From positions 1 through 64,000 of the forward strand of contig NZ_AGTS01000036.1 of NCBI RefSeq assembly GCF_000238595.1: DNA of 64,000 nucleotides, written 5' to 3'. This document shows positions 1-64,000 of this stretch, one piece after another. Under the pieces are notes generated by a model that searched no databases, had not been told where the DNA came from, and saw nothing but the letters and a program-made list of their open reading frames with translations. Made by a program: the position numbers and the translations under genes. The DNA comes from Acidovorax sp. NO-1 (GTDB lineage Bacteria > Pseudomonadota > Gammaproteobacteria > Burkholderiales > Burkholderiaceae_C). How positions within the stretch are numbered: position 1 is the stretch's first letter; every line of letters begins with the position of its first letter.

Positions 1-72
1 TTAGGCGGCATTGGATGACACACCGTGGCCTTGCTCCATCGCAACAATGGGCTTTTGTTACAGGAGCTGCCC

Positions 73-291
73 ATGACGCGCATTCCGCCATTACCAGAAG
101 CCCGGGTGGACGAGGCTGAACGCAAGGTCAGCGCCATCCTGGCAGAACTGGAAGAGGCCACCGATTCGGAGGTCAAGGACATTGATCTGGAGGACGTGGT
201 GGAAACCGACGCCGCATCGGGCCATCCAGCCGTGCACCAGACCGTGGAAATCACCGTGCAGCCCCGCGCGCAGCGCAGGTGGCTCAAATAG
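73..291 (+). CDS. Small acidic hypothetical protein
   Basis: Encodes about 72 residues that I do not recognise. The middle (about residues 10-45) is rich in Glu and Asp with heptad-like Ala/Leu spacing, so a helical segment is likely; the tail is basic. There is no signal peptide or membrane segment. I chose the ATG at 73 because an ACAGGAG ribosome site lies just upstream; an in-frame ATG at 25 would add 16 residues without a comparable site. It lies upstream of another small gene on the same strand. Function unknown. Confidence 0.55.
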   Translation: MTRIPPLPEARVDEAERKVSAILAELEEATDSEVKDIDLEDVVETDAASGHPAVHQTVEITVQPRAQRRWLK

Positions 292-436
292 CGCGCGGAC
301 CCATGCGCGGCCAGCGCCCCGGCGTTGTCTGACAGGCGCACGGTCTGCCGGACTTCGCCCGGCGCCTGCCAAGCGCCTTAAAAAAGGAACACAGATGAAA
401 CCACTCGGGTTTCGTTGCCCTTTTCAGGAGACGCAC

Positions 437-796
437 ATGCAGTCAACCCATCCCAAACCAGCCGACACACACCCCCCGCCCATCGACGCGGACCTGGCCG
501 AGCAGGCCACCCCGGGCTACGGCATTCCCTCGCAAGACCCGAGACAAGGCGCTCAGACGGCCCTGTCGCCCGAAGACGCTGAGCGCGAGTCCCAGTCGGT
601 GCTGATGGGTGGCGGAATGATGGCGGGCGCAGCGGCTGGCGCGGCCGTTGGTGTGGCGGTCGCCGGCCCGGTTGGTGTCCTCGTTGGAGGCACGGTAGGC
701 GGCATCGCAGGTGCGCTTGGCGGCGCGGCGGCTGGTACGGCGGTGGATACCGGCGAAACCGCTCCTGCATCGGACGCCCCGGCCCGCCGTACCTGA
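437..796 (+). CDS. Glycine-zipper membrane protein, hypothetical
   Basis: About 119 residues: a Pro/Asp-rich polar N-terminal half, then from about residue 55 a long Gly/Ala/Val stretch with repeated GxxxG spacing (GGGMMAGAAAGAAVG and GGTVGGIAGALGG), typical of glycine-zipper segments that pack in or on membranes. There is no obvious cleavable signal peptide. The ATG at 437 has a good AGGAG site. An in-frame ATG at 395, also with an AAGGA site, would add 14 residues, so the start is uncertain. Similar small proteins occur among envelope or stress genes; no specific role can be assigned. Confidence 0.6.
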   Translation: MQSTHPKPADTHPPPIDADLAEQATPGYGIPSQDPRQGAQTALSPEDAERESQSVLMGGGMMAGAAAGAAVGVAVAGPVGVLVGGTVGGIAGALGGAAAGTAVDTGETAPASDAPARRT

Positions 797-830
797 GCCT
801 GTCCGGCCGGAGTACGGCCTTCAATTGCGC

Positions 831-881
831 AAATTTGATAGCTGTAGGCGCTTATACAGCAAGCGCTGGAGGCCATTTTGA
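831..881 (+). repeat. Comamonad-type palindromic repeat, copy R1
   Basis: Contains gatagctg, then GCGCTT-N7-AAGCGC (hairpin arms) followed by TGGAGGCC and a T run. It lies between the glycine-zipper gene and the tRNA-Arg gene, downstream of both. Confidence 0.85.
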
Positions 882-890
882 CTATGAATA

Positions 891-965
891 TGGTCCCCTC
901 GACAGGAATCGAACCTGTATCTAGCGCTTAGGAGGCACTCGTTCTATCCATTGAACTACGAGGAG
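891..965 (-). tRNA. tRNA-Arg (anticodon CCU)
   Basis: Read on the minus strand, the 75 bases fold as a cloverleaf. The 7-bp acceptor stem pairs CTCCTCG with CGAGGGG (one T-G wobble). The anticodon loop is CTCCTAA, giving anticodon CCT, and the T arm is ACAGG-TTCGATT-CCTGT. The 3' CCA is encoded. It decodes AGG. Repeat copy R1 begins about 10 bases beyond its 3' end. No integrase gene or duplicated tRNA fragment is seen nearby. Confidence 0.95.
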
Positions 966-1021
966 GCGAGACAGCCGCGCATTGTAGTGGGCGCTGCGGC
1001 CTCGGCCGCGAGGGTGCGGGC

Positions 1022-4000
1022 TCAGTCGTACTTCACGGTGTAGATGATGTCCACCGCGCTCTTCTCGCCTGTCTGCCCGCGCAGCGTGAGGCTGCGGGTG
1101 AGGTCGTAGAAGATGTAGAGCGTGCCCAGCGTGCCCGACAGGCTGCGTTCGTACGTCACATACAGATCTTGTGAGAGCCGCTTGCCCAGGGTGAGGGCCG
1201 CGGTGGATGCGTCTTCACCCGCGGCAGGCCCTTTGACGCCGATTTCGTCCAGGCCGAGCCGACTGGCGATGCCCGCGCCCGGGTTGTTGCCCCGGCCGAG
1301 CAGCGCCAGGGCGGCCTGCTGGAGCACGGCGGCTTCGGCACCGCCGGCAGCGGCATCGCGGCCCAGCACCACCCACGAGAGCTTCTCGGCGTCGGGCAGC
1401 TCGGGGTCGGAATACAGCGTGACCCGGGGCGCCTGCGCGGTGCCGGTGACCTGCACACCGGCGCGCACGCGGATGTTGGGGCGCAGCGCCAGAATGTCGA
1501 GCGAGGGGTTGTTGTACGGGCCGTTGAACCGGATCAGGCCGGTTTCCACGTTCAGCATCTGGCCCCAGGCGCGGTAGCGGCCTTCGTCGGTGCGCACCTC
1601 GCCGGTCACGCGCGGCGGGGCGCCGGGCACGGCGCTGCTGCGGATCTCCACCTCGCCCGTGAGGCGTGTGGTGATGCCGTGGCCGCTCAGGGCAAAGTCG
1701 CGCCCCAGGTTGAGGGTGATCGCAATGTCGGGCGGCTTGGCGGTTTCGGCCTGGGCCGCCACCTGGCTCGCCTTGGCGGCGGCCTGGGCCCGGGCCTGGT
1801 CGGCAAGGTCTTTGGCTTTGGAGCGCACCACCACGTCAGACCCCAGCGTGGGCGCGGATTCGTCGGGCAGGATGATGGTGGCGCGGTCGGTGGTGAGCTT
1901 GCCGCGCAGGCTGATCTGGCCCTGCTGCAGCTGCGCCTGCACGGTGCCCGAGACGCTGACCTGGCGGTCGGCCCGCACCAGCACCTGCAGCGCTTTGGCC
2001 TCGGCCTGCATCGACATGGCAATGCCTGACATGCCCGTGGCTGCGGTGGCGCTGTTGCCCCAGGTGATGCGGCCGGTGCCGGTGAGCGTGCCGCCGTCTT
2101 GCGACGCCGCCGTGCGGTTGCCGCTGAAGCCCGCAATGCGTGCGCTGCTGCCGCGCCCGCCCTGCAGGCGCAACTCGGTGATGTTGAGCTGGTTGCCCTG
2201 CAGCGTGGCCCGCAGGCGCCCGCCCTGCAGGTCCACGCCGTCGACCACCGAGCGCACGGCCATGTCGTCAGCGCCCAGCGTGCCGGCCCAGAGCGGTGCA
2301 TTGCGGGTGCCCGACAAGGTGGCGCTGGCATCGAGCGTGCCGCGCACGCGCCAGCCGGGCGGCGCCAGCGCCGACCACACGCCCACATCGGGCAGGCGGG
2401 CGCGCAGGGTGCCGGCCAGCGGCGCGTCGGCGGCCCAGGTGATGGGGTTGTCTGCGGTGGCAGGTGCCAGGCGGGTGCTGACGGTGGCGTCCACCTCGCC
2501 CGCTCGGTCGCTGGTCCACAGCAGACGGGCGCGGAGGGCGTCGCCTTCGGCTTCGACAGAAATTTCTGCCTGGCGCACGCCTGCGGGGCTGCCTGCGCCC
2601 GAGCCCGGGGTTCTGGCGGAGGCCTCCGTGGCGATGGCAGTGACGGCGCCTGCGCCCGTGCCCTGGCCGCTGCTTTGCACGGCGGTCACGGCGGTGGCGT
2701 CGCCCGCCAGGATGCGCAGATCGCCGCTGGCGCGGCGCAGGCTGGCGCTGGCCCGCAGGCTGCGGGTGGTGTCCACGCTCCACTGCCCGTCCAGTACTAC
2801 GCTGGTGGAAAGGCCCATGCGCGCCAGCAGCGGCTGAGCGGGGACGCCCGGCGCGCCCGCGCTGCCCGGTTTGTCGCCCAGGCCCAGCGCATCCACCCAC
2901 GCCATGGGCAGGCCTTGCAGCGTGCCCTGGGTTTGCAGCGTGGCGGGTGTGCCTGCGCTTGCACTGGTCGCCACGCGCACGGGCTGCCAGCGCAGGACGA
3001 CGGTGCCGGGCATCGGGCCCGTCAGGCGGGCCTGGCCGGCCGAGGTTTGCAGCGTGAGCCCGCTTGCCGATCTGTTGACGTTGACCGATACCGGCTCGGC
3101 CAGCTGCAGCGCCCAGGGGCCGGGGCGTTGCGCGTCTTGCGCCTGCAGTCGCAGCTCGCTGATCTGTGCCTTCCATTGCCCGGCGGCGGGCATGCCACCG
3201 GCCAGGCGGGTTTGCACTGTGGCCCGCAGCGCTTGCGGGCCAAGGGTTCGGGCCTCGCCATTGAGCACCAGCGATGCCTGGGCCAGGCTGCCCGACAGCG
3301 TGGCGCTCAACGCGCGCAGCTGAACGGGTTGCAGGGTGGCTGCGCCGGGTTCTGCGCCGGTGGCAGTGGCTGGCAGCGTCAGGTCCAGCTGGGGCGCGGT
3401 GAGCGTGGCTTGCAGCTCGAACAGGTCTTTGCCTGTGGGCAGCGCGTTGCCGCTGCTGGCGGCTTGCAGTTGCCGGGCGGCGGTTTGCCAGCCGCCCTTC
3501 CACCTTGCGGTGAGCTGTGCCGTACCTTTGGCTGCCGCGCCCCGTACGGAGCGCTGCAGGTTGGCACCCACAAAGGGCAGGGTGGTCAGCCATTGGATAG
3601 TGCGGTCGGCGTCGGCCCACTGCACCTGCAGATCGCCCGCACCGGTCTGGGGGGCGATCTGCCCGTTGGCCCGTGCCGTGGCGCCGGGCACGGTGAGTGT
3701 CAGCTGCCCCTGGGCGGACTGTGCACCCAGCGCAATGCGCAAGCCGGTCGCCTCTGCGCGCGCCTGCAGGGCATCGAGCAGCAGGCGGTCGAGCTGCAGG
3801 GTGCCGACGCTGTCTGTGCCTTGCGCGGGGCCCGGCGGTTGCCAGCTGCCTTGCGCGGTGAGGGTGTTGATGCGTAGCGGGGCGGGGCCCGTGGTGCGTA
3901 CAGCACGCGCAGGGGTGGTGCTGCGCGCGGCCGGGCCGGGGGTGGCGCGAATGTCGGCGTTGAAGCGCACGGCGGTGCCTTGCGTTTCGGCGCGGATGCG

Positions 4001-5351
4001 GCCCGAGAGCGGCGCCGCAGCCAGGGCGGTGTGCAAGGCGTCGGGCCGCAGGCCGCGCAGCTCGGCCTGGCCCTCCAGCGCGTCGGTGGCGGGCGTGAAG
4101 TGGCCTTGCACGGCGGCGCTGCCGCCGCCCGCCTGGAGCGTAGCGCCAGGCACATCCCACCGGCTGCCGTCGTAGGTGGCGCTGGCTTGCAGGGCGGTCA
4201 GCGGCAGGCGGGCCTGGTCCCCACGGGCCGGGCAGGTCGTTGCGCAGCCGGGCCTCCAGCGACCAGCCGCTCGATGGGCTGGTCGTGGCGCTGCTGCGGT
4301 CTCTGGTGCCCACTGGCGCAGGGCCGGCCTGTAGCGTGCCGTGCAGCTGCGTGGCAGGGGCCTGCGGCCACAGCGCTGCCAGGTTCACCGCGCGCAAGGT
4401 GGCGGTGGCCGCCTGCACAGGCTGTGACGCCCACGGGGCCAGTGTGGCCTGCACATCAGCCTGCATGGGCTCTGCGGAGGCTGGGTTTGCCGATCCCGCC
4501 GGTGCCGCATCTGCGGCGGGGCTCACGCGCGCCTGGAGCTCCAGCTGCGCCGCCGCCGTGGCCAGGGTGCCCTGCAGCGTGGCGTGGGCGCCCAGCTGGA
4601 TCGGGGTGGTGGACGTGCTGCCTGGCACAGTGGTCTGCACGTTGCCCTCCACCGTCACATCCAGGGCCATGGGCGTCCGGGCCTGCAAGGTGGCGCGGGC
4701 GCTGTAGCGGCCCTGGGCCAGTTGCACTTGGTCGATGTTCAGCCGGTGCTCGCCGCCGTCAAAGCGGTAGTCGCCTTGCAGCCCTTGGGCCTGCACGGCG
4801 GTGGGGCCCGCCCACTGGATGGCATCGACCCGAAACGGCACACCGATCTGCAGCGGCAGCACCAGCTCTGTCAGGGGATTCAGGGGCGTATCGGGTGGAG
4901 GAACCGCAGGTGTCTGGGGCGTGATCAGCACGCGCGCGGCGTGCACCTCGCCCAGCTCGAGACGGCGCTGCAGCAAGGGAGCCAGCTGCCAGCCCAGGCG
5001 GATGTCGGTCACCTCCACCGCCAGGGTGGGGCTGCTCCAGCGCAGCCAGCCAATGCGCCCGCCGCTGCGCAGCGCGCCCGACACCTCGCGGCTTTCCAGC
5101 GTCTGGTCGGCGGGCAGGTACTGCGCCGCACGCGCAAGGGCAGCGGCCAGCGATGTGCTGCTGCCCGCCCACCACCAGACGCCCGTTGCGGCCACCAGCA
5201 CCAGCGCCACCAGGCTGAGCAGCAGCCAGCCCAGCGCGCGCACGGCACGTGGCGCGCGCCGGGGTGGTGCACGCCCGGCCGTGGTGGCCCCGGCGCTGAA
5301 ATCGGAGGCGCGGGCGCGGGGTGGTGGCGGTGGCGGGGTGCGCGTTGCCAT
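1022..5351 (-). pseudogene. tamB: tamB, broken by a one-base frameshift
   Basis: TamB is the inner-membrane-anchored, periplasm-spanning partner of TamA and acts in outer-membrane protein assembly or phospholipid transport. The N-terminal piece has an N-terminal membrane anchor (about residues 40-60) and runs in one frame to about 4222. The rest, ending in the conserved DUF490 region (VNIRVRAGVQVTGTA-like to FYDLTRSLTLRGQTGEKSAVDI), is in another frame to 1022. Dropping one G from the GGGG run (plus-strand CCCC at 4219-4222) joins them as GPW-DQARLPLTAL and would give about 1442 residues, a normal TamB length. The start codon overlaps the tamA stop by one base (TGATG), so the genes are probably translationally coupled. 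Either a true recent inactivation or a sequencing error; the protein otherwise looks well conserved. Confidence 0.85.
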
Positions 5352-7294
5352 CAGAAGCTGAACCCCAGGCGCAGGTGCAGCCGCACCTCTTGGGTCTTCA
5401 CGCCGTAGGCCAGATCCGCCTGCACCGGGCCCACGGGGCTGCGCCAGCGCACGCCTGCGCCCAGCCCCACGCGGGGGCTCAGGTCACCGACCTTGTCCGC
5501 CACGGCGCCCGCATCCATGAACACGGCGCTCTCCCAGTCTGTCATCTGACCCTTGTAGACGATGGGGCGCTGCCATTCCACGCTGCCCGCTGCCATGGTG
5601 CGGCCGCCGTAAATCTGGCCGTTGTCGGTGCGTGCGCCGATGCTGCGGTAACCATAGCCGCGCACGGTGGTATCCCCCCCGGTCAGAAAAAGCTGGGTCA
5701 CGGGCACCTGGGCACCATCGCGGGCCAGCACCACACCGGCTTCGGCGCGCAGCGCCACACGGGCGTTGCGCCCCACGCCCGCGCTGTCGGTCACCCGGTC
5801 GGCGGGAACGAAGGACTGCCAGCGCACCAGCGCACGCACAAAGGGGTCGCGCTCGGGCCGCAGTGTGGTGCCCAGGCCCAGCTCCACCGCAATGCCGTGG
5901 CCGCGGGTGGGTGCGGTCAGGCTGTTGAAATAGCGGCCCGTCCAGCCGTAGTTGATGCTCAGGGCGGCGCTGGAATCTGCGGGCGAGAGCGCGTTGGCGG
6001 CCAGCCCCTGGCTGTGCGCGTAGTCGTACTGCAGAAAGTAGTTGCGGTCGATGTGCTTGCTGCTTTTGCTGCGCCCGGAGCGCAGGCGCCCGCTGTTGAC
6101 GTCGTAGTCGCCGGTGGCCTCGCGTTGCAGCTGGGCGCCTGCAAACCAGCGCCAGCCGTTGTCATCGGGCAGGTCGGTCCATTCGCTGCTGGCGTGTTTG
6201 GTCTCGCGGTCCAGCGAGAGCTTGCTCACCGCGCGCCAGCCGATCACGGGCAGCTGGTTGTGGATGTGCTCCAGCGACAGGCGTGCGCCGCTGTCGGTCG
6301 AAAAGCCGGGACCGAACACCAGCTTTTGCAGCGGCGCCTCCCGCACCTTGGCCACCACGGGTGCGGACTGCGGGTCGGTGCCCTCGGTATCGAGCGTGAG
6401 GAACACGGCGTCGTAATAGCCGCTGCTGGCCAAGCGCAGCTGGGCATCCAGCATTTCGGCCTCGTCGTACACAGCACCGGTAGGCAGGCGGGCCAGACGG
6501 CTTGCGCCATCGGCGGCGTAGCGCTCGCTGCCTTCGACCCGCAGGGGCCCGAAGCGGTAGGGCGGGCCCGGGTCGTACGTCACGCTCAGCTTGGCCTCGT
6601 GGGTATCGGCATCCACCTCGGCACGGCTGTTGGCAATGCGCGCCGTGGGAAAGCGGCGCACCTGCAGTTCACGCAGGCCGCCATTCTTGGCAGAGTCCCA
6701 TGCAGACTGGGTAAACGGCAGGCCGGGGGGCAGCGACCAGTTGCGCTGCACGCGCAGCTGCTGGCGTGTGCGGCCCTCCGCATCGTTGCCCGACAGGGCG
6801 GAAAAGCCGATGTCGGCACTGGCAATGCGGGTCTGCGGCCCGGGCTGCACGGTGACAACCACGGTGCGCGGCGCGCCTGCGCTGGCCGGGGTTTCGGTGA
6901 GCTCGACCGTGATGGTGGGCGCAAAGTACCCCATCGTGCCCAGCAGCTCGCGGGCGTTGGCATCGGCCGCCCCCAGCAGGCGCTGCAGCTCGGCGGCCTG
7001 CAGATCGGGCAGGTTGCGAAAGCGCTGCAGTTCCAGATGGCGCTCCAGCGTCTCGCGCACCTCGTCGGGCGCCCGCACCTCGACCGCGAACGATGGCGAG
7101 GCCGATTCGGCCACCACGGGCGCGCCGGGTGCGTCGGTGTCGCCCTCTGTACCGTTCAATGGCAGCAGGCTGCAGCCCTGCAGGCACAGCGCGCCAATAA
7201 GCAGCAACGCCGACCAGGGGGCCGGCGTTGGAGCATTGGCAGTGGCGGGGCGCAGGATTCGGAACAGCACGGCAGGAGGAAGGTAAGGGCGCAA
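5351..7294 (-). CDS. tamA: TamA, BamA-family outer membrane assembly protein
   Basis: About 647 residues. An N-terminal hydrophobic segment ends in LCLQGC near residue 41, resembling a lipoprotein signal. POTRA-like repeats follow (about 80-340), then a C-terminal 16-strand bacterial surface antigen barrel, which carries TVRGYGYRSIG and ends in an aromatic residue (GFSF), as outer-membrane barrels do. It inserts in the outer membrane and works with TamB, encoded immediately downstream with a one-base overlap. The start at 7294 is TTG with no strong ribosome site; an in-frame GTG at 7270 is an alternative. Confidence 0.9.
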   Translation of the reverse strand: MRPYLPPAVLFRILRPATANAPTPAPWSALLLIGALCLQGCSLLPLNGTEGDTDAPGAPVVAESASPSFAVEVRAPDEVRETLERHLELQRFRNLPDLQAAELQRLLGAADANARELLGTMGYFAPTITVELTETPASAGAPRTVVVTVQPGPQTRIASADIGFSALSGNDAEGRTRQQLRVQRNWSLPPGLPFTQSAWDSAKNGGLRELQVRRFPTARIANSRAEVDADTHEAKLSVTYDPGPPYRFGPLRVEGSERYAADGASRLARLPTGAVYDEAEMLDAQLRLASSGYYDAVFLTLDTEGTDPQSAPVVAKVREAPLQKLVFGPGFSTDSGARLSLEHIHNQLPVIGWRAVSKLSLDRETKHASSEWTDLPDDNGWRWFAGAQLQREATGDYDVNSGRLRSGRSKSSKHIDRNYFLQYDYAHSQGLAANALSPADSSAALSINYGWTGRYFNSLTAPTRGHGIAVELGLGTTLRPERDPFVRALVRWQSFVPADRVTDSAGVGRNARVALRAEAGVVLARDGAQVPVTQLFLTGGDTTVRGYGYRSIGARTDNGQIYGGRTMAAGSVEWQRPIVYKGQMTDWESAVFMDAGAVADKVGDLSPRVGLGAGVRWRSPVGPVQADLAYGVKTQEVRLHLRLGFSF

Positions 7295-7409
7295 GGGGTG
7301 GCGGCGATCAGCGCCCCCGACTATGCCGCGAAAAAAAGCCCTTGCTTGTCAGACAGGGACTCACATGCGGCTTGCCCTTGCCCCCGCCAGCGGATGGCCC
7401 AGAGGGAAC

Positions 7410-8597
7410 CTATTTGGACAGCAGCCGCATGGTTTCTTCGAGCCCCTTGAGCGACAGCGGGTACATGCGGTTGCCCAGCAGCTGCTGGATGATGCTGATG
7501 CTCTGGCGGTACTGCCACACCCCCTGGGGCTCGGGGTTGATCCACGCATGCTTGGGGAAGGCGTGCGTGAGGCGCTGGATCCACTCGGCGCCTGGCTCTT
7601 CGTTGTTGTATTCCACACTGCCGCCGGGCTGCAAAATCTCGTAGGGGCTCATGGTGGCGTCGCCCACGAAGATGAGTTTGTAGTCCTTGTTGTACTTGCG
7701 GATGATGTCCCAGGTCGGGAACTTCTCGGCAAAGCGGCGGCGGTTGTTCTTCCACATGAAGTCGTACACGCAGTTGTGGAAGTAGTAGAACTCCAGGTGC
7801 TTGAACTCATTCTTCACCGCGGAAAAGAGCTCTTCCACGCGCTGGATGTGCTCGTCCATCGTGCCGCCCACGTCCATCAGCAGCAGCACCTTCACGTTGT
7901 TGTGGCGCTCGGGCACCATCTTGATGTCCAGATACCCGGCGTTGGCAGCGGTACTGCGGATGGTGTCGGGCAGGTCCAGTTCGAGTTCATGCCCTTCGCG
8001 CGCAAACTTGCGCAGGCGGCGTAGCGCCACCTTGATGTTGCGCGTGCCCAGCTCCTGCTGGTCGTCGTAGTCCTTGTAGGCGCGCTGCTCCCACACCTTC
8101 ACGGCGCTCTTGTTCTTGCCCGCGCCGCCAATGCGCACGCCCTGCGGGTTGTAGCCGCCGTGGCCGAAGGGGCTGGTGCCGCCGGTGCCGATCCACTTGC
8201 TGCCGCCCTCGTGGCGTTCCTTCTGTTCTTCGAGGCGCTTTTTCAGCGTCTCCATCAGCTCGTCCCAGCCCATCTTCTCGATGGCGGCTTTCTGCTCGGG
8301 CGTGAGCTCGTTCTCCAGGATCTTGCGCAGCCAGTCGGCCGGGATCTCCTTGGTGAAGTCGGCCACCATCTCCACGCCCTTGAAGTAGGCGCCGAAGGCC
8401 CGGTCGAACTTGTCGTAGTGCTTCTCGTCCTTGACCAGCGTGAGGCGCGAGAGGTTGTAGAAATCGTCCAGGCTCCACGCGTCATCTGACCTGGGGCCCA
8501 CCACACCGGCCTGCAGGGCCTCGAGCAGGGTGAGGTATTCCTTCACGGACACCGGCAATTTGGCCGAGCGCAGGGTGTAGAAGAAGTCGATGAGCAT
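7410..8597 (-). CDS. CoxE-like von Willebrand factor A domain protein
   Basis: About 395 residues. Residues 1-200 are helical and charged. The VWA-like domain is about 230-390, with the metal-site region at MDVGGTMD (residues 241-248). A canonical MIDAS is DxSxS; here the two serines are Gly and Thr, so metal binding may be weakened. Members of this family pair with MoxR-type AAA ATPases as chaperone-like complexes that mature metal enzymes. A MoxR ATPase is encoded two genes upstream on the same strand. Its Shine-Dalgarno GGAGG (minus strand, 8606-8610) lies inside repeat copy R2, eight bases from the ATG. Confidence 0.85.
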   Translation of the reverse strand: MLIDFFYTLRSAKLPVSVKEYLTLLEALQAGVVGPRSDDAWSLDDFYNLSRLTLVKDEKHYDKFDRAFGAYFKGVEMVADFTKEIPADWLRKILENELTPEQKAAIEKMGWDELMETLKKRLEEQKERHEGGSKWIGTGGTSPFGHGGYNPQGVRIGGAGKNKSAVKVWEQRAYKDYDDQQELGTRNIKVALRRLRKFAREGHELELDLPDTIRSTAANAGYLDIKMVPERHNNVKVLLLMDVGGTMDEHIQRVEELFSAVKNEFKHLEFYYFHNCVYDFMWKNNRRRFAEKFPTWDIIRKYNKDYKLIFVGDATMSPYEILQPGGSVEYNNEEPGAEWIQRLTHAFPKHAWINPEPQGVWQYRQSISIIQQLLGNRMYPLSLKGLEETMRLLSK

Positions 8598-8600
8598 GAT

Positions 8601-8657
8601 ATTGGCCTCCAGCGCTTACTGGGTAAGCGCATGCCGCTCTAAAAGATATAGCAATTG
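8601..8657 (-). repeat. Palindromic repeat, copy R2, spanning a gene junction
   Basis: On the minus strand it reads TTGCTAT...GCGCTT-N7-AAGCGC then TGGAGGCC. Its left part is the last dozen codons of the GNAT gene, its core carries that gene's TAA stop, and its GGAGG is the ribosome site of the VWA gene. Confidence 0.8.
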
Positions 8658-9218
8658 TGCCTTGACCTCAGGCCACTCGCCAGTGCGCATGCTGTACATC
8701 ACCGTATCGCGGATGGTGCCGTCGCGGCGCAGTGCGTGGCCGCGGATCACACCGTCCTTTTTTGCGCCCAGGCGCTCGATGGCGCGTTGCGAGGCAAAGT
8801 TGAAGTTGTCGGTGCGCCAGCCCACCACATGGCAGCCCAGCGTGTCGAAGGCGTGGCCCATCATCAGGAGCTTGGCGGTGGTGTTGACGTGGGTGCGCTG
8901 CACGCTCTGGCGGTACCAGGTGTAGCCTATTTCCACGCGCTTCACGGCCGGCAGGATGTCGTGGTAGCTGGTGCTGCCCAGCACCGTTCCTGTCGCATCG
9001 TCTACCACCGCAAAAGCAAAGCGGTGGCCGTCTTCGCGCATCTTGAGCGCTGTCTCGATGTAGGCCCGTGTCTCATGCGGTTCGGGCACCGAGGTGATGC
9101 GCAGCTTCCACAGCTCGCCGTCCGCGGCAGCAGCGCGCAGGCCTTCTTCGTGCGCCAGGGCCAGCGGCTCCAGACGCACGCCGTTGTGGCACATCACCAG
9201 CGGTTCAACGAAACTCAT
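8616..9218 (-). CDS. GNAT family N-acetyltransferase (RimJ/RimL-like)
   Basis: About 200 residues with the GNAT fold of the RimJ/RimL type: LEPLALAHEEGL near the start, beta-4 region VLGSTSYHDI, the EIGYTWYRQSVQRTHVN acetyl-CoA stretch, and the NFASQRAIERLGAKKDGVIR element that ends such domains. It probably acetylates an amino terminus or a small amine; the substrate cannot be told. It sits between the MoxR ATPase and VWA genes on the same strand, 16 bases after the former. Its last residues (about LLYLLERHALTQ) and stop codon fall in repeat R2, so its C-terminus has been remodelled by the repeat. Confidence 0.88.
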   Translation of the reverse strand: MSFVEPLVMCHNGVRLEPLALAHEEGLRAAAADGELWKLRITSVPEPHETRAYIETALKMREDGHRFAFAVVDDATGTVLGSTSYHDILPAVKRVEIGYTWYRQSVQRTHVNTTAKLLMMGHAFDTLGCHVVGWRTDNFNFASQRAIERLGAKKDGVIRGHALRRDGTIRDTVMYSMRTGEWPEVKAQLLYLLERHALTQ

Positions 9219-9234
9219 GGCCGCGCTCCGGGAA

Positions 9235-10083
9235 TCAACGGTTCCTCTGGTTCATGAAAACCAGCTTTTCAAACAGGCTCACGTCCTGTTCGTTTTTCAG
9301 CAGCGCGCCCACCAGCGGTGGCACGGCCACCTTGTTGTCAGCGCTTTGCAGGGCGCTCAAAGGGATGTCTTCGGCCACCAGCAGCTTGAGCCAGTCGATC
9401 AGCTCGCTGGTCGAAGGTTTTTTCTTCAGGCCCGGCAGGTTGCGCACGTCATAGAACGTTTTCATTGCCACGCCCAGCAGGTCGGCCTTGAGCGTGGGGA
9501 AGTGCACGTTGATGATCTGCCGCATCGTGTCGGCCTCGGGGAACTTGATGAAGTGGAAGAAGCAGCGGCGCAGGAAGGCGTCGGGCAGTTCCTTCTCGTT
9601 GTTGGAGGTGATGAACACCAGCGGCCGGTGCCTGGCCTTGATGAGCTCGCGCGTTTCGTAGCAGTAGAACTCCATGCGGTCGATCTCGCGCAGCAGGTCG
9701 TTCGGGAATTCGATGTCGGCCTTGTCGATCTCGTCGATCAGCAGCGCCACGGGCCGGTCGGCCGTGAAGGCCTGCCACAGCACGCCCTGGATGATGTAGT
9801 TGCGGATGTCCTTGACTTTTTCGCTGCCGCCTTCGAGCTGGCTGTCGCGCAGGCGGCTCACCGCGTCATACTCATACAGGCCCTGCTGTGCCTTGGTGGT
9901 GGACTTGATGTGCCACTGCAGCAGGGGCATGTCCAGGGCCTGCGCCACTTCCTCGGCCAGCATCGTCTTGCCCGTGCCGGGCTCGCCCTTGATCAGCAGG
10001 GGCCGCTGCAGCGTGATGGCAGCATTGACGGCGAGCATCAGGTCCTGGGTGGCGACGTAGTTCTGGGAGCCTTGGAATTTCAT
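9235..10083 (-). CDS. MoxR-family AAA+ ATPase
   Basis: About 282 residues. Walker A GEPGTGKT lies at 33-40, Walker B LLIDEIDKAD near 114-123, sensor region VFITSNNEKELPDAFLRRC with arginine fingers near 165-185, then a C-terminal lid. These AAA ATPases act with VWA-domain partners to assemble or activate protein complexes; the partner here is likely the VWA protein ending at 7410. I chose the ATG at 10083 (MKFQGSQNYV) because the upstream in-frame extension would overlap the divergent cytochrome gene. No strong ribosome site is visible. Confidence 0.9.
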   Translation of the reverse strand: MKFQGSQNYVATQDLMLAVNAAITLQRPLLIKGEPGTGKTMLAEEVAQALDMPLLQWHIKSTTKAQQGLYEYDAVSRLRDSQLEGGSEKVKDIRNYIIQGVLWQAFTADRPVALLIDEIDKADIEFPNDLLREIDRMEFYCYETRELIKARHRPLVFITSNNEKELPDAFLRRCFFHFIKFPEADTMRQIINVHFPTLKADLLGVAMKTFYDVRNLPGLKKKPSTSELIDWLKLLVAEDIPLSALQSADNKVAVPPLVGALLKNEQDVSLFEKLVFMNQRNR

Positions 10084-10108
10084 GGGGGAAAACACCGGAT
10101 CGTTGATG

Positions 10109-10137
10109 AATGGGCTTGACAGGGCGCTGGCTATAAT
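10109..10137 (+). promoter_or_regulatory. Candidate promoter for cytochrome c4
   Basis: A perfect TATAAT at 10132-10137 lies 52 bases before the cytochrome ATG. The hexamer at 17-base spacing is AATGGG, a poor -35. A TTGACA at 10116 is only 10 bases away and cannot be its partner. Confidence 0.35.
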
Positions 10138-10189
10138 CGGCGGTTGATCAGAGCCCAGAGCTGAACCTCCACGAGATTGTGCGCGCAAA

Positions 10190-10849
10190 ATGAACAAAAC
10201 GCTGACCACGCTATTTGCCCTGGCTGTCGCTTCCGTGACCGCCTTGTCCCACGCCCAGGAAGCCAAAGGCGACGTGGAAGCCGGCAAGCAAAAGATCGCC
10301 ATGTGCATCGGCTGCCACGGCATTCCGGGCTACCAGGCCAGCTTTCCTGAAGTGCACAAGGTGCCGATGATCTCGGGCCAGAGCGGCAAGTACATCGCCG
10401 CGGCGCTGGTGGCCTACCAGAAGGGTGATCGCAAGCACCCGACGATGCGCGGCATTGCCGAGACCCTGAGCGAGCAGGACATCGCCGACGTTTCGGCCTA
10501 TTACGAACAGCACGGCAAGTCGATCGAACTGGCGGCCAAGCCCAAGCGCGAACCCAGCGTGCAAGTGGCGGCGCTGCTGCAAAAGGGCGCCTGCGTGTCC
10601 TGCCACGGCGACAACTTCGCCAAGCCCATCGACCCCTCATACCCCAAGATTGCGGGCCAGCACGCCGACTACCTGTTCGTGGCGCTCAAGTCGTACAAGG
10701 TGGAAAAGAACAACAACCTGGGCCGCAGCAACGCCATCATGGCGGGCATTGCCAAGCAGTTCACCAATGCCGAACTGAAGGCGCTGGCGAACTACATCGG
10801 TGGCGTGGAAGGTGACCTGCAGGTCGTGCCCCAGTCGCGATTCAAGTGA
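10190..10849 (+). CDS. Cytochrome c4, periplasmic diheme
   Basis: About 219 residues with a Sec signal peptide cleaved near HAQ-EAKG (about residue 23). There are two CxxCH heme sites, CIGCH (39-43) and CVSCH (near residue 134), each followed by a distal Met region (MRGIAETL and MAGIAKQF), so two class-I cytochrome domains in tandem, the cytochrome c4 arrangement and length. It carries electrons in the periplasm to terminal oxidases; a caa3-type oxidase is encoded about 20 kb downstream. It stands alone between a divergent gene and a strong terminator. Confidence 0.92.
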   Translation: MNKTLTTLFALAVASVTALSHAQEAKGDVEAGKQKIAMCIGCHGIPGYQASFPEVHKVPMISGQSGKYIAAALVAYQKGDRKHPTMRGIAETLSEQDIADVSAYYEQHGKSIELAAKPKREPSVQVAALLQKGACVSCHGDNFAKPIDPSYPKIAGQHADYLFVALKSYKVEKNNNLGRSNAIMAGIAKQFTNAELKALANYIGGVEGDLQVVPQSRFK

Positions 10850-10893
10850 CCGCCCACCCTGCGACAGTCAGCGCACTCGGTACTGCATAAAAC

Positions 10894-10923
10894 AAGCCCG
10901 CTTCAGCGGGCTTTTTGTTTTTG
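10894..10923 (+). terminator. Intrinsic terminator after cytochrome c4
   Basis: An 8-bp stem AAGCCCGC/GCGGGCTT with a TTCA loop is followed by a T-rich tract. It ends four bases before the left end of the insertion sequence. Confidence 0.9.
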
Positions 10924-10926
10924 GGT

Positions 10927-10951
10927 TGACCCGTCCTACCCAGCGTTGACA
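10927..10951 (+). repeat. Left inverted repeat of the IS
   Basis: Begins TGACCCGTCC and ends AGCGTTGACA. It matches the reverse complement of 12234-12258 except for five central bases. Confidence 0.88.
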
Positions 10952-10979
10952 TGTGGACCCTTCACAAGGGAGATGTGTC

Positions 10980-11372
10980 ATGGAATCAGGCATCAAACGC
11001 ACGCAGCGCGACTACACACTGGCCTTTAAATTGGTGGTGGTAGAGCAGGTAGAAAAAGGCGAGCTCACCTATAAAGAGGCGCAGCGCAAGTACGGCATCC
11101 AGGGGCGCTCGACGGTGCTGGTGTGGCTGCGCAAGCACGGACGCCTGGGCTGGAGTCCTGCGGCATCATCTGCAGCCATGCCGCTAGACAAGACCAAAGG
11201 ACCGCTCACGCCCGAGCAGCAGATCAAGGCGCTGCAGGTGCAGCTCGAACAGGCGCAGGAGAAGGCCAAGCTGTTTGAAGCCGTCATCGATGTGCTGCGC
11301 AAGGACTACGGGGTGCGCGTCGTAAAAAAGCCTTTGGGCAAGTCCTCTCGCAAAACCTCGTCGCAGGGTTGA
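10980..11372 (+). CDS. IS3-family transposase OrfA
   Basis: About 130 residues: an N-terminal helix-turn-helix (YTLAFKLVVVEQVEKGELTY, then KYGIQGRSTVLVWLRKHG) that binds the IS ends, followed by a leucine-zipper-like coiled coil (about 75-105, EQQIKALQVQLEQAQEKA) for multimerisation. The ATG at 10980 has an AAGGGAG site nearby; a GTG at 10953 is in frame but inside the end region. Its stop overlaps the first codon of orfB, and the slippery run at 11324-11330 allows a -1 shift to make the OrfAB fusion. Confidence 0.9.
   Translation: MESGIKRTQRDYTLAFKLVVVEQVEKGELTYKEAQRKYGIQGRSTVLVWLRKHGRLGWSPAASSAAMPLDKTKGPLTPEQQIKALQVQLEQAQEKAKLFEAVIDVLRKDYGVRVVKKPLGKSSRKTSSQG
11324..11330 (+). promoter_or_regulatory. 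Programmed -1 frameshift site (A AAA AAG)
   Basis: In the orfA frame the codons are gtA AAA AAG, a perfect slippery heptamer. Slipping back one base enters the orfB frame, which is open from here on, so the OrfAB transposase can be made without reinitiation. Confidence 0.85.
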
Positions 11373-12205
11373 GCGTGAAGAGGGCTTGCCAGCATATGGG
11401 CCACAGCCGTCAGGCGTACTACCAGGGCAGGCGCCGCGAGGCCGATCGCCTGGCGAATGCGCAGGCGGTGGTGGAGCTGGTGCGCGAGCAGCGCATGCGT
11501 CAGCCACGCATAGGCACGCGCAAGCTGCACCACTTGCTGCAGGAGCCGCTGCAGCGCCAGGCAATAGCTCTGGGCCGCGATGCGATGTTCGACATCCTGC
11601 GCAACGCCAGGCTGCTGGTGGCGCCCCGGCGGGCGTACCACAAGACGACCGACAGCCACCACCGCTTCAGGCGCCATCCGAACCTGCTCAAAGCAGGGCC
11701 ACAGCAGATTCACGCCAGCGCCAGCGAACAGGTCTGGGTAGCAGACATCACCTACTTACCCACACACGGCAAGTTCGTCTATCTGAGCCTGGTTACGGAT
11801 GCGTACTCCAGGAAGATCGTCGGCTGGCACGTGCACGAGAGCCTGCAGACCGAAGAGGTAGCGCAGGCCATGAAGATGGCGCTATCGGGTCGGCGCACTC
11901 GCCAGCAACTGGTGCACCACTCCGACAGAGGCATCCAGTATTGCTCGACGTACTACCAGGCCCTGCACAAGCACCACGGCGTGACCTGCTCGATGACGGA
12001 CGGCTACGATTGCTATCAGAACGCACTGGCCGAGCGGGTCAACGGCATTCTGAAGACCGAATTTTTGTTGCAGCGCTCTGCGGATCTCGCCCAGGCCAGA
12101 CGCATGGTTGAGCAGTCGGTGCGCATCTACAACTGCGAGCGGCCACACCTATCGCTGAAAATGCAAACGCCCGATGCGGTGCATCGGGCGTCGTTGGCCG
12201 GATAG
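11369..12205 (+). CDS. IS3-family transposase OrfB (DDE integrase domain)
   Basis: About 278 residues counted from the TTG at 11369, though it is probably made mainly as an OrfAB fusion. An N-terminal HTH_21-like segment (RIGTRKLHHLL) precedes the integrase core. The catalytic triad is visible: D in VWVADITYLP, D in VHHSDRGIQYCS and E in NALAERVNGILKTEF, with a C-terminal YNCERPHLSL motif typical of IS3 elements. It catalyses strand cutting and transfer. The end of the gene carries two hairpins, the second with the stop codon in its loop. Confidence 0.93.
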   Translation: MSVKRACQHMGHSRQAYYQGRRREADRLANAQAVVELVREQRMRQPRIGTRKLHHLLQEPLQRQAIALGRDAMFDILRNARLLVAPRRAYHKTTDSHHRFRRHPNLLKAGPQQIHASASEQVWVADITYLPTHGKFVYLSLVTDAYSRKIVGWHVHESLQTEEVAQAMKMALSGRRTRQQLVHHSDRGIQYCSTYYQALHKHHGVTCSMTDGYDCYQNALAERVNGILKTEFLLQRSADLAQARRMVEQSVRIYNCERPHLSLKMQTPDAVHRASLAG

Positions 12206-12221
12206 TCCGGCTGGAGTTTTT
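12167..12221 (+). terminator. Double hairpin and T run at the end of orfB
   Basis: A perfect 11-bp stem with 3-base loop (12167-12191) is followed by a second stem GCCGGA/TCCGGC (12197-12211) whose 3-base loop is the orfB TAG stop. A TTTTT run lies at 12217-12221. It is plausibly a terminator for IS transcription. Confidence 0.6.
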
Positions 12222-12233
12222 AACCGTCCTGGG

Positions 12234-12258
12234 TGTCAACGCTATTCAGGACGGGTCA
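12234..12258 (-). repeat. Right inverted repeat of the IS
   Basis: Reverse complement begins TGACCCGTCC and ends AGCGTTGACA, pairing with 10927-10951. Confidence 0.88.
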
Positions 12259-12303
12259 GGCCTCCTCAGGGCTTGCGTACCAAGGGAGCGGTTCGCCGGT
12301 GAC

Positions 12304-12798
12304 TCAGCGACTCGCAGCCCAGGCCCCCAGGCCGAGGCAGATGCAGGCCGTGGCGGTCAGTTGCAGGCGCAGTGGCAGATACCACCTGGGCACCGGCGTG
12401 GTCCGCACCAGGCTGAAGTCCAGCACCAGGTGTGCAACAAATCCCAGGATGAGAATCAGCGCGCCCGCAGCGACGGGCAGCAGTGGAGTGGGCCATGCCA
12501 GCAGCGCCGGGACTACGCTCCACACATAGTGGATCGTGCGCTGCCGCGCTGGCATTTGCGGCGCGGTCATTGCAAAGCCCCAGTGCAAGGCGCCGACAAA
12601 GCTCAGGATCACGGCGCCGTAGGCAATCAGCGCGGGGCTCCACAGAGACCGGTGGTCGGGTGCCAGCAGGCTGGCTGCTGCCAGGGCCACGAATGGCACC
12701 AGGCCTCCGTACCCCGGCCAGGCGACAGCATGTGGCGTGGATTGCCCGGGCGAGTTGGCTGGGGGGCGGCTGGAAGTCGCTTTTCTGGACGGTTTCAT
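12304..12798 (-). CDS. DUF3429 family membrane protein
   Basis: About 164 residues: a polar, basic N-terminus, then about five hydrophobic segments from residue 33 on, including VPFVALAAASLLA, ALIAYGAVILSFVGALHWGFAM and a Trp-rich WPTPLLPVAAGALILILGF. The FxGALHWGFA pattern is typical of DUF3429, a bacterial inner-membrane family of unknown function. The ATG at 12798 has a GGAG site 8 bases upstream; an upstream in-frame start would add 8 residues. It ends 45 bases from the IS right end and reads toward it, so the IS did not interrupt it. Confidence 0.8.
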   Translation of the reverse strand: MKPSRKATSSRPPANSPGQSTPHAVAWPGYGGLVPFVALAAASLLAPDHRSLWSPALIAYGAVILSFVGALHWGFAMTAPQMPARQRTIHYVWSVVPALLAWPTPLLPVAAGALILILGFVAHLVLDFSLVRTTPVPRWYLPLRLQLTATACICLGLGAWAASR

Positions 12799-12831
12799 CG
12801 TGTTGTCTCCACGGTCAGGCACCGCGGCGGG

Positions 12832-13266
12832 TCAGTCGCGGGTGGCGCGCCGCTGAACGCAGGCGATGTAGGCATCGCCATCGGGCGGTCGGCCCGCGCG
12901 CTGGCTCTCCCACAGCATCTCGCCCAGGCAGTCCATGGTGGCGTGGTGGGCGTCGTGCAGCGAGTCGAGCCGGGCTGTCAGCAGCTCTACTGCCTGCCGG
13001 ATACCACGCGGCTGGTCGATGCTGCATTGTTCGCTGATGGACAGGTGCATCGACAGGTGCAAAAACGGGTTGGTCTGCCCCGGTGTTTCGTCGTAGTTAC
13101 GAGTGACGGCCGCATCGGCATCGGACAGGTCGGTGTGGTACTCGGGGTGCTCGGCGATCCACAGGCTCGCCAGCGTCTCGATGGCTTCCATGGGGGCGCC
13201 GCTCTGGGTCTTGGCGTGAACGCCGCACAGGAAGCGGCGCACATCGGCTTGGGAGGGGCTGAACAT
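12832..13266 (-). CDS. DUF1841 family protein
   Basis: About 144 residues, soluble. It shows the family pattern: FSPSQADVRRF at the start, the HPEYH motif, NPFLHLSMHLSISEQCSIDQPRGIR in the centre and HHATMDCLGEMLWESQRAGRPPDGDAYI at the end. DUF1841 is common in beta-proteobacteria and its function is unknown; the His-rich central motif might bind metal, which is speculation. It is encoded 33 bases upstream of the DUF3429 gene on the same strand, possibly one transcript. Confidence 0.85.
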   Translation of the reverse strand: MFSPSQADVRRFLCGVHAKTQSGAPMEAIETLASLWIAEHPEYHTDLSDADAAVTRNYDETPGQTNPFLHLSMHLSISEQCSIDQPRGIRQAVELLTARLDSLHDAHHATMDCLGEMLWESQRAGRPPDGDAYIACVQRRATRD

Positions 13267-13467
13267 GGGGCGTGAGGGTAGCACGCAGGGCAAGAGCCCG
13301 GAGCGCACAGGGGAAGGCCGGGCCCGATCGCCCTCGCTTGCTACATCGCGCCGGGGCGGCGTCCTACGCCGGCCCTGCGCTGGGGCACCTACATTGGGCT
13401 GGCGCAAAGGTCGGGAGCCGGGTCCACTTTGTCGCAGTCCTTAAAACCCGGCATGGGGAGAAGTTTC

Positions 13468-13689
13468 ATGAATGCAATGCGAATCGTCGGTGTGCTGTTG
13501 TTGGTGGTGGGGCTGGCCGGGTTTTTGACCGGTGGCTTCAGCTTTACCAAGGACACCACCCAGGCCAAGCTGGGCCCGCTGGAGCTCACCGTGAAGGAAA
13601 AAGAATCCGTCAACATCCCCCAGTGGATGAGCCTGGGCGCCATGGTGCTGGGTGGCGTGGTGCTGGTGCTGGGTTTTCGGAAAAACTGA
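13468..13689 (+). CDS. Small membrane protein with two hydrophobic segments (DUF3185-like)
   Basis: About 73 residues: an N-terminal helix (RIVGVLLLVVGLAGFLTGGF), a polar middle with many Lys/Glu/Thr (about 27-48), and a second helix (SLGAMVLGGVVLVLGF) ending in a basic tail. The ends are probably cytoplasmic with a short external loop. A GGGGAG ribosome site precedes the ATG at 13468 by seven bases. It stands alone between convergent and divergent neighbours. The family assignment is by overall pattern only and its function is unknown. Confidence 0.7.
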   Translation: MNAMRIVGVLLLVVGLAGFLTGGFSFTKDTTQAKLGPLELTVKEKESVNIPQWMSLGAMVLGGVVLVLGFRKN

Positions 13690-13728
13690 GGGCCGTGCCG
13701 GCTGGATGCGTCGCAGGCCAACGCATCT

Positions 13729-14529
13729 TCAGCCCCTGGGCGCGCCCATCATTCGCGAAATGCTCCGGGCCGCGCGCAGCAGCGCAGGCAGCAGGCTCTC
13801 CTGCATCATCGTCGCGCTCGTGCGGTTGGCCTGACCGCTGATGTTGAGCGCCGCCACCGTCTGCCCTGTGCGGTTGGTCAGCGGCGCAGCAATCGATATC
13901 AAACCCTCTTCCAGCTCCTGGTTCACCAGACTCCAGCCCTGCTGACGCGCGTGGCGGATGTGGGCCAGCAGCGCATCGCCATCGGTGGTGGTGTGCTCGG
14001 TAAACCGCTCCATGCGCAGGCCCTGCAGCCGGGCCTGCAGTTCATCATCCGGCAAGCCCGCCAGCAGCACACGGCCCATCGAGGTCCAGCACGCAGGCAG
14101 GCGCGAGCCCACGCCCAGCGTGGTGCGCATGATCTTGTGCGTGGGCACACGCAGTACATAGACGATGTCCAGGCCGTCCAGCACGGCGGCAGATGACGAC
14201 TCGCGCACCTCCTCCACCAGGTCTTCCATCACCGGCTCGGCCAGGTTCCACAGGGGCAGCGACGACAGGTACGCAAACCCCAGATCCAGGATGCGCGGGC
14301 TCAGGCGAAACAGCTTGCCGTCCGTCGCCACATAGCCCAGCGTCTGCAGCGTGAGCAGGATGCGGCGCGCGCCGGCGCGGGTCAGGCCAGTCTGCGCGGC
14401 CACTTCACTCAATGTCTGCTCCGGCGTGGCGGCGCTGAACGACCGGATCACCTCCAGCCCGCGCGCGAACGATTGCACATAGCTATCACTTGGCTTGTGG
14501 TCTTTGGTTTCTGTGGTTTGTGAATTCAT
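13729..14529 (-). CDS. IclR-family regulator of the beta-ketoadipate genes
   Basis: About 266 residues. An N-terminal winged helix-turn-helix (about 17-75, SFARGLEVIRSF...LSEVAAQTGLTRAGARRILLTL) is followed by the IclR effector domain with the conserved EEGLISIAAPL and NISGQANRTS motifs. It resembles PcaR/PcaU/PobR, which respond to pathway aromatics or beta-ketoadipate. It is divergent from pcaI with a 94-base gap holding GAACAA/TTGTTC repeats, so it very likely controls the pca genes, usually as an activator, and its own expression. The exact effector cannot be read from sequence. Confidence 0.88.
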   Translation of the reverse strand: MNSQTTETKDHKPSDSYVQSFARGLEVIRSFSAATPEQTLSEVAAQTGLTRAGARRILLTLQTLGYVATDGKLFRLSPRILDLGFAYLSSLPLWNLAEPVMEDLVEEVRESSSAAVLDGLDIVYVLRVPTHKIMRTTLGVGSRLPACWTSMGRVLLAGLPDDELQARLQGLRMERFTEHTTTDGDALLAHIRHARQQGWSLVNQELEEGLISIAAPLTNRTGQTVAALNISGQANRTSATMMQESLLPALLRAARSISRMMGAPRG

Positions 14530-14554
14530 ACGTATGCCAACTATAATTCTTTAA

Positions 14555-14583
14555 GCGAACAATTGTTCTATATACGAACAAAT
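14555..14583. promoter_or_regulatory. Candidate IclR/PcaR-type operator
   Basis: A perfect 12-base palindrome GAACAATTGTTC (14557-14568) is followed by a third half-site GAACAA (14576-14581), two helical turns after the first. PcaU and PobR operators are known to have this palindrome-plus-direct-repeat form. Confidence 0.6.
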
Positions 14584-14623
14584 TTTCAATAGAGACAACA
14601 ACAAGTTCCAAGAAAGCGTTGCA

Positions 14624-15325
14624 ATGATCAACAAACTGGCGGACTCGGTAGCCCAGGCCCTGCAAGGGGTGAAGGATGGTGCCACGGTGCTGATTGGCGG
14701 ATTTGGCACGGCCGGCATTCCTGGAGAGCTGATCGACGGCCTCATTGCCCAGGGCGCGCGTGACCTCACGGTGGTCAACAACAACGCAGGCAATGCGGAC
14801 CAGGGCTTGGCCGCGCTGCTCAAGGCCGGCCGCGTGCGCAAGATCATCTGCAGCTTTCCGCGCCAGGTCGACAGCTACGTGTTTGATGACCTGTACCGCA
14901 GTGGCAAGCTGGAGCTGGAACTGGTGCCGCAGGGCAATCTGGCCGAGCGCCTGCGCGCTGCGGGCGCGGGCATTGGCGCCTTCTTCTGCCCCACGGCGCA
15001 TGGCACGGAGCTGGCCGCAGGCAAGGAAACGCGCGAGATCAACGGCAAGCACTACGTGCTCGAGTACCCCATCCACGGCGACGTGGCCCTGATCAAGGCC
15101 GAAAAGGGCGACCGCTGGGGCAACCTCACCTACCGCATGTCGGCGCGCAATTTCGGCCCCGTGATGGCCACGGCCGCCAAGACCACGATTGCCACTGTGC
15201 ACGAGGTGGTCACCCTGGGCGCACTGGACCCTGAAGCCATCGTCACGCCCGGTATCTACGTGAGCCACGTGGTCAAGATCGACCGCGTTGCCACGCAGGC
15301 TGGCGGTTTCAAGAAATCGGCATGA
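14624..15325 (+). CDS. pcaI: 3-oxoadipate CoA-transferase subunit A
   Basis: About 233 residues, the alpha subunit of a type-I CoA-transferase: INKLADSVAQAL, then the Gly-rich IGGFGTAGIPGELI CoA loop (about 23-36), NNNAGNADQGLAALL, and GNLAERLRAAGAGIGAFF. With subunit B it moves CoA from succinyl-CoA to 3-oxoadipate, the step before thiolysis in aromatic degradation. The stop codon overlaps the next start (ATGA). The regulator upstream and thiolase downstream favour pcaI over acetoacetate CoA-transferase. Confidence 0.88.
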   Translation: MINKLADSVAQALQGVKDGATVLIGGFGTAGIPGELIDGLIAQGARDLTVVNNNAGNADQGLAALLKAGRVRKIICSFPRQVDSYVFDDLYRSGKLELELVPQGNLAERLRAAGAGIGAFFCPTAHGTELAAGKETREINGKHYVLEYPIHGDVALIKAEKGDRWGNLTYRMSARNFGPVMATAAKTTIATVHEVVTLGALDPEAIVTPGIYVSHVVKIDRVATQAGGFKKSA

Positions 15326-15354
15326 AATTGGCCACCAGCGCAGAAGGAATAAGC

Positions 15355-16005
15355 GTGAGCAGCTATCAAAAGCGTAGTAAAGACGAGTTGGCAAAACGTG
15401 TGGCGCAAGACATCCACGATGGCGCCTACGTCAACCTGGGCATCGGCCAGCCCACCCTGGTGGCCAACCACATCCCCGAGGGCCGCGAAGTCATCCTGCA
15501 AAGCGAGAACGGCATCCTGGGCATGGGCCCGGCGCCCGCGGCAGGTCTGGAGGACTACGACCTCATCAACGCGGGCAAGCAGCCCGTCACGCTGCTGCCC
15601 GGCGGCGCGTACTTCCACCACGCCGACAGCTTCGCGATGATGCGCGGCGGGCATCTGGACATCTGCGTGCTGGGTGCATTCCAGGTGAGCGCCACGGGCG
15701 ATCTGGCCAACTGGAGCACCGGCGAGCCCGGCGCCATCCCCGCCGTGGGCGGCGCGATGGACCTGGCCATCGGCGCCAAGCAGACCTGGGTGATGATGGA
15801 CCTGCTGACCAAGCAGGGCGCCAGCAAAATCGTCACGCAGTGCACCTACCCGCTCACCGGTGTCGCGTGCGTGAAACGCATCTACACCGACCTGTGCACA
15901 CTGGCCTGCACGCCCACCGGGCTGCAGCTCATCGACATGGTGCCCGGCCTCACGCTGGCCGAGCTGGAGCAGCTGGTGGGCCTGCCCATCCGCCCCGCAG
16001 CCTGA
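15355..16005 (+). CDS. pcaJ: 3-oxoadipate CoA-transferase subunit B
   Basis: About 216 residues, the beta subunit. SENGILGMGPAP carries the catalytic Glu that forms the glutamyl-CoA thioester; GGAYFHHADSFAMMRGGHLD and the closing LAELEQLVGLPI are typical. I chose GTG at 15355 (SSYQKRSKDELA) because AAGGAA lies five bases upstream and homologues begin here. An in-frame ATG at 15322 overlapping the pcaI stop would add 11 residues. It forms the heteromeric transferase with PcaI and is followed 36 bases on by pcaF. Confidence 0.87.
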   Translation: MSSYQKRSKDELAKRVAQDIHDGAYVNLGIGQPTLVANHIPEGREVILQSENGILGMGPAPAAGLEDYDLINAGKQPVTLLPGGAYFHHADSFAMMRGGHLDICVLGAFQVSATGDLANWSTGEPGAIPAVGGAMDLAIGAKQTWVMMDLLTKQGASKIVTQCTYPLTGVACVKRIYTDLCTLACTPTGLQLIDMVPGLTLAELEQLVGLPIRPAA

Positions 16006-16041
16006 CCGAATCCAACCCCCAAGAAACGAGGAGACAAAACC

Positions 16042-17256
16042 ATGAGCCAACCACAACGCCAGGCCTTCATCTGCGACGCCATCCGCACCCCTTTCGGCCG
16101 CTACGGCGGCGCGCTCAGTAGCGTGCGCACCGACGACCTGGGTGCCATCCCCATCAAGGCGCTGATGGACCGCAACCCCGGCGTGGACTGGGCCGCGGTG
16201 ACCGACGTGCTCTACGGCTGCGCCAACCAGGCCGGTGAAGACAACCGCAACGTGGCCCACATGAGCAGCCTGCTGGCGGGCCTGCCGATCGACGTGGCGG
16301 GCGCCACCATCAACCGCCTGTGCGGCTCGGGGCTCGATGCCGTGGGCACGGCAGCACGCGCCATCAAGTCTGGCGAGGCCGGGCTGATGATCGCGGGCGG
16401 CGTGGAGAGCATGAGCCGCGCGCCCTTCGTCATGCCCAAGGCCGAGAGCGCTTTCAGCCGCAACAACGCGGTGTATGACACGACGATTGGCTGGCGCTTC
16501 ATCAACAAGCTGATGAAAGAAAAATACGGCGTCGATTCCATGCCCGAAACCGCCGAGAACGTGGCGACCGACTTCAGGATCGAGCGCGAAGCCCAGGACC
16601 AGATGGCCCTGCGCAGCCAGCTCAACGCCGTGGCCGCCATCAAGGCCGGCCACCTGGCGCGCGAGATCGTGCCCGTGCACATCCCGCAAAAGAAGGGCGA
16701 CGCGATCATCGTGAGCCAGGACGAACACCCGCGTGAGACCAGCCTGGAGGCGCTGGCCAAGCTCAAGGGTGTGGTGCGGCCCGATGGCACGGTGACGGCG
16801 GGCAACGCCAGCGGCGTGAACGACGGCGCCTGTGCGCTGCTGCTGGCCGATGAAGCCAACGCCGCCAAATATGGCCTCAAGCCCCGCGCCCGCGTGGTGG
16901 GCATGGCCGTGGCCGGTGTGGCGCCGCGCATCATGGGCTTTGGCCCCACGCCTGCCACCTTGAAGGTGCTGGCGCAGACGGGCCTGACCATCGACCACAT
17001 GGACGTGATCGAACTCAACGAAGCCTTTGCCGCGCAAGGCCTGGCCGTGCTGCGCGCGCTGGGAATCAAGGACGACGATGCCCGGGTGAACGCCTGGGGT
17101 GGCGCCATTGCGCTGGGCCACCCGCTGGGCGCCAGCGGCGCGCGTCTGGTCACCACCGCCGTCAACCGCCTGCACGAGCACGCCGGCCAGTACGCGCTGT
17201 GCACCATGTGCATCGGCGTGGGCCAGGGCATTGCGATCATCCTGGAGCGCGTGTGA
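16042..17256 (+). CDS. pcaF: 3-oxoadipyl-CoA thiolase
   Basis: About 404 residues, the full thiolase fold. The nucleophilic Cys is in NRLCGSGLDA (residue 94), the His in GGAIALGHPLGASGAR (about 360) and the second Cys in CTMCIGVGQG (about 390). It splits 3-oxoadipyl-CoA into succinyl-CoA and acetyl-CoA, ending the beta-ketoadipate pathway. Acetyl-CoA acetyltransferase is the alternative, but position after pcaIJ and the long FIxDAIRTPxGRYGGAL start fit PcaF. A GAGGAGA site precedes the ATG. The next gene begins within six bases of its stop. Confidence 0.92.
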   Translation: MSQPQRQAFICDAIRTPFGRYGGALSSVRTDDLGAIPIKALMDRNPGVDWAAVTDVLYGCANQAGEDNRNVAHMSSLLAGLPIDVAGATINRLCGSGLDAVGTAARAIKSGEAGLMIAGGVESMSRAPFVMPKAESAFSRNNAVYDTTIGWRFINKLMKEKYGVDSMPETAENVATDFRIEREAQDQMALRSQLNAVAAIKAGHLAREIVPVHIPQKKGDAIIVSQDEHPRETSLEALAKLKGVVRPDGTVTAGNASGVNDGACALLLADEANAAKYGLKPRARVVGMAVAGVAPRIMGFGPTPATLKVLAQTGLTIDHMDVIELNEAFAAQGLAVLRALGIKDDDARVNAWGGAIALGHPLGASGARLVTTAVNRLHEHAGQYALCTMCIGVGQGIAIILERV

Positions 17257-17261
17257 CAGCG

Positions 17262-17993
17262 ATGGATCAAAGCACTCCCGTCACCGTCATCACCGGCGCC
17301 AGCAACGGCATCGGCCGCGCGATTGCAGAAGCCGTGCTGGCCCAGGGCCGCGCCGTGGTCAACCTCGACTACGTGCTGCCCACCTGGAGCCACCCGCAAC
17401 TCACCTCGTACCAGGGCGACCTGACCGATGAAGCCTCGACCCGCGAACGCGCGGCCGAGATTGCCGCCAAGCACAACGTCACCGCCCTGGTGAACAACGC
17501 CGGCGCCACGCGCCCCGGCACCATCGACACCGCCACCACCGCGCAGCTGGACGACGTGGTGGGCCTGCACCTGCGCGCGCCCATGCTGCTGGTGCAGGCC
17601 TTTTTGCCCACGCTGCGCGCCAGCGGGCAGGGCCGCATCGTCAACATGTCGTCGCGCGCCGCTTTGGGCAAGGGCGAGCGCATCGTCTACTCCGCCACCA
17701 AGGCCGGAATGATCGGCATGACGCGCACGCTGGCCATGGAGCTCGGGCGTGACGGCATCACCGTCAACGCCATCGGCCCCGGCCCCATCGCCACCGAACT
17801 GTTTCGCCAGAGCAACCCCGATGGCGCGCCGCAGACGCAGCGCATCCTGAACAGCATTGCCGTGGGCCGCATGGGCACCGCCGAAGACGTGGCCCGTGCC
17901 GCGCTGTTCTTTTTGTCGCCCGACAACGGTTTTGTGACGGGCCAGATTCTGTACGTGTGCGGAGGCACCACGCTAGGGGTAGCCCCTGTATAG
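17262..17993 (+). CDS. Short-chain dehydrogenase/reductase, substrate unknown
   Basis: About 243 residues, classical SDR. The NAD(P) loop TGASNGIG is near residues 11-18, NNAG near 81-84, catalytic Ser in NMSSRA, and the YSATKAG Tyr-Lys pair near 145-149, then GPGPIATELF. It probably oxidises or reduces a ring-diol or keto intermediate feeding the pca genes, which is inference from context. The ATG at 17262 is used here; a GTG at 17253, overlapping the pcaF stop, has better spacing from a GGAG and may be the true start. Confidence 0.85.
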   Translation: MDQSTPVTVITGASNGIGRAIAEAVLAQGRAVVNLDYVLPTWSHPQLTSYQGDLTDEASTRERAAEIAAKHNVTALVNNAGATRPGTIDTATTAQLDDVVGLHLRAPMLLVQAFLPTLRASGQGRIVNMSSRAALGKGERIVYSATKAGMIGMTRTLAMELGRDGITVNAIGPGPIATELFRQSNPDGAPQTQRILNSIAVGRMGTAEDVARAALFFLSPDNGFVTGQILYVCGGTTLGVAPV

Positions 17994-18146
17994 CGTGTGA
18001 TCTGACGACTTTTATCGCCCCCTGACCGCGGGGGCACCCACCGAGGTTCTCGCCCAGGCGCCCGCGCCCGGTTGAGGCCATGGCACGTCCAGCTTCTGGC
18101 GCGCCACTGCGATTTTTTCACCACCATCCTGAAGGAGACAAGCCTC

Positions 18147-19154
18147 ATGAACCCGATCACGAACTCTGCACGCCGCCGCTTCACCCTGGGCGCCATCGCC
18201 TCTGCCGCCGTGCTGGGCGCAGGCCTTGTCGCCAGCCCCGCTGCGTTCGCCCAGGCCTACCCCACCAAACCCGTCACCATCGTCGTGCCGTTTGCCGCAG
18301 GTGGTACCACCGACATCCTGGCGCGCATCATCGGGCAGGCTCTGACCACCGAGCTGGGCCAGTCGGTCGTCGTGGATAACCGCGCAGGCGCTGGCGGCAA
18401 CATTGGCGGCGCAATGGCTGCCAAGGCCGCCGCAGACGGCCACACCCTGTTCATGGGCACGGTGGGCACGCACGCCATCAACGCCGCCTTGTACAAAAAG
18501 ATGCCGTTCGACCCCGTCAAGGACTTCGCCCCGCTGACCCGCGTGGCCAACGTGCCCAACCTGCTGGTGGCCCACCCCGCCCAGCCGTTCAAGACGGTGC
18601 CCGAGCTGATCGCCTACGCCAAGGCCAACCCCGGCAAGATCAACTTTGGTTCGTCGGGCAACGGCAGCTCCATCCACCTGTCAGGCGAGCTGTTCAAGAG
18701 CCTGGCCAAGGTGGACATGGTGCACGTGCCCTACAAGGGCAGTGCCCCGGCTGTGACGGACCTGCTCGGCAACCAGATCGGCATCATGTTCGACAACATG
18801 CCCTCGGCCATCCAGCATGTGCGCAGCGGCAAGCTGGTGCCCATCGCCGTGACCACCGCCAAGCGCTCGCCCGAGCTGCCCAACGTGCCCACCATCGCCG
18901 AAGCGGGCGTACCCGGCTACGAGGCCACGTCGTGGTTTGGCATGTTTGCCCCCGCTGGTACGCCTGCGCCCGTGCTGGCCAAGCTCAATACCGCGCTGGT
19001 CAAGGTACTGTCCCAGCCTGACGTGAAGAAGAAGATCAACGAGCAGGGCGCTGAAACCTACAGCGAAACACCCGCACAGTTCGCCGCCTTCATCCAGGCC
19101 GAGAGCGTGAAATGGGGCAAGGTCGTCAAGGAATCAGGCGCCAGCGTGGACTGA
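18147..19154 (+). CDS. Bug-type periplasmic solute-binding protein (TctC family)
   Basis: About 335 residues with a twin-arginine-like signal (ARRRFTLGAIASAAVLGAG, cleavage near AFA-QAYPTKP). The mature protein starts with the family signature YPTKPVTIVVPFAAGGTTDILAR and contains DNRAGAGGNIGG and VPYKGSAPAVTDLLGNQI. Bug proteins bind carboxylates in the periplasm, sometimes feeding tripartite tricarboxylate transporters and sometimes as orphans. No TctA/TctB genes are nearby. Its place at the end of the pca cluster, 153 bases after the SDR, suggests it binds an aromatic acid or beta-ketoadipate-like ligand. A strong AAGGAG site fixes the start. Confidence 0.88.
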   Translation: MNPITNSARRRFTLGAIASAAVLGAGLVASPAAFAQAYPTKPVTIVVPFAAGGTTDILARIIGQALTTELGQSVVVDNRAGAGGNIGGAMAAKAAADGHTLFMGTVGTHAINAALYKKMPFDPVKDFAPLTRVANVPNLLVAHPAQPFKTVPELIAYAKANPGKINFGSSGNGSSIHLSGELFKSLAKVDMVHVPYKGSAPAVTDLLGNQIGIMFDNMPSAIQHVRSGKLVPIAVTTAKRSPELPNVPTIAEAGVPGYEATSWFGMFAPAGTPAPVLAKLNTALVKVLSQPDVKKKINEQGAETYSETPAQFAAFIQAESVKWGKVVKESGASVD

Positions 19155-19178
19155 ACGCTGCGGAGAGGTTAACCATCA

Positions 19179-19227
19179 AAAAAGATAGCTTCTGACGCTT
19201 GATGGATAAGCGCCAGAGGCTGTTTTG
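19179..19227 (+). repeat. Palindromic repeat, copy R3
   Basis: gatagct, ACGCTT-N7-AAGCGC, CAGAGGC and a T run, between the Bug gene and the convergent surface-adhesin-like gene; it may also act as their shared hairpin. Confidence 0.82.
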
Positions 19228-19267
19228 ATGGGTATTCTGAGAGCGCTAAACGCTGCTGCGGCCGCGG

Positions 19268-19696
19268 TCAGCCGGAGAGCTTGCGCACCTTGCAGGCCGC
19301 CGACACCATGCGCTGCGACCATTCACTGGCCATGTCCTTGAACCGTACCTCGGCCTCGCCTTCCTTGTACTCTTCCTTGGCGATCACGTTGCCGGCCCAG
19401 TGTGGCTGCGCGTAGTACGAAAGGTGCAGGTACCAGGCCCGCCGCGCGGTGCAGTCCACCACCGCCTTGGCGTAGTACGAACGGTATTTCTGCCCCCGGA
19501 ACGACGTGCGCTCCCGGTCGCGCGAGACCCGCAGATCCAGCAGCACGCGCTGGTCCACACCAATGGGCTCGGGCAGGATTTCAATGAGGTTCTTGCTGGT
19601 CTCTGCCCGGTCGCCGGTCAATGTGAACCAGCCATCGGCCGCTGCCGGCTGCCCGCCTGCGGCGGCGGCAACACATAGAACAACGGCACAGAGCAT
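19268..19696 (-). CDS. Exported surface-adhesin-E-like protein
   Basis: About 142 residues. It has a short signal peptide (LCAVVLCVAAAAGG, cleavage about residue 20) and a single small beta-rich domain: WFTLTGDRAETSKNLIEI, then repeated basic/aromatic segments (KYRSYYAKAVVDCTARRAWYLHLSYYAQPHW) with two Cys (in VDCTARR and SAACKVR) that could form a disulfide. The pattern fits the surface-adhesin protein E domain seen in many beta-proteobacterial exported proteins. True adhesion is not shown. It is convergent with the Bug gene across repeat R3. Confidence 0.65.
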   Translation of the reverse strand: MLCAVVLCVAAAAGGQPAAADGWFTLTGDRAETSKNLIEILPEPIGVDQRVLLDLRVSRDRERTSFRGQKYRSYYAKAVVDCTARRAWYLHLSYYAQPHWAGNVIAKEEYKEGEAEVRFKDMASEWSQRMVSAACKVRKLSG

Positions 19697-19956
19697 GAGA
19701 ACCTTCGGTGTTCAATGGTGGATGACCCGGGGGCCAAAAGCGCATTATCTCTGAGCCCATGCGGGCTTGGGATGACCTGCACAACTCCCTGCGGCCCGTG
19801 ATAGCGCGGCCTCGGGCGGTTCGCTGCGTTGCTTTTCTTGCCAATAGCCCGGCTGTTGGCTGCCAAAAGACGCCTTGCGCCCCATCCCGATCCGCACTAC
19901 CACCGCCGCGCGAGGGTTATGCAGGATATCCCTTGCTGCAGGGCCGCACGGTGTGC

Positions 19957-20427
19957 TTATTCCACCGCATCCAGGGGCGCCACCGGCCCGATCTTGAACA
20001 CGCCGCTCACCCGCGCACACGGCACACCGTGGGCCGTCACCAGCCCTTGCGCAAACACCAGCGAGCGCGTGATGCGCAGCGGCTCTGCCTCGCCCTCCAC
20101 CCAGGCGCCCAGCGGGGCAGGGGCCAGGTAGTCGATCTGCAGGCTGATGGTGGGCAAAAAGCGGTCGGCCACCTGGTCGCTTTTGCGGTGCACCGATAGC
20201 GGCAGCAGCATGTCGCAGAACGTGGCCATCATGCCGCCGTGCAGGTTGCCCATGGGGTTGGTGTGGTGCCGCTCCACGCGAAAGCCGAACTTCACCACAG
20301 GGCCCTGGTGCAGCACATACAGCGGGCCGTTGTGCTGGATGTAAGGGCCGCCGGCCACCAGCGGGGCGAAGCCTGTGGGAATGGCGGCGTTGGCGGCAGT
20401 GGTGGCGGTCTCGGGGGCGTGCGGCAT
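19957..20427 (-). CDS. PaaI-type hotdog thioesterase
   Basis: About 156 residues with the hotdog fold. HHTNPMGNLHGGMMATFCDM carries the HGG motif of PaaI thioesterases (about residues 58-65), followed by LPTISLQIDYLAPAPLGAWVEGEAEP. It hydrolyses acyl-CoA or aryl-CoA esters; the substrate is unknown. Its start codon overlaps the stop of the transglutaminase-like gene by one base (TGATG), so the two are co-translated. The 260-base space beyond its stop holds nothing I recognise. Confidence 0.88.
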   Translation of the reverse strand: MPHAPETATTAANAAIPTGFAPLVAGGPYIQHNGPLYVLHQGPVVKFGFRVERHHTNPMGNLHGGMMATFCDMLLPLSVHRKSDQVADRFLPTISLQIDYLAPAPLGAWVEGEAEPLRITRSLVFAQGLVTAHGVPCARVSGVFKIGPVAPLDAVE

Positions 20428-21116
20428 CAGCGAGTTTCCTTTTCAATGTCGTTGGCAAAACTGGCGTCCTGCAGGCTGCTGCGGGTGGCGTCGCCCTGCA
20501 GCCAGCCGCCGTACACCGTGCGGAAGTCGGCCACGATCTGCGCCAGCGGCAGGTCGTCAAACGCGCCGCGCTGGCGCACGTATTCCATGTGGCGCTGGCC
20601 GGTCTTGTCGAAAGGGTGGTAGATGGAGTCGTTCAGCCCATCGAACTCCAGCGGCAGCAGGCCAAAGCGCTCGCACAGCTCGATGTTGAACGCGGGCGTG
20701 GCCTTGCGCCAGGCGCCATCGAGCCAGATGTCGGTGTAGCCGTGCCAGATGAAGAGGTCGGTCTTCATGGTCTCGCGCATGCGCTCGGTGGACAGGTGGT
20801 TCCTCACGTCCGCAAAGCCCATGCGCGCCGGGATGCCTGCCGCGCGGCACACCGCCGTCAGCAATGCGGCCTTGGGCACACACCAGCCGTAGCCGTTGGC
20901 CAGCACCGTGCTCGCCGTCATGCCGTGGGGCGACAGGTCGATGCGGTACGGGTCATACCGAAAGCCGTCGCGCACGGCCAGGTACAGGGCCACGACGCGC
21001 TCGCGGTCGGTGGTGCCCTGCGCATGTTTGGCGGCAAACGCTCGCACGGTGGGCGCGTCGCTGTCGATGAGGGCGGTGGCGGCCAGCGTGGCCGGTTGGG
21101 GGTGGTCTGCTGTCAT
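20427..21116 (-). CDS. Transglutaminase-like domain protein
   Basis: About 229 residues. The transglutaminase/protease-like core has the nucleophile Cys in GYGWCVPKAALLTAVCRAAG (about residue 75) and His in WHGYTDIWLDG. The third position, usually Asp in a DPT motif, reads KATPAFN, so the canonical triad is altered; this variant is common in a sub-family and may be functional. It is soluble with no signal peptide, so cytoplasmic. It could act as a cysteine peptidase or amidase. It is tightly linked to a PaaI thioesterase. The ATG at 21116 was chosen because the longer frame lacks coding character. Confidence 0.82.
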   Translation of the reverse strand: MTADHPQPATLAATALIDSDAPTVRAFAAKHAQGTTDRERVVALYLAVRDGFRYDPYRIDLSPHGMTASTVLANGYGWCVPKAALLTAVCRAAGIPARMGFADVRNHLSTERMRETMKTDLFIWHGYTDIWLDGAWRKATPAFNIELCERFGLLPLEFDGLNDSIYHPFDKTGQRHMEYVRQRGAFDDLPLAQIVADFRTVYGGWLQGDATRSSLQDASFANDIEKETR

Positions 21117-21213
21117 GGGGCGGTGTCTCCTGCAGTCTTGCCGGCCAGTGTGGCGGCGTATGCGGCCCGGGGCTGTCACGGGGGCGCCAGCGGGGAGGGC
21201 GGTGCGGGTATTG

Positions 21214-21858
21214 CTACACCCGCCACGCGGGCAGCTGCCAGTTGCGCCACAGCGCCAGCCCGCGCAGGCCGGCGGTGAACAGCACGCAGACCACCAGGGG
21301 CACCCACTCCGGGGCCTGCAGCTGGCGCAGGCCCACGTCCACCCAGCCACCGGCGAACGCGCACAGCGCATAAGGCCGGTGGTCGCTGAAGGCCTGCGGC
21401 ACCTCGTTGCACAGCACGTCGCGCAGCACGCCACCAAAGACGCCGGTGGTCACGCCCATCATCACGGCGATGAGGGGGGGCATGCCGACGGCGGTGGCAA
21501 TGTCCACGCCCACGGCCGCAAAAAGCCCCAGGCCAATCGCATCGGGCAGCAGCATGGCGCGCTCGGTGGGCTGAAAGTGACGCTGCCGCATGAACAGCAT
21601 GGCACCAATGCACAGCGCCAGAATGCCCCAGACGAAGCCGGTGTGGCGTATCCAGAAGAAGGGCCGCTGGTCCAGCAGCAGGTCGCGCAGGGTGCCCCCG
21701 CCAAATGCCGCCACAAAGGCCACCACGCACACGCCCACGGCGTCGAGCCGCTTGCGCGCGGCCATGATCACGCCCGAGAGTGCGAATGCCACGGTGGCAG
21801 CCACCTCCAGCGTGAGCCGCAGGGTCTGAATCCAGGGGGCGTCGATGGGCAGGGTCAT
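21214..21858 (-). CDS. TRIC cation channel family protein (UPF0126)
   Basis: About 214 residues, seven membrane segments arranged as two repeats. Each repeat carries the Gly-rich kink followed by LRD: AAFGGGTLRDLLLD (about 50-63) and GVFGGVLRDVLCNEVP (about 137-152), the signature of bacterial trimeric intracellular cation channel homologues. It probably lets potassium or another monovalent cation cross the inner membrane. Single gene, divergently separated from the Kef gene by repeat R4. Confidence 0.88.
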   Translation of the reverse strand: MTLPIDAPWIQTLRLTLEVAATVAFALSGVIMAARKRLDAVGVCVVAFVAAFGGGTLRDLLLDQRPFFWIRHTGFVWGILALCIGAMLFMRQRHFQPTERAMLLPDAIGLGLFAAVGVDIATAVGMPPLIAVMMGVTTGVFGGVLRDVLCNEVPQAFSDHRPYALCAFAGGWVDVGLRQLQAPEWVPLVVCVLFTAGLRGLALWRNWQLPAWRV

Positions 21859-21925
21859 GGGCGCGATTGTGCCGTGGTGTTCAGGGTCTGCGCGGGGCTT
21901 GCAGAACGCCGCGTGTTTTTTGGAA

Positions 21926-21982
21926 TGCTATTGTTAATGTAGCGGTTGGCGCTTTATGGATAAGCGCTACAGCCCGTTTTTA
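21926..21982 (+). repeat. Palindromic repeat, copy R4, overlapping the Kef stop codon
   Basis: tgctat...tagcggttg, GCGCTT-N7-AAGCGC, then ACAGCCCG and a T run. On the minus strand the right arm encodes the last residues (DKNGL) and the TAG stop of the Kef protein. Confidence 0.8.
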
Positions 21983-23877
21983 TCAGGATTCTGGATGCTG
22001 GCAGGCGCATCGCCTTGTGCCGCATCGTCCGCGCCGCCATACCCCGGGTACTCCGCCCCCGCCGCGCTCAGCGCCGCACTCTCCTGCCGCTCTTTGGCCA
22101 TCTGCTCGGCCAGCTGGTTGCGCCCCTCGCGGGCTACCGCGATGAACTTGGCGCGGTCCTTGTGGTGCGGGTACATGCGGTCGGCCAGGGCGATGTTGTG
22201 GGTGCGAAAGCGCTGGGTGATGGCGGTGGCTTGCGCGGGTGGCAGGCCCATCAGCTCCAGCACGGTGTGGGCGCTTTGCAGGCTGGACTCGAACAGCTCA
22301 CGTTGCACCAGCGTTACGCCCAGGTCGCGCAGCTTGTTCCAGTGGGTGATGTCGCGGGCGCGGGCCACCACCTGCAGGTGGGGGAAGTGCGCGCGCGCCA
22401 GCCTGGCAATCTGCACGGACTGCTCGGCATCGTCCACGGCAATGACAAGGATGCGCGCGTGTTCGGCCCCGGCAATGCGCAGCAGGTCGAGCCGGGTGGC
22501 GTCGCCATAGAACACGCGGTAGCCGAAGGTGCGCGCCACTTCCAGCATGTCCACGCTGTGGTCCAGCACGGTGGTGGGGATGCCCTGCGCCAGCAGCACG
22601 CGCGAGACGATCTGCCCATAGCGGCCGAAGCCCGCGATGATGATGGGCGCCTCCTGCGGCTCGGAGATTTCCTCGGCCTGGGGCGTGGCGGTCTTGAGCT
22701 GCGCATGGCGGCGCAACAGCACGCGGTCCAGCAGCACCAGCAGCAGCGGGCTGATCAGCATCGACAGCGCCACGGCGCCAATCAGCAGCGAGGCGGTCTC
22801 GGCCGGGAAGACGCGGGCGCCCGCAGCGGCCTGGAACACCACAAACGCAAACTCGCCGCCCTGCGCCAGCAGCAGGGTGAACACCGGCCGCTCCTGATAC
22901 GGTATGCCGACGAACCTGGCCAGGGCATAGATGACGATGGCCTTGGCCGCCAGAAAGCCGACCAGGACGGTGGCCATGACGCCGGGCGAGCGCAGGATCA
23001 CGCCGAAGTCGATGCTCATGCCCACGGCGATGAAGAACAACCCGAGCAGCAGACCCTTGAAAGGCTCGATGTCGGCCTCCAGCTCGCGGCGGTATTCGCT
23101 GTCGGCCAGCAGCACGCCGGCCAGAAAGGCGCCCAGCGCCATCGACAGGCCCACCAGCACCATCAGGTAGGCGATGCCCACCACCAGCAGCAGCGCGGCG
23201 GCGGTGAAGATCTCGGGGGTGTTGCTTTTGGCGATCCAGCGCAGCACGGGCCGCAGCAGCAGGCGACCGCCGAGAATGATGGCCGCGATCACGCCGATGA
23301 TCTTGAGCACCTCCAGCACCAACTCGCCCGGGGTGTGGCCTGCGCCACCGGCCGCGGCGGCGCCCAGCACGGGCAGCAGAGTCAGGATGGGGATGGCCGC
23401 CACGTCCTGGAACAGCAGGATGGAAAAGCCCGCCTGCCCGCTCTGCGTGCGCATGAGGTTGCGCTCGGCCAGCGTCTTGAGCGCAATGGCCGTGGACGAC
23501 AGCGCCAGGCCCAGCGCGCCCACCAGCGCCACACGCCAGGGCAGGCCGGCCAGCGCGCCCAGCGCAAACAGCACGGCCGCGCAGCCCAGCACCTGCGCGC
23601 TGCCGGTGCCGAAGATCGGGCGGCGCAGCGCCCACAGGCGGCTGGGCTGCAGCTCCAGGCCGACAAGGAACAGCATCAGCACCACGCCAAACTCGGCAAA
23701 GTGCAGGATGTCCTGCACGTTGCTCACCAGCCCCAGGCCCCAGGGCCCGATGGCGATGCCCGCCGCCAGGTAGCCAATGATGGCGCCCAGGCCCAGCGCC
23801 TTGGCAATGGGCACGGCCAGCACGGCGGCGGTGAGGTACAGGAAACCGTAGGTAAGCCAGGTGGGGGCGTGTTCCAT
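21967..23877 (-). CDS. Kef-type monovalent cation:proton antiporter
   Basis: About 636 residues. An N-terminal CPA2 exchanger domain of 12-13 membrane segments (about 1-390, with GLELQPSRLW, SSTAIALKTL and LLFQDVAAIP motifs) is followed by a cytoplasmic TrkA-N Rossmann domain (about 415-530, IIIAGFGRYGQIVSRVL, the GxGxxG nucleotide site). It exchanges K+ or Na+ for protons, as in KefB/KefC. A hydrophilic tail of about 80 residues follows; its last five and the stop come from repeat R4. The ATG at 23877 is chosen by homology to the first helix; the longer frame would cover the upstream repeat. Confidence 0.9.
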   Translation of the reverse strand: MEHAPTWLTYGFLYLTAAVLAVPIAKALGLGAIIGYLAAGIAIGPWGLGLVSNVQDILHFAEFGVVLMLFLVGLELQPSRLWALRRPIFGTGSAQVLGCAAVLFALGALAGLPWRVALVGALGLALSSTAIALKTLAERNLMRTQSGQAGFSILLFQDVAAIPILTLLPVLGAAAAGGAGHTPGELVLEVLKIIGVIAAIILGGRLLLRPVLRWIAKSNTPEIFTAAALLLVVGIAYLMVLVGLSMALGAFLAGVLLADSEYRRELEADIEPFKGLLLGLFFIAVGMSIDFGVILRSPGVMATVLVGFLAAKAIVIYALARFVGIPYQERPVFTLLLAQGGEFAFVVFQAAAGARVFPAETASLLIGAVALSMLISPLLLVLLDRVLLRRHAQLKTATPQAEEISEPQEAPIIIAGFGRYGQIVSRVLLAQGIPTTVLDHSVDMLEVARTFGYRVFYGDATRLDLLRIAGAEHARILVIAVDDAEQSVQIARLARAHFPHLQVVARARDITHWNKLRDLGVTLVQRELFESSLQSAHTVLELMGLPPAQATAITQRFRTHNIALADRMYPHHKDRAKFIAVAREGRNQLAEQMAKERQESAALSAAGAEYPGYGGADDAAQGDAPASIQNPDKNGL

Positions 23878-23970
23878 GGAGGGGCCGTGGTGGCATGGGG
23901 TGGGCGTATCGGAATTCTGGCATTCCCGTGGCGGTGCAGGGTGCGCAGCGCTGCCGCTTATTGCGCTTCT

Positions 23971-24020
23971 GTTTTGATAGCTGTTCGCGCTTGATGGTAA
24001 AGCGCTGGAGCTCATTTTTA
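23971..24020 (+). repeat. Palindromic repeat, copy R5
   Basis: gatagctgttc, GCGCTT-N7-AAGCGC, TGGAGCTC and a T run, in the gap between the divergent Kef and LysE-family genes, so it lies in the upstream region of both. Confidence 0.85.
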
Positions 24021-24092
24021 TTCACACCGTGGCAACGGTGCGGGGGCGTTGTTAAGATGCTGGCCCTTCTTCGCACACAGGTACGGTGACCC

Positions 24093-24731
24093 ATGGATTT
24101 GCAGACTTGGCTGGCTTTTTTTGCGGCGTCGTGCCTGATTGCGGTGTCGCCGGGCTCGGGGGCCGTGCTGTCGATGAGCCATGGCTTGTCGTACGGCGTG
24201 CGCAAGACGGGTGCCACCATCCTGGGCCTGCAGCTGGGCCTGTTGCTGATCCTGCTCATCGCTGGGGCAGGCGTGGGCTCGCTGCTGCTGGCGTCGGAGG
24301 TGGCGTTCAGCATCGTCAAGGTGCTGGGCGCGTGTTACCTGATCTATGTGGGCTTTGCGCAGTGGCGCGCCGGGGACGCCTCGCCCGTGCAGGGCGATGC
24401 TGCCGAGGCCGCCGGCACCTGGCAAAAGCGCTGCCTCACGGGCTTTCTGACCAATGCCACCAACCCCAAGGGCATCATCTTCATGGTGGCCGTGTTACCC
24501 CAGTTCATGACCGACACGCGCCCGCTGTGGACGCAGTTGCTGGTGATGGCCGCCACCACCGTCACGGTGGACGTGGTGGTCATGCACGGCTACGCTGCGG
24601 GGGCCAGCGCCCTGCGCCGACTGATGCGCAGCGCACGCGCGGTGCGGGCGCAGAACCGCGTGTTCGGTGGCTTGCTGATGGCGGTGGGCGCCGGGCTGTT
24701 CTTCGTCAAGCGCGGCGGGCAGCACGCCTGA
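24093..24731 (+). CDS. LysE/RhtB-family amino acid exporter
   Basis: About 212 residues with six predicted membrane helices: the N-terminal SPGSGAVLSMSHGLSYGVRKTG signature (about 19-40), GACYLIYVGFAQWR in helix 3, and TNATNPKGIIFMVAVLPQF (about 123-141), all typical of LysE/RhtB translocators. These export amino acids or analogues by proton exchange; the substrate cannot be assigned. Single gene flanked by repeats R5 and R6. Confidence 0.9.
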   Translation: MDLQTWLAFFAASCLIAVSPGSGAVLSMSHGLSYGVRKTGATILGLQLGLLLILLIAGAGVGSLLLASEVAFSIVKVLGACYLIYVGFAQWRAGDASPVQGDAAEAAGTWQKRCLTGFLTNATNPKGIIFMVAVLPQFMTDTRPLWTQLLVMAATTVTVDVVVMHGYAAGASALRRLMRSARAVRAQNRVFGGLLMAVGAGLFFVKRGGQHA

Positions 24732-24738
24732 TGGGGCG

Positions 24739-24795
24739 ATTGCTATAAAAATAATAGCTTTTGGCGCTTGTCTATCAACCGCTGGAGGCTGATTT
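24739..24795 (+). repeat. Palindromic repeat, copy R6
   Basis: Long form: TTGCTATAAAAATAATAGCT, then GCGCTT-N7-AACCGC (one arm mismatch), TGGAGGCT and a T-rich end. It begins eight bases after the LysE-family stop. Confidence 0.82.
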
Positions 24796-24837
24796 GGCTT
24801 GATTTTTCATGGTTGTGCAGATTCCAAGGAGGTTGTC

Positions 24838-25455
24838 ATGCCAGTAGTTGTTGTCGCCAATCCGAAGGGCGGGGTGGGCAAGTCCACGCTGTCCACCAAC
24901 ATCGCGGGCTACTTTGCAAGCCAGGGCCACCCCGTGATCCTGGGCGACACCGACCGGCAGCAATCCGCCCGGCTGTGGCTGGGCCTGCGCCCGCCTGCGG
25001 CGCGCCCGATCGGCAGCTGGGACACCAGCTCGGATGTGATCAGCCGCCCGCCCAAGGGCACCACGCACGCGGTGCTCGACACCCCCGCCGGCCTGCACGG
25101 CTGGCGCCTGAACGACGTGCTCAAGCTGGCCGACAAGATCATCGTGCCGCTGCAGCCCAGCGTGTTCGACATCTTTGCCACGCGCAGCTTTCTGGACCAG
25201 CTGGCCGAACACCGCCGCGCCGAAGGCGTGCAGATCGGCATCGTGGGCATGCGCGTGGACGCGCGCACCAAGGCGGCCGAGCAGCTGCACCACTTTGTGG
25301 ACAGCCTGGGATTCCCGGTGCTGGGCTATCTGCGCGACACGCAGAACTACATCCACCTGGCGGCGCATGGCCTCACGCTGTTCGACGTGGCACCCGGCCG
25401 CGTGGCGCGCGACCTGGAGCAGTGGCAAGGCATCTGTGCCTGGCTCAATTCTTGA
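24838..25455 (+). CDS. Orphan ParA-family ATPase
   Basis: About 205 residues. A deviant Walker A motif, NPKGGVGKST (about 8-17), is followed by GDTDRQQSARLWLGLR (A' region) and VLDTPAGLHGW (Walker B). It is a compact ParA/MinD ATPase without the N-terminal DNA-binding domain of plasmid ParA. No parB or parS-like gene is adjacent, so it probably positions some other cargo or protein cluster rather than the chromosome. A near-perfect AAGGAGG Shine-Dalgarno precedes the ATG at 24838. Confidence 0.88.
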   Translation: MPVVVVANPKGGVGKSTLSTNIAGYFASQGHPVILGDTDRQQSARLWLGLRPPAARPIGSWDTSSDVISRPPKGTTHAVLDTPAGLHGWRLNDVLKLADKIIVPLQPSVFDIFATRSFLDQLAEHRRAEGVQIGIVGMRVDARTKAAEQLHHFVDSLGFPVLGYLRDTQNYIHLAAHGLTLFDVAPGRVARDLEQWQGICAWLNS

Positions 25456-25551
25456 AGGACAGCGTGAAGCAGAACGTACAACCAGCCCTTCGGGAAAACA
25501 CCTGTCACCCGGCAGACAAGGCCCACAGGAGGGCAGGGCTACATTGCAGCG

Positions 25552-26016
25552 ATGAAAATCTTTCGCTCTTATTCCGAAGTCAGCGCCTGCGTGGGCCAGG
25601 AGGTCGCGGTGACCGAATGGATCACCATCACGCAGGAACAGGTCAACCTGTTTGCCCAGGCCACGGGCGACCACCAGTGGATCCATGTGGACCCCGAGCG
25701 TGCCAAGGCCGGGCCGTTTGGCGCGCCGATTGCGCACGGGTTTCTCACGCTGTCGCTGATCCCGAAGTTCTTCGAGGCGGGCCTGACCATCGAAGGCTCA
25801 CGCATGGGCGTGAACTACGGGCTCAACAAGGTGCGATTCACCGCGCCGGTGCCGGTGGGCAGCCGCTTGCGCGCGCGCCTGACGCTGCAGGCCGCCGAGC
25901 CCGTGGCGCCCGACGGCATGCAGATGACCTGGCTGGTGACGGTGGAGCGCGAGGGCTCCGACAAGCCGGTGTGCGTGGCCGAATCGCTGGCGCGCAATTT
26001 CGGCGCCCCGGCCTGA
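25552..26016 (+). CDS. MaoC-like enoyl-CoA hydratase
   Basis: About 154 residues, single hotdog domain. The hydratase-2 motif FAQATGDHQWIHVDPERA (about 35-52) holds the catalytic Asp and His, and GPFGAPIAHGFLTLSLIP completes the site. It hydrates trans-2-enoyl-CoA to (R)-3-hydroxyacyl-CoA, useful for fatty acid breakdown or PHA supply. A LysR regulator gene starts 33 bases after its stop on the same strand and could control it or other genes. Confidence 0.9.
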   Translation: MKIFRSYSEVSACVGQEVAVTEWITITQEQVNLFAQATGDHQWIHVDPERAKAGPFGAPIAHGFLTLSLIPKFFEAGLTIEGSRMGVNYGLNKVRFTAPVPVGSRLRARLTLQAAEPVAPDGMQMTWLVTVEREGSDKPVCVAESLARNFGAPA

Positions 26017-26048
26017 GCCTGGTCGCAATCGGGCAGGAGGTCTGAACC

Positions 26049-26996
26049 ATGGACCGCCTGCAAGCGATGAAAATTTTCGAGCGCGTGGTGGAAGAGGGCG
26101 GCTTTGCCGCCGCCGCCCGCGCCATGGACATGTCGCCCCCCGTGGTCACCCGCATGGTGGCCGAGCTGGAACAGCACCTGGGCACGCGCCTGCTGCAGCG
26201 CACCACCCGCAAGCTGGCGCTGACCGATGCGGGCGACGCCTACTTGCAGCGGGTGCGCGCCATCCTGCACGAGATCGACGACGCCGAAGCCGCCGCCGCA
26301 GCCAGCACGCGCGATCTGCGCGGCACCATCCGTATCGTGGCGGCGCCGGTGCTGGCCACCAATTTTCTCGCGCCGATGGTGGCCGCCTGGCATGCGCGTC
26401 ACCCCAAGGTCATGCTGGACATCAATGTGGATGCCTACGCATCCAGCCGGGTGGATGAGTTCGACGTCACCATCATGGTGGCGGCCGAAGACTTTGACGC
26501 CAACATCGTGGCGCGCCCTTTGCTGCAGGGTGAAGCCATCGTGCTGGCCGCGCCCGGCTACCTGCAGCGCAAGGGCACGCCGCGCATCCCGCAGGATCTG
26601 GCAGACCACGACCACCTGCGTGACTCCAGCGCTCCCGTGCGCGCCCAGATGGGGCCCGGCCGCAAGCTGCGCCTGCAGTCGCTGCGCACGGGCGTGCCGG
26701 ATGCCGAGGTGGAGGCGCCTGCCGTGCTGCAATCGGTGAGCACCGAGCTCTTGATGCGTGCCGGGGTGGACGGCATGGGCGTGGTGGTCACGTCGCGCCT
26801 GCTGGCCGAAGAGCACCTGGCGCGGGGGGAGCTTGTGCATGTGCTGCCCGACTGGATCTTCTCCCGCTACACCATCTATGCGGCGTTGCCGTCAGGCCGC
26901 ATGCTGCCTGCGCGCACCCGGGTGTTTCTCGACTTTTTGTCGGAACACGTGCCCCTGGCCATGGCGGAGCAGCCGGGGCTGGCTCAGCCGAGCTGA
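26049..26996 (+). CDS. LysR-family transcriptional regulator
   Basis: About 315 residues. An N-terminal winged HTH (MKIFERVVEEGGFAAAARAMDMSPPVVTRMVAELEQHLGTRLLQRTTRKLALT, residues about 6-60 in full) is followed by a LysR substrate-binding domain (about 90-295) that includes an LDINVDAYASSRVDEFDVTI region. The target and inducer are unknown. It follows maoC on the same strand. Its 3' end overlaps that of the convergent trmL by 13 bases. Confidence 0.9.
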   Translation: MDRLQAMKIFERVVEEGGFAAAARAMDMSPPVVTRMVAELEQHLGTRLLQRTTRKLALTDAGDAYLQRVRAILHEIDDAEAAAAASTRDLRGTIRIVAAPVLATNFLAPMVAAWHARHPKVMLDINVDAYASSRVDEFDVTIMVAAEDFDANIVARPLLQGEAIVLAAPGYLQRKGTPRIPQDLADHDHLRDSSAPVRAQMGPGRKLRLQSLRTGVPDAEVEAPAVLQSVSTELLMRAGVDGMGVVVTSRLLAEEHLARGELVHVLPDWIFSRYTIYAALPSGRMLPARTRVFLDFLSEHVPLAMAEQPGLAQPS

Positions 26997-27511
26997 GCGA
27001 AACCGCTGATGATGGTGCCTTCGGGCTCCACGGCCACCTCGCCATCGGGCGTGGCAAAGCTGTTTTGCCGCCAGCCTTCAAACACCGTCACGGCCACGGC
27101 ATTGGACAGGTTCAGGCTTCGCTGGCCCGCCACCATGGGCAGGCGAAGCCGCTGTGCGGGTGGAAAGCTTTCGCGCAGCTCGGGCGGAAGCCCCCGTGTT
27201 TCCGCGCCGAACACCATCCAGTCTCCGGGCAGAAAGCAGGTGGTGTAGACCGATTGCGAGCCATGGGTGGTCATGGCAAACATGCGGGCCGGGTCAGGCT
27301 GGGCATCGCGCAAAAAGGCCGTCCATCCGGCGTGGCGCTGGACCTGGGCGTATTCGTGGTAGTCCAGCCCGGCGCGGCGCATCTGCCGGTCTTCCATGGA
27401 GAATCCCAGGGGCTCGATCAGGTGCAGGGTGCAACCCGTGTTGGCCGCGAGGCGAATGACGTTCCCGGTGTTGGGCGGGATCTCGGGCTCGACAAGGACG
27501 ATATGAAACAT
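26984..27511 (-). CDS. trmL: tRNA (cytidine/uridine-34-2'-O)-methyltransferase TrmL
   Basis: About 175 residues, minimal SPOUT methyltransferase. PEIPPNTGNVIRLAANTG (about 8-25), MRRAGLDYHEYA, MVFGAETRGLP (about 110-120) and the C-terminal knot RLPMVAGQRSLNLSNAVAV are diagnostic for TrmL. It methylates the wobble ribose of tRNA-Leu species using SAM. The ATG at 27511 (MFHIVLVEPEI) fits family starts; in-frame ATGs at 27520 and 27526 are possible. Confidence 0.93.
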   Translation of the reverse strand: MFHIVLVEPEIPPNTGNVIRLAANTGCTLHLIEPLGFSMEDRQMRRAGLDYHEYAQVQRHAGWTAFLRDAQPDPARMFAMTTHGSQSVYTTCFLPGDWMVFGAETRGLPPELRESFPPAQRLRLPMVAGQRSLNLSNAVAVTVFEGWRQNSFATPDGEVAVEPEGTIISGFAQLG

Positions 27512-27602
27512 GCCTGCCATTGTCATCGGGCGGCGTGTGAGTAAGGCAACCGCTCGTAATCAAAAGTATCCCTTTTGTCTCTCGCTCCCTTCCGCAGGCC
27601 TT

Positions 27603-28325
27603 TCAATCCAGCCCGGTGCGCGCCAGAACGGCGGCCGTGACATGCGCCACCCCCGCTTCGCGCAGGGCCAGCGTGGCAGCTTCCAGGGTGGCACCGGTGG
27701 TCATCACATCGTCCACCAGCACCACGCGCTGGCCGCGCAGGCTGGCAGCATGGCCCGGCTCCAGGGCAAAAGCCCCGCGCAGGTTTCGCAGGCGCTGCGC
27801 CCTGGGCAGGCTGCTTTGCGCCTCGGTGGCGTGCAGGCGCAGCAGCGTCTGGGGGTCGGTCTTGGGGCCCGCCAGATGCCGCGCCAGCAGGGCCGACTGG
27901 TTGAAGCCCCTCTCGCGCAGCCGCTCGGTGGACAGGGGCACGGGGATGACCCGGTCTGCAGCTTCCACGGCGGGCTCCATCCACGGTGTGCTGCGCATCA
28001 GCAGGGCCAGTGCCCGGGCCCATCCCGGATCGCCGCGAAACTTGAACTGCGCCAGTGCATCGGCCCAAGGGTAGGCGTAGTCCACCGCAGCAAGGCAGCC
28101 GTCAAAGCTGGGCGGGCTCTGAATGCAGGCCCCGCAGATGGATACGCCCGCAGGCACCCGCAGGGCGCAGCGCTGGCAACGCGTGGCAGGCTGTGCAAAT
28201 CGCGCCACGCAGGCCTCGCACACACGCTGCGAGGGCCATGCGTGGCAAAACGAACACTGGCTGGGCACTTTGCCGGCCCATGCACGAAGGTGGCGCGAAA
28301 TCCCCGTCAGACCCGTAAAAAGCAT
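27603..28325 (-). CDS. ComF-family phosphoribosyltransferase-like protein
   Basis: About 240 residues. The N-terminus has Cys pairs forming a probable zinc ribbon (CSFC, CEAC, CQRC, CGAC within residues 24-68). The PRTase domain follows with VIPVPLSTERLRERGFNQSALLA and the PRPP loop VVLVDDVMTTGAT (about 198-210). ComF proteins are needed for DNA uptake in competent bacteria, and relatives are annotated as amidophosphoribosyltransferases. It is divergent from the methyltransferase gene with a 23-base gap between start codons. Confidence 0.9.
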   Translation of the reverse strand: MLFTGLTGISRHLRAWAGKVPSQCSFCHAWPSQRVCEACVARFAQPATRCQRCALRVPAGVSICGACIQSPPSFDGCLAAVDYAYPWADALAQFKFRGDPGWARALALLMRSTPWMEPAVEAADRVIPVPLSTERLRERGFNQSALLARHLAGPKTDPQTLLRLHATEAQSSLPRAQRLRNLRGAFALEPGHAASLRGQRVVLVDDVMTTGATLEAATLALREAGVAHVTAAVLARTGLD

Positions 28326-28348
28326 GAATCAATATACTCGCGCGGCCC

Positions 28349-29251
28349 ATGTCCTCCGAGCGTCCCCCCACCATTGATCCCGTTGCCGCGGCCCGCTGGC
28401 ATGCAGCGGCCCCGGCCTTATCTCCCTGGCTGCACGAGGAGGTTGCGCGCCGCATGGAGGACCGCCTGCAGTGGATTCGCCAGGCTCCGCAGTCGTGGTG
28501 CCACTGGGATGCGGTGCGCGGCGGCCTGCAGGCGCATGCCCTGGTGAGCGCGCGCTATCCCAAGGCGCGCTGCCAGATCTACGAAACAGCGCCCCGTTGC
28601 GAAGCGGTTGCCCGGCAGGCGCTGGCCAAGCCCTGGTGGAGCCCAGCGCGTTGGAGCGCACCCAGCCCGCAACTGGGTGCGCCTGCGGACGGGAGTGTGC
28701 AAATGCTCTGGGCCAACATGGCGCTGCACACGGCGGCCGACCCGCAGGCGCTGATCGCGCAATGGCACCGTGCTCTCGCGGTGGATGGCTACCTGATGTT
28801 CTCGTGCCTGGGGCCTGATACCTTGCGTGAGCTGCATGCGGTGTATTCCGAGCTCGGCTGGCCACCGGCGGGCCACGCTTTCACCGACATGCACGACTGG
28901 GGTGACATGCTGGTGCACGCCGGTTTTGCCGAGCCGGTGATGGACATGGAGCGCATCACCCTCACGTTTGCCGCCCCCGAGCGGCTGGTGCAGGAACTGC
29001 GGGAACTGGGTTGCAATCTTCATCCTGATCGCTTTCCCTCATTGCGCGGGCGCCGCTGGCGCGACAAGCTCTACCAGGTGCTCTCGAATCGGCTGGCAGA
29101 TCCGGACAATTCAGGTCAGTTGGCACTGACTTTCGAGATCATCTACGGGCATGCTTTCAAGCCCGCACCGCGCGTGCGCGTGAGTCCCAGCAGTGCGGTT
29201 TCGCTCCAGGACATGCGCAGCATGCTGCGCAAAAACGGCAAAGAGGGCTGA
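28349..29251 (+). CDS. BioC-like methyltransferase with degenerate SAM motif
   Basis: About 300 residues. The C-terminal half resembles BioC: LMFSCLGPDTLRELHAVYSELG (about 150-171), FTDMHDWGDMLVHAGFAEPVMDMERI, and ERLVQELRELGCN. The N-terminal part should hold the Gly-rich SAM motif (LDLGCGTG in BioC), but the aligned region reads HWDAVRGGLQAHALVSARYP, lacking it. It may bind SAM differently or not at all. No other biotin genes are near. Function is therefore uncertain despite the similarity. Confidence 0.7.
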   Translation: MSSERPPTIDPVAAARWHAAAPALSPWLHEEVARRMEDRLQWIRQAPQSWCHWDAVRGGLQAHALVSARYPKARCQIYETAPRCEAVARQALAKPWWSPARWSAPSPQLGAPADGSVQMLWANMALHTAADPQALIAQWHRALAVDGYLMFSCLGPDTLRELHAVYSELGWPPAGHAFTDMHDWGDMLVHAGFAEPVMDMERITLTFAAPERLVQELRELGCNLHPDRFPSLRGRRWRDKLYQVLSNRLADPDNSGQLALTFEIIYGHAFKPAPRVRVSPSSAVSLQDMRSMLRKNGKEG

Positions 29252-29403
29252 CGTGTAACCTCCTGTCAATGACATGGAACAAGGCACGCTACAATTCAAG
29301 GTTATTGAGATTTCGGGCATCTTCCCGCGCAACTTTGCCAGCTGTGCCAGTCACGCCCAGTGTGTGATGCGCAGTGCAGTCGGCAGTCTTGTGAGCACAT
29401 CGG

Positions 29404-29880
29404 GTGACGGGTTTGGTTTTTCAATTTGCCACGGTGTCGGGTCAAGGCATTGACTGGCGTCTGGGTCGCAATTGCTCGGTCACTCCGGTGCAATTGGGCT
29501 GGATGTACTTGTCGTTGTGCGTGGTGTCACTGGGGATAGCGACATTCTTCTGGATGCTCGGCGCCCGCCTGGTGATGCCTTTTGCATGGCTCGAAATGGT
29601 GGCGGTAGGGATTGCGTTCGCCATGTACGGTCGCCATGCGGCGGATGGCGAGAGGATTTCACTGCAGGGTTCGCGCCTTGTGGTGGAGCTGGAGACAGCA
29701 GGCAAGCTGAAGCGTGCCGAGTTTGATCGGAGCCGGGTTCGGGTCGAGCCCAAGACCGGTGACCGTTCGCTCATCATGTTGTCGGCGCAGGGTCGGACCG
29801 TTGAAGTGGGGCGCTATGTGCGCCCCGAACTTCGACCGGCCCTGGCATCGGAGATCCGCATGGCCTTGCGCGCTGCCTGA
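29404..29880 (+). CDS. DUF2244 membrane protein next to the oxidase genes
   Basis: About 158 residues. An N-terminal soluble stretch, two close membrane helices (about 31-75, LGWMYLSLCVVSLGIATFFWML and MPFAWLEMVAVGIAFAMYG), then a cytoplasmic tail with GSRLVVELE and RVEPKTGDRSLIML. This is the DUF2244 pattern. The family is often found just upstream of ctaC in beta-proteobacteria, which suggests a role with cytochrome oxidase, unproven. The start is GTG at 29404. Confidence 0.8.
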   Translation: MTGLVFQFATVSGQGIDWRLGRNCSVTPVQLGWMYLSLCVVSLGIATFFWMLGARLVMPFAWLEMVAVGIAFAMYGRHAADGERISLQGSRLVVELETAGKLKRAEFDRSRVRVEPKTGDRSLIMLSAQGRTVEVGRYVRPELRPALASEIRMALRAA

Positions 29881-29939
29881 CCCCATGCAGGTGCGCCCAA
29901 GGGATTGGTTAAATTGAGGCTTAGAAGTAAGTGAGAACT

Positions 29940-31109
29940 ATGAAGAGCATTTCCAACAAACTGGCTTCTCTGCTGCTGATTGCCGGTGCATGGGTGGGCT
30001 CTGCGGCCCACGCCGTCCAGGATCTGCCTGGAGGCCCTGCAGTCAACCAGCTGAACCTGCATCCCCCGGTGACCAAGATTGCGGAAGAGCAGCACTTTCT
30101 GCACTGGATGATGCTGATCATCTGCACGGTGATCTTTGTTGCAGTGTTCTCCGTGATGTTCTATTCGATCTGGAAGCACCGCCGTTCCAAGGGCGCCAAG
30201 TCGGCCAATTTCCATGAGTCAGTGACTGTTGAAGTCGTCTGGACCGTGATTCCTTTCATCATCGTGATCCTGATGGCGCTGCCAGCCACCAAGGTGCTGG
30301 TGGCCCAGAAGGACACCACCAACGCCGATGTGACCATCAAAACCACCGGCTACCAGTGGAAGTGGGGTTACGACTACATCACGGGTGAGGGCGAAGGCAT
30401 CGGATTCATCTCTACCCTGGACAGCAGCCACCGCGTTATGTCCGACAGCGGCAATGTCAAGGATGCCCCGGCCAACTACCTGCTGAAGGTGGACAACCCC
30501 ATGGTGGTGCCGGTGGGCAAGAAGATCCGCATCATCACGACTGCCAATGACGTGATCCACGCGTTCATGGTGCCGGCGTTCGGTATCAAGCAGGATGCCA
30601 TTCCCGGTTTTGTGCGCGACACCTGGTTCCGTGCTGAGAAGATTGGTGATTACTACGGCCAGTGTGCCGAGCTGTGCGGCAAGGAGCACGCTTACATGCC
30701 CATCCACGTAAAGGTGGTGTCCGCCGAGGATTACACCGCCTGGGTGGGCGAGCAAAAGAAGCTTGCCGCAGCCAAGCTGGATGACCCCAGCAAGGTGTGG
30801 GCCCTGGGTGACCTGGTTCAACGCGGCGAAAAGGTCTATGCGGCCAATTGCGCTGCCTGCCACCAGGCCAACGGCAAGGGCGCGGGTCCGATCAAGCCGC
30901 TGGACGGCTCGGCAGTAGTGCTCGATGCCGACCACGCCAAGCAGATCGACATCCTTCTCAAGGGCGCGGCCAACGGCGCGATGCCTGCGTGGGCGCAGCT
31001 GAGCGACACCGATATTGCCGCCGTGGCCACCTACACGAAGAATTCCTGGTCCAACAAGACCGGCCAACTGGTGCAGCCTTCGGAAGTCGTGGCCCAGCGT
31101 GGCAAGTAA
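29940..31109 (+). CDS. ctaC: Cytochrome c oxidase subunit II with fused cytochrome c
   Basis: About 389 residues: a signal peptide, two membrane helices (about 45-110), then the periplasmic CuA cupredoxin with VIHAFMVPAFG and CAELCGKEHAYMPIHV ligands (CxxxC, His, Met near 240-260). A C-terminal c-type heme domain follows, with NCAACHQANG near residue 303 and distal Met in GAMPAWAQL. This is a caa3-type subunit II that accepts electrons from cytochrome c. It is first of the structural block; ctaD begins 30 bases later. ATG at 29940 is preferred to GTG at 29931. Confidence 0.95.
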   Translation: MKSISNKLASLLLIAGAWVGSAAHAVQDLPGGPAVNQLNLHPPVTKIAEEQHFLHWMMLIICTVIFVAVFSVMFYSIWKHRRSKGAKSANFHESVTVEVVWTVIPFIIVILMALPATKVLVAQKDTTNADVTIKTTGYQWKWGYDYITGEGEGIGFISTLDSSHRVMSDSGNVKDAPANYLLKVDNPMVVPVGKKIRIITTANDVIHAFMVPAFGIKQDAIPGFVRDTWFRAEKIGDYYGQCAELCGKEHAYMPIHVKVVSAEDYTAWVGEQKKLAAAKLDDPSKVWALGDLVQRGEKVYAANCAACHQANGKGAGPIKPLDGSAVVLDADHAKQIDILLKGAANGAMPAWAQLSDTDIAAVATYTKNSWSNKTGQLVQPSEVVAQRGK

Positions 31110-31139
31110 TCACCGCCCCAACGTATTGAGGAATCCAAC

Positions 31140-32771
31140 ATGAGCGCAGTTCTGGACAACCACGGTCACGCGGGCGACCACGCACACGACGACCACGGCC
31201 ACCACGGACCCACCGGCTGGCGCCGCTGGGTGTACGCCACCAACCACAAGGACATCGGTACGCTGTACCTGCTGTTCTCCTTCACCATGCTGATGATCGG
31301 CGGCGTCCTGGCGCTGCTGATCCGTGCCGAACTGTTCCAGCCCGGCCTGCAGCTGGTGAACCCCGAGCTGTTCAACCAGCTCACCACCATGCACGGTCTG
31401 ATCATGGTGTTCGGTGCCATCATGCCGGCCTTTGTGGGCTTTGCGAACTGGATGATCCCGCTGCAGATCGGGGCATCCGACATGGCGTTCGCACGCATGA
31501 ACAACTTCAGCTTCTGGCTGATGATTCCTGCCGCTCTCATGCTCGTGGCCTCGTTCTTCATGCCTGGCGGCGCTCCCGCGGCAGGCTGGACGCTGTATGC
31601 GCCGCTGACGCTGCAGATGGGACCCTCCATGGATGCGGGCATCTTCGCGATGCACATCCTCGGTGCTTCGTCCATCATGGGCTCGATCAACATCATCGTG
31701 ACCATCCTGAACATGCGTGCCCCCGGCATGACGCTGATGAAGATGCCCATGTTCGCCTGGACCTGGCTCATCACCGCCTACCTGCTGATCGCTGTGATGC
31801 CTGTGCTGGCCGGTGCCATCACCATGACGCTGACGGACCGTCACTTCGGCACCAGCTTCTTCAATCCCGCCGGTGGCGGTGACCCGGTGATGTACCAGCA
31901 CATCTTCTGGTTCTTCGGCCATCCCGAGGTCTACATCATGATCTTGCCGGCCTTCGGCATCATCAGCCAGATCGTTCCTGCCTTTGCCCGCAAGAAGCTG
32001 TTTGGTTACGCCTCCATGGTTTACGCGACATCGTCCATCGCCATCCTGTCGTTCATCGTGTGGGCCCACCACATGTTCACGACCGGCATGCCTGTGACGG
32101 GTCAGCTGTTCTTCATGTACGCCACCATGCTGATCTCCGTGCCCACGGCCGTGAAGATCTTCAACTGGATCGCTACCATGTGGCGCGGCTCCATGACGTT
32201 TGAAACCCCCATGCTGTTTGCGGTGGGTTTCATCTTCGTGTTCACCATGGGCGGCTTCACCGGCCTGATCCTGGCGATGGCTCCGATCGACATCCAGCTG
32301 CAAGACACCTACTATGTGGTCGCCCACTTCCACTATGTGCTGGTGGCGGGTTCGCTGTTCTCCATGTTTGCTGGCGTGTACTACTGGCTGCCCAAGTGGA
32401 CGGGGGTGATGTACTCTGAAACGCGTGGTCAGATTCACTTCTGGTCGTCGCTCATCTTCTTCAACATCACGTTCTTCCCGATGCACTTCCTGGGTCTGGC
32501 CGGCATGCCCCGTCGCTACGCCGACTACCCCATGCAGTTTGCTGATTTCAATGCCATCGCCTCGGTGGGTGCGCTTGGCTTTGGTCTGGCCCAGGTGTAT
32601 TTCTTTGTGGCTGTGGTCATCCCCGCCATGCGTGGCAAGGGCGAAAAAGCTGCGGCCAAGCCATGGGATGGCGCCGAGGGTCTGGAATGGGAAGTTCCCT
32701 CGCCAGCGCCTTTCCACACGTTTGAAAACCCGCCCAAGCTGGACGCTACGGCAACCCGCGTGATCGGTTGA
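31140..32771 (+). CDS. ctaD: Cytochrome c oxidase subunit I
   Basis: About 543 residues and 12 membrane helices of the heme-copper oxidase family. Visible ligands and channels: [10 protein letters not shown] (low-spin heme His), [18 protein letters not shown] (CuB His and cross-linked Tyr), [13 protein letters not shown] (CuB His pair and K-channel), and [13 protein letters not shown] (heme ligands). It reduces oxygen to water while pumping protons. A His-rich N-terminal stretch (about residues 4-24) is present. The next gene, a 38-residue peptide, starts six bases after its stop. Confidence 0.97.
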
Positions 32772-32776
32772 GCACC

Positions 32777-32893
32777 ATGGCCATGACACCCGAACAAAAA
32801 AAGAGCAACCTGCGGATGGCACTGATCCTGGCATCGGTGGCCGTGGTGTTCTTTGTCGGGTTTGTGGTCAAAGTGTTTGTGCTGTCCCGCTGA
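32777..32893 (+). CDS. Cytochrome oxidase small assembly protein (38 residues)
   Basis: A 38-codon gene with a Lys-rich start (TPEQKKSNLRMA) and a single membrane helix (LILASVAVVFFVGFVVKVFVL). It sits six bases after ctaD and 13 before ctaG, exactly where beta-proteobacteria encode a tiny oxidase-associated membrane protein. It probably helps copper insertion or assembly of subunit I with CtaG; direct evidence is not in the sequence. Confidence 0.82.
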   Translation: MAMTPEQKKSNLRMALILASVAVVFFVGFVVKVFVLSR

Positions 32894-32905
32894 GCCGCAC
32901 CTGCC

Positions 32906-33541
32906 ATGAGCCTGCACCGCGAAAACGCCAAGATGGTCGGCAAGCTGGTCGTGATTGCGGCTGGCATGTTTGCCTTCGGCTATGTGTTGATTCCCATCTA
33001 CAAGCACATCTGCGAAATGACGGGTATCAACATCCTGTCGCTGTCAGAGCGCCAGGTGCCAGGCAACGGCGTAGCAGGCAAGGACGTGAAGGTGCCTGCG
33101 AACACGCAGGTCGACAGGTCCCGCACGATCACCGTGGAGTTCGACGCCAACGCGCGTGGCCCCTGGGATTTCAAACCTGCGCAGCGTTCTGTGCAGGTTC
33201 ATCCGGGCGAACTGACGACAGTGATGTACGAGTTCCAGAACATCCAGAACCGTCGCATGGCCGCCCAGGCGATCCCCAGTTACGCGCCACGCCAGGCTGC
33301 AGCGCACTTCAACAAGCTGGAGTGTTTCTGTTTCAACCAGTACGTGCTGGAGCCGGGTGAGAAAAAAGAATGGCCGGTGGCTTTCGTGATTGACCCACGA
33401 CTGTCCAAGGATGTCACCACCATCACGCTGTCGTACACGTTTTTTGAGGTGGGTGGCAAAACGCCCCCCGCACCCGAGTCTACGGCCGCAATCGGATTTT
33501 CGCTGCCTGCAACAGCCCCCGTGCAGGGGGCGGGATCGTGA
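32906..33541 (+). CDS. ctaG: Cytochrome c oxidase assembly protein CtaG (Cox11)
   Basis: About 211 residues: one N-terminal membrane helix (about 14-35), then a periplasmic Ig-like domain. The copper site CFCFNQ (in LECFCFNQYVLEPGE, about 135) is intact and the DPRL...ITLSYTFFEV end is typical. It delivers copper to the CuB site of subunit I. Its last bases overlap the start of the DUF2970 gene (GTGA). Confidence 0.94.
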   Translation: MSLHRENAKMVGKLVVIAAGMFAFGYVLIPIYKHICEMTGINILSLSERQVPGNGVAGKDVKVPANTQVDRSRTITVEFDANARGPWDFKPAQRSVQVHPGELTTVMYEFQNIQNRRMAAQAIPSYAPRQAAAHFNKLECFCFNQYVLEPGEKKEWPVAFVIDPRLSKDVTTITLSYTFFEVGGKTPPAPESTAAIGFSLPATAPVQGAGS

Positions 33542-33765
33542 ACATGCCGCTGAATGGCCCGGCAGCCGACAAACCCCATGCACGCAAGGGGTCGCTGGTG
33601 CGAACCGTGCGGGCTGTGGCGTGGTCACTGATCGGCCTGCGCAAAGGCAGCGAGTACCAGCAGGATGTGGAAAAACTCAATCCGTTGCACATCATCGTGG
33701 TGGGGCTGGTTGCGGTGTTTTTGTTGGTGATTGGCCTGATCGGGCTGGTTAACTGGATAGTGTGA
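33538..33765 (+). CDS. DUF2970 small membrane protein
   Basis: About 75 residues: a basic amphipathic N-terminal half (ARKGSLVRTVRAVAWSLIGLRKGSEYQQD) and one C-terminal helix (LHIIVVGLVAVFLLVIGLIGLVNWIV). This is the DUF2970 form, common between ctaG and ctaE in beta-proteobacteria, so an oxidase-assembly role is likely but unproven. GTG at 33538 overlaps the ctaG stop; ATG at 33544 is the alternative. Confidence 0.8.
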   Translation: MNMPLNGPAADKPHARKGSLVRTVRAVAWSLIGLRKGSEYQQDVEKLNPLHIIVVGLVAVFLLVIGLIGLVNWIV

Positions 33766-33830
33766 GTTGGTTGTTGGTCCGCGTACCGAATACAAAGCTG
33801 AAAACAAAGATTTGAGAGTCAGGAGCTGAA

Positions 33831-34712
33831 ATGAGTGCATCAACCCACAGCGGAACCCCCTACTACTACGTGCCGGCGGAGTCGCGTCATCCGGTCATGG
33901 CGGCAGCTGGTCTGTTCTTTGTCATTCTGGGCGCAGGCCAATGGATCAACGGCCATGACTGGGGCAAGTATTCGCTTGCTCTGGGTCTGGTGTGGTGGCT
34001 GTTCACCCTGTATCAGTGGTTCGGTGACGCGGTTCGCGAGAGTGAGGGGGGTCTGTACGGTCACAAGATCGACCTCTCGTACCGCTGGAGCATGAGCTGG
34101 TTCATCTTCTCCGAGGTAATGTTCTTTGGCGCGTTTTTCACGGCCCTGTGGTGGGCGCGCTCGCACTCTGTGCCCGCGCTTGGCAGCCTGGAAAACGCCC
34201 TGCTGTGGCCGGACTTCAAGGCCGTGTGGCCCAGCCTGGCTGCGGGCGTCACGGCTTCTCCCGCAGGGATCGTGGAGCCTTTCCAGACCGTGGGCCCTTT
34301 CTGGCTGCCCACCATCAATACGGCGCTGCTTCTGACTTCGGGTGTCACTCTCACGATTGCACACCATGCACTGCGTGAAAACCACCGCGGCAAGACCATC
34401 GCCTTCATGTGGGCCACGGTGCTGTTGGGCTTCGTCTTCCTGCTGGTTCAGGGCTACGAGTATTACCACCTGTACACCGACCTGAACCTGAAACTCAACT
34501 CGGGTATTTTCGGCTCCACCTTTTTCATGCTGACCGGATTTCACGGTTTCCACGTGTTCCTGGGCATGCTGATGCTGCTTGTGATCACGCTGCGCCTGCA
34601 GAAGGGCCATTTCACGGCAGACAAGCACTTTGGTTTTGAAGGTGCCGCCTGGTACTGGCACTTTGTGGACGTGGTGTGGCTGGGCCTTTACGTGCTCGTC
34701 TATTGGATGTAA
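33831..34712 (+). CDS. ctaE: Cytochrome c oxidase subunit III
   Basis: About 293 residues with seven membrane helices. HPVMAAAGLFFVILGAG opens helix 1, MSWFIFSEVMFFGAFFTALWW carries the conserved Glu, and GFHGFHVFLGMLMLLVITLRLQKG and WYWHFVDVVWLGLYVLVYW close it. Subunit III stabilises proton pumping and oxygen supply to subunit I. It follows the DUF2970 gene and ends 26 bases before a strong bidirectional terminator, which ends the first cta transcription unit. Confidence 0.96.
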   Translation: MSASTHSGTPYYYVPAESRHPVMAAAGLFFVILGAGQWINGHDWGKYSLALGLVWWLFTLYQWFGDAVRESEGGLYGHKIDLSYRWSMSWFIFSEVMFFGAFFTALWWARSHSVPALGSLENALLWPDFKAVWPSLAAGVTASPAGIVEPFQTVGPFWLPTINTALLLTSGVTLTIAHHALRENHRGKTIAFMWATVLLGFVFLLVQGYEYYHLYTDLNLKLNSGIFGSTFFMLTGFHGFHVFLGMLMLLVITLRLQKGHFTADKHFGFEGAAWYWHFVDVVWLGLYVLVYWM

Positions 34713-34737
34713 GCGTACGAGGGCTTCTTCTGCCACG

Positions 34738-34764
34738 AAAAAAGCGCCTCGCGGCGCTTTTTTT
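34738..34764. terminator. Bidirectional intrinsic terminator
   Basis: AAAAAAGCGCC pairs with GGCGCTTTTTT around a 4-base TCGC loop; T runs exist on both strands, so it can serve ctaE and the convergent DUF2909 gene. Confidence 0.92.
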
Positions 34765-34795
34765 GTTGGCATGTGGAGGGGCGAAAAGTCCGTCT

Positions 34796-35020
34796 TTAAC
34801 GCGTGGTGGCAGGCAGTCCGGTGGGCTGGATGTAACCGAGCTTCCATGCCACCAAAATACACAGAAAAAGCACGATGGAGAACCCCACCCGGAGCGCAAG
34901 CGCCTTGGCCATGTGAGAGCCCTTGGCCTTGTCGTCGCGGCCATTGCGCATCATGAAGAACAGGGCAGAAGCCAGGCTGGCAAGAATGGCAATAAACGCC
35001 ACCACTACGAGGTATTTCAT
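34796..35020 (-). CDS. DUF2909 twin-transmembrane protein
   Basis: About 74 residues with two helices (VVVAFIAILASLASALFFMM and ALRVGFSIVLFLCILVAWKLGYIQP) joined by a charged loop (NGRDDKAKG). This matches DUF2909, a small family found inside beta-proteobacterial oxidase clusters. It is the only minus-strand gene in the block, and its ATG is 15 bases from the divergent SURF1 start, so the two share one very short control region. Confidence 0.82.
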   Translation of the reverse strand: MKYLVVVAFIAILASLASALFFMMRNGRDDKAKGSHMAKALALRVGFSIVLFLCILVAWKLGYIQPTGLPATTR

Positions 35021-35035
35021 GGAGCACATTATCCA

Positions 35036-35803
35036 GTGACTGCCGTCCGTCCATCTCTGGGCCTGCGCTTTTGGCTGATTGCTGCGGCGGCAGTTGCGGG
35101 GATGCTGATCACCGCGTCCATGGGGCGCTGGCAATTGTCCCGCGCAGCAGACAAGGAGGCGCTGCAGGCGCTGCTGGACGAACGGGGCCGCATGCCTGCG
35201 ATAGACGGTGCAAGCTTGCTCAACGCAGATCCGGACCAGGATGTCCTGGTCCACCGTTCCGTGGTGCTGGAAGGGCACTGGCTGCCACAGCACACGGTAT
35301 ACCTTGACAACCGCCAGATGCAGGGCCGCCCGGGTTTTTTTGTGCTGACGCCACTGCAGTTGGCCGCAGAGAGGGGCGGTGTGGTGCTAGTGCAGCGCGG
35401 GTGGGCGCCGCGCAACTTCCAGGATCGGATGCAGCTGCCCCAGGTGCTTACGCCTCAAGACGCTATGGTGCGTGTGCAGGGCCGCGTGGCGCCTGCTCCG
35501 TCCCGTTTGTACGAGTTCCAGGGCGCCGACAGCGCGCTGGGGTCTTCCCGCATCCGGCAAAATCTCGACCTGGCAGCGTTTCGCGCCGAAACCGGTCTGG
35601 CGCTGGCTCCGCTCACGGTGCAGCAGGGCGGCGAGCCCAGCGAGGGGCTGCAGCGCAACTGGCCCGTGGTGGGCACAGGCGTCGACAAACACTACGGTTA
35701 CGCATTTCAATGGTTCGGGCTCTGCGGCCTGATTGCACTTCTCTATGTCTGGTTCCAAATCGTCCGACGGTTCATTCGCCCACGCAGCCAGCCTGCCGCC
35801 TGA
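35036..35803 (+). CDS. SURF1 family oxidase biogenesis protein
   Basis: About 255 residues. Two membrane helices (about 8-28 and 225-245) bracket a periplasmic domain with the family motifs MGRWQLSRAADKEAL, DNRQMQGRPGFFVLTPL, VLVQRGWAPR and NWPVVGTGVDKHYGYAFQWFGL. SURF1 (Shy1) helps insert heme a into subunit I. The start is GTG at 35036. The 3' end overlaps the following Sco-like gene by 59 bases. Confidence 0.9.
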   Translation: MTAVRPSLGLRFWLIAAAAVAGMLITASMGRWQLSRAADKEALQALLDERGRMPAIDGASLLNADPDQDVLVHRSVVLEGHWLPQHTVYLDNRQMQGRPGFFVLTPLQLAAERGGVVLVQRGWAPRNFQDRMQLPQVLTPQDAMVRVQGRVAPAPSRLYEFQGADSALGSSRIRQNLDLAAFRAETGLALAPLTVQQGGEPSEGLQRNWPVVGTGVDKHYGYAFQWFGLCGLIALLYVWFQIVRRFIRPRSQPAA

Positions 35804-36488
35804 GGCGCAGGGGGACCATCCCCTGGGTCTGACCGTGCACACGCTGCCCGAAGCTGCAGGTGCTGTGGCCACGGCCCAGCGTGCGCGCTACGGACGGTGG
35901 AAGATGTTCGGCGTGCTGCTCATCTGTGCGGCCCCGGTGGTCGCCTCGTACTTCACGTACTACGTGATCCGTCCCGAAGGCCGCCGCAACTATGGCGAGC
36001 TGATCAATCCGCAGCGCACGTTGCCGGATGCCAGCGCGACGGCGCTCGATGGCAAGGCGCTTTCCCTTGCGTCGCTCAAGGGGCAGTGGCTCCTGGTCAG
36101 CGTCGCGGGGGGCGCGTGCGAGGCTGCCTGCCAGAACCATCTTTACCTGCAGCGGCAACTGCGCGAGAGTGTCGGCCGGGAAAAGGACCGTGTGGACTGG
36201 GTATGGCTCGTGAACGACGCAGCCGAGATTCCGGCCGCCCTGGCGCCCGCGCTGCAAAAGGCCACGGTGCTGCGGGTGGATGCGGCAACACTCGGCACCT
36301 GGCTGGCGCCCGCCGAGGGCCAGCAACTCGCGGACCATCTGTACGTGGTGGACCCCATGGGCAACTGGATGATGCGTTTTCCCGCCGCCATGGACGCTGC
36401 CGGCGCAGCCAAGGCCAAGCGCGACCTGGAACGCCTGCTGCGTGCGTCGTCCTCGTGGGATGAAGCGGGCCGACCTGGGCAGCCATGA
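35745..36488 (+). CDS. Membrane-anchored Sco-like thioredoxin-fold protein, uncharacterised
   Basis: About 247 residues. A cytoplasmic N-terminus, one helix (about 54-75, MFGVLLICAAPVVASYFTYYVI), then a periplasmic domain that follows the Sco/thioredoxin plan: LPDASATALDGKALSLASLKGQWLLVSVAGGAC, a CxxxC pair (CEAAC, about residue 125), VDWVWLVND, and DHLYVVDPMGNWMMRF with a His in the Sco position. It begins inside the SURF1 gene and its stop overlaps the ctaA start. The annotated role is often just hypothetical; a copper or thiol function in oxidase assembly is my inference. Confidence 0.75.
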   Translation: MSGSKSSDGSFAHAASLPPEAQGDHPLGLTVHTLPEAAGAVATAQRARYGRWKMFGVLLICAAPVVASYFTYYVIRPEGRRNYGELINPQRTLPDASATALDGKALSLASLKGQWLLVSVAGGACEAACQNHLYLQRQLRESVGREKDRVDWVWLVNDAAEIPAALAPALQKATVLRVDAATLGTWLAPAEGQQLADHLYVVDPMGNWMMRFPAAMDAAGAAKAKRDLERLLRASSSWDEAGRPGQP

Positions 36489-37669
36489 TGATGGATACAC
36501 AGCCGCTGTACGACCTGGCGCCCCTGGCGAGGCTCATGCTGCTGGGCGTGCTGATTGCGCTCGGGCCGCTGGCCTGGGTGGGCTGGCGCAATCGGGGCAA
36601 ATCGCCCGTGCGTCGCCTGCAAGCGCTCACGGTGCTGACCCTGTTCCTGACGTTTGATCTGGTGCTGTTTGGCGCCTTCACGCGTCTGACCGATTCCGGT
36701 CTGGGCTGCCCGGACTGGCCCGGCTGCTATGGCAATGCCAGCCCCGTGGGCGCCCGCGCGGAGATCTCCGCCGCTCAGGAGGCCATGCCCACCGGGCCCG
36801 TGACGCACGGGAAGGCGTGGGTGGAGATGATCCATCGCTACCTCGCCACGGGCGTGGGCGTGCTCATCATCGTGCTCACGGTGTCGGCCTGGGTGCAGCA
36901 TCGCAAGGCTCTGCGGGGCCAGGGGCCGCCGGCCCCCATCAGCCCGTGGTGGCCGACGTTCACGCTGTTCTGGGTGTGTCTGCAGGGTGCGTTCGGGGCG
37001 CTCACGGTGACGATGAAGCTGTTCCCGGCGATTGTCACGCTGCACCTCATCGGCGGGCTGGTGCTGCTGGCCCTGCTGTGTGTCCAGGCCGTGCGGCAGA
37101 CCCACGCCGCACAGGGCCGCGCGCCCGTGCGCATCTCGGCCGGGCTGCGCTGGGGGCTGGTGGCCACGGCGCTTCTGGTGGCCGTTCAGGTGGTGCTGGG
37201 CGGCTGGGTGAGCACGAATTACGCCGTGCTGGCCTGCACCACCTTTCCCACCTGCCAGGGCAGCTGGTGGCCGCCCATGGATTTTTCGCAGGGCTTCCAG
37301 ATCTGGCGCGCGCTGGGCATGCTTCAGGACGGTAGCCACATCAGTTTTGCGGGGCTCACGGCCATTCACTACGTCCACCGGCTCATGGCCTATGTGGTGC
37401 TGGCGGCCCTGGGCATGCTGTGCTGGCGCTTGCGACAGGCGCATGTGCTGCAGGTGCAAGGGCGCTGGCTGGCGGCGCTCGCGCTGCTGCAGCTGGTCAC
37501 GGGTCTGTCCAACGTGGTGCTGGACTGGCCGCTGATCGCCGCCGTATTGCACACAGGCGGTGCTGCAGCGCTGGTGGTGGTGTTGACCTGGGCCCTGGTG
37601 GCCAGCGACACGGCCGCTGCGCACCAAGAGTTTTCCGCGCCCTCGGGCGCATCGAGAGTGTCTGCATGA
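36485..37669 (+). CDS. ctaA: Heme A synthase
   Basis: About 394 residues with eight membrane helices, COX15/CtaA family: [22 protein letters not shown] (about 60-81), the [12 protein letters not shown] His motif, [45 protein letters not shown], and [13 protein letters not shown]. It oxidises heme O to heme A for the oxidase. Start overlaps the previous stop (ATGATG) and its stop overlaps ctaB (ATGA), so it is translationally coupled on both sides. Confidence 0.95.
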
Positions 37670-38568
37670 GTGTTGCTGCCCCCGCCGCTGTATCCCCGCC
37701 GTCGCGCCTGTCGCAGTTCTATGCGCTGACCAAGCCGCGGGTGGTACAGCTCATTGTTTTTTGTGCCTTGATCGGCATGGTGCTCGCGGTGCCAGGGCTT
37801 CCCTCCGGGGCGCAGCTCGGGCTGATGGCCATTGCCTGTGCCGGGGTGTGGCTGGTCGCGGGCGCGGCGGCCGCCTTCAACTGCATCGTGGAGCAGGGCA
37901 TTGACGCCAAGATGAAGCGCACCGCCTGGCGCCCCACGGCCAAAGGCCAGCTCTCCAACACCCAGACGCTGCTGTTTTCCGCCGTGCTGTGTGCTGCGGG
38001 CTCGGCGCTGCTGTATTTCTGGGTGAACCCGCTCACCATGTGGCTCACGTTTGCTACCTTTGTGGGCTATGCGGTCATCTACACCGTGATCCTCAAGCCG
38101 CTCACCCCGCAGAACATTGTGATCGGGGGCGCATCGGGCGCCATGCCGCCGGTGCTGGGGTGGGCCGCCATGACCAACAACGTCGGTCCGGAAGCGCTCA
38201 TCCTGTTCCTCATCATCTTTCTGTGGACGCCGCCGCACTTCTGGGCGCTCGCCCTCTACCGGGTGGAGGACTACCGCAAGTCCGGCCTGCCCATGCTGCC
38301 GGTGACGCACGGCAACGAGTTCACCCGCCTGCAGGTGTTCCTGTACACCCTGATCCTTTTTGCGGGTTGCCTGATGCCCTTCGTGTATGGCATGAGTTCT
38401 TGGATCTATCTGGCCGCCGCGGTCGTGCTGAGCGCCGGTTTTTGTGGCTATGGCTTTGCCTTATGGCGCAACTACTCGGATGCGCTCGCGCGCAAGACCT
38501 TCCGGTTTTCCCTCATCCACCTGAGCGTGCTGTTTGCCGCGCTGCTGGTGGACCACTACGTGCTGTGA
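37666..38568 (+). CDS. ctaB: Protoheme IX farnesyltransferase (heme O synthase)
   Basis: About 300 residues with nine membrane helices, UbiA family. [20 protein letters not shown] opens the protein. [22 protein letters not shown] is the first prenyl-diphosphate site (an Asp-rich NxxxD variant) and [19 protein letters not shown] the second region. It farnesylates heme B to heme O, the substrate of CtaA encoded just upstream. The sco gene follows eight bases later. Confidence 0.95.
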
Positions 38569-38575
38569 CACTGCC

Positions 38576-39193
38576 ATGCCCATGCTGAAACGAAATGCTC
38601 TTAAATTGATAGCTGTCAGCGCTTTATCCATAAGCGCTGCGAGCATTTTTAGTGCCTGTTCCGAGAAAAAAACCGAGTTTCGGGGCGTGGACATCACCGG
38701 CGCGGAGTACGCCCGTGACATCCCGCTCACCGACCACAATGGCCAGGCGCGCCACATCAAGGACTTCGCGGGCAAGGTGGTGGTGGTGTTCTTCGGCTTC
38801 ACGCAGTGCCCTGATGTATGTCCCACGGCCATGCAGGAGCTGGCCGAGGTCAAGCAGATCCTGGGCAAGGATGGCGACCGCCTGCAGGGCATCTTCGTGA
38901 CCGTGGACCCGGAGCGCGACACCCCCGAAGTGCTCAAAGCCTACATGGCGAACTTCGACCCGAGTTTCCTGGCCTTGCGCGGATCACCCGAGCAGCTCGC
39001 TGCCGTCGCCAAGGATTTCAAGATCTACTACAAGAAGGTCGACGGCAAGACGCCCACCAGCTACACCATGGACCACTCGGCGGGCAGCTACGTGTACGAC
39101 ACGGCGGGCCGTCTGCGCGTGTACAACCGATATGGCAGCGGCGCGCAGGCGCTGGCGTCCGATGTCAAGGCGCTGCTGGGCGAGGCGGGCTGA
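38576..39193 (+). CDS. SCO1/SenC copper chaperone lipoprotein
   Basis: About 205 residues. The signal peptide ends in a lipobox (FSAC, about residue 24), then a Sco domain: VVVFFGFTQCPDVCPTAMQEL with the CxxxC copper pair, TVDPERDTPEVLKAYM, and the copper His in MDHSAGSYVYD. It delivers copper to the CuA site of subunit II. Almost the whole hydrophobic core of the signal peptide (LKLIAVSALSISAASIF) is encoded by repeat copy R7. No ribosome site is visible before 38576; the start may rely on coupling to ctaB. Confidence 0.92.
   Translation: MPMLKRNALKLIAVSALSISAASIFSACSEKKTEFRGVDITGAEYARDIPLTDHNGQARHIKDFAGKVVVVFFGFTQCPDVCPTAMQELAEVKQILGKDGDRLQGIFVTVDPERDTPEVLKAYMANFDPSFLALRGSPEQLAAVAKDFKIYYKKVDGKTPTSYTMDHSAGSYVYDTAGRLRVYNRYGSGAQALASDVKALLGEAG
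38600..38650 (+). repeat. Palindromic repeat, copy R7, inside the sco signal peptide
   Basis: ttgatagctgtca, GCGCTT-N7-AAGCGC, TGCGAGC and a T run, lying wholly within codons 9-25 of the sco gene and open in that frame. Confidence 0.85.
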
Positions 39194-39227
39194 AGCGGCC
39201 ACCCCAGCGCCCTCAGGCGCCTGCCCT

Positions 39228-40262
39228 TCACTCCGCCTTGATGCCACGCCGGGCAATCACATCGCCCAGCAGTCGGGTGTCGGCCTGTATGCGGTTGGCC
39301 AGCCCTTCGGGCGACGTGCCGGCCACCTGCCAGCCTTGCTGGAAAAGCTTGGTGCGCATTTCGTCGCTGCGGGCAATATCTCCGATCAAAGCGGCCAGCC
39401 GCGCCTGGATGGCCGCGGGCATGGTGGCAGGTGCGGCAAATGCATTCCAGATTTCAAGGTTGAAACCGCGGATGCCCACCTCGGCCAGGCTGGGAACATC
39501 AGGGACCAGCGGGCTGCGGACGGTCGAAGTGACGCCAATCGCCCGCAGCTTGCCTGCGCGCACCTGGGCCTGCGCCAGCGCGGGGGGCAGCATGGCCATC
39601 TGCAGCTGGCCGCCCAGCATCGCGGTGGCGACCTGTGGGTAGCCCGGATACGGGATATGGACCGGGTTGATGCTGCTGTGCGACTTGAGCAGTTCGGTGC
39701 CGATATGGCCGACCGTGCCCACGCCCGGCGTGCCATAGCTCCATGTGTCGCCAGCCGCGCGGGCCGCGGCGAAAAACTCGCGCGCATCCGCACTGGCGGG
39801 TACGCCCGGCTGGGCAACGGGTGCCGTCAGCACCAGGGGTGACGTTCCGATCAGGCTGAGCGGGGCCAGATCCTTGAGGGGGTCATAGGGCACCGCCGGA
39901 TTGATCATCTTGGCGATGGTCATGTTGCCATTGATCATCAGGCCAATGGTGTGGTCGTCACGTGACTTGGCCACCGCATCGGCGCCGATATTGCCACCTG
40001 CCCCGACCCGGTTCTCCACAATGACGGGCTGGCCCAGCGCTTTGGACAGGGGTTCAGAAAACGCCCGTGCCGTCAGGTCGGGAGAGGTTCCCGCCGGGAA
40101 CCCGACAATGATCCTGAGTGGCTTGGTCGGCCACGCAGCTGCGGCGCCGGCACCCGTGGGCACGGCGCTGCCTTGCGCATGGCACCACGGCGACACGACG
40201 GCTGCCAGGGCCAACAGCAGCGAGGCCCGCCGCGACGGGGTGAGACAGGGGGGACGTGGCAT
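39228..40262 (-). CDS. Bug-type periplasmic solute-binding protein (TctC family)
   Basis: About 344 residues. A Sec signal peptide (RRASLLLALAAVVSPWCHA, cleavage about 29) is followed by a Pro/Ala linker and the Bug signature WPTKPLRIIVGFPAGTSPDLTARAF, ENRVGAGGNIGADAVAKS and VPYDPLKDLAPLSLIG. It binds an unknown carboxylate. No transporter genes are nearby, as usual for orphan Bug proteins of this family. A GAGGAG site precedes the ATG. It is convergent with sco. Confidence 0.88.
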   Translation of the reverse strand: MPRPPCLTPSRRASLLLALAAVVSPWCHAQGSAVPTGAGAAAAWPTKPLRIIVGFPAGTSPDLTARAFSEPLSKALGQPVIVENRVGAGGNIGADAVAKSRDDHTIGLMINGNMTIAKMINPAVPYDPLKDLAPLSLIGTSPLVLTAPVAQPGVPASADAREFFAAARAAGDTWSYGTPGVGTVGHIGTELLKSHSSINPVHIPYPGYPQVATAMLGGQLQMAMLPPALAQAQVRAGKLRAIGVTSTVRSPLVPDVPSLAEVGIRGFNLEIWNAFAAPATMPAAIQARLAALIGDIARSDEMRTKLFQQGWQVAGTSPEGLANRIQADTRLLGDVIARRGIKAE

Positions 40263-40305
40263 GGGTAATTTCTCCTCAAGGTAATCATCGCGGCCCCAAC
40301 GACAA

Positions 40306-40325
40306 GGGGCCCCAACCGGGGCCCC
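40306..40325. terminator. Strong hairpin between rpoH and the Bug gene
   Basis: GGGGCCCC repeats on each side of a 4-base AACC loop, a perfect 8-bp stem without a following T run. It lies downstream of rpoH and upstream of the Bug gene on the minus strand. Confidence 0.45.
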
Positions 40326-40370
40326 ACGAGGCAGTTTTATCGGCGGAGGATACTACCTTGCCGCGTTGGC

Positions 40371-41312
40371 TCAGGCGTATTCGGCCAGCGCCTTTTTCAT
40401 CTTCTTCATGGCGGCCACCTCGATCTGGCGGATGCGCTCCGCACTCACGCCATAGACGGCCGCCAGGTCGTGCAGCGTCATGCCACCCGTGCCGTCGTCA
40501 TTCACCTTGAGCCAGCGCTCTTCCACGATGCGGCGGCTGCGGTCGTCCAGGCTGCCCAGCGCGGTGGCAATGCCGTCGGTGGCAAGGGCGTCACGCTGGC
40601 GCGACTCGATCATGGCCGTGGGTTCGTGCGAGGCGTCCGCCAGGTAGGCAATGGGCCCGAAAGCCTGCTCGCCGTCGTCCGAGGGTGCGGGGTCCAGCAG
40701 CACATCGCCGCCCGACATCCGGGTTTCCATCTCGATGACTTCTTCGCGCTTCACATTGAGTTGCGCGGCCATGGAATCGATTTCCTGATCCGACAGGGTA
40801 TCGCGGTGCGTTGCGGCATCGGCCGCAGACGCATCGGCCTTGAAGCCCTGCTTCATGGAGCGCAGGTTGAAGAACAGCTTGCGCTGGGCCTTGGTGGTGG
40901 CCACCTTCACCATGCGCCAGTTCTTGAGGATGTATTCGTGGATCTCGGCCTTGATCCAGTGCATGGCGTAGCTCACCAGGCGCACGCCCTGGTCGGGGTC
41001 GAAGCGCTTGACAGCCTTCATCAGGCCCACGTTGCCCTCCTGGATCAGGTCGCCATGGGGCAGGCCGTAACCCAGGTATTGGCGGGCGATCGAAACCACA
41101 AGACGCAGATGCGACATCACCAGCCGGCCGGCGGCGTCCAGGTCATTGTTGTCCTTGAGCTGCCGTGCATAAGCCTGCTCTTCTTCGTGCGTGAGCAGTG
41201 GCAGGCGGTTGACGGCGGAAATGTACGCATCCAGATTGCCCAAAGGAGGCACCAGCGCCCAAGGGTTGGCGGGCGCCAAAGTCGTCGTCGCGGTTCCAGA
41301 TTGAATGTTCAT
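40371..41312 (-). CDS. rpoH: Heat-shock sigma factor sigma-32
   Basis: About 313 residues. Region 2 (HLRLVVSIARQYLGYGLPHGDLIQEGNVGLMKAVKRFD...SYAMHWIKAEIHEYILKNWRMVK) recognises the -10; the RpoH box QRKLFFNLRSM (about 144-154) is diagnostic; region 4 (LHDLAAVYGVSAERIRQIEVAAMKKM) ends it. It directs RNA polymerase to chaperone and protease genes. The 5' region has AGGAAAGGA before the ATG and, 31 bases upstream, a perfect CIRCE operator, so HrcA probably represses it directly. Confidence 0.96.
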   Translation of the reverse strand: MNIQSGTATTTLAPANPWALVPPLGNLDAYISAVNRLPLLTHEEEQAYARQLKDNNDLDAAGRLVMSHLRLVVSIARQYLGYGLPHGDLIQEGNVGLMKAVKRFDPDQGVRLVSYAMHWIKAEIHEYILKNWRMVKVATTKAQRKLFFNLRSMKQGFKADASAADAATHRDTLSDQEIDSMAAQLNVKREEVIEMETRMSGGDVLLDPAPSDDGEQAFGPIAYLADASHEPTAMIESRQRDALATDGIATALGSLDDRSRRIVEERWLKVNDDGTGGMTLHDLAAVYGVSAERIRQIEVAAMKKMKKALAEYA

Positions 41313-41342
41313 TCCGGCAATCCTTTCCTCTAAGCCATGATG

Positions 41343-41369
41343 TTAGCACTCTCTGTGAGTGAGTGCTAA
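41343..41369. promoter_or_regulatory. CIRCE operator (HrcA site) upstream of rpoH
   Basis: TTAGCACTC-N9-GAGTGCTAA with both arms perfect and the standard 9-base spacer. It lies 31-57 bases upstream of the rpoH ATG. CIRCE is the known binding site of the HrcA repressor. Confidence 0.9.
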
Positions 41370-41585
41370 AACGTAAGTTCCCCCGCCGTCGTGTGCTGCT
41401 GCGCTGCGCAGTGCAGGGTGCCAAGTGATTGATTTCAATGAATTTTGTGATTTCTGCGGTGCCCGCATGGGCGGGTATGAACTGTGGGATTGATGAACCG
41501 GCGCCAAGGTTCCGGCCGGAATTGGGTGCTGGAGTCGTACAGGCCTGTGTGGCAGACTTTGACGCCCAGATTGAGGGAGACGCTG

Positions 41586-41933
41586 ATGACCCGTCCGACA
41601 GCCCTTTGCGAAATTCTCGTTGTGAGCACGACGGTCGCCACCGAAGCGGAGGCGCGGCGCCTGGCTCAGCTGATTTTGCAGGCGCGCCTGGCGGCCTGTG
41701 TGCAGGTGGAGCCGATCACTGCCTACTTTCACTGGCAAGGGGCGCTGCAGGAAGACCGCGAACTTCGCCTGGCGTGCAAGACGGTGGCGCGCGCGTTGCA
41801 TCCCTTGCTCGACCTGTTGCGGTCGCAGCATCCGTATGCGTTGCCGCAGCTGGTGGTGCAGACGCTTGAAGCCTCCGGGGCGTATGCCGACTGGGTGGAC
41901 GCGGAGGTCGCCCCGACCCGTGTGGTGGCCTGA
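41586..41933 (+). CDS. cutA: CutA-family divalent cation tolerance protein
   Basis: About 115 residues, one ferredoxin-like domain: ILVVSTTVATEAEARRLAQLILQARLAACVQV, ITAYFHWQGALQEDRELRLACKT and YALPQLVVQTLEASGAYADWV match CutA1 along its length. CutA forms a stable trimer linked to copper tolerance; its exact biochemical role remains unclear in general. A GAGGGAGA site precedes the ATG. Confidence 0.92.
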   Translation: MTRPTALCEILVVSTTVATEAEARRLAQLILQARLAACVQVEPITAYFHWQGALQEDRELRLACKTVARALHPLLDLLRSQHPYALPQLVVQTLEASGAYADWVDAEVAPTRVVA

Positions 41934-41963
41934 TAGCGCAGGAGCCGCCAGGGTCCGGCGTTC

Positions 41964-44633
41964 TCAGGGGGCTGTGGGGTCCATCGGGCCGGCGGCCAGT
42001 ACAGTCGCTTCAAACTGCTCCAGCGGCATGGGTTTTCCGAACAGATAGCCCTGAAACCGCATGCAGCCATGGGCCAGCAGAAACTGGTGGTGCGCTGGTG
42101 TCTCCACGCCCTCGGCAATGACTTCCAGCCCCAGGCTGCCCGCCAGCGCGATGATGGATCGTGCAATGGCCGCATCGCTGGGGTCCAGCAGCACATCGCG
42201 CACAAAGCCCTGGTCAATCTTGATCTGATGCAGGGGCAGGCGCTTGAGGTAGCTCAGGGACGAGTACCCTGTGCCGAAGTCGTCCAGCGAGAACTCCACC
42301 CCCTCGGCGCCCAGCTTGCGCATGGTGTCGATCACGCTGTCCACGTTGTCCAGCAGCAGGCTTTCGGTGAGCTCCAGCTTGATGTGCCCGGGGTCTGCGC
42401 CGGTGTGCCGCAGCAGCGTGAGTATCTGGCTCACGAAGTCTTCCTGCAGGAACTGGCGTGCACTCACGTTGACGGCCACCGTGAGGTGGGCAAACCGCGG
42501 ATCGGCGCGCCAGCGCGCCTGCTGGCGCAGGGCGGTCTCCAGCACCCAGTAGCCCAGGGGCAGGATCAGGCCCGATTCTTCGGCCAGTGGAATGAATTCC
42601 GATGGCGGAACCATGCCGTGCACCGGGTGCTGCCAGCGCACCAGGGCTTCGGCGCCAATGACGCGCCGCTCAACGTCTACCTGGGGCTGGTACAGCAGCA
42701 GGAACTGCGCCTGGCGCAGCCCATTGTGCAGTTCGGTTTCGAGCAGGGCGCGGCGGTTCACGGCCTGCTGCATGTCGGGGTCAAAAAAGCGCAGGGTGTT
42801 GCGGCCCGCGCCCTTGGCGCGGTACATGGCCATGTCGGCCTGCTTGAGCACTTCGTCCACCGAATCGCGGTGGTCGCGCAGCAGCGTGACCCCGATGCTC
42901 GCCGTGAAGTGGTGCTCGTGCCCGGCCAGCTCGTAGGGCTGGCGCAACTGGGCCAGGATCAGCTCGCCCAGCGTGCGCGCCTGGGATGCGGCCTCGGGCG
43001 GGTCACTGCTCAAGCTCTGCAGCACCACCACAAATTCGTCGCCCCCCAGGCGTGCGACGGTGTCCTGCTCACGCACGCACCCGCGAAGTCGCACGGCCAC
43101 TTCCTTGAGCAGCAGGTCGCCCACCTCATGGCCCCGCGTGTCGTTCAGGGTCTTGAAGTTGTCCAGGTCCACAAACAGCACGGCCGTGGTCAGCCCCGAT
43201 CGCGCGCTGCTGGCCAGCACCTGCTGAAGCCGATCCACCAGCAGGCGGCGGTTGGGCAGGTGCGTGAGCGCGTCGTTGAAGGCCAGATACCGTGCTTCAT
43301 CCTCGGCGGCCTTGCGGCCCGAGATATCGATGTCAATGCAGAACATCTCCGCAGGGTGACCCGGCACCTGGATGTGGGCGTGGCTGGAGAACACATGCAC
43401 GACAGAGCCGTCCTTGCGCTGCAATTGCAGCTCACCCGCGGGAATGGCCTCGCCCGTGGCAAACATGTGGCCCATGCTGGCGCGCACCATATCGCGCATG
43501 GAGGGAGGGATGATGAGATCCAGCAGATTGCTCCCCAGCGCCTCTTCAGCCGTATAGCCGTACAACTGCTCGGAAGCCTTGTTCCAGTAGCTGGTGGTGC
43601 CATCGGCGAGGTAGCCCTGCACCGAAATCGACGGGATATTGAGCAGCAGGGACCGAAAACGCAGCTCGGATTCGCGCAGTGCGCTTTCGGCCTCCTTGCG
43701 GTGCGTGGTGTCGCGCGCCAGAAACACCACCGCCGGCTGGCCCCCCACCGCCACCGCCAGTGGGTGCGCGCGGCCCTCGAAATGCCGCACCCCCGCCTGG
43801 GTCTGAATGACGTACTCCAGTGTGCTGGTGCGGCCAGTGCGCAGGGTGCTGCGGATCACCTCCATGAACTGGTCCGCCTGGTCTGCCGCAAGCACGTCCT
43901 GCAACCTGCGGCCCAGCAACTCGGAGGCGCTGCTCACCAGCGCCGCGTCGTTGATCGACAGCACCTCGACATAGCGGCCGTTGGCATCGAGCACCAGCAG
44001 CACGTCGGGTATTGCCCCCGTGATGGCCTGGAGCCGGGCGGCGGTGTCCTGGAGGGCGTGTTCGGTGACCAGGCGGTCTTCCACATCCCGCAGCAGCAGC
44101 CCCAGCAACACGGTGGCAGGTGTGAACGTGAGGACAAAGGGCAGGGCCAGCGTCTGGTTGAAACGTGCTGCCGCTTCGTCGGGCAGGAGCTGGAACAAGG
44201 CGATCACGGCGGTGTGAACGAGCAGACCGAAAGCCGCCAGCGGCAGCGGCTCAACCCCCAGCCGCCCGCGGGCGCGGCCCTGGCGGTACACCAGGCCGAG
44301 CGCCGTGCACAAAATGATCACCAAAAGGCCCACTTCAACACCGGTGCCGCCCAGCCACAGCCTTCCCGCCCCGGCCATGACCGCAGCAATGCTGGCCACC
44401 AGCGGGCCGCCAAACAGCCCCGCCATGCTGAGGACCACCGAGCGCGCATCAAAGATCACGCCGGGCATCAGCACCACCGGGGTGAGCATGCCCACTACAC
44501 AGATGCCTCCAAACAGGAGGCCGGACAGGACCTGCCCTACCAACGGGCGGTGGCGCCAGGTGCGGATGGCGAAGCCGTGCAGGAAGCACAGCGCCAGCAA
44601 CAGGGCGACACCTTTGACCAGCTCTACAAACAT
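41964..44633 (-). CDS. Membrane diguanylate cyclase/phosphodiesterase with 5TM-LYT and PAS domains
   Basis: About 889 residues. Five to six N-terminal helices (about 1-180) resemble the LytS-type 5TM receptor. Two PAS domains follow (about 210-460), then GGDEF (about 465-630, RLGGDEFVVVL intact) and EAL (about 640-880). The inhibitory I-site RxxD is present five residues before GGDEF (REQD-TVARL). EAL catalytic signatures are intact: AEALVRW, NVSARQF, ELTES, DDFGTGYSSLSYL, IKIDQGFV, AEGVET. So it could both make and degrade cyclic di-GMP; which activity dominates is unknown. The ATG at 44633 precedes the first helix. Confidence 0.92.
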   Translation of the reverse strand: MFVELVKGVALLLALCFLHGFAIRTWRHRPLVGQVLSGLLFGGICVVGMLTPVVLMPGVIFDARSVVLSMAGLFGGPLVASIAAVMAGAGRLWLGGTGVEVGLLVIILCTALGLVYRQGRARGRLGVEPLPLAAFGLLVHTAVIALFQLLPDEAAARFNQTLALPFVLTFTPATVLLGLLLRDVEDRLVTEHALQDTAARLQAITGAIPDVLLVLDANGRYVEVLSINDAALVSSASELLGRRLQDVLAADQADQFMEVIRSTLRTGRTSTLEYVIQTQAGVRHFEGRAHPLAVAVGGQPAVVFLARDTTHRKEAESALRESELRFRSLLLNIPSISVQGYLADGTTSYWNKASEQLYGYTAEEALGSNLLDLIIPPSMRDMVRASMGHMFATGEAIPAGELQLQRKDGSVVHVFSSHAHIQVPGHPAEMFCIDIDISGRKAAEDEARYLAFNDALTHLPNRRLLVDRLQQVLASSARSGLTTAVLFVDLDNFKTLNDTRGHEVGDLLLKEVAVRLRGCVREQDTVARLGGDEFVVVLQSLSSDPPEAASQARTLGELILAQLRQPYELAGHEHHFTASIGVTLLRDHRDSVDEVLKQADMAMYRAKGAGRNTLRFFDPDMQQAVNRRALLETELHNGLRQAQFLLLYQPQVDVERRVIGAEALVRWQHPVHGMVPPSEFIPLAEESGLILPLGYWVLETALRQQARWRADPRFAHLTVAVNVSARQFLQEDFVSQILTLLRHTGADPGHIKLELTESLLLDNVDSVIDTMRKLGAEGVEFSLDDFGTGYSSLSYLKRLPLHQIKIDQGFVRDVLLDPSDAAIARSIIALAGSLGLEVIAEGVETPAHHQFLLAHGCMRFQGYLFGKPMPLEQFEATVLAAGPMDPTAP

Positions 44634-44779
44634 GGGCCTTCCGGATCTCGGGGAAAGGGAAGGCCCATCATGCGGGAATTGCCAGGGTTCGTAAACGCGC
44701 AAGTGCGCGATCGTGCCAGCTCGTCAACAGCCCTTGGCCGTGCTGAGCCGGGGCACGCCGGTTCGGCGCAGGGCCGATG

Positions 44780-46150
44780 TCAGCTCAGCAAAGCCTGCGC
44801 AAACTCTCGCGCGTTGAAGGTTTCCAGGTCTTCGAGCTTTTCACCCACACCGATGAAATACACCGGGATGGGGCGCTCCTGCGCAATGGCGGCCAGCACG
44901 CCACCCTTGGCCGTGCCGTCCAGTTTGGTGACGATGAGGCCGGTGAGCTGCAGCGCGTCGTCAAACGCGCGCACCTGGGCCAGCGCGTTCTGGCCGGTGT
45001 TGCCGTCGATCACCAGCAGCACCTCGTGCGGGGCCGTGGCGTCGGCCTTTGTGACCACGCGGCGGATCTTTTTCAGCTCTTCCATCAGGTGCAGCTGCGT
45101 GGGCAGGCGCCCTGCCGTGTCCACCAGCACCACGTCCTTGCCGCGCGCCTTGCCGGCCGTCACGGCATCAAAGCTCACGGCGGCGGGGTCGCCGCCTTCC
45201 TGGCTGACGATTTCGACCGTGTTGCGGTCGGCCCAGACGCCCAGTTGCTCGCGCGCTGCCGCGCGGAAGGTGTCGGCCGCCGCCAGCAGCACGGCCGCGC
45301 CTTCGTCTGCCAGGTGCTTGGTGAGCTTGCCGATGGACGTGGTCTTGCCCGCGCCGTTCACCCCCGCCACCATGATCACCGTGGGGGTGTGCTCGCCAAT
45401 GACCAGGGCTTTTTCGAGCGGGCGCAGCAGGTCGGTCAGCGCATCGGCCAGCAGGCCCTTGACGGCGGCGGGGTCGGTGGCCTTGGCCTCCTTCACGCGG
45501 CGTTTGAGGTCGGCCAGCAGGTGGTTGGTGGCCTTGACGCCGGTGTCGGCCATCAGCAGGGCTTCTTCCAGCTCTTCATACAGCGCATCGTCGATCTGGG
45601 TGCCGGTGAAGACCGTGGTGATGGAGCTGCCGGTCTTGCGCAGGCCGTTCTTGAGCCGGTCCAGCCAGCCTTTGCGTTCGACAGGCGCTGCGGACGCTGC
45701 GGGGGCGGCAGGGGCGAAGGGTGCGGGTGCAGCAACCGGTGCGGCCGCGGGCACAGGGGCTGGTACAGGGGAAGCGGGCGCTGGCTGCGCCACCACAGGG
45801 GCTACGGGCGCAGGCGTGGCAACCGGCGCGGGCGCCGGTGCGGTTGCAGGCGGTACCACTACCTCGGGAGCCTTCGGGGCAAATGGGTTGCGCAGCCAGC
45901 CAAACCCGGCGGGAGCGGGAGCGGGAGCAGGGGAGGGTGATGGGGATGCGGGCTCTGCGGCGGCAGGCAGGGCCGGGGCGGGTGCGGCTGGCGGCTTCGC
46001 GGGTTGCGCCGCCTCCTGGCGGGCCAGGGGCGGTGGGGCAATGGGCGAAAGCCCAGGCGTTGGCACTGAGGTGGCTGGCGACGAAGCCTGTGGGGGCTCA
46101 TCGGCAGGGGCAGGCGCGGGGGAGGGCTTTTTCTTGAAAAAACTGAACAT
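44780..46150 (-). CDS. ftsY: Signal recognition particle receptor FtsY
   Basis: About 456 residues. The C-terminal NG GTPase domain (about 160-456) has GVNGAGKTTSIGKL (G1), DTFRAAAREQL, VDTAGRLPTQ (G3) and TKLDGTAKGG (G4). It docks SRP-ribosome complexes at the membrane. The N-terminal A domain, acidic in E. coli, is here a run of about 140 residues almost wholly Ala, Pro and Val after a basic KKKPSP start. It is divergent from the M16 peptidase gene with a 27-base gap. Confidence 0.95.
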   Translation of the reverse strand: MFSFFKKKPSPAPAPADEPPQASSPATSVPTPGLSPIAPPPLARQEAAQPAKPPAAPAPALPAAAEPASPSPSPAPAPAPAGFGWLRNPFAPKAPEVVVPPATAPAPAPVATPAPVAPVVAQPAPASPVPAPVPAAAPVAAPAPFAPAAPAASAAPVERKGWLDRLKNGLRKTGSSITTVFTGTQIDDALYEELEEALLMADTGVKATNHLLADLKRRVKEAKATDPAAVKGLLADALTDLLRPLEKALVIGEHTPTVIMVAGVNGAGKTTSIGKLTKHLADEGAAVLLAAADTFRAAAREQLGVWADRNTVEIVSQEGGDPAAVSFDAVTAGKARGKDVVLVDTAGRLPTQLHLMEELKKIRRVVTKADATAPHEVLLVIDGNTGQNALAQVRAFDDALQLTGLIVTKLDGTAKGGVLAAIAQERPIPVYFIGVGEKLEDLETFNAREFAQALLS

Positions 46151-46177
46151 TGGCGGGTTCTTAGAATCAGCCATTCT

Positions 46178-47626
46178 ATGAAACGCGCTGTCACCCTCCT
46201 GGGCCTGCTGGCCTGCCTCACATGTGGGGCTGCCTTTTCGGCAACGCCTCCCGCTTCCCAACCCCCTGCGACGCCTTCTGAGTCCGCGCCGTCTGCCACG
46301 GCCTCCGGCGCCCAGCAGTTCACGCTCAAGAACGGCATGCAGCTCATCGTGCAGCCCGACCGGCGTGCTCCCACCGCGGTGCACATGGTTTGGTTGCGCG
46401 TGGGCTCCATGGACGAGGTGGACGGCACCACCGGCGTGGCCCATGTGCTCGAGCACATGCTGTTCAAGGGCACCAGGACGCTGCCGCCGGGCGAGTTCTC
46501 GCGCCGCGTGGCCGCCCTGGGCGGGCGCGAAAACGCGTTCACCAGCCGTGACTACACGGGCTACTACCAGCAGATTCCATCGAACCGGCTCGAAGACGTG
46601 ATGAAGCTCGAATCCGACCGGTTTGCCCACAACCACTGGCCGGATGAAGAGTTCAGGAAAGAGATCGAGGTCGTCAAGGAAGAGCGCCGCCTGCGCACCG
46701 AAGACCAGCCCCGCGCCATGCTGGCCGAGCAGCTCTTTGCCACCACGTTCATTGCCTCGCCGTACCGCCGCCCCATCGTGGGCTGGATGAGCGACCTGGA
46801 CGCCATGACGCCCGAAGACGTGCGCGCCTTCTACCGCCAGTGGTACACGCCCACCAACGCCGCCGTGGTGGTGGCAGGCGACGTGGACGTGGCCCAGGTC
46901 CGCGCACTGGCCGAGAAGTATTACGGCAGTCTGCCCGCCCACGCGCTGCCCGAGCGCAAGCCCCGCACCGAGCCCGCGCAGCAGGGCCTGCGCCGCCTCG
47001 CTGTCAAGGCACCGGCCGAGCAGGCCTACGTGGCGCTGGCGTTTCGTGCGCCCAGCTTGAACCGTGTGGAGAACCTGACCGAAACCGACCGCGACGCTCT
47101 GGCGCTCATGGTGCTGTCGGCGGTGTTCAACGGCTACGACGGCGCGCGGCTCGACCGCGCGCTGACCCAGGGCGAAAACCGCGTGGCCGACAGCGCCAGC
47201 AGCGGCGCCATGGTCACGGGCCGTGGCCCCAGCCTGTTCATGCTCAGCGGTGTGCCCGCTGCAGGCAAGACGGCCCAGCAGGTGGAAGACGCCCTGCGCG
47301 CCGAGGTCACCCGCGTCGCCCGCGATGGGGTCAGCGAGGCTGAGCTGACCCGCGTGAAGACGCAGTGGATCGCCTCGACCGTGTATGAACGCGACTCGGT
47401 GATGAACCAGGCGCAGGAGCTGGGGGGCAACTGGATTCAGGGCTTTCCGCTCGACGCCAACGAACGCCTTCTGGAGCTGCTGCGCACCGTGACGCCCGCC
47501 CAGGTGCAGGCCGTGGCCGCCAAATATTTTGGCGACGACCAGCTCACGGTGGCCACCTTGCTGCCCCAGCCGCTGGATTCCCCCCGCCCCCGCGCACAGC
47601 CCGCACCCGGTGCGTCCCGCCACTGA
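46178..47626 (+). CDS. M16-family zinc peptidase, catalytically complete
   Basis: About 482 residues with a signal peptide (AVTLLGLLACLTCGAAFSA, cleavage about 23) and a Pro/Ser linker. The inverted zinc motif HxxEH is intact (HVLEHMLFKGT, about residues 90-100) and the third ligand Glu lies in EIEVVKEERRLRTEDQP. Two M16 domains follow the pitrilysin/PqqL plan. It is exported, probably periplasmic. The next gene encodes an M16 protein without the zinc motif, and such pairs form heterodimers like mitochondrial processing peptidase. Confidence 0.92.
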   Translation: MKRAVTLLGLLACLTCGAAFSATPPASQPPATPSESAPSATASGAQQFTLKNGMQLIVQPDRRAPTAVHMVWLRVGSMDEVDGTTGVAHVLEHMLFKGTRTLPPGEFSRRVAALGGRENAFTSRDYTGYYQQIPSNRLEDVMKLESDRFAHNHWPDEEFRKEIEVVKEERRLRTEDQPRAMLAEQLFATTFIASPYRRPIVGWMSDLDAMTPEDVRAFYRQWYTPTNAAVVVAGDVDVAQVRALAEKYYGSLPAHALPERKPRTEPAQQGLRRLAVKAPAEQAYVALAFRAPSLNRVENLTETDRDALALMVLSAVFNGYDGARLDRALTQGENRVADSASSGAMVTGRGPSLFMLSGVPAAGKTAQQVEDALRAEVTRVARDGVSEAELTRVKTQWIASTVYERDSVMNQAQELGGNWIQGFPLDANERLLELLRTVTPAQVQAVAAKYFGDDQLTVATLLPQPLDSPRPRAQPAPGASRH

Positions 47627-47647
47627 ACCCGCTTTGCGCCTCTTTTC

Positions 47648-48994
47648 ATGATTACTATTAAAAACATAGCTGCTCGCGCTTTACTGATAAGCGCTGGAGC
47701 CGTTTTTTATTCAAATTCTGCCTGGGCGCTGCTGCCCATCCAGCACTGGGTGGAGCCCAGCGGCGCCAAGGTGTATCTGGTCGAAAGCCCGGTCATCCCC
47801 ATGGTGGACGTGCAGATCGACTTTGATGCCGGCAGCCGCCGCGACCCGGCAGGCCAGTCGGGCCTGGCCAGCGCCGTGGCGTCGATGGCCAGCAAGGGCG
47901 TGAAGGCGGCGGGCAGCGAACCGGCGCTGGACGAGAACGCGCTGGGCGAGGCCTGGGCCGATCTGGGCGCCAGCTTTGACGCGGGTGCCGACAACGACGC
48001 GCTGCACTACACGCTGCGCTCGCTCACCGACCCGGCGCTGCTCGACAAGGCCGCCCGCCTGGCTGCGCGCCAGATCGGTGAGCCGGGCTGGCCCGCCGAC
48101 GTGTGGGAGCGCGACCGCGCGCGCTGGGGCGCCAGCATCAAGGAGTCCCTCACCCGCCCGGCCACGGTGGCCGCCCATGCGTTCGGCTCGGCCGTGTACG
48201 GCAGCCACCCCTACGGTGTGCGCACCACCGAGGAGACCCTGGCGCGCATCAGCGTGGCCGACATGCAGGCGTTTCACACGCAGCACGTTGCGGCCTGCCG
48301 CGCCAAGGTCAGCATCGTGGGCGCCGTCACGCGCGCACAGGCGCAGACGCTGGTGGCCACGCTGCTGTCGCGCCTGCCCGCCACATCGGGCTGCGCGCCG
48401 CTGCCACCCGTGGGCGAAATCGACGCCCTCGCGGCGCCGGTGGAGCAGAACATTCCGTTTGCGTCCGCCCAGGCCCATGTGCTGATCGGCCAGCCCGGCT
48501 TTCAGCGCAAGGACCCGGACTTCCTCGCGCTGCTGGTGGGCAACCACATCCTCGGCGGCGGTGGTTTTGTCTCGCGGCTGACGAACGAAGTGCGTGAAAA
48601 GCGTGGCCTGAGCTATAGCGTGTACAGCTACTTTGCGGCGGGCCTGCATGCCGGTGCCTTCACCGTGGGCCTGCAGACGCGGCCAGACCAGGCGCGAGAG
48701 GCGGTGCAGGTGTCGCGCGACGTGATCGCGCGCTACGTGGCGGAAGGCCCCACAGAGGCCGAGCTGCGCGCCGCCAAGGACAACCTCATCGGCGGCTTTG
48801 CGCTGCGCATCGACAGCAACAAGAAGCTTCTGGGCAACGTGGCCAACATCGCCTGGAACGAGCTGCCGCTGGACTACCTCGACCAGTGGACCAAGAAGGT
48901 GGAGGCCCTCACGGTGGCCGATGTGCGTGCCGCCATGGCGCGCAAGCTGCAACCCGAACGCATGGTGACCGTGGTGGTGGGGGGCAAGCCATGA
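47648..48994 (+). CDS. M16-family protein lacking the zinc site
   Basis: About 448 residues. Where the partner has HxxEH this has SGLASAVASMASKG, so it is an inactive subunit. C-terminal motifs include the GGGGFVSRLTNEVREKRGLSYSVYSY segment that helps bind substrate in active/inactive M16 dimers. Its signal peptide (cleavage near SAWA) is encoded by repeat copy R8, in the same frame as R7 in sco. There is no ribosome site before the ATG. It overlaps the rsmD start by four bases (ATGA). Confidence 0.9.
   Translation: MITIKNIAARALLISAGAVFYSNSAWALLPIQHWVEPSGAKVYLVESPVIPMVDVQIDFDAGSRRDPAGQSGLASAVASMASKGVKAAGSEPALDENALGEAWADLGASFDAGADNDALHYTLRSLTDPALLDKAARLAARQIGEPGWPADVWERDRARWGASIKESLTRPATVAAHAFGSAVYGSHPYGVRTTEETLARISVADMQAFHTQHVAACRAKVSIVGAVTRAQAQTLVATLLSRLPATSGCAPLPPVGEIDALAAPVEQNIPFASAQAHVLIGQPGFQRKDPDFLALLVGNHILGGGGFVSRLTNEVREKRGLSYSVYSYFAAGLHAGAFTVGLQTRPDQAREAVQVSRDVIARYVAEGPTEAELRAAKDNLIGGFALRIDSNKKLLGNVANIAWNELPLDYLDQWTKKVEALTVADVRAAMARKLQPERMVTVVVGGKP
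47655..47708 (+). repeat. Palindromic repeat, copy R8, inside an M16 signal peptide
   Basis: acatagctgctc, GCGCTT-N7-AAGCGC, TGGAGCCG and a T run, spanning codons 4-20 of the M16 gene without a stop. Confidence 0.85.
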
Positions 48995-49695
48995 GCCGCT
49001 CGACCCTGAAAACCACCGCCATCAACGCCGAGATCCGCAAAGCCCAGGCCGCAGCGGCCGCCCCGCCGGTTGCCGCTGGCAAAAAGGGCGGGCCCAAGGA
49101 CAAGGCCGTTGCCGAAGCGGCGCCCAAGGGCGCGGGCGAAATCCGCATCATTGGCGGGCAATGGAAGCGCACCCGCCTGCCTGTGGCCCAGCGCCCGGGC
49201 CTGCGGCCCACGCCCGACCGCGTGCGCGAAACCCTGTTCAACTGGCTGGGCCAGGACCTGAGTGGCTGGCGCTGCCTGGATGCCTTTGCGGGAACGGGCG
49301 CGTTGGGGCTCGAAGCCGCCTCGCGGGGAGCGGCCGCCGTGCAGCTGGTGGAAAGCGATGCTGGCCTGGTGGCCCAGCTGCACACCCTGCAGCAGCGCCT
49401 TTCGGCCACCGCAGTGCGCGTGCAGCGCGGCGACGGCCTGACCGCGCTGAAGCAGGCCGCACCCGCCAGCATCGACCTGGTGCTGCTGGACCCGCCGTTT
49501 GACAGCGACCTGTTCATGCCAGCCCTGCAGGCCGCCGCCAAAGCCGTGGCCGCCGAGGGCTTTGTCTACCTGGAAGCGCCCCGCGCCTTTTCAGCCGACG
49601 AACTGGCCGAGGTTGGCATGGCGCTGCACCGCCACCTCAAGGCCGGTGCCGTGCACGCGCACCTGCTGCGGCGCATGGCCGCCGCCGCGGTCTGA
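48991..49695 (+). CDS. rsmD: 16S rRNA (guanine-966-N2)-methyltransferase
   Basis: About 234 residues. After a Lys/Ala-rich N-terminus of about 45 residues comes the RsmD domain: IRIIGGQWKRTRLPV, GLRPTPDRVRETLFNWL, SAM motif DAFAGTGALGLEAASRGA (about 100-117) and the catalytic DPPFDS (about 168). It methylates G966 of 16S rRNA. The Lys/Ala extension is longer than in E. coli. coaD follows on the same strand, a common pairing. Confidence 0.94.
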   Translation: MSRSTLKTTAINAEIRKAQAAAAAPPVAAGKKGGPKDKAVAEAAPKGAGEIRIIGGQWKRTRLPVAQRPGLRPTPDRVRETLFNWLGQDLSGWRCLDAFAGTGALGLEAASRGAAAVQLVESDAGLVAQLHTLQQRLSATAVRVQRGDGLTALKQAAPASIDLVLLDPPFDSDLFMPALQAAAKAVAAEGFVYLEAPRAFSADELAEVGMALHRHLKAGAVHAHLLRRMAAAAV

Positions 49696-49818
49696 GCCCA
49701 CGCCGATGAATGTTGCACTGCACTGCATAATGCGCGCACGCGGCCCGGCAAGTCCTTGAGAACGTGTTCCCAAGGCCCCGGGCCAACGTCCATACAGCCA
49801 GACAGGAGACAACCAGCC

Positions 49819-50319
49819 ATGGCCCAGAACGTGCTCGCCGTGTACCCCGGAACCTTTGACCCCATCACACTGGGCCATGAAGACGTGGTGCGCAGGGCCA
49901 CCCAGCTGTTTGAACGTGTGATCGTGGCCGTGGCAGCGGGGCACCACAAGAAGACCCTGTTCTCTCTGGAAGAGCGCATCGAGATGGTGCGCGAAGCCGT
50001 CAAGGACTACCCCCAGGTGCAGGTGGAAAGCTTCTCGGGCCTGTTGCGCGACTTTGTGGTGTCACGCGGCGGCAAGGCCATGGTGCGCGGACTGCGTGCA
50101 GTGACCGACTTTGACTACGAGTTCCAGCTGGCCGGCATGAACCGCAGCCTCATGCCGCAGGTGGAAACCGTGTTCCTCACGCCCAGCGACAAGTACCAGT
50201 TCATCAGCAGCACCTTTGTGCGCGAGATCGCGGTGCTGGGCGGCGAGGTCACCAAGTTCGTGTCGCCCTCGGTTGAACAGCGGCTCGCCGTCAAGGTGCG
50301 CAGCCTGTCGCCAGCCTGA
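49819..50319 (+). CDS. coaD: Phosphopantetheine adenylyltransferase
   Basis: About 166 residues, nucleotidyltransferase fold. YPGTFDPITLGHEDVV (about 8-23) contains the TxGH motif and ISSTFVREIAVLGG the C-terminal signature; RGLRAVTDFDYEFQLAGMNR lies between. It adenylates 4'-phosphopantetheine in coenzyme A synthesis. ACAGGAG precedes the ATG. Repeat R9 begins eight bases after its stop. Confidence 0.96.
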   Translation: MAQNVLAVYPGTFDPITLGHEDVVRRATQLFERVIVAVAAGHHKKTLFSLEERIEMVREAVKDYPQVQVESFSGLLRDFVVSRGGKAMVRGLRAVTDFDYEFQLAGMNRSLMPQVETVFLTPSDKYQFISSTFVREIAVLGGEVTKFVSPSVEQRLAVKVRSLSPA

Positions 50320-50326
50320 AAATTTG

Positions 50327-50389
50327 AATCAAAACTGGCTCTGGCGCTTGCTGGTAAAGCGCCGACAGCTATCAAATATATAGCTATTG
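50327..50389 (-). repeat. Palindromic repeat, copy R9
   Basis: On the minus strand: ATAGCTATATATTTGATAGCT, GCGCTT-N7-AAGCGC, CAGAGCC and a T run. It fills the gap between the convergent coaD and LysR genes, and its ATAGCT end carries the LysR TAG stop. Confidence 0.82.
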
Positions 50390-51373
50390 GGGCGGCGTCT
50401 GTGGCCCGGCCGTTGGTGTGCCTGCCGCTGCAAGCTGCGCCGCCACCTGTGCCACCACGTGTGCGGCCTGTGCGCGCAAGGCGTCCAGCATCGGCTCCAC
50501 CTCGGGCAGGGGCGGGCGGTACAGCGGCAGCAGTGCCGTCACGCTGAACGGGATCGAAAACGCCAGGCGCCGCAGCACCAGCCTGTCGCCTGCCGCGGCC
50601 AGGGCCGTCACGGGGTTGACGATGGCAATGCCCAGGCCGTGTTCCACCATGGCGCACACGGCGGCCGCGCTGTGGGTCTCCACCCGCAAGGTGCGCGACA
50701 CAACCGCTTCGGCAAAGCGCGCGTCGATGAGGCGGCGGTAGGGGTCGTCTGCTGACAGGCTCACAAACTGCTCATTGGCGAAATCTGCCAGCTCCAGCAC
50801 CGGCTTTCGCGCCAGCGCATGCCACGCAGGCAGCACCGCCACCTCATCCAGCGTCAGCAGCACCTCGGCGCGCGTACCCGGCGGTGCGGTGGTCTGCTCG
50901 CACAAGCCCAGGTCAAACCGCTGGGCGCTCATCCATTCTTCGAGCAGGGGCGACTCCTGCGGCGTGACCGACACGCGCGCGTGCGGCTGACCCTGCATAA
51001 GCCGCGCCGCCGCGCCCGGCAGCAGCGCGTGGGCCAGCGTGGGCAGGCACAGCACCGACAGCCGCACGGCGTCGGACCGGCCCAGCGCCACGGCCCGGTC
51101 GACCACGCGCTCCAGCCCCTGCCACGACCGCTGCACCTCATCCCACAGCGCCAGCGCCCGCGCGTTGGCCCGCAGACGGCCTTGCACGCGCTCGAACAGG
51201 GCATAGCCCAGCAGCGATTCGAGCCGCGCCAGCTCGCGGCTCACGGTAGGCTGTGAGCTGTGCAGCAGGTCGGCCGCGCCCGTGGCGCTACCGGCCGTCA
51301 TCACGGCGCGGAAGACCTCGATGTGGCGGTGGGTGATGCGGTGGGCCAGGGATGTGTCGGTCGGTTCGGTCAT
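50384..51373 (-). CDS. lysR: LysR-family regulator, likely of lysA
   Basis: About 329 residues. The winged HTH is at about 13-72 (RHIEVFRAVMTAGSATGAADLLHSSQPTVSRELARLESLLGYALF in full) and the effector domain about 95-305, with LPTLAHALLP and MVEHGLGIAIVNPVTA. It is divergent from lysA with a 116-base gap, the same arrangement as the original LysR, which activates lysA in response to diaminopimelate. The symbol is assigned by that context. A long Ala/Pro tail ends at the repeat R9 stop codon. Confidence 0.85.
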   Translation of the reverse strand: MTEPTDTSLAHRITHRHIEVFRAVMTAGSATGAADLLHSSQPTVSRELARLESLLGYALFERVQGRLRANARALALWDEVQRSWQGLERVVDRAVALGRSDAVRLSVLCLPTLAHALLPGAAARLMQGQPHARVSVTPQESPLLEEWMSAQRFDLGLCEQTTAPPGTRAEVLLTLDEVAVLPAWHALARKPVLELADFANEQFVSLSADDPYRRLIDARFAEAVVSRTLRVETHSAAAVCAMVEHGLGIAIVNPVTALAAAGDRLVLRRLAFSIPFSVTALLPLYRPPLPEVEPMLDALRAQAAHVVAQVAAQLAAAGTPTAGPQTPPQ

Positions 51374-51489
51374 CGGCAAAGCATATCCATATTGAATGGA
51401 TTATGTAAATTAAAGCATTCGACTGAATAGATCGAAACCGGCATGATCGCCGCTTCGTTCCGCCTTGCTGGCCTCTGGAAGCCCTTCGT

Positions 51490-52734
51490 ATGTCCAATCC
51501 CTTCTCTCCCGCCCAGCTCTGGGCCCTGGCCGACCAGTTTGGCACCCCGCTGTGGGTGTACGACGCGGCCACCATCCGCCAGCGCATCGCACAGGTGTCC
51601 AACTTCGACACCATCCGCTTTGCGCAAAAGGCCTGCTCCAACATCCACATCCTGAAGCTCATGCGCGAGCAGGGCGTGAAGGTGGATGCGGTTTCGCGCG
51701 GTGAGATCCTGCGTGCGCTGGCGGCCGGCTACACGGCCGGCGGAGAGCCGTCGGAGATCGTCTTTACCGCCGACCTGTTCGACGCCGCCACGCTCGACTG
51801 CGTGGTGGAACACGGCGTGCCGGTCAACGCTGGCTCGATCGACATGCTGCACCAGCTGGGCGCGCGTTCGCCGGGCCATGCGGTGTGGCTGCGCATCAAC
51901 CCCGGCTTTGGCCATGGTCACAGCAACAAGACCAACACGGGTGGCGAGCACAGCAAGCACGGCATCTGGCACACCGACCTGCCTGCCGCACTGGATGCGA
52001 TCCAGCAGCACGGCTTGAAGCTGGTGGGCCTGCACATGCACATCGGCTCGGGCGTGGACTACAGCCACCTGCAGGAAGTGTGCGGTGCCATGGTCAACCT
52101 GGTGCGCACGGCCCATGCCGCCGGGCATGACCTGCACGCCATCTCGGCCGGTGGCGGCCTGTCCATCCCTTATCGCAGTGGCGACCCGGTGGTGGACACA
52201 CAGCATTACCACGGCCTGTGGGACGCCGCGCGCCAGCAGGCCGAGGCCATCGTGGGCCACAAGCTCGGCCTGGAGATCGAGCCCGGCCGCTTCCTGGTGG
52301 CCGAATCGGGCGTGCTGCTGGGCCAGGTGCGTGCCACCAAGAACGCGGGCAGCAACCACTTTGTGCTGGTCGATACCGGCTTTAACGAACTCATGCGCCC
52401 ATCCATGTACGGCAGCTACCACGCCATGAGCGTGCTGCGCCGCGATGGCGCCACGGCGGCGGAAAAAGCCAGCGTGGTGGCGGGCCCGCTGTGCGAGTCC
52501 GGCGACGTGTTCACCCAGGGCGACGGCGGCGTGGTGCTGCCGCGCGACCTGCCTGCGGCCGATGTGGGCGACCTGCTGGTTATCCACCACACCGGGGCAT
52601 ATGGCGCAAGCATGTCCTCCAACTACAACACGCGTCCCCTGATTGCCGAGGTGCTGGTGGATGGTGGCCAGGCCCGCCTGATCCGCCGCCGCCAGACGGT
52701 GGACGAGTTGCTGGCGCTGGAACTGGGGCTCTGA
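51490..52734 (+). CDS. lysA: Diaminopimelate decarboxylase
   Basis: About 414 residues, fold-type III PLP enzyme. The PLP Lys is in RFAQKACSNIHIL (about 44), the phosphate-binding HMHIGSGVDY in the middle (about 180), and GPLCESGDVFT (about 335) carries the catalytic Cys-Glu pair; GAYGASMSSNYN ends the site. It decarboxylates meso-diaminopimelate to lysine. It is shorter at the N-terminus than the E. coli enzyme but complete. The divergent LysR gene probably controls it. Confidence 0.95.
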   Translation: MSNPFSPAQLWALADQFGTPLWVYDAATIRQRIAQVSNFDTIRFAQKACSNIHILKLMREQGVKVDAVSRGEILRALAAGYTAGGEPSEIVFTADLFDAATLDCVVEHGVPVNAGSIDMLHQLGARSPGHAVWLRINPGFGHGHSNKTNTGGEHSKHGIWHTDLPAALDAIQQHGLKLVGLHMHIGSGVDYSHLQEVCGAMVNLVRTAHAAGHDLHAISAGGGLSIPYRSGDPVVDTQHYHGLWDAARQQAEAIVGHKLGLEIEPGRFLVAESGVLLGQVRATKNAGSNHFVLVDTGFNELMRPSMYGSYHAMSVLRRDGATAAEKASVVAGPLCESGDVFTQGDGGVVLPRDLPAADVGDLLVIHHTGAYGASMSSNYNTRPLIAEVLVDGGQARLIRRRQTVDELLALELGL

Positions 52735-52877
52735 GAGGGCGGAAGGGGGCGGGCGCTGCGCCGACAGCCGGTAGGCACGGGCCTACGGCCACGCGCAGCG
52801 CTGGCGCACACGGGCGTCACGAGCGCGGGCCTACAGTGGAACCACCTAACCCCTTCAACCCTTTTCAGGAGATCACC

Positions 52878-52952
52878 ATGCCCATCATTGCCTGGCTACT
52901 TGGCGTCCCACTGTCCGTGATTCTGTTGCTCATGCTGTTTGGTGTGTTCTGA
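52878..52952 (+). CDS. 24-residue single-helix membrane peptide
   Basis: MPIIAWLLGVPLSVILLLML then FGVF: almost entirely one hydrophobic helix. It has a strong CAGGAG ribosome site six bases before the ATG and ends 20 bases before a good terminator, so it has its own tidy unit. It is too short for most gene finders. I believe similar tiny proteins occur in related genera, but I cannot confirm conservation here. Function unknown; it may modify a membrane complex. Confidence 0.6.
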   Translation: MPIIAWLLGVPLSVILLLMLFGVF

Positions 52953-52972
52953 TCCGACGGCACCCGCCAAGC

Positions 52973-53012
52973 AAAAGCCGCGCAGGCCCTTTGGGGTTTG
53001 CGCGGCTTTTTT
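52973..53012. terminator. Intrinsic terminator
   Basis: AAAAGCCGCGCA pairs with TGCGCGGCTTTT around a 14-base loop, followed by further T. It ends the 24-residue gene and could also stop gpsA transcription from the other side. Confidence 0.85.
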
Positions 53013-53059
53013 ACGGGGTTGCGCGGGCGGTGCCCGCAGCTCTAAAACAACCTCGGAGG

Positions 53060-54073
53060 TTATGTCCACTCCTGCGCGGGGCCGCGGCCCATCAGCAGGG
53101 CCACTGCGGCTTCGGGCTTGATCTGCCCATCCAGCAGCGCCACAGCCGCCCGTGTGATGGGCATCTCCACGTCCAACAGCGCCGCACGCTGCGCCACTGT
53201 GCGTGCGCTGTACACGCCTTCTGCCACATGGCCGAGTGATTGCACCGCCTGTTGCAGGCTCTGGCCCTGCGCCAGCAGCATGCCCACGCGGCGGTTGCGC
53301 GAGAGGTCGCCCGTCGCGGTCAGCACCAGATCCCCCAGGCCCGAAAGGCCCATAAAGGTATCCGGCCGGGCCCCCAGCGCCACACCCAGGCGCGTCATCT
53401 CGGCCAGCCCCCGGGTGATCAGGGCGGCCCGGGCGTTGAGCCCCAGTGCCAGTCCGTCACACAGGCCGGTGGCGATGGCCAGCACGTTCTTCACCGCGCC
53501 GCCCACTTCCACGCCCACGATGTCCTCATTGGCATACACCCGCACGCTGGGGCTGTGAAAGGCGCGCACCAGGGCATCGCGCACCTTCGCGTGGGGGCTG
53601 GCGGCCACCAGGGCGGTCGGCTGGCCCAGGGCCACCTCCTGTGCAAAGCTGGGGCCGCTGAAGACGCCTGCTATCAGTTCAGGAGCTACCTGCGCTTGTA
53701 CCTCATGCGCCAGAAGCCCAAAAGACTCCGGCTTTTCGGCCGAAACCGCCTCAAAGCCCTTGCACAGCCATGCCACGGGCGCAGTGCAGCCGCGCAGCGC
53801 CTTGAGCATGCTGCGCAGCGCCGCCATCGGCGTGGCCACGATGACCAGATCGGCCCCGTGCAGCAGCGCCGCAAAGTCGCCATCGGCCACGGTGAGAGAA
53901 GGGGGAAAGGCCAGGCCCGGCAGGTAACGCGGGTTCTGGCGCTCGGTGCGCATGGCAAGCGCTTGGGCGGCATCGCGCGCCCAGAGCGTCACCGCATGGC
54001 CGGCAGGGTGCTGGGCGGCGCTCATCGCGAGCGCGGTGCCCCAGGCTCCGGCACCAAGTACTATGATTTTCAT
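53060..54073 (-). CDS. gpsA: Glycerol-3-phosphate dehydrogenase (NAD(P)+)
   Basis: About 337 residues. The NAD(P) loop [11 protein letters not shown] (about 7-17), [25 protein letters not shown] (about 136-151) and [23 protein letters not shown] with the catalytic Lys match GpsA throughout. It makes sn-glycerol-3-phosphate for phospholipids. It follows secB, as in many proteobacteria. Its ATG touches repeat R10, leaving no ribosome site, and a weaker repeat-like stretch (R11) lies within residues about 114-136. Confidence 0.94.
53669..53731 (+). repeat. Possible repeat copy R11, embedded in gpsA
   Basis: TGCTATCAGTTCAGGAGCT, then GCGCTT-N7-ATGCGC, CAGAAGCCC and AAAAGAC follow the family layout, including the 7-base spacer, but one hairpin arm is imperfect and it codes on the minus strand for a variable GpsA segment. 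Confidence 0.45.
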
Positions 54074-54113
54074 AGCTGTTAGCGCTTATCCATCAAGCGC
54101 TGGAGGCCAAAAA
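54065..54113 (+). repeat. Palindromic repeat, copy R10, at the gpsA start
   Basis: catagctgtta, GCGCTT-N7-AAGCGC, TGGAGGCC and an A run. It fills most of the 61-base gap between secB and gpsA; on the minus strand the gpsA ATG lies in its CATAGCTG edge. Confidence 0.85.
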
Positions 54114-54134
54114 GACCTCAAATTGCCGACGGAA

Positions 54135-54593
54135 TTATTGCGCCAGCGTGGAGGCGGGCGCGCCTGCCGCCTGGGCCTGCTGCTGCTCGAACATGGCCTG
54201 GAAGTTGATTTCAGCCAGGTGCACGGGCGGGAAGCCGGCGCGGTTGATCACGTCGGCCACGTTGCCGCGCAGGTAGGGGTACACGATCTGGGGGCAGGCG
54301 ATGCCCATGATGGCGCCCATCTGGTCTTCGGGCACATTGCGGATCTCGAAGATGCCGGCCTGCTTGGCTTCGACCAGGAACACCGTCTTGTCCTTGATGC
54401 GGGTCTGCACCGTGGCGGTCACGGCCACTTCAAAGATGCCTTCGGCCACGGGGGTGGCTTCCACGCCCAGCTGGATGTCCACGCTGGGCTGCTCCTGTTC
54501 GAGCAGGATGGCGGGGGAGTTGGGCTGCTCCAGCGACATGTCCTTGAGGTAGACGCGCTGGATCTGGAATACGGGGTTTTCTTGATCGGCCAT
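54135..54593 (-). CDS. secB: Protein-export chaperone SecB
   Basis: About 152 residues, full Sec[86 protein letters not shown] all match. It is a cytoplasmic tetramer that keeps preproteins unfolded for SecA. It lies in the conserved order grxC-secB-gpsA, with a terminator separating grxC and repeat R10 separating gpsA. Confidence 0.96.
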
Positions 54594-54626
54594 GGTGAAG
54601 TCTCTTTGCTCTTACGAATTGCTAGC

Positions 54627-54664
54627 AAAACAAAACCCGCCGGGGAGCAGCTCCCGCAGCGGGC
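54627..54664 (-). terminator. Intrinsic terminator after grxC
   Basis: On the minus strand, CCCGC and GGGAG pair with CTCCC and GCGGG in a nested stem with a small internal loop, followed by TTTTGTTTTG. It lies just before secB, so secB probably has its own promoter downstream of it. Confidence 0.7.
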
Positions 54665-54700
54665 ACATGGGGCTGCATTATGCAGCGCCCGAAGGTGCCG

Positions 54701-54961
54701 TCAGGCAGCGCCCAGCAGGGGCATCAGCTCGCCCCGGCTGTCCAGCGCCACCAGATCGTCGTGGCCACCCACATGGGTGTCGCCGATGTAGATCTGCGGC
54801 ACGGTGCGGCGGCCGGTGATTTCCATCATGTGGCTGCGCGCGGCCGGGTCGGTGTCAATGCGGATCTCTTCAATCTGCTCCACGCCCTTGGACTTGAGGA
54901 TCTGCTTGGCGCGAACGCAGTAGGGGCAGACGGCGGTGGTGTACATCTTCACGGGTTGCAT
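54701..54961 (-). CDS. grxC: Glutaredoxin 3
   Basis: About 86 residues with the thioredoxin fold. The redox pair CPYC is at 12-15 (TTAVCPYCVRAKQIL), TVPQIYIGDTHVGGHDDL supplies the cis-Pro and glutathione site. It reduces disulfides or glutathione adducts in the cytoplasm. It sits 62 bases after the rhodanese gene in the same direction. Confidence 0.95.
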   Translation of the reverse strand: MQPVKMYTTAVCPYCVRAKQILKSKGVEQIEEIRIDTDPAARSHMMEITGRRTVPQIYIGDTHVGGHDDLVALDSRGELMPLLGAA

Positions 54962-55023
54962 GGCGGTCCTTCCGGGGAAAAGCGGGTCAGAAAAAGCGGG
55001 CGATTTCTGCAGATGGGGACGAA

Positions 55024-55431
55024 TCAGCCTTTTTCCACCGGCAGGCTGGCTTCGCGCCAGGCCTTGAGCCCACCGGCCATGGCCTGGGCGTTGTCATAGC
55101 CGAGCTTCTTGGCAATGCCGACGGCACGGTTGGCGCGGGCACCGCTGGTGCACACCAGCACCAGGGGCAGGGCCTTGTTCTTGACGGTGGCGGGCAGGCG
55201 TTCTTCGAGCTGGCCCAGCGGAATGTTTTTGGCGCCGCCCACATGGCCGGCCGCAAATTCTTCGGTTTCGCACACGTCGATAACCACGGCCTTTTCACGG
55301 TTGATGAGTTGCACGGCACGCGCAGGTGTCAGCGAGCCGCCACTGGCGCTCTTGAGCACGGGCCACAGCAACATGCTGCCGGAAGCCACTGCCACGAAGA
55401 TCAGGTACCAGTTGTCGAGAATGAATTTCAC
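55024..55431 (-). CDS. Membrane-anchored rhodanese domain protein
   Basis: About 135 residues. One N-terminal helix (DNWYLIFVAVASGSMLLWPVL) anchors a rhodanese domain with the active-site Cys in VLVCTSGARANRAV (about 98) and GGLKAWREASLPVEKG at the end. It may transfer sulfur or sense thiols at the membrane face; this YibN-like protein is typically next to grxC and secB. The start is GTG at 55431 with AAGGAA upstream; gpmA diverges 87 bases away. Confidence 0.9.
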   Translation of the reverse strand: MKFILDNWYLIFVAVASGSMLLWPVLKSASGGSLTPARAVQLINREKAVVIDVCETEEFAAGHVGGAKNIPLGQLEERLPATVKNKALPLVLVCTSGARANRAVGIAKKLGYDNAQAMAGGLKAWREASLPVEKG

Positions 55432-55518
55432 AAAGATTCCTTGGGTTGGCGAACCGCGTAATTCTAGAATGCCGGGTTTGGTCCGATTTTTCTTTGGCCC
55501 GCATTTCCTGGGGAAACC

Positions 55519-56262
55519 ATGTACAAGCTCGTTTTGATCCGCCACGGCGAATCCACCTGGAACCTTGAAAACCGCTTTACCGGCTGGACGGATGTGGATC
55601 TGACGCCCACGGGGGTCTCGCAGGCCATGTCGGCCGGCAAGCTGCTCAAGGCCGAGGGTTACGAGTTTGACCTCGCATTCACCAGCGTGCTCAAGCGCGC
55701 CATCCACACCCTGTGGTACGCGCTGGACGAAATGGACTGCACCTGGCTGCCCGTGGTCAAGGACTGGCGCCTCAACGAGCGCCACTACGGCGCCCTGCAG
55801 GGCCTGAACAAGGCCGACATGGCCAAGAAATACGGCGACGAACAGGTGCTGGTGTGGCGCCGCAGCTATGACACGCCCCCGCCGGCGCTGGAAGCCACCG
55901 ACCCCCGCAGCGAACGCAGCGACCGCCGTTACACCAGCCTGGCTGAAGGGTGCGTGCCGCTGACCGAATGCCTGAAAGACACCGTGGCCCGTGTTCTGCC
56001 GTTCTGGAACGAAGCCATGGCGCCCGCCATCCGCTCGGGCAAGCGCGTGGTGGTGGCGGCGCATGGCAACTCCATCCGCGCGCTGGTGAAGTACCTGGAC
56101 AACGTCTCCGAGTCCGACATCGTGGGCCTGAACATTCCCAACGGAATCCCGTTGGTATATGAGCTTGATGCCGATCTCAAGCCCATCCGCCACTACTATC
56201 TGGGCGATGCGGAAGCGGCGGCCAGGGCTGCAGCCGCCGTGGCGTCGCAGGGCAAAGCGTAA
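55519..56262 (+). CDS. gpmA: 2,3-bisphosphoglycerate-dependent phosphoglycerate mutase
   Basis: About 247 residues. [23 protein letters not shown] holds the phospho-His (about 11), [36 protein letters not shown] and [17 protein letters not shown] (second His) complete the site. It interconverts 3- and 2-phosphoglycerate in glycolysis. It has a short Ala-rich tail. ctpA follows on the same strand after 123 bases. Confidence 0.96.
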
Positions 56263-56385
56263 ATCGCAGGTAAAGAGCGGGGAAACCCCTGCTTATTCCG
56301 CGCGAAAGTGAGCATCCATGCGGAACTGCAGCGGGTGCGGCCCTTCCAAGGTGTATATTGGTTTTGAAGCGGTAAAAGGTGTTGT

Positions 56386-57822
56386 ATGGGCCACAAACTC
56401 AAGATTGCAGGATGGGTGTCGGTAGGCGTGGTGGCGGGTGCGCTCACCACGGTGTCACTGCAAACGGTGGCGCGTGGCGCCATGTCGCCGCTGCCGCTCG
56501 AAGAAATCCAGCAACTGTCCGCCGTGTTCGGTCTGGTCAAGACCGATTACGTTGAGCCGGTGGATGACAAAAAGCTCATCACCGACGCCATCTCGGGCAT
56601 GGTGTCCAGCCTGGATCCGCACTCCCAGTATTTCGACAAGAAGTCCTTCAAGGAATTCCGCGAGGGCACTTCGGGCCGCTTTGTGGGCGTGGGCATTGAG
56701 ATCACGCAGGAAGACGGCCTGATCAAGATCGTGTCGCCCATCGAGGGTTCGCCTGCCTTCCGCGCCGGACTCAAGACCAATGACCTGATCACCAAGATCG
56801 ACGAGACCGCAGTCAAGGGCCTGTCGCTCAACGATGCCGTCAAACGCATGCGCGGCGAGCCCAACACCAAGGTGACGCTCACCATCTTCCGCAAGGACGA
56901 GAGCCGGACCTTCCCCGTCACCATCACCCGCGAAGAAATCAAGACACAGTCCGTCAAGGGCAAGGTGGTGGAGCCAGGCTATGCCTGGATCCGCCTGTCG
57001 CAGTTCCAGGAACGCACTGTGGACGATTTTGTCCGCAAGGTTGAAGAGGTGTACAAGCAGGAACCTAATCTCAAGGGCCTGGTGCTGGACCTGCGCAACG
57101 ACCCCGGTGGTCTGCTGGACGCTGCCGTGGCAGTCTCGGCAGCGTTCCTGCCCGCCAATGTGACGGTGGTCTCCACCAACGGCCAACTGGCGGACAGCAA
57201 GGCCACCTACAAGGCCTCGCCCGAGTTCTACCAGCGCCGCGGCAGCGGCGACCCGCTACGCCGGCTTCCTGCGGCCCTGAAGTCCGTGCCGCTGGTGGTG
57301 CTGGTGAATGAAGGCTCGGCATCGGCCAGCGAGATCGTGGCCGGAGCGCTGCAGGACCACAAGCGTGCCACCATCATGGGCAGCCAGACGTTTGGCAAGG
57401 GCTCGGTGCAAACGGTGCGCCCCTTGGGCCCGGATACCGGCATCAAGCTGACCACCGCCCGTTACTACACGCCAAGCGGCAAGTCGATCCAGGCCAAGGG
57501 CATCGTGCCCGACGTGATGATTGACGAGTCGGAAGAAGGCAATATCTTTGCAGCCCTGCGCATGCGCGAGGCCGATCTGGACAAGCACCTGGGCAGCGGG
57601 CAGGGTGAAGAGAAAAAGGATGAGGCGCGTGAGAAAGCCCGCGAAGACGCCCGCAAGCGCCTGGAGGAAGAGGCCAAAAAGCCAGCGTCCGATCGCAAGA
57701 TCCCAGAGTTCGGTTCCGAGAAGGACTTCCAGCTGGTGCAGGCCTTGAACCAGCTCAAGGGCCGCCCCGTGCTGGTCAGCAAGACACTGACTGAACGCAC
57801 GGACGAAAAGAAAGAGAATTAA
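56386..57822 (+). CDS. ctpA: S41 C-terminal processing peptidase
   Basis: About 478 residues. An N-terminal signal or anchor (IAGWVSVGVVAGALTTVSL), PDZ domain (about 85-165, GRFVGVGIEITQEDGLIKIVSPIEGSPAFRAGL), then the S41 core with LDLRNDPGGLLDAAV, the nucleophile Ser in NEGSASASEIVAGAL and Lys in SQTFGKGSVQTV. The tail (about 390-478) is rich in Glu and Lys. It trims or degrades periplasmic proteins. A terminator follows 20 bases after its stop. Confidence 0.93.
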   Translation: MGHKLKIAGWVSVGVVAGALTTVSLQTVARGAMSPLPLEEIQQLSAVFGLVKTDYVEPVDDKKLITDAISGMVSSLDPHSQYFDKKSFKEFREGTSGRFVGVGIEITQEDGLIKIVSPIEGSPAFRAGLKTNDLITKIDETAVKGLSLNDAVKRMRGEPNTKVTLTIFRKDESRTFPVTITREEIKTQSVKGKVVEPGYAWIRLSQFQERTVDDFVRKVEEVYKQEPNLKGLVLDLRNDPGGLLDAAVAVSAAFLPANVTVVSTNGQLADSKATYKASPEFYQRRGSGDPLRRLPAALKSVPLVVLVNEGSASASEIVAGALQDHKRATIMGSQTFGKGSVQTVRPLGPDTGIKLTTARYYTPSGKSIQAKGIVPDVMIDESEEGNIFAALRMREADLDKHLGSGQGEEKKDEAREKAREDARKRLEEEAKKPASDRKIPEFGSEKDFQLVQALNQLKGRPVLVSKTLTERTDEKKEN

Positions 57823-57841
57823 GCGCTCGCCCCCTGCGCTG

Positions 57842-57873
57842 AAGGCCGGATTTCCAGCGAAATCCGGCCTTTG
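57842..57873 (+). terminator. Intrinsic terminator after ctpA
   Basis: A 12-bp perfect stem, AAGGCCGGATTT with AAATCCGGCCTT, around a 6-base loop; only a short T run follows. Confidence 0.8.
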
Positions 57874-57935
57874 CCATTTGTGCTGCCCCGCCTTGCATGC
57901 GGTCTTGCCATTTTTGATTTTTTGGATTGCCTTCC

Positions 57936-58688
57936 ATGACAGACGACCAGCTCCTGCGCTATTCACGCCACATCCTGCTCGACGAGATGGGCATAGAGGG
58001 GCAGGAGAAGGTGCTGGATGCCCACACCCTCATCATCGGGGCGGGTGGCCTCGGGTCGCCTGCTGCGCTGTACCTGGCATCTGCCGGAGTGGGGCGCATC
58101 ACCCTGGTCGATGACGACGTGGTGGACCTTACCAACCTGCAGCGCCAGATTGCCCACACCACCGCCCGTGTGGGCCTTCCCAAGGTGGCATCCGCCGCCA
58201 CTGCCATGCAGGCCATCAATCCGGAAGTCAAGGTCGCCGCGCTGCAGGTGCGCGCAGATGGCGCCGCGCTGGACGCGCTCGTGCAGGACGCATCCGTGGT
58301 GCTCGACTGCAGCGACAACTACGCCACACGCCACGCCATCAACGCAGCCTGTGTGCGCCATCGCAAGCCCCTCGTGGCCGGCGCGGCGATCCGCTTTGAT
58401 GCGCAGATCACTGTGGTGGACCCGCGCGACGCGGCATCCCCCTGCTATGCCTGCGTTTTTCCGCCGGATGCGGAATTTGAAGAGGTGCGCTGTTCCACCA
58501 TGGGCGTGTTCGCACCCCTCGTTGGGGTGGTGGGGGCCATGCAGGCTGCAGAGGCTCTCAAGTTGATCGCAGGTATCGGTGCGTCCCTGGCGGGACGCCT
58601 TCTGATGCTCGATGGCAGGACGATGGAGTGGAGCACGATGCATGTGGCGCGCGCGGTGCATTGCCCCGTGTGTGGTGTTGTTGCGTAG
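57936..58688 (+). CDS. MoeB/ThiF/HesA-family adenylyltransferase (E1-like)
   Basis: About 250 residues. LLRYSRHILLDEMGIEGQEK, the ATP loop IGAGGLGSPAALYL (about 33-46), DLTNLQRQIAH with its Arg, and DCSDNYATRHAIN are E1 hallmarks. Zinc Cys pairs are CYAC and CPVC, and the catalytic Cys region is VRCSTMGVFAPLVG. It adenylates the C-terminus of a ubiquitin-like sulfur carrier (MoaD or ThiS). No rhodanese domain is fused. The partner carrier gene is not nearby, so moeB versus thiF is undecided. Confidence 0.9.
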   Translation: MTDDQLLRYSRHILLDEMGIEGQEKVLDAHTLIIGAGGLGSPAALYLASAGVGRITLVDDDVVDLTNLQRQIAHTTARVGLPKVASAATAMQAINPEVKVAALQVRADGAALDALVQDASVVLDCSDNYATRHAINAACVRHRKPLVAGAAIRFDAQITVVDPRDAASPCYACVFPPDAEFEEVRCSTMGVFAPLVGVVGAMQAAEALKLIAGIGASLAGRLLMLDGRTMEWSTMHVARAVHCPVCGVVA

Positions 58689-58700
58689 GAATATCCCTAC
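58685..58700. promoter_or_regulatory. Imperfect palindrome GTAGGAATATCCCTAC, candidate operator
   Basis: 16-base near-perfect palindrome (one mismatched pair) that overlaps the stop codon of the E1 gene and lies about 100 bases upstream of the lone receiver gene. Confidence 0.35.
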
Positions 58701-58803
58701 AACCACCCCGTGTGGTGGCTGGCAGAATCGCCCTGATACCAGCACTAAAGTTGAGGCTCGATCAGCGCAACCGTGCCCTGTAGCGAAACTGGACCTCTCT
58801 CCC

Positions 58804-59223
58804 GTGAAACTCCGAACCTACATTGTTGAAGACAACGCGACCATCCGCGAGAACCTGATTGGTACTCTGGAAGAATTGGCGTCTGTGGAAGCGGTTGGGT
58901 TTGCCGAGACGGAAGACGAGGGCAAGAGCTGGCTCGCCGCCTCAACCGACCTCTGGGATCTTGCCATCGTCGATTTGTTCCTGCGGCAGGGCAGTGGCCT
59001 CGGTGTGCTGGCAGCGTGCCGCGATCGCCGGCCGGGGCAAAGGATGGTGGTTCTCAGCAACTACGCAACCCCGGATGTGCGCATGCGTTGCGCCCAGCTG
59101 GGTGTGGACGCCGTGTTTGACAAGTCCAATGAAATCGATGCGCTGGTGGAGTATTGCATCCAGCACAGCAACCATGGCATGAACGCCAATACCCCGCATC
59201 CAGCGGCCGGCCAGTCCGCCTGA
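58804..59223 (+). CDS. Single-domain response regulator
   Basis: About 139 residues and only a receiver domain: IVEDNATIREN (acidic pair), phospho-acceptor Asp in LAIVDLFLRQGSG (about 58), VVLSNYATPDVRM and the Lys in VFDKSNEID (about 106). No output domain follows; the tail is polar. The start is GTG at 58804. It lies beside a NarL-type regulator and a CHASE3 histidine kinase and probably takes phosphate from, or competes within, that system. The 115-base upstream gap holds a 16-base palindrome. Confidence 0.85.
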   Translation: MKLRTYIVEDNATIRENLIGTLEELASVEAVGFAETEDEGKSWLAASTDLWDLAIVDLFLRQGSGLGVLAACRDRRPGQRMVVLSNYATPDVRMRCAQLGVDAVFDKSNEIDALVEYCIQHSNHGMNANTPHPAAGQSA

Positions 59224-59327
59224 TTTCCTGCTCCAGGATGCGCGCTGCTGGCGCGACATCCCTCACCGTCTTGATGCTCTGGCAGCTTGCCCAGACCATG
59301 ACCCCAGACTGAGGCCATCGATCCATG

Positions 59328-59960
59328 TCAGTCAATCAGGCGGTTCTTGAGAGCGTAGTAGGTCAGGTCGCTGTTGGAAGACAGGCTCATCTTCTCCATC
59401 AGCCGCGTGCGGTAGGTGCTCACCGTTTTCACGCTCAGCGACAGCGCCTTGGCAATGTCGCCTGCGGTCTCGCCCTTGGCCAGCTTGAGGAACACCTGGA
59501 ACTCGCGTTCCGACAATTGTTCATGCGGCGGCGCGTCGTCCTTGCGGTTCAGTTGCTGGGCCAGAAGCTCGGCCACTGCGGGCGTCAGGTAGCGGCGTCC
59601 GAGGGCGATCGTGCGGATCGCCTCCACAATTTCCGACGGCTCGCATTCCTTGTTCAGGTAACCGCTCGCACCCTGGCGGATCAGGTTGATCGCATAGTGC
59701 TCTTCAGGGTAGCCGCTCAGGATCAGGATGCCCATGTCCGGCGCCTTGGCGCGCAGCATGGCCAGTGCATCCAGACCGCTCTGGCCGGGCATGGAAAGGT
59801 CCATCAGCAGGACATCGATTTCCTTGTTGCGCACCAGGTCGATAGCCTCGCGCCCGTTGCCGGCCTCGCCTTCCACCCGCAGGTCCACGTGCTCCGAGAG
59901 GAACTGCCGCAGCCCCGAACGAACAATCGCGTGGTCGTCCACAATGCCAATTTTGATCAT
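59328..59960 (-). CDS. NarL/FixJ-family response regulator
   Basis: About 210 residues. Receiver domain about 1-120 (IVDDHAIVRSGLRQF; Asp in VLLMDLSMPG, about 54; Lys in GYLNKECEP) and a LuxR-type HTH about 145-205 (LSEREFQVFLKLAKGETAGDIAKALSLSVKTVSTYRTRLMEKM in full). It is divergent from the histidine kinase gene with 124 bases between, so they form a two-component pair. Targets are unknown; the envelope-type genes at 61755-62783 are possible. Confidence 0.92.
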   Translation of the reverse strand: MIKIGIVDDHAIVRSGLRQFLSEHVDLRVEGEAGNGREAIDLVRNKEIDVLLMDLSMPGQSGLDALAMLRAKAPDMGILILSGYPEEHYAINLIRQGASGYLNKECEPSEIVEAIRTIALGRRYLTPAVAELLAQQLNRKDDAPPHEQLSEREFQVFLKLAKGETAGDIAKALSLSVKTVSTYRTRLMEKMSLSSNSDLTYYALKNRLID

Positions 59961-60084
59961 CGATCTTTCTTTCGCAGGGCGGTGGTACCGCTCCTGAGGT
60001 TGATAGGTTGCAATGCTTGTCGGCACATTGACCCTGGTTGCAGGGTTGTGCCAGGTTCCTCACACATTATCCAGAATTCCGCGT

Positions 60085-61467
60085 ATGAGTCTTAAAGAAA
60101 ACACCCGCATCTGGTTACCCAAGGTGCGCAAGATGGCGTTGAGCTTGCCGATGGCATTGCTGGCGGCCATGGTTCTGGTGGCCATCAACGAGACAGGACA
60201 CATGCGATCCCAAGGCGCGGTGGAACAGATGACCCAGGGGCAAAACGCCCACCGTGCGGTGAACACTCTTTTGCAGAGCATGCTGGATGCCGAGACCGGC
60301 CAGCGGGGTTACCTGCTCACGGGCAACGAGACGTATCTGGAGCCCTACGACAAGGCTGTAGCGAGCGTGCAGACCAACCTGGACCAGTTGCGCGAGCTGT
60401 TCATGGATTCACCGCGCGACATGCAGGAGTTCGCGCTGTTGTCGCGGCAGATTTCACGCAAGCTCGCGGAGATGGAGCTCAGCTTGCGCCTGCGCCGCCA
60501 GGGCAACGAGGACGCCTGGAAGTTCATCCTCCACACCGATGTGGGCAAGGAGCACATGCAGGCCATCCGTGAGCACGCCAAGGAGCTCATTGCCCGCAGC
60601 GACACCTACGTGCACCAGGGGCGTGAGCAGATCGAGCAATCGCTGATGCTGTCGCGCATCGGCATTGCCACGGTCACTGTCATCGGCCTGCTGGCGTTTT
60701 ACATGTACCTGCGGCAGGCGCAGGCGCTGCAGGTGGTCAATCAGCGGGAACAGGCCCTGCTTGAACGCGAGCGCGACCGGCTCGAAGGGCTGGTGAAGAT
60801 GCGTACCGCCACGCTCTCGGAGCTGGCCAACCACCTGCAACAGGTGCGCGAAGAAGAGCGCGGACATCTTGCGCGCGAACTCCACGACGAGCTCGGCGCA
60901 CTGCTCACAGCAGCCAAGCTGGATGTGGCGCGGCTCAAGTCAAAAATTGATGCCAACGTGCCCGAGGTGGCCGAGCGGCTCAAGCACCTCACGGAAACCC
61001 TCAACAGCGGCATTGCGCTCAAGCGCCGCATCATTGAAGACCTGCGCCCCTCGTCACTGGCCAATCTGGGGCTCACCGCGGCCATCGAAATCCTTACGCG
61101 TGAATACGCAGAGCGCGCAGGCATCGAAGTCGAGACCAGCCTGGAAGCAGTGAAACTGCCCGATGCCACGCAACTCACCGTGTACCGCATGGTGCAGGAG
61201 GCGCTGACCAACATTGGCAAATACGCCAAGGCCAGCAAGGTGCTGGTGTCGGTGCATGGGTACCCCACCCATGTCGCAGTGCAGGTGCGCGATGATGGCC
61301 AGGGATTTGACCCCGCTTCCGTGCGCCCCACGTCGCACGGCCTGTCAGGCATGCGCCACCGGGTGGAGTCTGCAGGGGGGCGGTTGTCCATCACCTCGCA
61401 ACCGGGCAATGGCACGGTGGTGTCGGCCACGCTGCCGTTGCAGCAGGGCGCGCGTACCAGTAGCTGA
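60085..61467 (+). CDS. CHASE3-domain sensor histidine kinase (HisKA_3 type)
   Basis: About 460 residues. Helix 1 (about 17-37), a periplasmic CHASE3 domain (about 40-185, LLQSMLDAETGQRGYLLTGNETYLEPY), helix 2 (IGIATVTVIGLLAFYMYL), a coiled coil, then HisKA_3 with the phospho-His in ARELHDELGALLTAAKL (about 272) and HATPase_c (QEALTNIGKYAKA, DDGQGFDPAS, HGLSGMRHRVESAGG). This kinase class pairs with NarL-type regulators such as the divergent neighbour. Signal unknown; CHASE3 often senses redox, salt or cell-surface stress. Confidence 0.93.
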   Translation: MSLKENTRIWLPKVRKMALSLPMALLAAMVLVAINETGHMRSQGAVEQMTQGQNAHRAVNTLLQSMLDAETGQRGYLLTGNETYLEPYDKAVASVQTNLDQLRELFMDSPRDMQEFALLSRQISRKLAEMELSLRLRRQGNEDAWKFILHTDVGKEHMQAIREHAKELIARSDTYVHQGREQIEQSLMLSRIGIATVTVIGLLAFYMYLRQAQALQVVNQREQALLERERDRLEGLVKMRTATLSELANHLQQVREEERGHLARELHDELGALLTAAKLDVARLKSKIDANVPEVAERLKHLTETLNSGIALKRRIIEDLRPSSLANLGLTAAIEILTREYAERAGIEVETSLEAVKLPDATQLTVYRMVQEALTNIGKYAKASKVLVSVHGYPTHVAVQVRDDGQGFDPASVRPTSHGLSGMRHRVESAGGRLSITSQPGNGTVVSATLPLQQGARTSS

Positions 61468-61754
61468 GCCTGCAAAGGCGTGCGTGTGCCGCCATTGGCC
61501 CACCTCGGCCACTTTCATCGTGACCATGCCCGGCGCGCTGCATGGTCGTGCCACGTCGCAAGTCCGTCGCTCCGTTTTTTGCGCCTGATTTCCCGCGGGC
61601 CCCTGTCCTACACCGGTCCCGCTGCGCCACCGACACGCTCGCGCGCCGGGAACCGGCATCCCGTGCGCCGCCGCCCATCTACAGTCATCTCCAGGCGCTG
61701 AAGTTCTGTGCCACCCACCAACGCCGGCACACCGGCCTCTCACAGGAGAAAAGA

Positions 61755-61919
61755 ATGTTGCACTACGCAGTTGTGTTTCTGGTGATCGCGCTGATTGCGG
61801 CGTTGTTCGGCTTTGGCGGTATTGCCGCCGGTGCTGTCGGCATCGCCAAGATTCTGTTCTTTGTGTTCATCATCATGGCAGTCGTGACCTTTGTTCTGGG
61901 TCTGCTCAAAAAAGGCTAG
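61755..61919 (+). CDS. DUF1328 (YtjA-type) small membrane protein
   Basis: 54 residues, two helices: [20 protein letters not shown] and [21 protein letters not shown], ending KKG. This is the DUF1328/YtjA family, small inner-membrane proteins often induced by stress or in stationary phase. ACAGGAG precedes the ATG. The 287 bases between the kinase gene and this start hold no other gene that I can see. The next gene follows 51 bases on. Confidence 0.9.
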
Positions 61920-61970
61920 ACGCCTTCTCAGCCCTGTACCCACACCACCCAAATTTGAAGGAGTTTTCCC

Positions 61971-62363
61971 ATGAGCATCCAAACCGCCACTGACAAGGTC
62001 GCCACCACCGCCAAAACCCTGGCCGATGACGTGTTGGCAACCGCCCAGGACGCCGTGCATTCCACGCGCACCGCCGCCAACAACTCGCTGGAAAAGGCTG
62101 AAGAGGGCGTACGTTCCCTGCGCAGCCAGACCGACCCGGTGATCGATGACCTGGCCGCCCGCGCCCAGGAACTTGCTTCGCGAAGCATTGGCTACTGCGC
62201 TGAAACCAGCGCCCGGGCCCGCCGCCAGATACAACACGCAGCCGATGCCACCACCCAATACGTAACGCAACAACCGGGCAAGTCGATGGTGATCGCCGCC
62301 GCCTCGGGGGCAGCCCTGGCGACGCTGGTGCTGTGGATGTCCCGCCGCCGCGCCAGCTACTAA
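61971..62363 (+). CDS. ElaB/YqjD (DUF883)-like protein
   Basis: About 130 residues. A long Ala/Thr/Asp-rich amphipathic helix (about 1-95, KVATTAKTLADDVLATAQDAVHS) is followed by QQPGKSMVIAAASGAALATLVLWMSRRRASY (in full), the C-tail membrane anchor of DUF883 proteins, which bind ribosomes at the membrane in E. coli stationary phase. A GAAGGAG site precedes the ATG. Part of a run of three small stress-type genes. Confidence 0.82.
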   Translation: MSIQTATDKVATTAKTLADDVLATAQDAVHSTRTAANNSLEKAEEGVRSLRSQTDPVIDDLAARAQELASRSIGYCAETSARARRQIQHAADATTQYVTQQPGKSMVIAAASGAALATLVLWMSRRRASY

Positions 62364-62465
62364 GTCATTTCCCACAGTCCGCCGGTCGCGGAGGGTGCAA
62401 CAGACCGGCAGGCTGCATTTACCCAGCACCCGCGTTCCCAACCTATCTTGAAAAAAGGAAATACC

Positions 62466-62783
62466 ATGAAATACGCACGTGCACTCGCTTTCGCCGCCGT
62501 CGCTGGCATGACCATCGTGACGGCGACTGGCTGTTCTGTGGCCCGCAACCAGCAGACCGCGGGTTCGTACATCGATGACGCCGGCATCACGACCGCCGTG
62601 AAGGCCAAGATGGCTGAAGACAAGACGGTGTCCGCCACCTCCATCAGCGTGGAAACGCTGAATGGCACGGTTCAGCTGTCGGGCTTTGCCAAGTCCCAGG
62701 CCGAAAAGAACCAGGCGGAGGCCATTGCCCGCAACACCAAGAACGTGCGTGAAGTGCGTAACAGCATCGTCGTGCGTCCCTGA
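62466..62783 (+). CDS. BON-domain lipoprotein
   Basis: About 105 residues. A signal peptide ends in TATGC (lipobox, Cys about residue 29). One BON domain follows (about 42-105): DDAGITTAVKAKMAEDKTVSATSISVETLNGTVQLSGFAKS (in full), ending VREVRNSIVV. BON domains are thought to bind phospholipid or help envelope integrity under osmotic stress. AAAGGAAA precedes the ATG at 62466. A strong terminator lies 64 bases after the stop. Confidence 0.9.
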   Translation: MKYARALAFAAVAGMTIVTATGCSVARNQQTAGSYIDDAGITTAVKAKMAEDKTVSATSISVETLNGTVQLSGFAKSQAEKNQAEAIARNTKNVREVRNSIVVRP

Positions 62784-62846
62784 TAAGGCGCGAGCGCACG
62801 CCGGTTGCGGCACCTTCAACGGCAACCACCGTGCGCGGTGAGATGG

Positions 62847-62880
62847 AAAAGGTTCCGGGGCTTGCTCCGGAACCTTTTTT
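62847..62880 (+). terminator. Intrinsic terminator after the BON gene
   Basis: AAAAGGTTCCGG pairs with CCGGAACCTTTT around an 8-base loop, followed by a TTTTTT tract. Confidence 0.93.
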
Positions 62881-62959
62881 CATGGAGGAGCCTGGCGCTT
62901 GCAGGTCTTCATTGGCTGGCGCAACTTGCGACTCGCCTCGCTGCATTAAGCTCATCACC

Positions 62960-64000
62960 ATGCGGGTATTCAATTGCGACCATTGCGGTCATCTGGTTTT
63001 TTTTGACAGCGTGCAGTGCCTGCACTGCGGTAACGCGCTGGCCTTTGTGCCGGATCAGCTCACGATGGCGGCGCTGGCGCCTGCACCGCAGGACGGGCCC
63101 GGGCTGTGGCGCAGGATGGGCGAGCGCGGGGGTACTGCGTACAGTGGGCGGCTTTATCGCATGTGCCACAACCACACGCACTACCAGGCCTGCAATTTCG
63201 CCGTGCCCGCCAACGACTTTTCAGACCTGTGCGCGTCCTGCCGTCAGACGCGGGTGCTTCCGTACCTGTCTGACGTCGCCAACCTGGGGCGCTGGAAGCA
63301 GATCGAAGCGGCCAAGCGCCAGCTTTTTTACACGCTGGCGCGCCTGGGCCTGGAGCCTTTGCCGGGGCGGCCCGGACCGGTGTTCGAATTTCTGGCGGAC
63401 ATGCCGGGCGCACCTTCTGTCCTCACCGGCCACTCCAGCGGCACGATCACGCTCAACATCGCGGAGGCGGACGATGATGAACGCGCCCGGCGCCGCATTG
63501 CCCTGGGCGAGCCTTATCGCACGCTGATCGGTCACCTGCGCCACGAGTCCGGCCATTTCTATTGGGACCAGCTGGTGCGCGACGGGGGTCGCACCGAGGC
63601 GTTCCGGCAAGTGTTTGGCGATGAACGCCAGGACTACGCCGCCGCCCTGGACGCGCACTACGCGCTGGGCGGTCATCTGGGCGACTGGGCAGCAAGCCAT
63701 GTGAGTGCCTACGCCGCCGCGCACCCCTGGGAGGACTGGGCCGAGACCTGGGCCCACTACCTGCACATGCTCGACCTGCTGGAGACGGCGGCCAGCTACC
63801 AGGCCAGCGTGACGGTGCCCGACCCGCATGCCGCCACCCGCCACCAGGTGACCGACCCGTTTGCCACGGACCGCCCCGACTTTCAGGACATGGTGCGCCA
63901 GTGGGTGCCTCTCACACTCCTGCTCAACAGCCTCAATCGCAGCCTGGGGCAGCACGATGCCTACCCGTTCGCCCTGTCGTCCGGTGCCATGGTCAAGCTG
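62960..64000 (+). CDS. Putative zinc-binding metallopeptidase, cut by the window edge
   Basis: The first 347 codons are present with no stop; the gene continues beyond the window. The N-terminus has a zinc ribbon (CDHCGHLVFFDSVQCLHCG), and a second Cys/His group (CHNHTHYQACN, CASC) follows near residues 72-98. A HESGH (HExxH) motif lies near residue 198 in GHLRHESGHFYWDQLV, with WEDWAETWAHYLHMLD downstream supplying a possible third ligand. This is the putative zinc-binding metallopeptidase family found in many proteobacteria; substrate unknown. No signal peptide is seen. Confidence 0.85.
   Translation, partial: MRVFNCDHCGHLVFFDSVQCLHCGNALAFVPDQLTMAALAPAPQDGPGLWRRMGERGGTAYSGRLYRMCHNHTHYQACNFAVPANDFSDLCASCRQTRVLPYLSDVANLGRWKQIEAAKRQLFYTLARLGLEPLPGRPGPVFEFLADMPGAPSVLTGHSSGTITLNIAEADDDERARRRIALGEPYRTLIGHLRHESGHFYWDQLVRDGGRTEAFRQVFGDERQDYAAALDAHYALGGHLGDWAASHVSAYAAAHPWEDWAETWAHYLHMLDLLETAASYQASVTVPDPHAATRHQVTDPFATDRPDFQDMVRQWVPLTLLLNSLNRSLGQHDAYPFALSSGAMVKL

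Follow-up and report, generated by a model that had tools for sequence, protein, structure and literature searches.

The window analysed here, a stretch of 64,000 nucleotides from Acidovorax sp. NO-1 (contig NZ_AGTS01000036.1), contains a gene for an M16-family protein that an earlier note, made from the letters alone, had called inactive and had seen to begin with a copy (R8) of an interspersed repeat (Table 1). Both points hold: the protein matches the Pfam families Peptidase_M16 and Peptidase_M16_C, and direct reading finds the HxxEH motif in its upstream neighbour but not in the protein itself; its ATG at 47648 is followed by the repeat copy at 47657-47720, which scores 54.4 bits (E = 4e-16) in a search of the window. 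The nearest of 80 named M16 relatives are records from Acidovorax, a name borne by 24 of the 80, and the best of them reaches 93% identity. The first 27 residues, MITIKNIAARALLISAGAVFYSNSAWA, then LLPIQHW, have the layout of a signal peptide, with a K in the n-region, a hydrophobic core, and A-W-A ahead of LLPIQHW. Codons 4-24 lie inside the 64-bp copy, and the repeat supplies both the charged and the hydrophobic parts of the signal (KNIAARALLISAGAVFY corresponds to residues 5-21).

Table 1. Genes, predicted signal peptides and strong repeat copies in the 64,000-nucleotide window.
Feature	Coordinates	Strand	Remarks
M16-family protein without HxxEH zinc motif	47648..48994	+	Pfam PF05193 (Peptidase_M16_C) and PF00675 (Peptidase_M16); absence of motif from direct reading
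Predicted signal peptide of the M16-like protein	47648..47728	+	27 codons; cleavage site inferred; orthologues
Repeat copy R8, coding, frame +0	47657..47720	+	within start of M16-like gene
Upstream M16 protease with HVLEH motif	46178..47626	+	unrelated signal peptide MKRAVTLLGLLACLTCGAAFSA; internal contrast
SCO1/SenC lipoprotein	38576..39193	+	Pfam PF02630 (SCO1-SenC)
Predicted lipoprotein signal peptide of Sco	38576..38656	+	ends before lipobox Cys (38657-38659); ATG 38582 is an alternative start
Repeat copy in Sco, coding, frame +0	38600..38663	+	lipobox Cys inside copy
Repeat copy	829..892	+	between long ORFs
Repeat copy	8590..8652	-	gives C-terminus of GNAT protein 8616-9218 (-), Pfam PF13302
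Repeat copy	15313..15376	-	antisense strand gives AtoA N-terminus MKLATSAEGISVSSYQ, cytosolic, no signal peptide
Repeat copy	19176..19239	+	3' of stop codon of ORF 18072-19154
Repeat copy	21930..21993	+	overlaps 3' end of Na/H-exchanger-type gene (ends 21967, -)
Repeat copy	23968..24031	+	between divergent genes, upstream part of exchanger ORF
Repeat copy	24745..24808	+	between co-oriented ORFs
Repeat copy	50318..50382	-	between convergent ORFs
Repeat copy	54058..54121	+	between gpsA and secB (both -); edge touches gpsA start codon

The same note had pointed to a second gene, Sco, whose signal it read as like that of the M16 protein position for position. A Pfam match to SCO1-SenC bears out the identity of this gene, and its start (ATG 38576), MPMLKRNALKLIAVSALSISAASIFSAC, overlaps a repeat copy on the same strand and in the same frame as in M16, so that the likeness of the two signals is confirmed. 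Lipoboxes follow the pattern [LVI][ASTVI][GAS]C; Sco orthologues read LTAC (L247) and LGAC (L273, L283), and the copy in the window reads FSAC, in which the F is unusual.

The repeat is a 64-bp interspersed palindromic element found in Comamonadaceae; the window has 11 strong copies of it, as well as weaker matches. Genome-wide, in the DNA that we collected, 172 places carry a copy of at least 25 bits (179 matches minus seven that share flanks with a stronger match), and a covariance model recovers at least 150 copies, a set that is incomplete because 150 of 4088 first-look candidates were scored. Of 170 complete copies, 80 have frame +0 open, against 2, 48, 42, 45 and 58 for the other five frames. 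When the open copies are scanned for a 12-residue stretch with a Kyte-Doolittle value above 1.6, 49% have one in +0, 22% and 9% in two antisense frames, and none in the remaining frames. Frame +0 is therefore the most open and the most hydrophobic, and the outcome with 177 copies is nearly identical. The majority consensus has a TGA in the loop in this frame, and about half of the copies are therefore unusable; thus, the claim that the frame is the one that avoids stops stands as far as +0 is most often open, and fails for the half of the copies in which it is closed. Frame +0 is open and places a 9-residue core behind a charged residue in only 20 of 170 copies.

In Rfam, a search of the whole window at the gathering score returned one tRNA only and no family for the repeat, and positions 47400-47900 gave no match at E up to 1. 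Like the repeat, REP/RAYT and MITE families are short interspersed intergenic elements; as regards a REP/RAYT link, no repeat lies within the 1.5-kb flanks of the genome's one Y1_Tnp gene, and the repeat may be spread in trans by the product of that gene. The stem and its spacing are identical to those of a motif of Acidovorax ebreus TPSY, GCTTAT(N)5AAGCG, with 114 copies, of which 107 are intergenic, 5 in genes and 2 overlapping; in the portion of the source available to us it is called only a 'potential motif' of unknown function, generally no more than 50 bp from gene ends, and its section there mentions no signal peptide, unlike what we find for the 64-bp repeat (PMC5217627).

The idea of the earlier note was that the element is a ready-made signal-peptide donor, to be given up if no further exported proteins started in this way. 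Three more were found to start with the repeat in the same frame: a chalcone-isomerase-like protein (Chalcone_3; MTTMKNIAACALLISAGAFFYSNSALA|QA), a DUF1775/YcnI-like protein (MPRTTMKNIAACALLISAGGIFGSASA|HVV) and a cupredoxin (MNTIKLIAACALCISASTSFG|H). The first two were recognised as the best DNA matches of the M16 start elsewhere in the genome. A screen that combined the collected copies (mainly from DNA searches, with 30 loci via a peptide profile) with a codon-usage model gave 14 full N-terminal overlaps, 11 of them in frame +0. Eight fusions are real after reading and Pfam searches, the decision between real and spurious being made by reading. Six are in frame +0, namely M16, Chalcone_3, DUF1775, Sco, cupredoxin and an ABC auxiliary lipoprotein (MQNTMKNIAVRAYPSSARATFGSIFVVLALVLAGC) in which the repeat is an N-terminal extension that precedes the native hydrophobic core. 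The other two use the antisense strand: in an M48/BepA-like protease (L425, G000:C113:29231-30799) it provides the signal peptide, in the frame that is next most hydrophobic after +0, and in AtoA (CoA transferase, Pfam CoA_trans; 15313-16005, +) it provides, in a different frame, a cytosolic N-terminal extension. Candidates dropped as fusions were four judged to be spurious ORFs (L041, L192, L179, L112), a gene that is UbiD-like by eye and has its native start downstream (L055), and EarP (L059), in which the copies are internal.

Seven of the eight real fusions are exported by family. As a yardstick we used a simple and permissive signal-peptide rule (a positively charged n-region, a hydrophobic core of nine or more residues without charge, and an A-x-A-like site or lipobox in reach), which 63 of the 262 coding ORFs in this DNA pass; against this rate the p-value for 7/8 is 2.9e-4. 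Of the eight, the M16, chalcone-like, DUF1775, Sco, cupredoxin and M48/BepA-like proteins pass the rule itself (6/8; p = 0.0034); AtoA and the ABC auxiliary lipoprotein fail it. With M16 and Sco, both already pointed out in the earlier note, set aside, 5/6 are exported (p = 0.0039).

Signal peptides are loosely constrained, and the screen did pick up some spurious ORFs and some genes whose native start lies further downstream, as might be expected if ordinary signal peptides resembled the hydrophobic frame by chance, or if starts were misplaced and the repeat lay in the 5' untranslated region. Against this, copies of the repeat occupy 172 places of the genome; those in the M16, Sco, chalcone, DUF1775 and cupredoxin genes score 36.6 to 54.2 bits; the 5' end of the M16 gene, compared with its own genome, has as its best match the chalcone-like gene, 91% identical over 80 bp, among 40 matches listed including itself, and its two best matches are both gene starts (Chalcone_3 and DUF1775); between the start of the M16 gene and residue 52 there is no further ATG in frame; and the same junction is found again in many species. 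We therefore consider this account extremely improbable.

Some repeat fusions are not signal peptides, as seen at the N-terminus of AtoA, inside EarP and at the C-terminus of a GNAT acetyltransferase. EarP (EF-P rhamnosyltransferase; G000:C19, around 134.3 kb) has apparently two in-frame internal copies in opposite orientations, and the GNAT protein (window 8590-9218, -) takes its last residues, LLERHALTQ, from the repeat. As a separate observation, three of the five families that host the repeat-made signal are copper-related (Sco, DUF1775 and cupredoxin; L003, L072, L074 and relatives), where DUF1775 is taken by us to be such a family; this may be due to chance. Solved structures for DUF1775 amounted to one weak relative, 3esm, which was not used in the analysis.

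The M16, Sco, chalcone-like, DUF1775, cupredoxin and M48/BepA-like fusions all recur in related species. A profile built from ten repeat-type signal peptides (A2) finds matches at E≤1e-7 in 40 of 47 genomes from the genus; among 299 genomes drawn from the family (at most 28 candidates scored per genome), at least 21 have a match at E≤1e-8. By blastp, the 107 loci that we read comprise 42 M16, 22 Sco, 21 DUF1775, 7 Chalcone_3 and 5 cupredoxin genes, with two DUF1775 places counted twice, and 10 others that are not signal peptides (L250, L285, L289, L290, L295, L298, L299, L300, L301, L302); the share of the five families, 97/107, is not an independent figure, because A2 was built from such peptides. 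One cupredoxin (L272) has an ambiguous start codon, and the Sco gene of G120 (L474), whose frame has no clean reading, was omitted. Protein searches, which are independent of A2, find Chalcone_3 orthologues in 42/47 genomes, with more than 10 repeat bits in 22 of the 30 loci read and a similar peptide in the other 8 (for example, MKNIAITAIFTSALMAFGPQTALAQ). M48 orthologues occur in 47/47 genomes, and 12 of the 30 read have more than 10 bits of antisense repeat; one of the 12 (L448) has stops in its frame.

Of 80 named M16 orthologues, 43 score above 10 repeat bits over the signal peptide. The repeat-bearing genera include Acidovorax, Simplicispira, Giesbergeria, Comamonas, Rhodoferax and Polaromonas, among others; several orthologues (for example, those of Curvibacter HBC61 and Pseudorhodoferax Leaf267) have unrelated signal peptides. 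On a quick tree, whose rows were labelled mostly by a short motif or by more than 10 repeat bits, and in eight cases by hand (L418-L421, L424, L323, L325, L326), 67 of 86 rows are called derived, and signal peptides switch between the repeat-derived and other types at least 10 times. The sole use that we make of this tree is to conclude that the trait is old in M16, with several losses or replacements.

Ten genomes of the genus were also searched with the repeat model at E≤1e-5 (150 candidates scored per genome). Four contain 36, 56, 149 and 150 repeats; the other six (G127, G133, G135, G139, G162, G120) contain 0-1, and in these the family was lost or never gained. All repeat-poor genomes but G120 have an M16 match: the peptide is MLTIKNIAARALLIGASTLVHCHPAWA in G127, MINFKKLAVGT.LASSSALFYCGSAWA in three others, and MIKFKKFAASALLASTCALLASPAWA in one. 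None of these five starts reaches 10 repeat bits, and the relics are therefore called by peptide and orthology alone. The Sco peptides of these five genomes look eroded (MLKRNTLKTIAAGAISISTLALISAC; MHKRHALRMIAMGATALAGSALLGAC); a second Sco gene, in three of the five, has an unrelated signal, and Chalcone_3, in four, an unrelated or unrecognisable one, its repeat-made signal having been either lost or absent from the outset. From these comparisons, the repeat-made signal can probably outlive the repeat family, and can be replaced.

The survival of the M16 peptide in repeat-poor genomes would also be expected if the direction were the reverse, with the signal-peptide sequence of one gene as the ancestor of the repeat family. 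Such a derivation accounts for at most one of the five unrelated genes, and the rest would still require transfer from repeat to gene; moreover, the palindrome and the 3' part have no evident role in a signal peptide, and in the part of the A. ebreus report open to us the stem motif is overwhelmingly intergenic (PMC5217627). This makes the reverse direction highly improbable.

The codon pattern was studied over 16 codons from the conserved K, in sets of distinct orthologues (25 M16, 20 Sco, 19 DUF1775, 28 Chalcone_3). The pN/pS ratios are 0.49, 0.53, 0.67 and 0.64, respectively, which is relaxed, and in all four sets third codon positions are the most variable. Non-coding copies have a pN/pS of 1.16 (85 open copies, a control that is paralogous and not orthologous) and no codon-position bias (0.293/0.294/0.280 in 161 copies). 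In a codon bootstrap of the difference between third and second positions, zero is excluded for M16 and Sco, and included for DUF1775 and Chalcone_3. Taken as a comparison of sequences, this pattern points to selection on the peptide. Pairing in the six-pair stem is 0.98 in non-coding copies versus 0.76-0.90 in coding ones and, at less than 72% identity to the consensus, 0.95 (34 non-coding) versus 0.73 (44 coding), a comparison biased toward non-coding stems, since stem pairing raised the score in the models used to collect the copies.

These data bear on the possibility that the repeat is kept at gene starts as a DNA or mRNA element (a hairpin, promoter-near or translation-initiation element), its coding for a signal peptide being incidental. 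The repeats in the window do lie near gene ends, AT-rich starts can aid initiation, and the 5' part ACTATTAAAAANATAGCT is strikingly similar in DNA across many M16 orthologues. However, coding copies show third-position bias and a pN/pS below 1 and non-coding copies show neither, the stem decays in coding copies, and in the repeat-poor genomes the DNA is recoded with GC-rich codons while the peptide pattern is kept; we judge such an element very unlikely to be the explanation. A further alternative is that ongoing gene conversion between intergenic and coding copies, and not a one-time domestication, maintains the likeness. It would fit the identity between the M16 and chalcone-like copies, the longest among the matches listed, yet gene-specific words persist across species (ALWISAGAFFYSNSAIAQ in chalcone, L265 and L266; AVSALSISAA in several Sco genes), and matching peptides survive where repeats are nearly absent, so that we hold conversion to be unlikely.

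We regard it as very probable, instead, that the 64-bp repeat was repeatedly domesticated long ago as a signal peptide, and is kept in these genes by selection on the peptide and not on the palindrome. DNA homology, frame, gene families, conservation and codon pattern are all directly observed; the route would be insertion or replacement, and export would be by Sec.

Rickettsia palindromic elements, on which Ogata reportedly published in 2000, also occur in frame within genes. They are palindromic and lie within unrelated genes, as is the case here, where the eight N-terminal fusions and the internal copies of EarP are such in-frame repeats; they differ in being about 150 bp long and in having no role named in the text accessible to us, the 64-bp repeat being found mainly where genes for exported proteins begin and having a plausible function (PMC10969869). 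The Betaproteobacterial repeat element (BRE) is likewise short, intergenic, present in Comamonadaceae and sometimes within ORFs; according to the sections of its description at hand, it is up to about 90 bp long, about 69% GC in Bordetella, partly tandem and present in 1-29 copies in the tabled genomes, and the 64-bp repeat, set apart from it by descriptions only, is AT-richer and far more numerous (PMC3110155). The closest precedent is that of Delihas 2007, in whose enterobacterial cases, as far as the parts available to us go, the repeats RU-1f and RU-2/YAPL partly form predicted signals, mainly in YPO1552, whose relatives have unrelated signal peptides, and also in YPO2495 and, with RU-1f, in YE2643; these cases are few, predicted, and concern small or poorly known ORFs and elements of about 127-168 bp (PMC2759123, PMC2229807). 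The Acidovorax repeat differs from what we could consult of them in being another, 64-bp element, in the use of one frame, in the five conserved families and many species involved, and in the codon-level test. Searches by concept, whose coverage left out most subscription papers, gave Delihas 2007 as the only precedent for signal peptides, and those by sequence string gave titles unrelated to the repeat; in this literature we found no report that the 64-bp repeat serves as a signal peptide, nor of any single repeat so used across several conserved families. In-frame repeats, a few predicted repeat-made Yersinia signals and the core motif are thus already known, and a recurrent donor was not found in the literature searched.

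These results can be interpreted in terms of a simple mechanism. One frame of one strand happens to encode a hydrophobic stretch behind a charged start (about xIKxIAxxALxISAxxxFxSN). Where a copy came to lie at the 5' end of a gene for an exported protein, or took the place of that end, it would be kept as the n- and h-region of a Sec signal peptide, with the cleavage site (A-x-A) or the lipobox coming from the 3' end of the copy plus the host gene. Because signal peptides are interchangeable, such a change would be tolerated, and the fusions would survive and come under selection as peptides. At least five unrelated families would have gained a signal in this way (M16-like, Sco, DUF1775, chalcone-isomerase-like and cupredoxin), with later inheritance of the copies across species and, in several cases, across genera. 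With the same frame in unrelated exported proteins, orthologues in the genus and beyond, and the codon pattern, the idea of a ready-made donor is supported, and the repeat family is likely to have been a recurrent donor, acting independently within Comamonadaceae in at least five conserved periplasmic or lipoprotein families (and in one more antisense), with signals that outlive the family.

The origin of new signal peptides is mostly unknown, as they diverge too fast to be traced. Here the genome retains far more than a hundred copies of the source sequence, which makes it possible to trace gain, selection and decay in each gene and each species. In such genomes, the calling of start codons and the annotation of signal peptides must reckon with repeat-derived starts. 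If our reading is true, it would describe a general route by which non-coding bacterial repeats turn into targeting signals, and junk-like DNA would be a source of new bacterial export signals.
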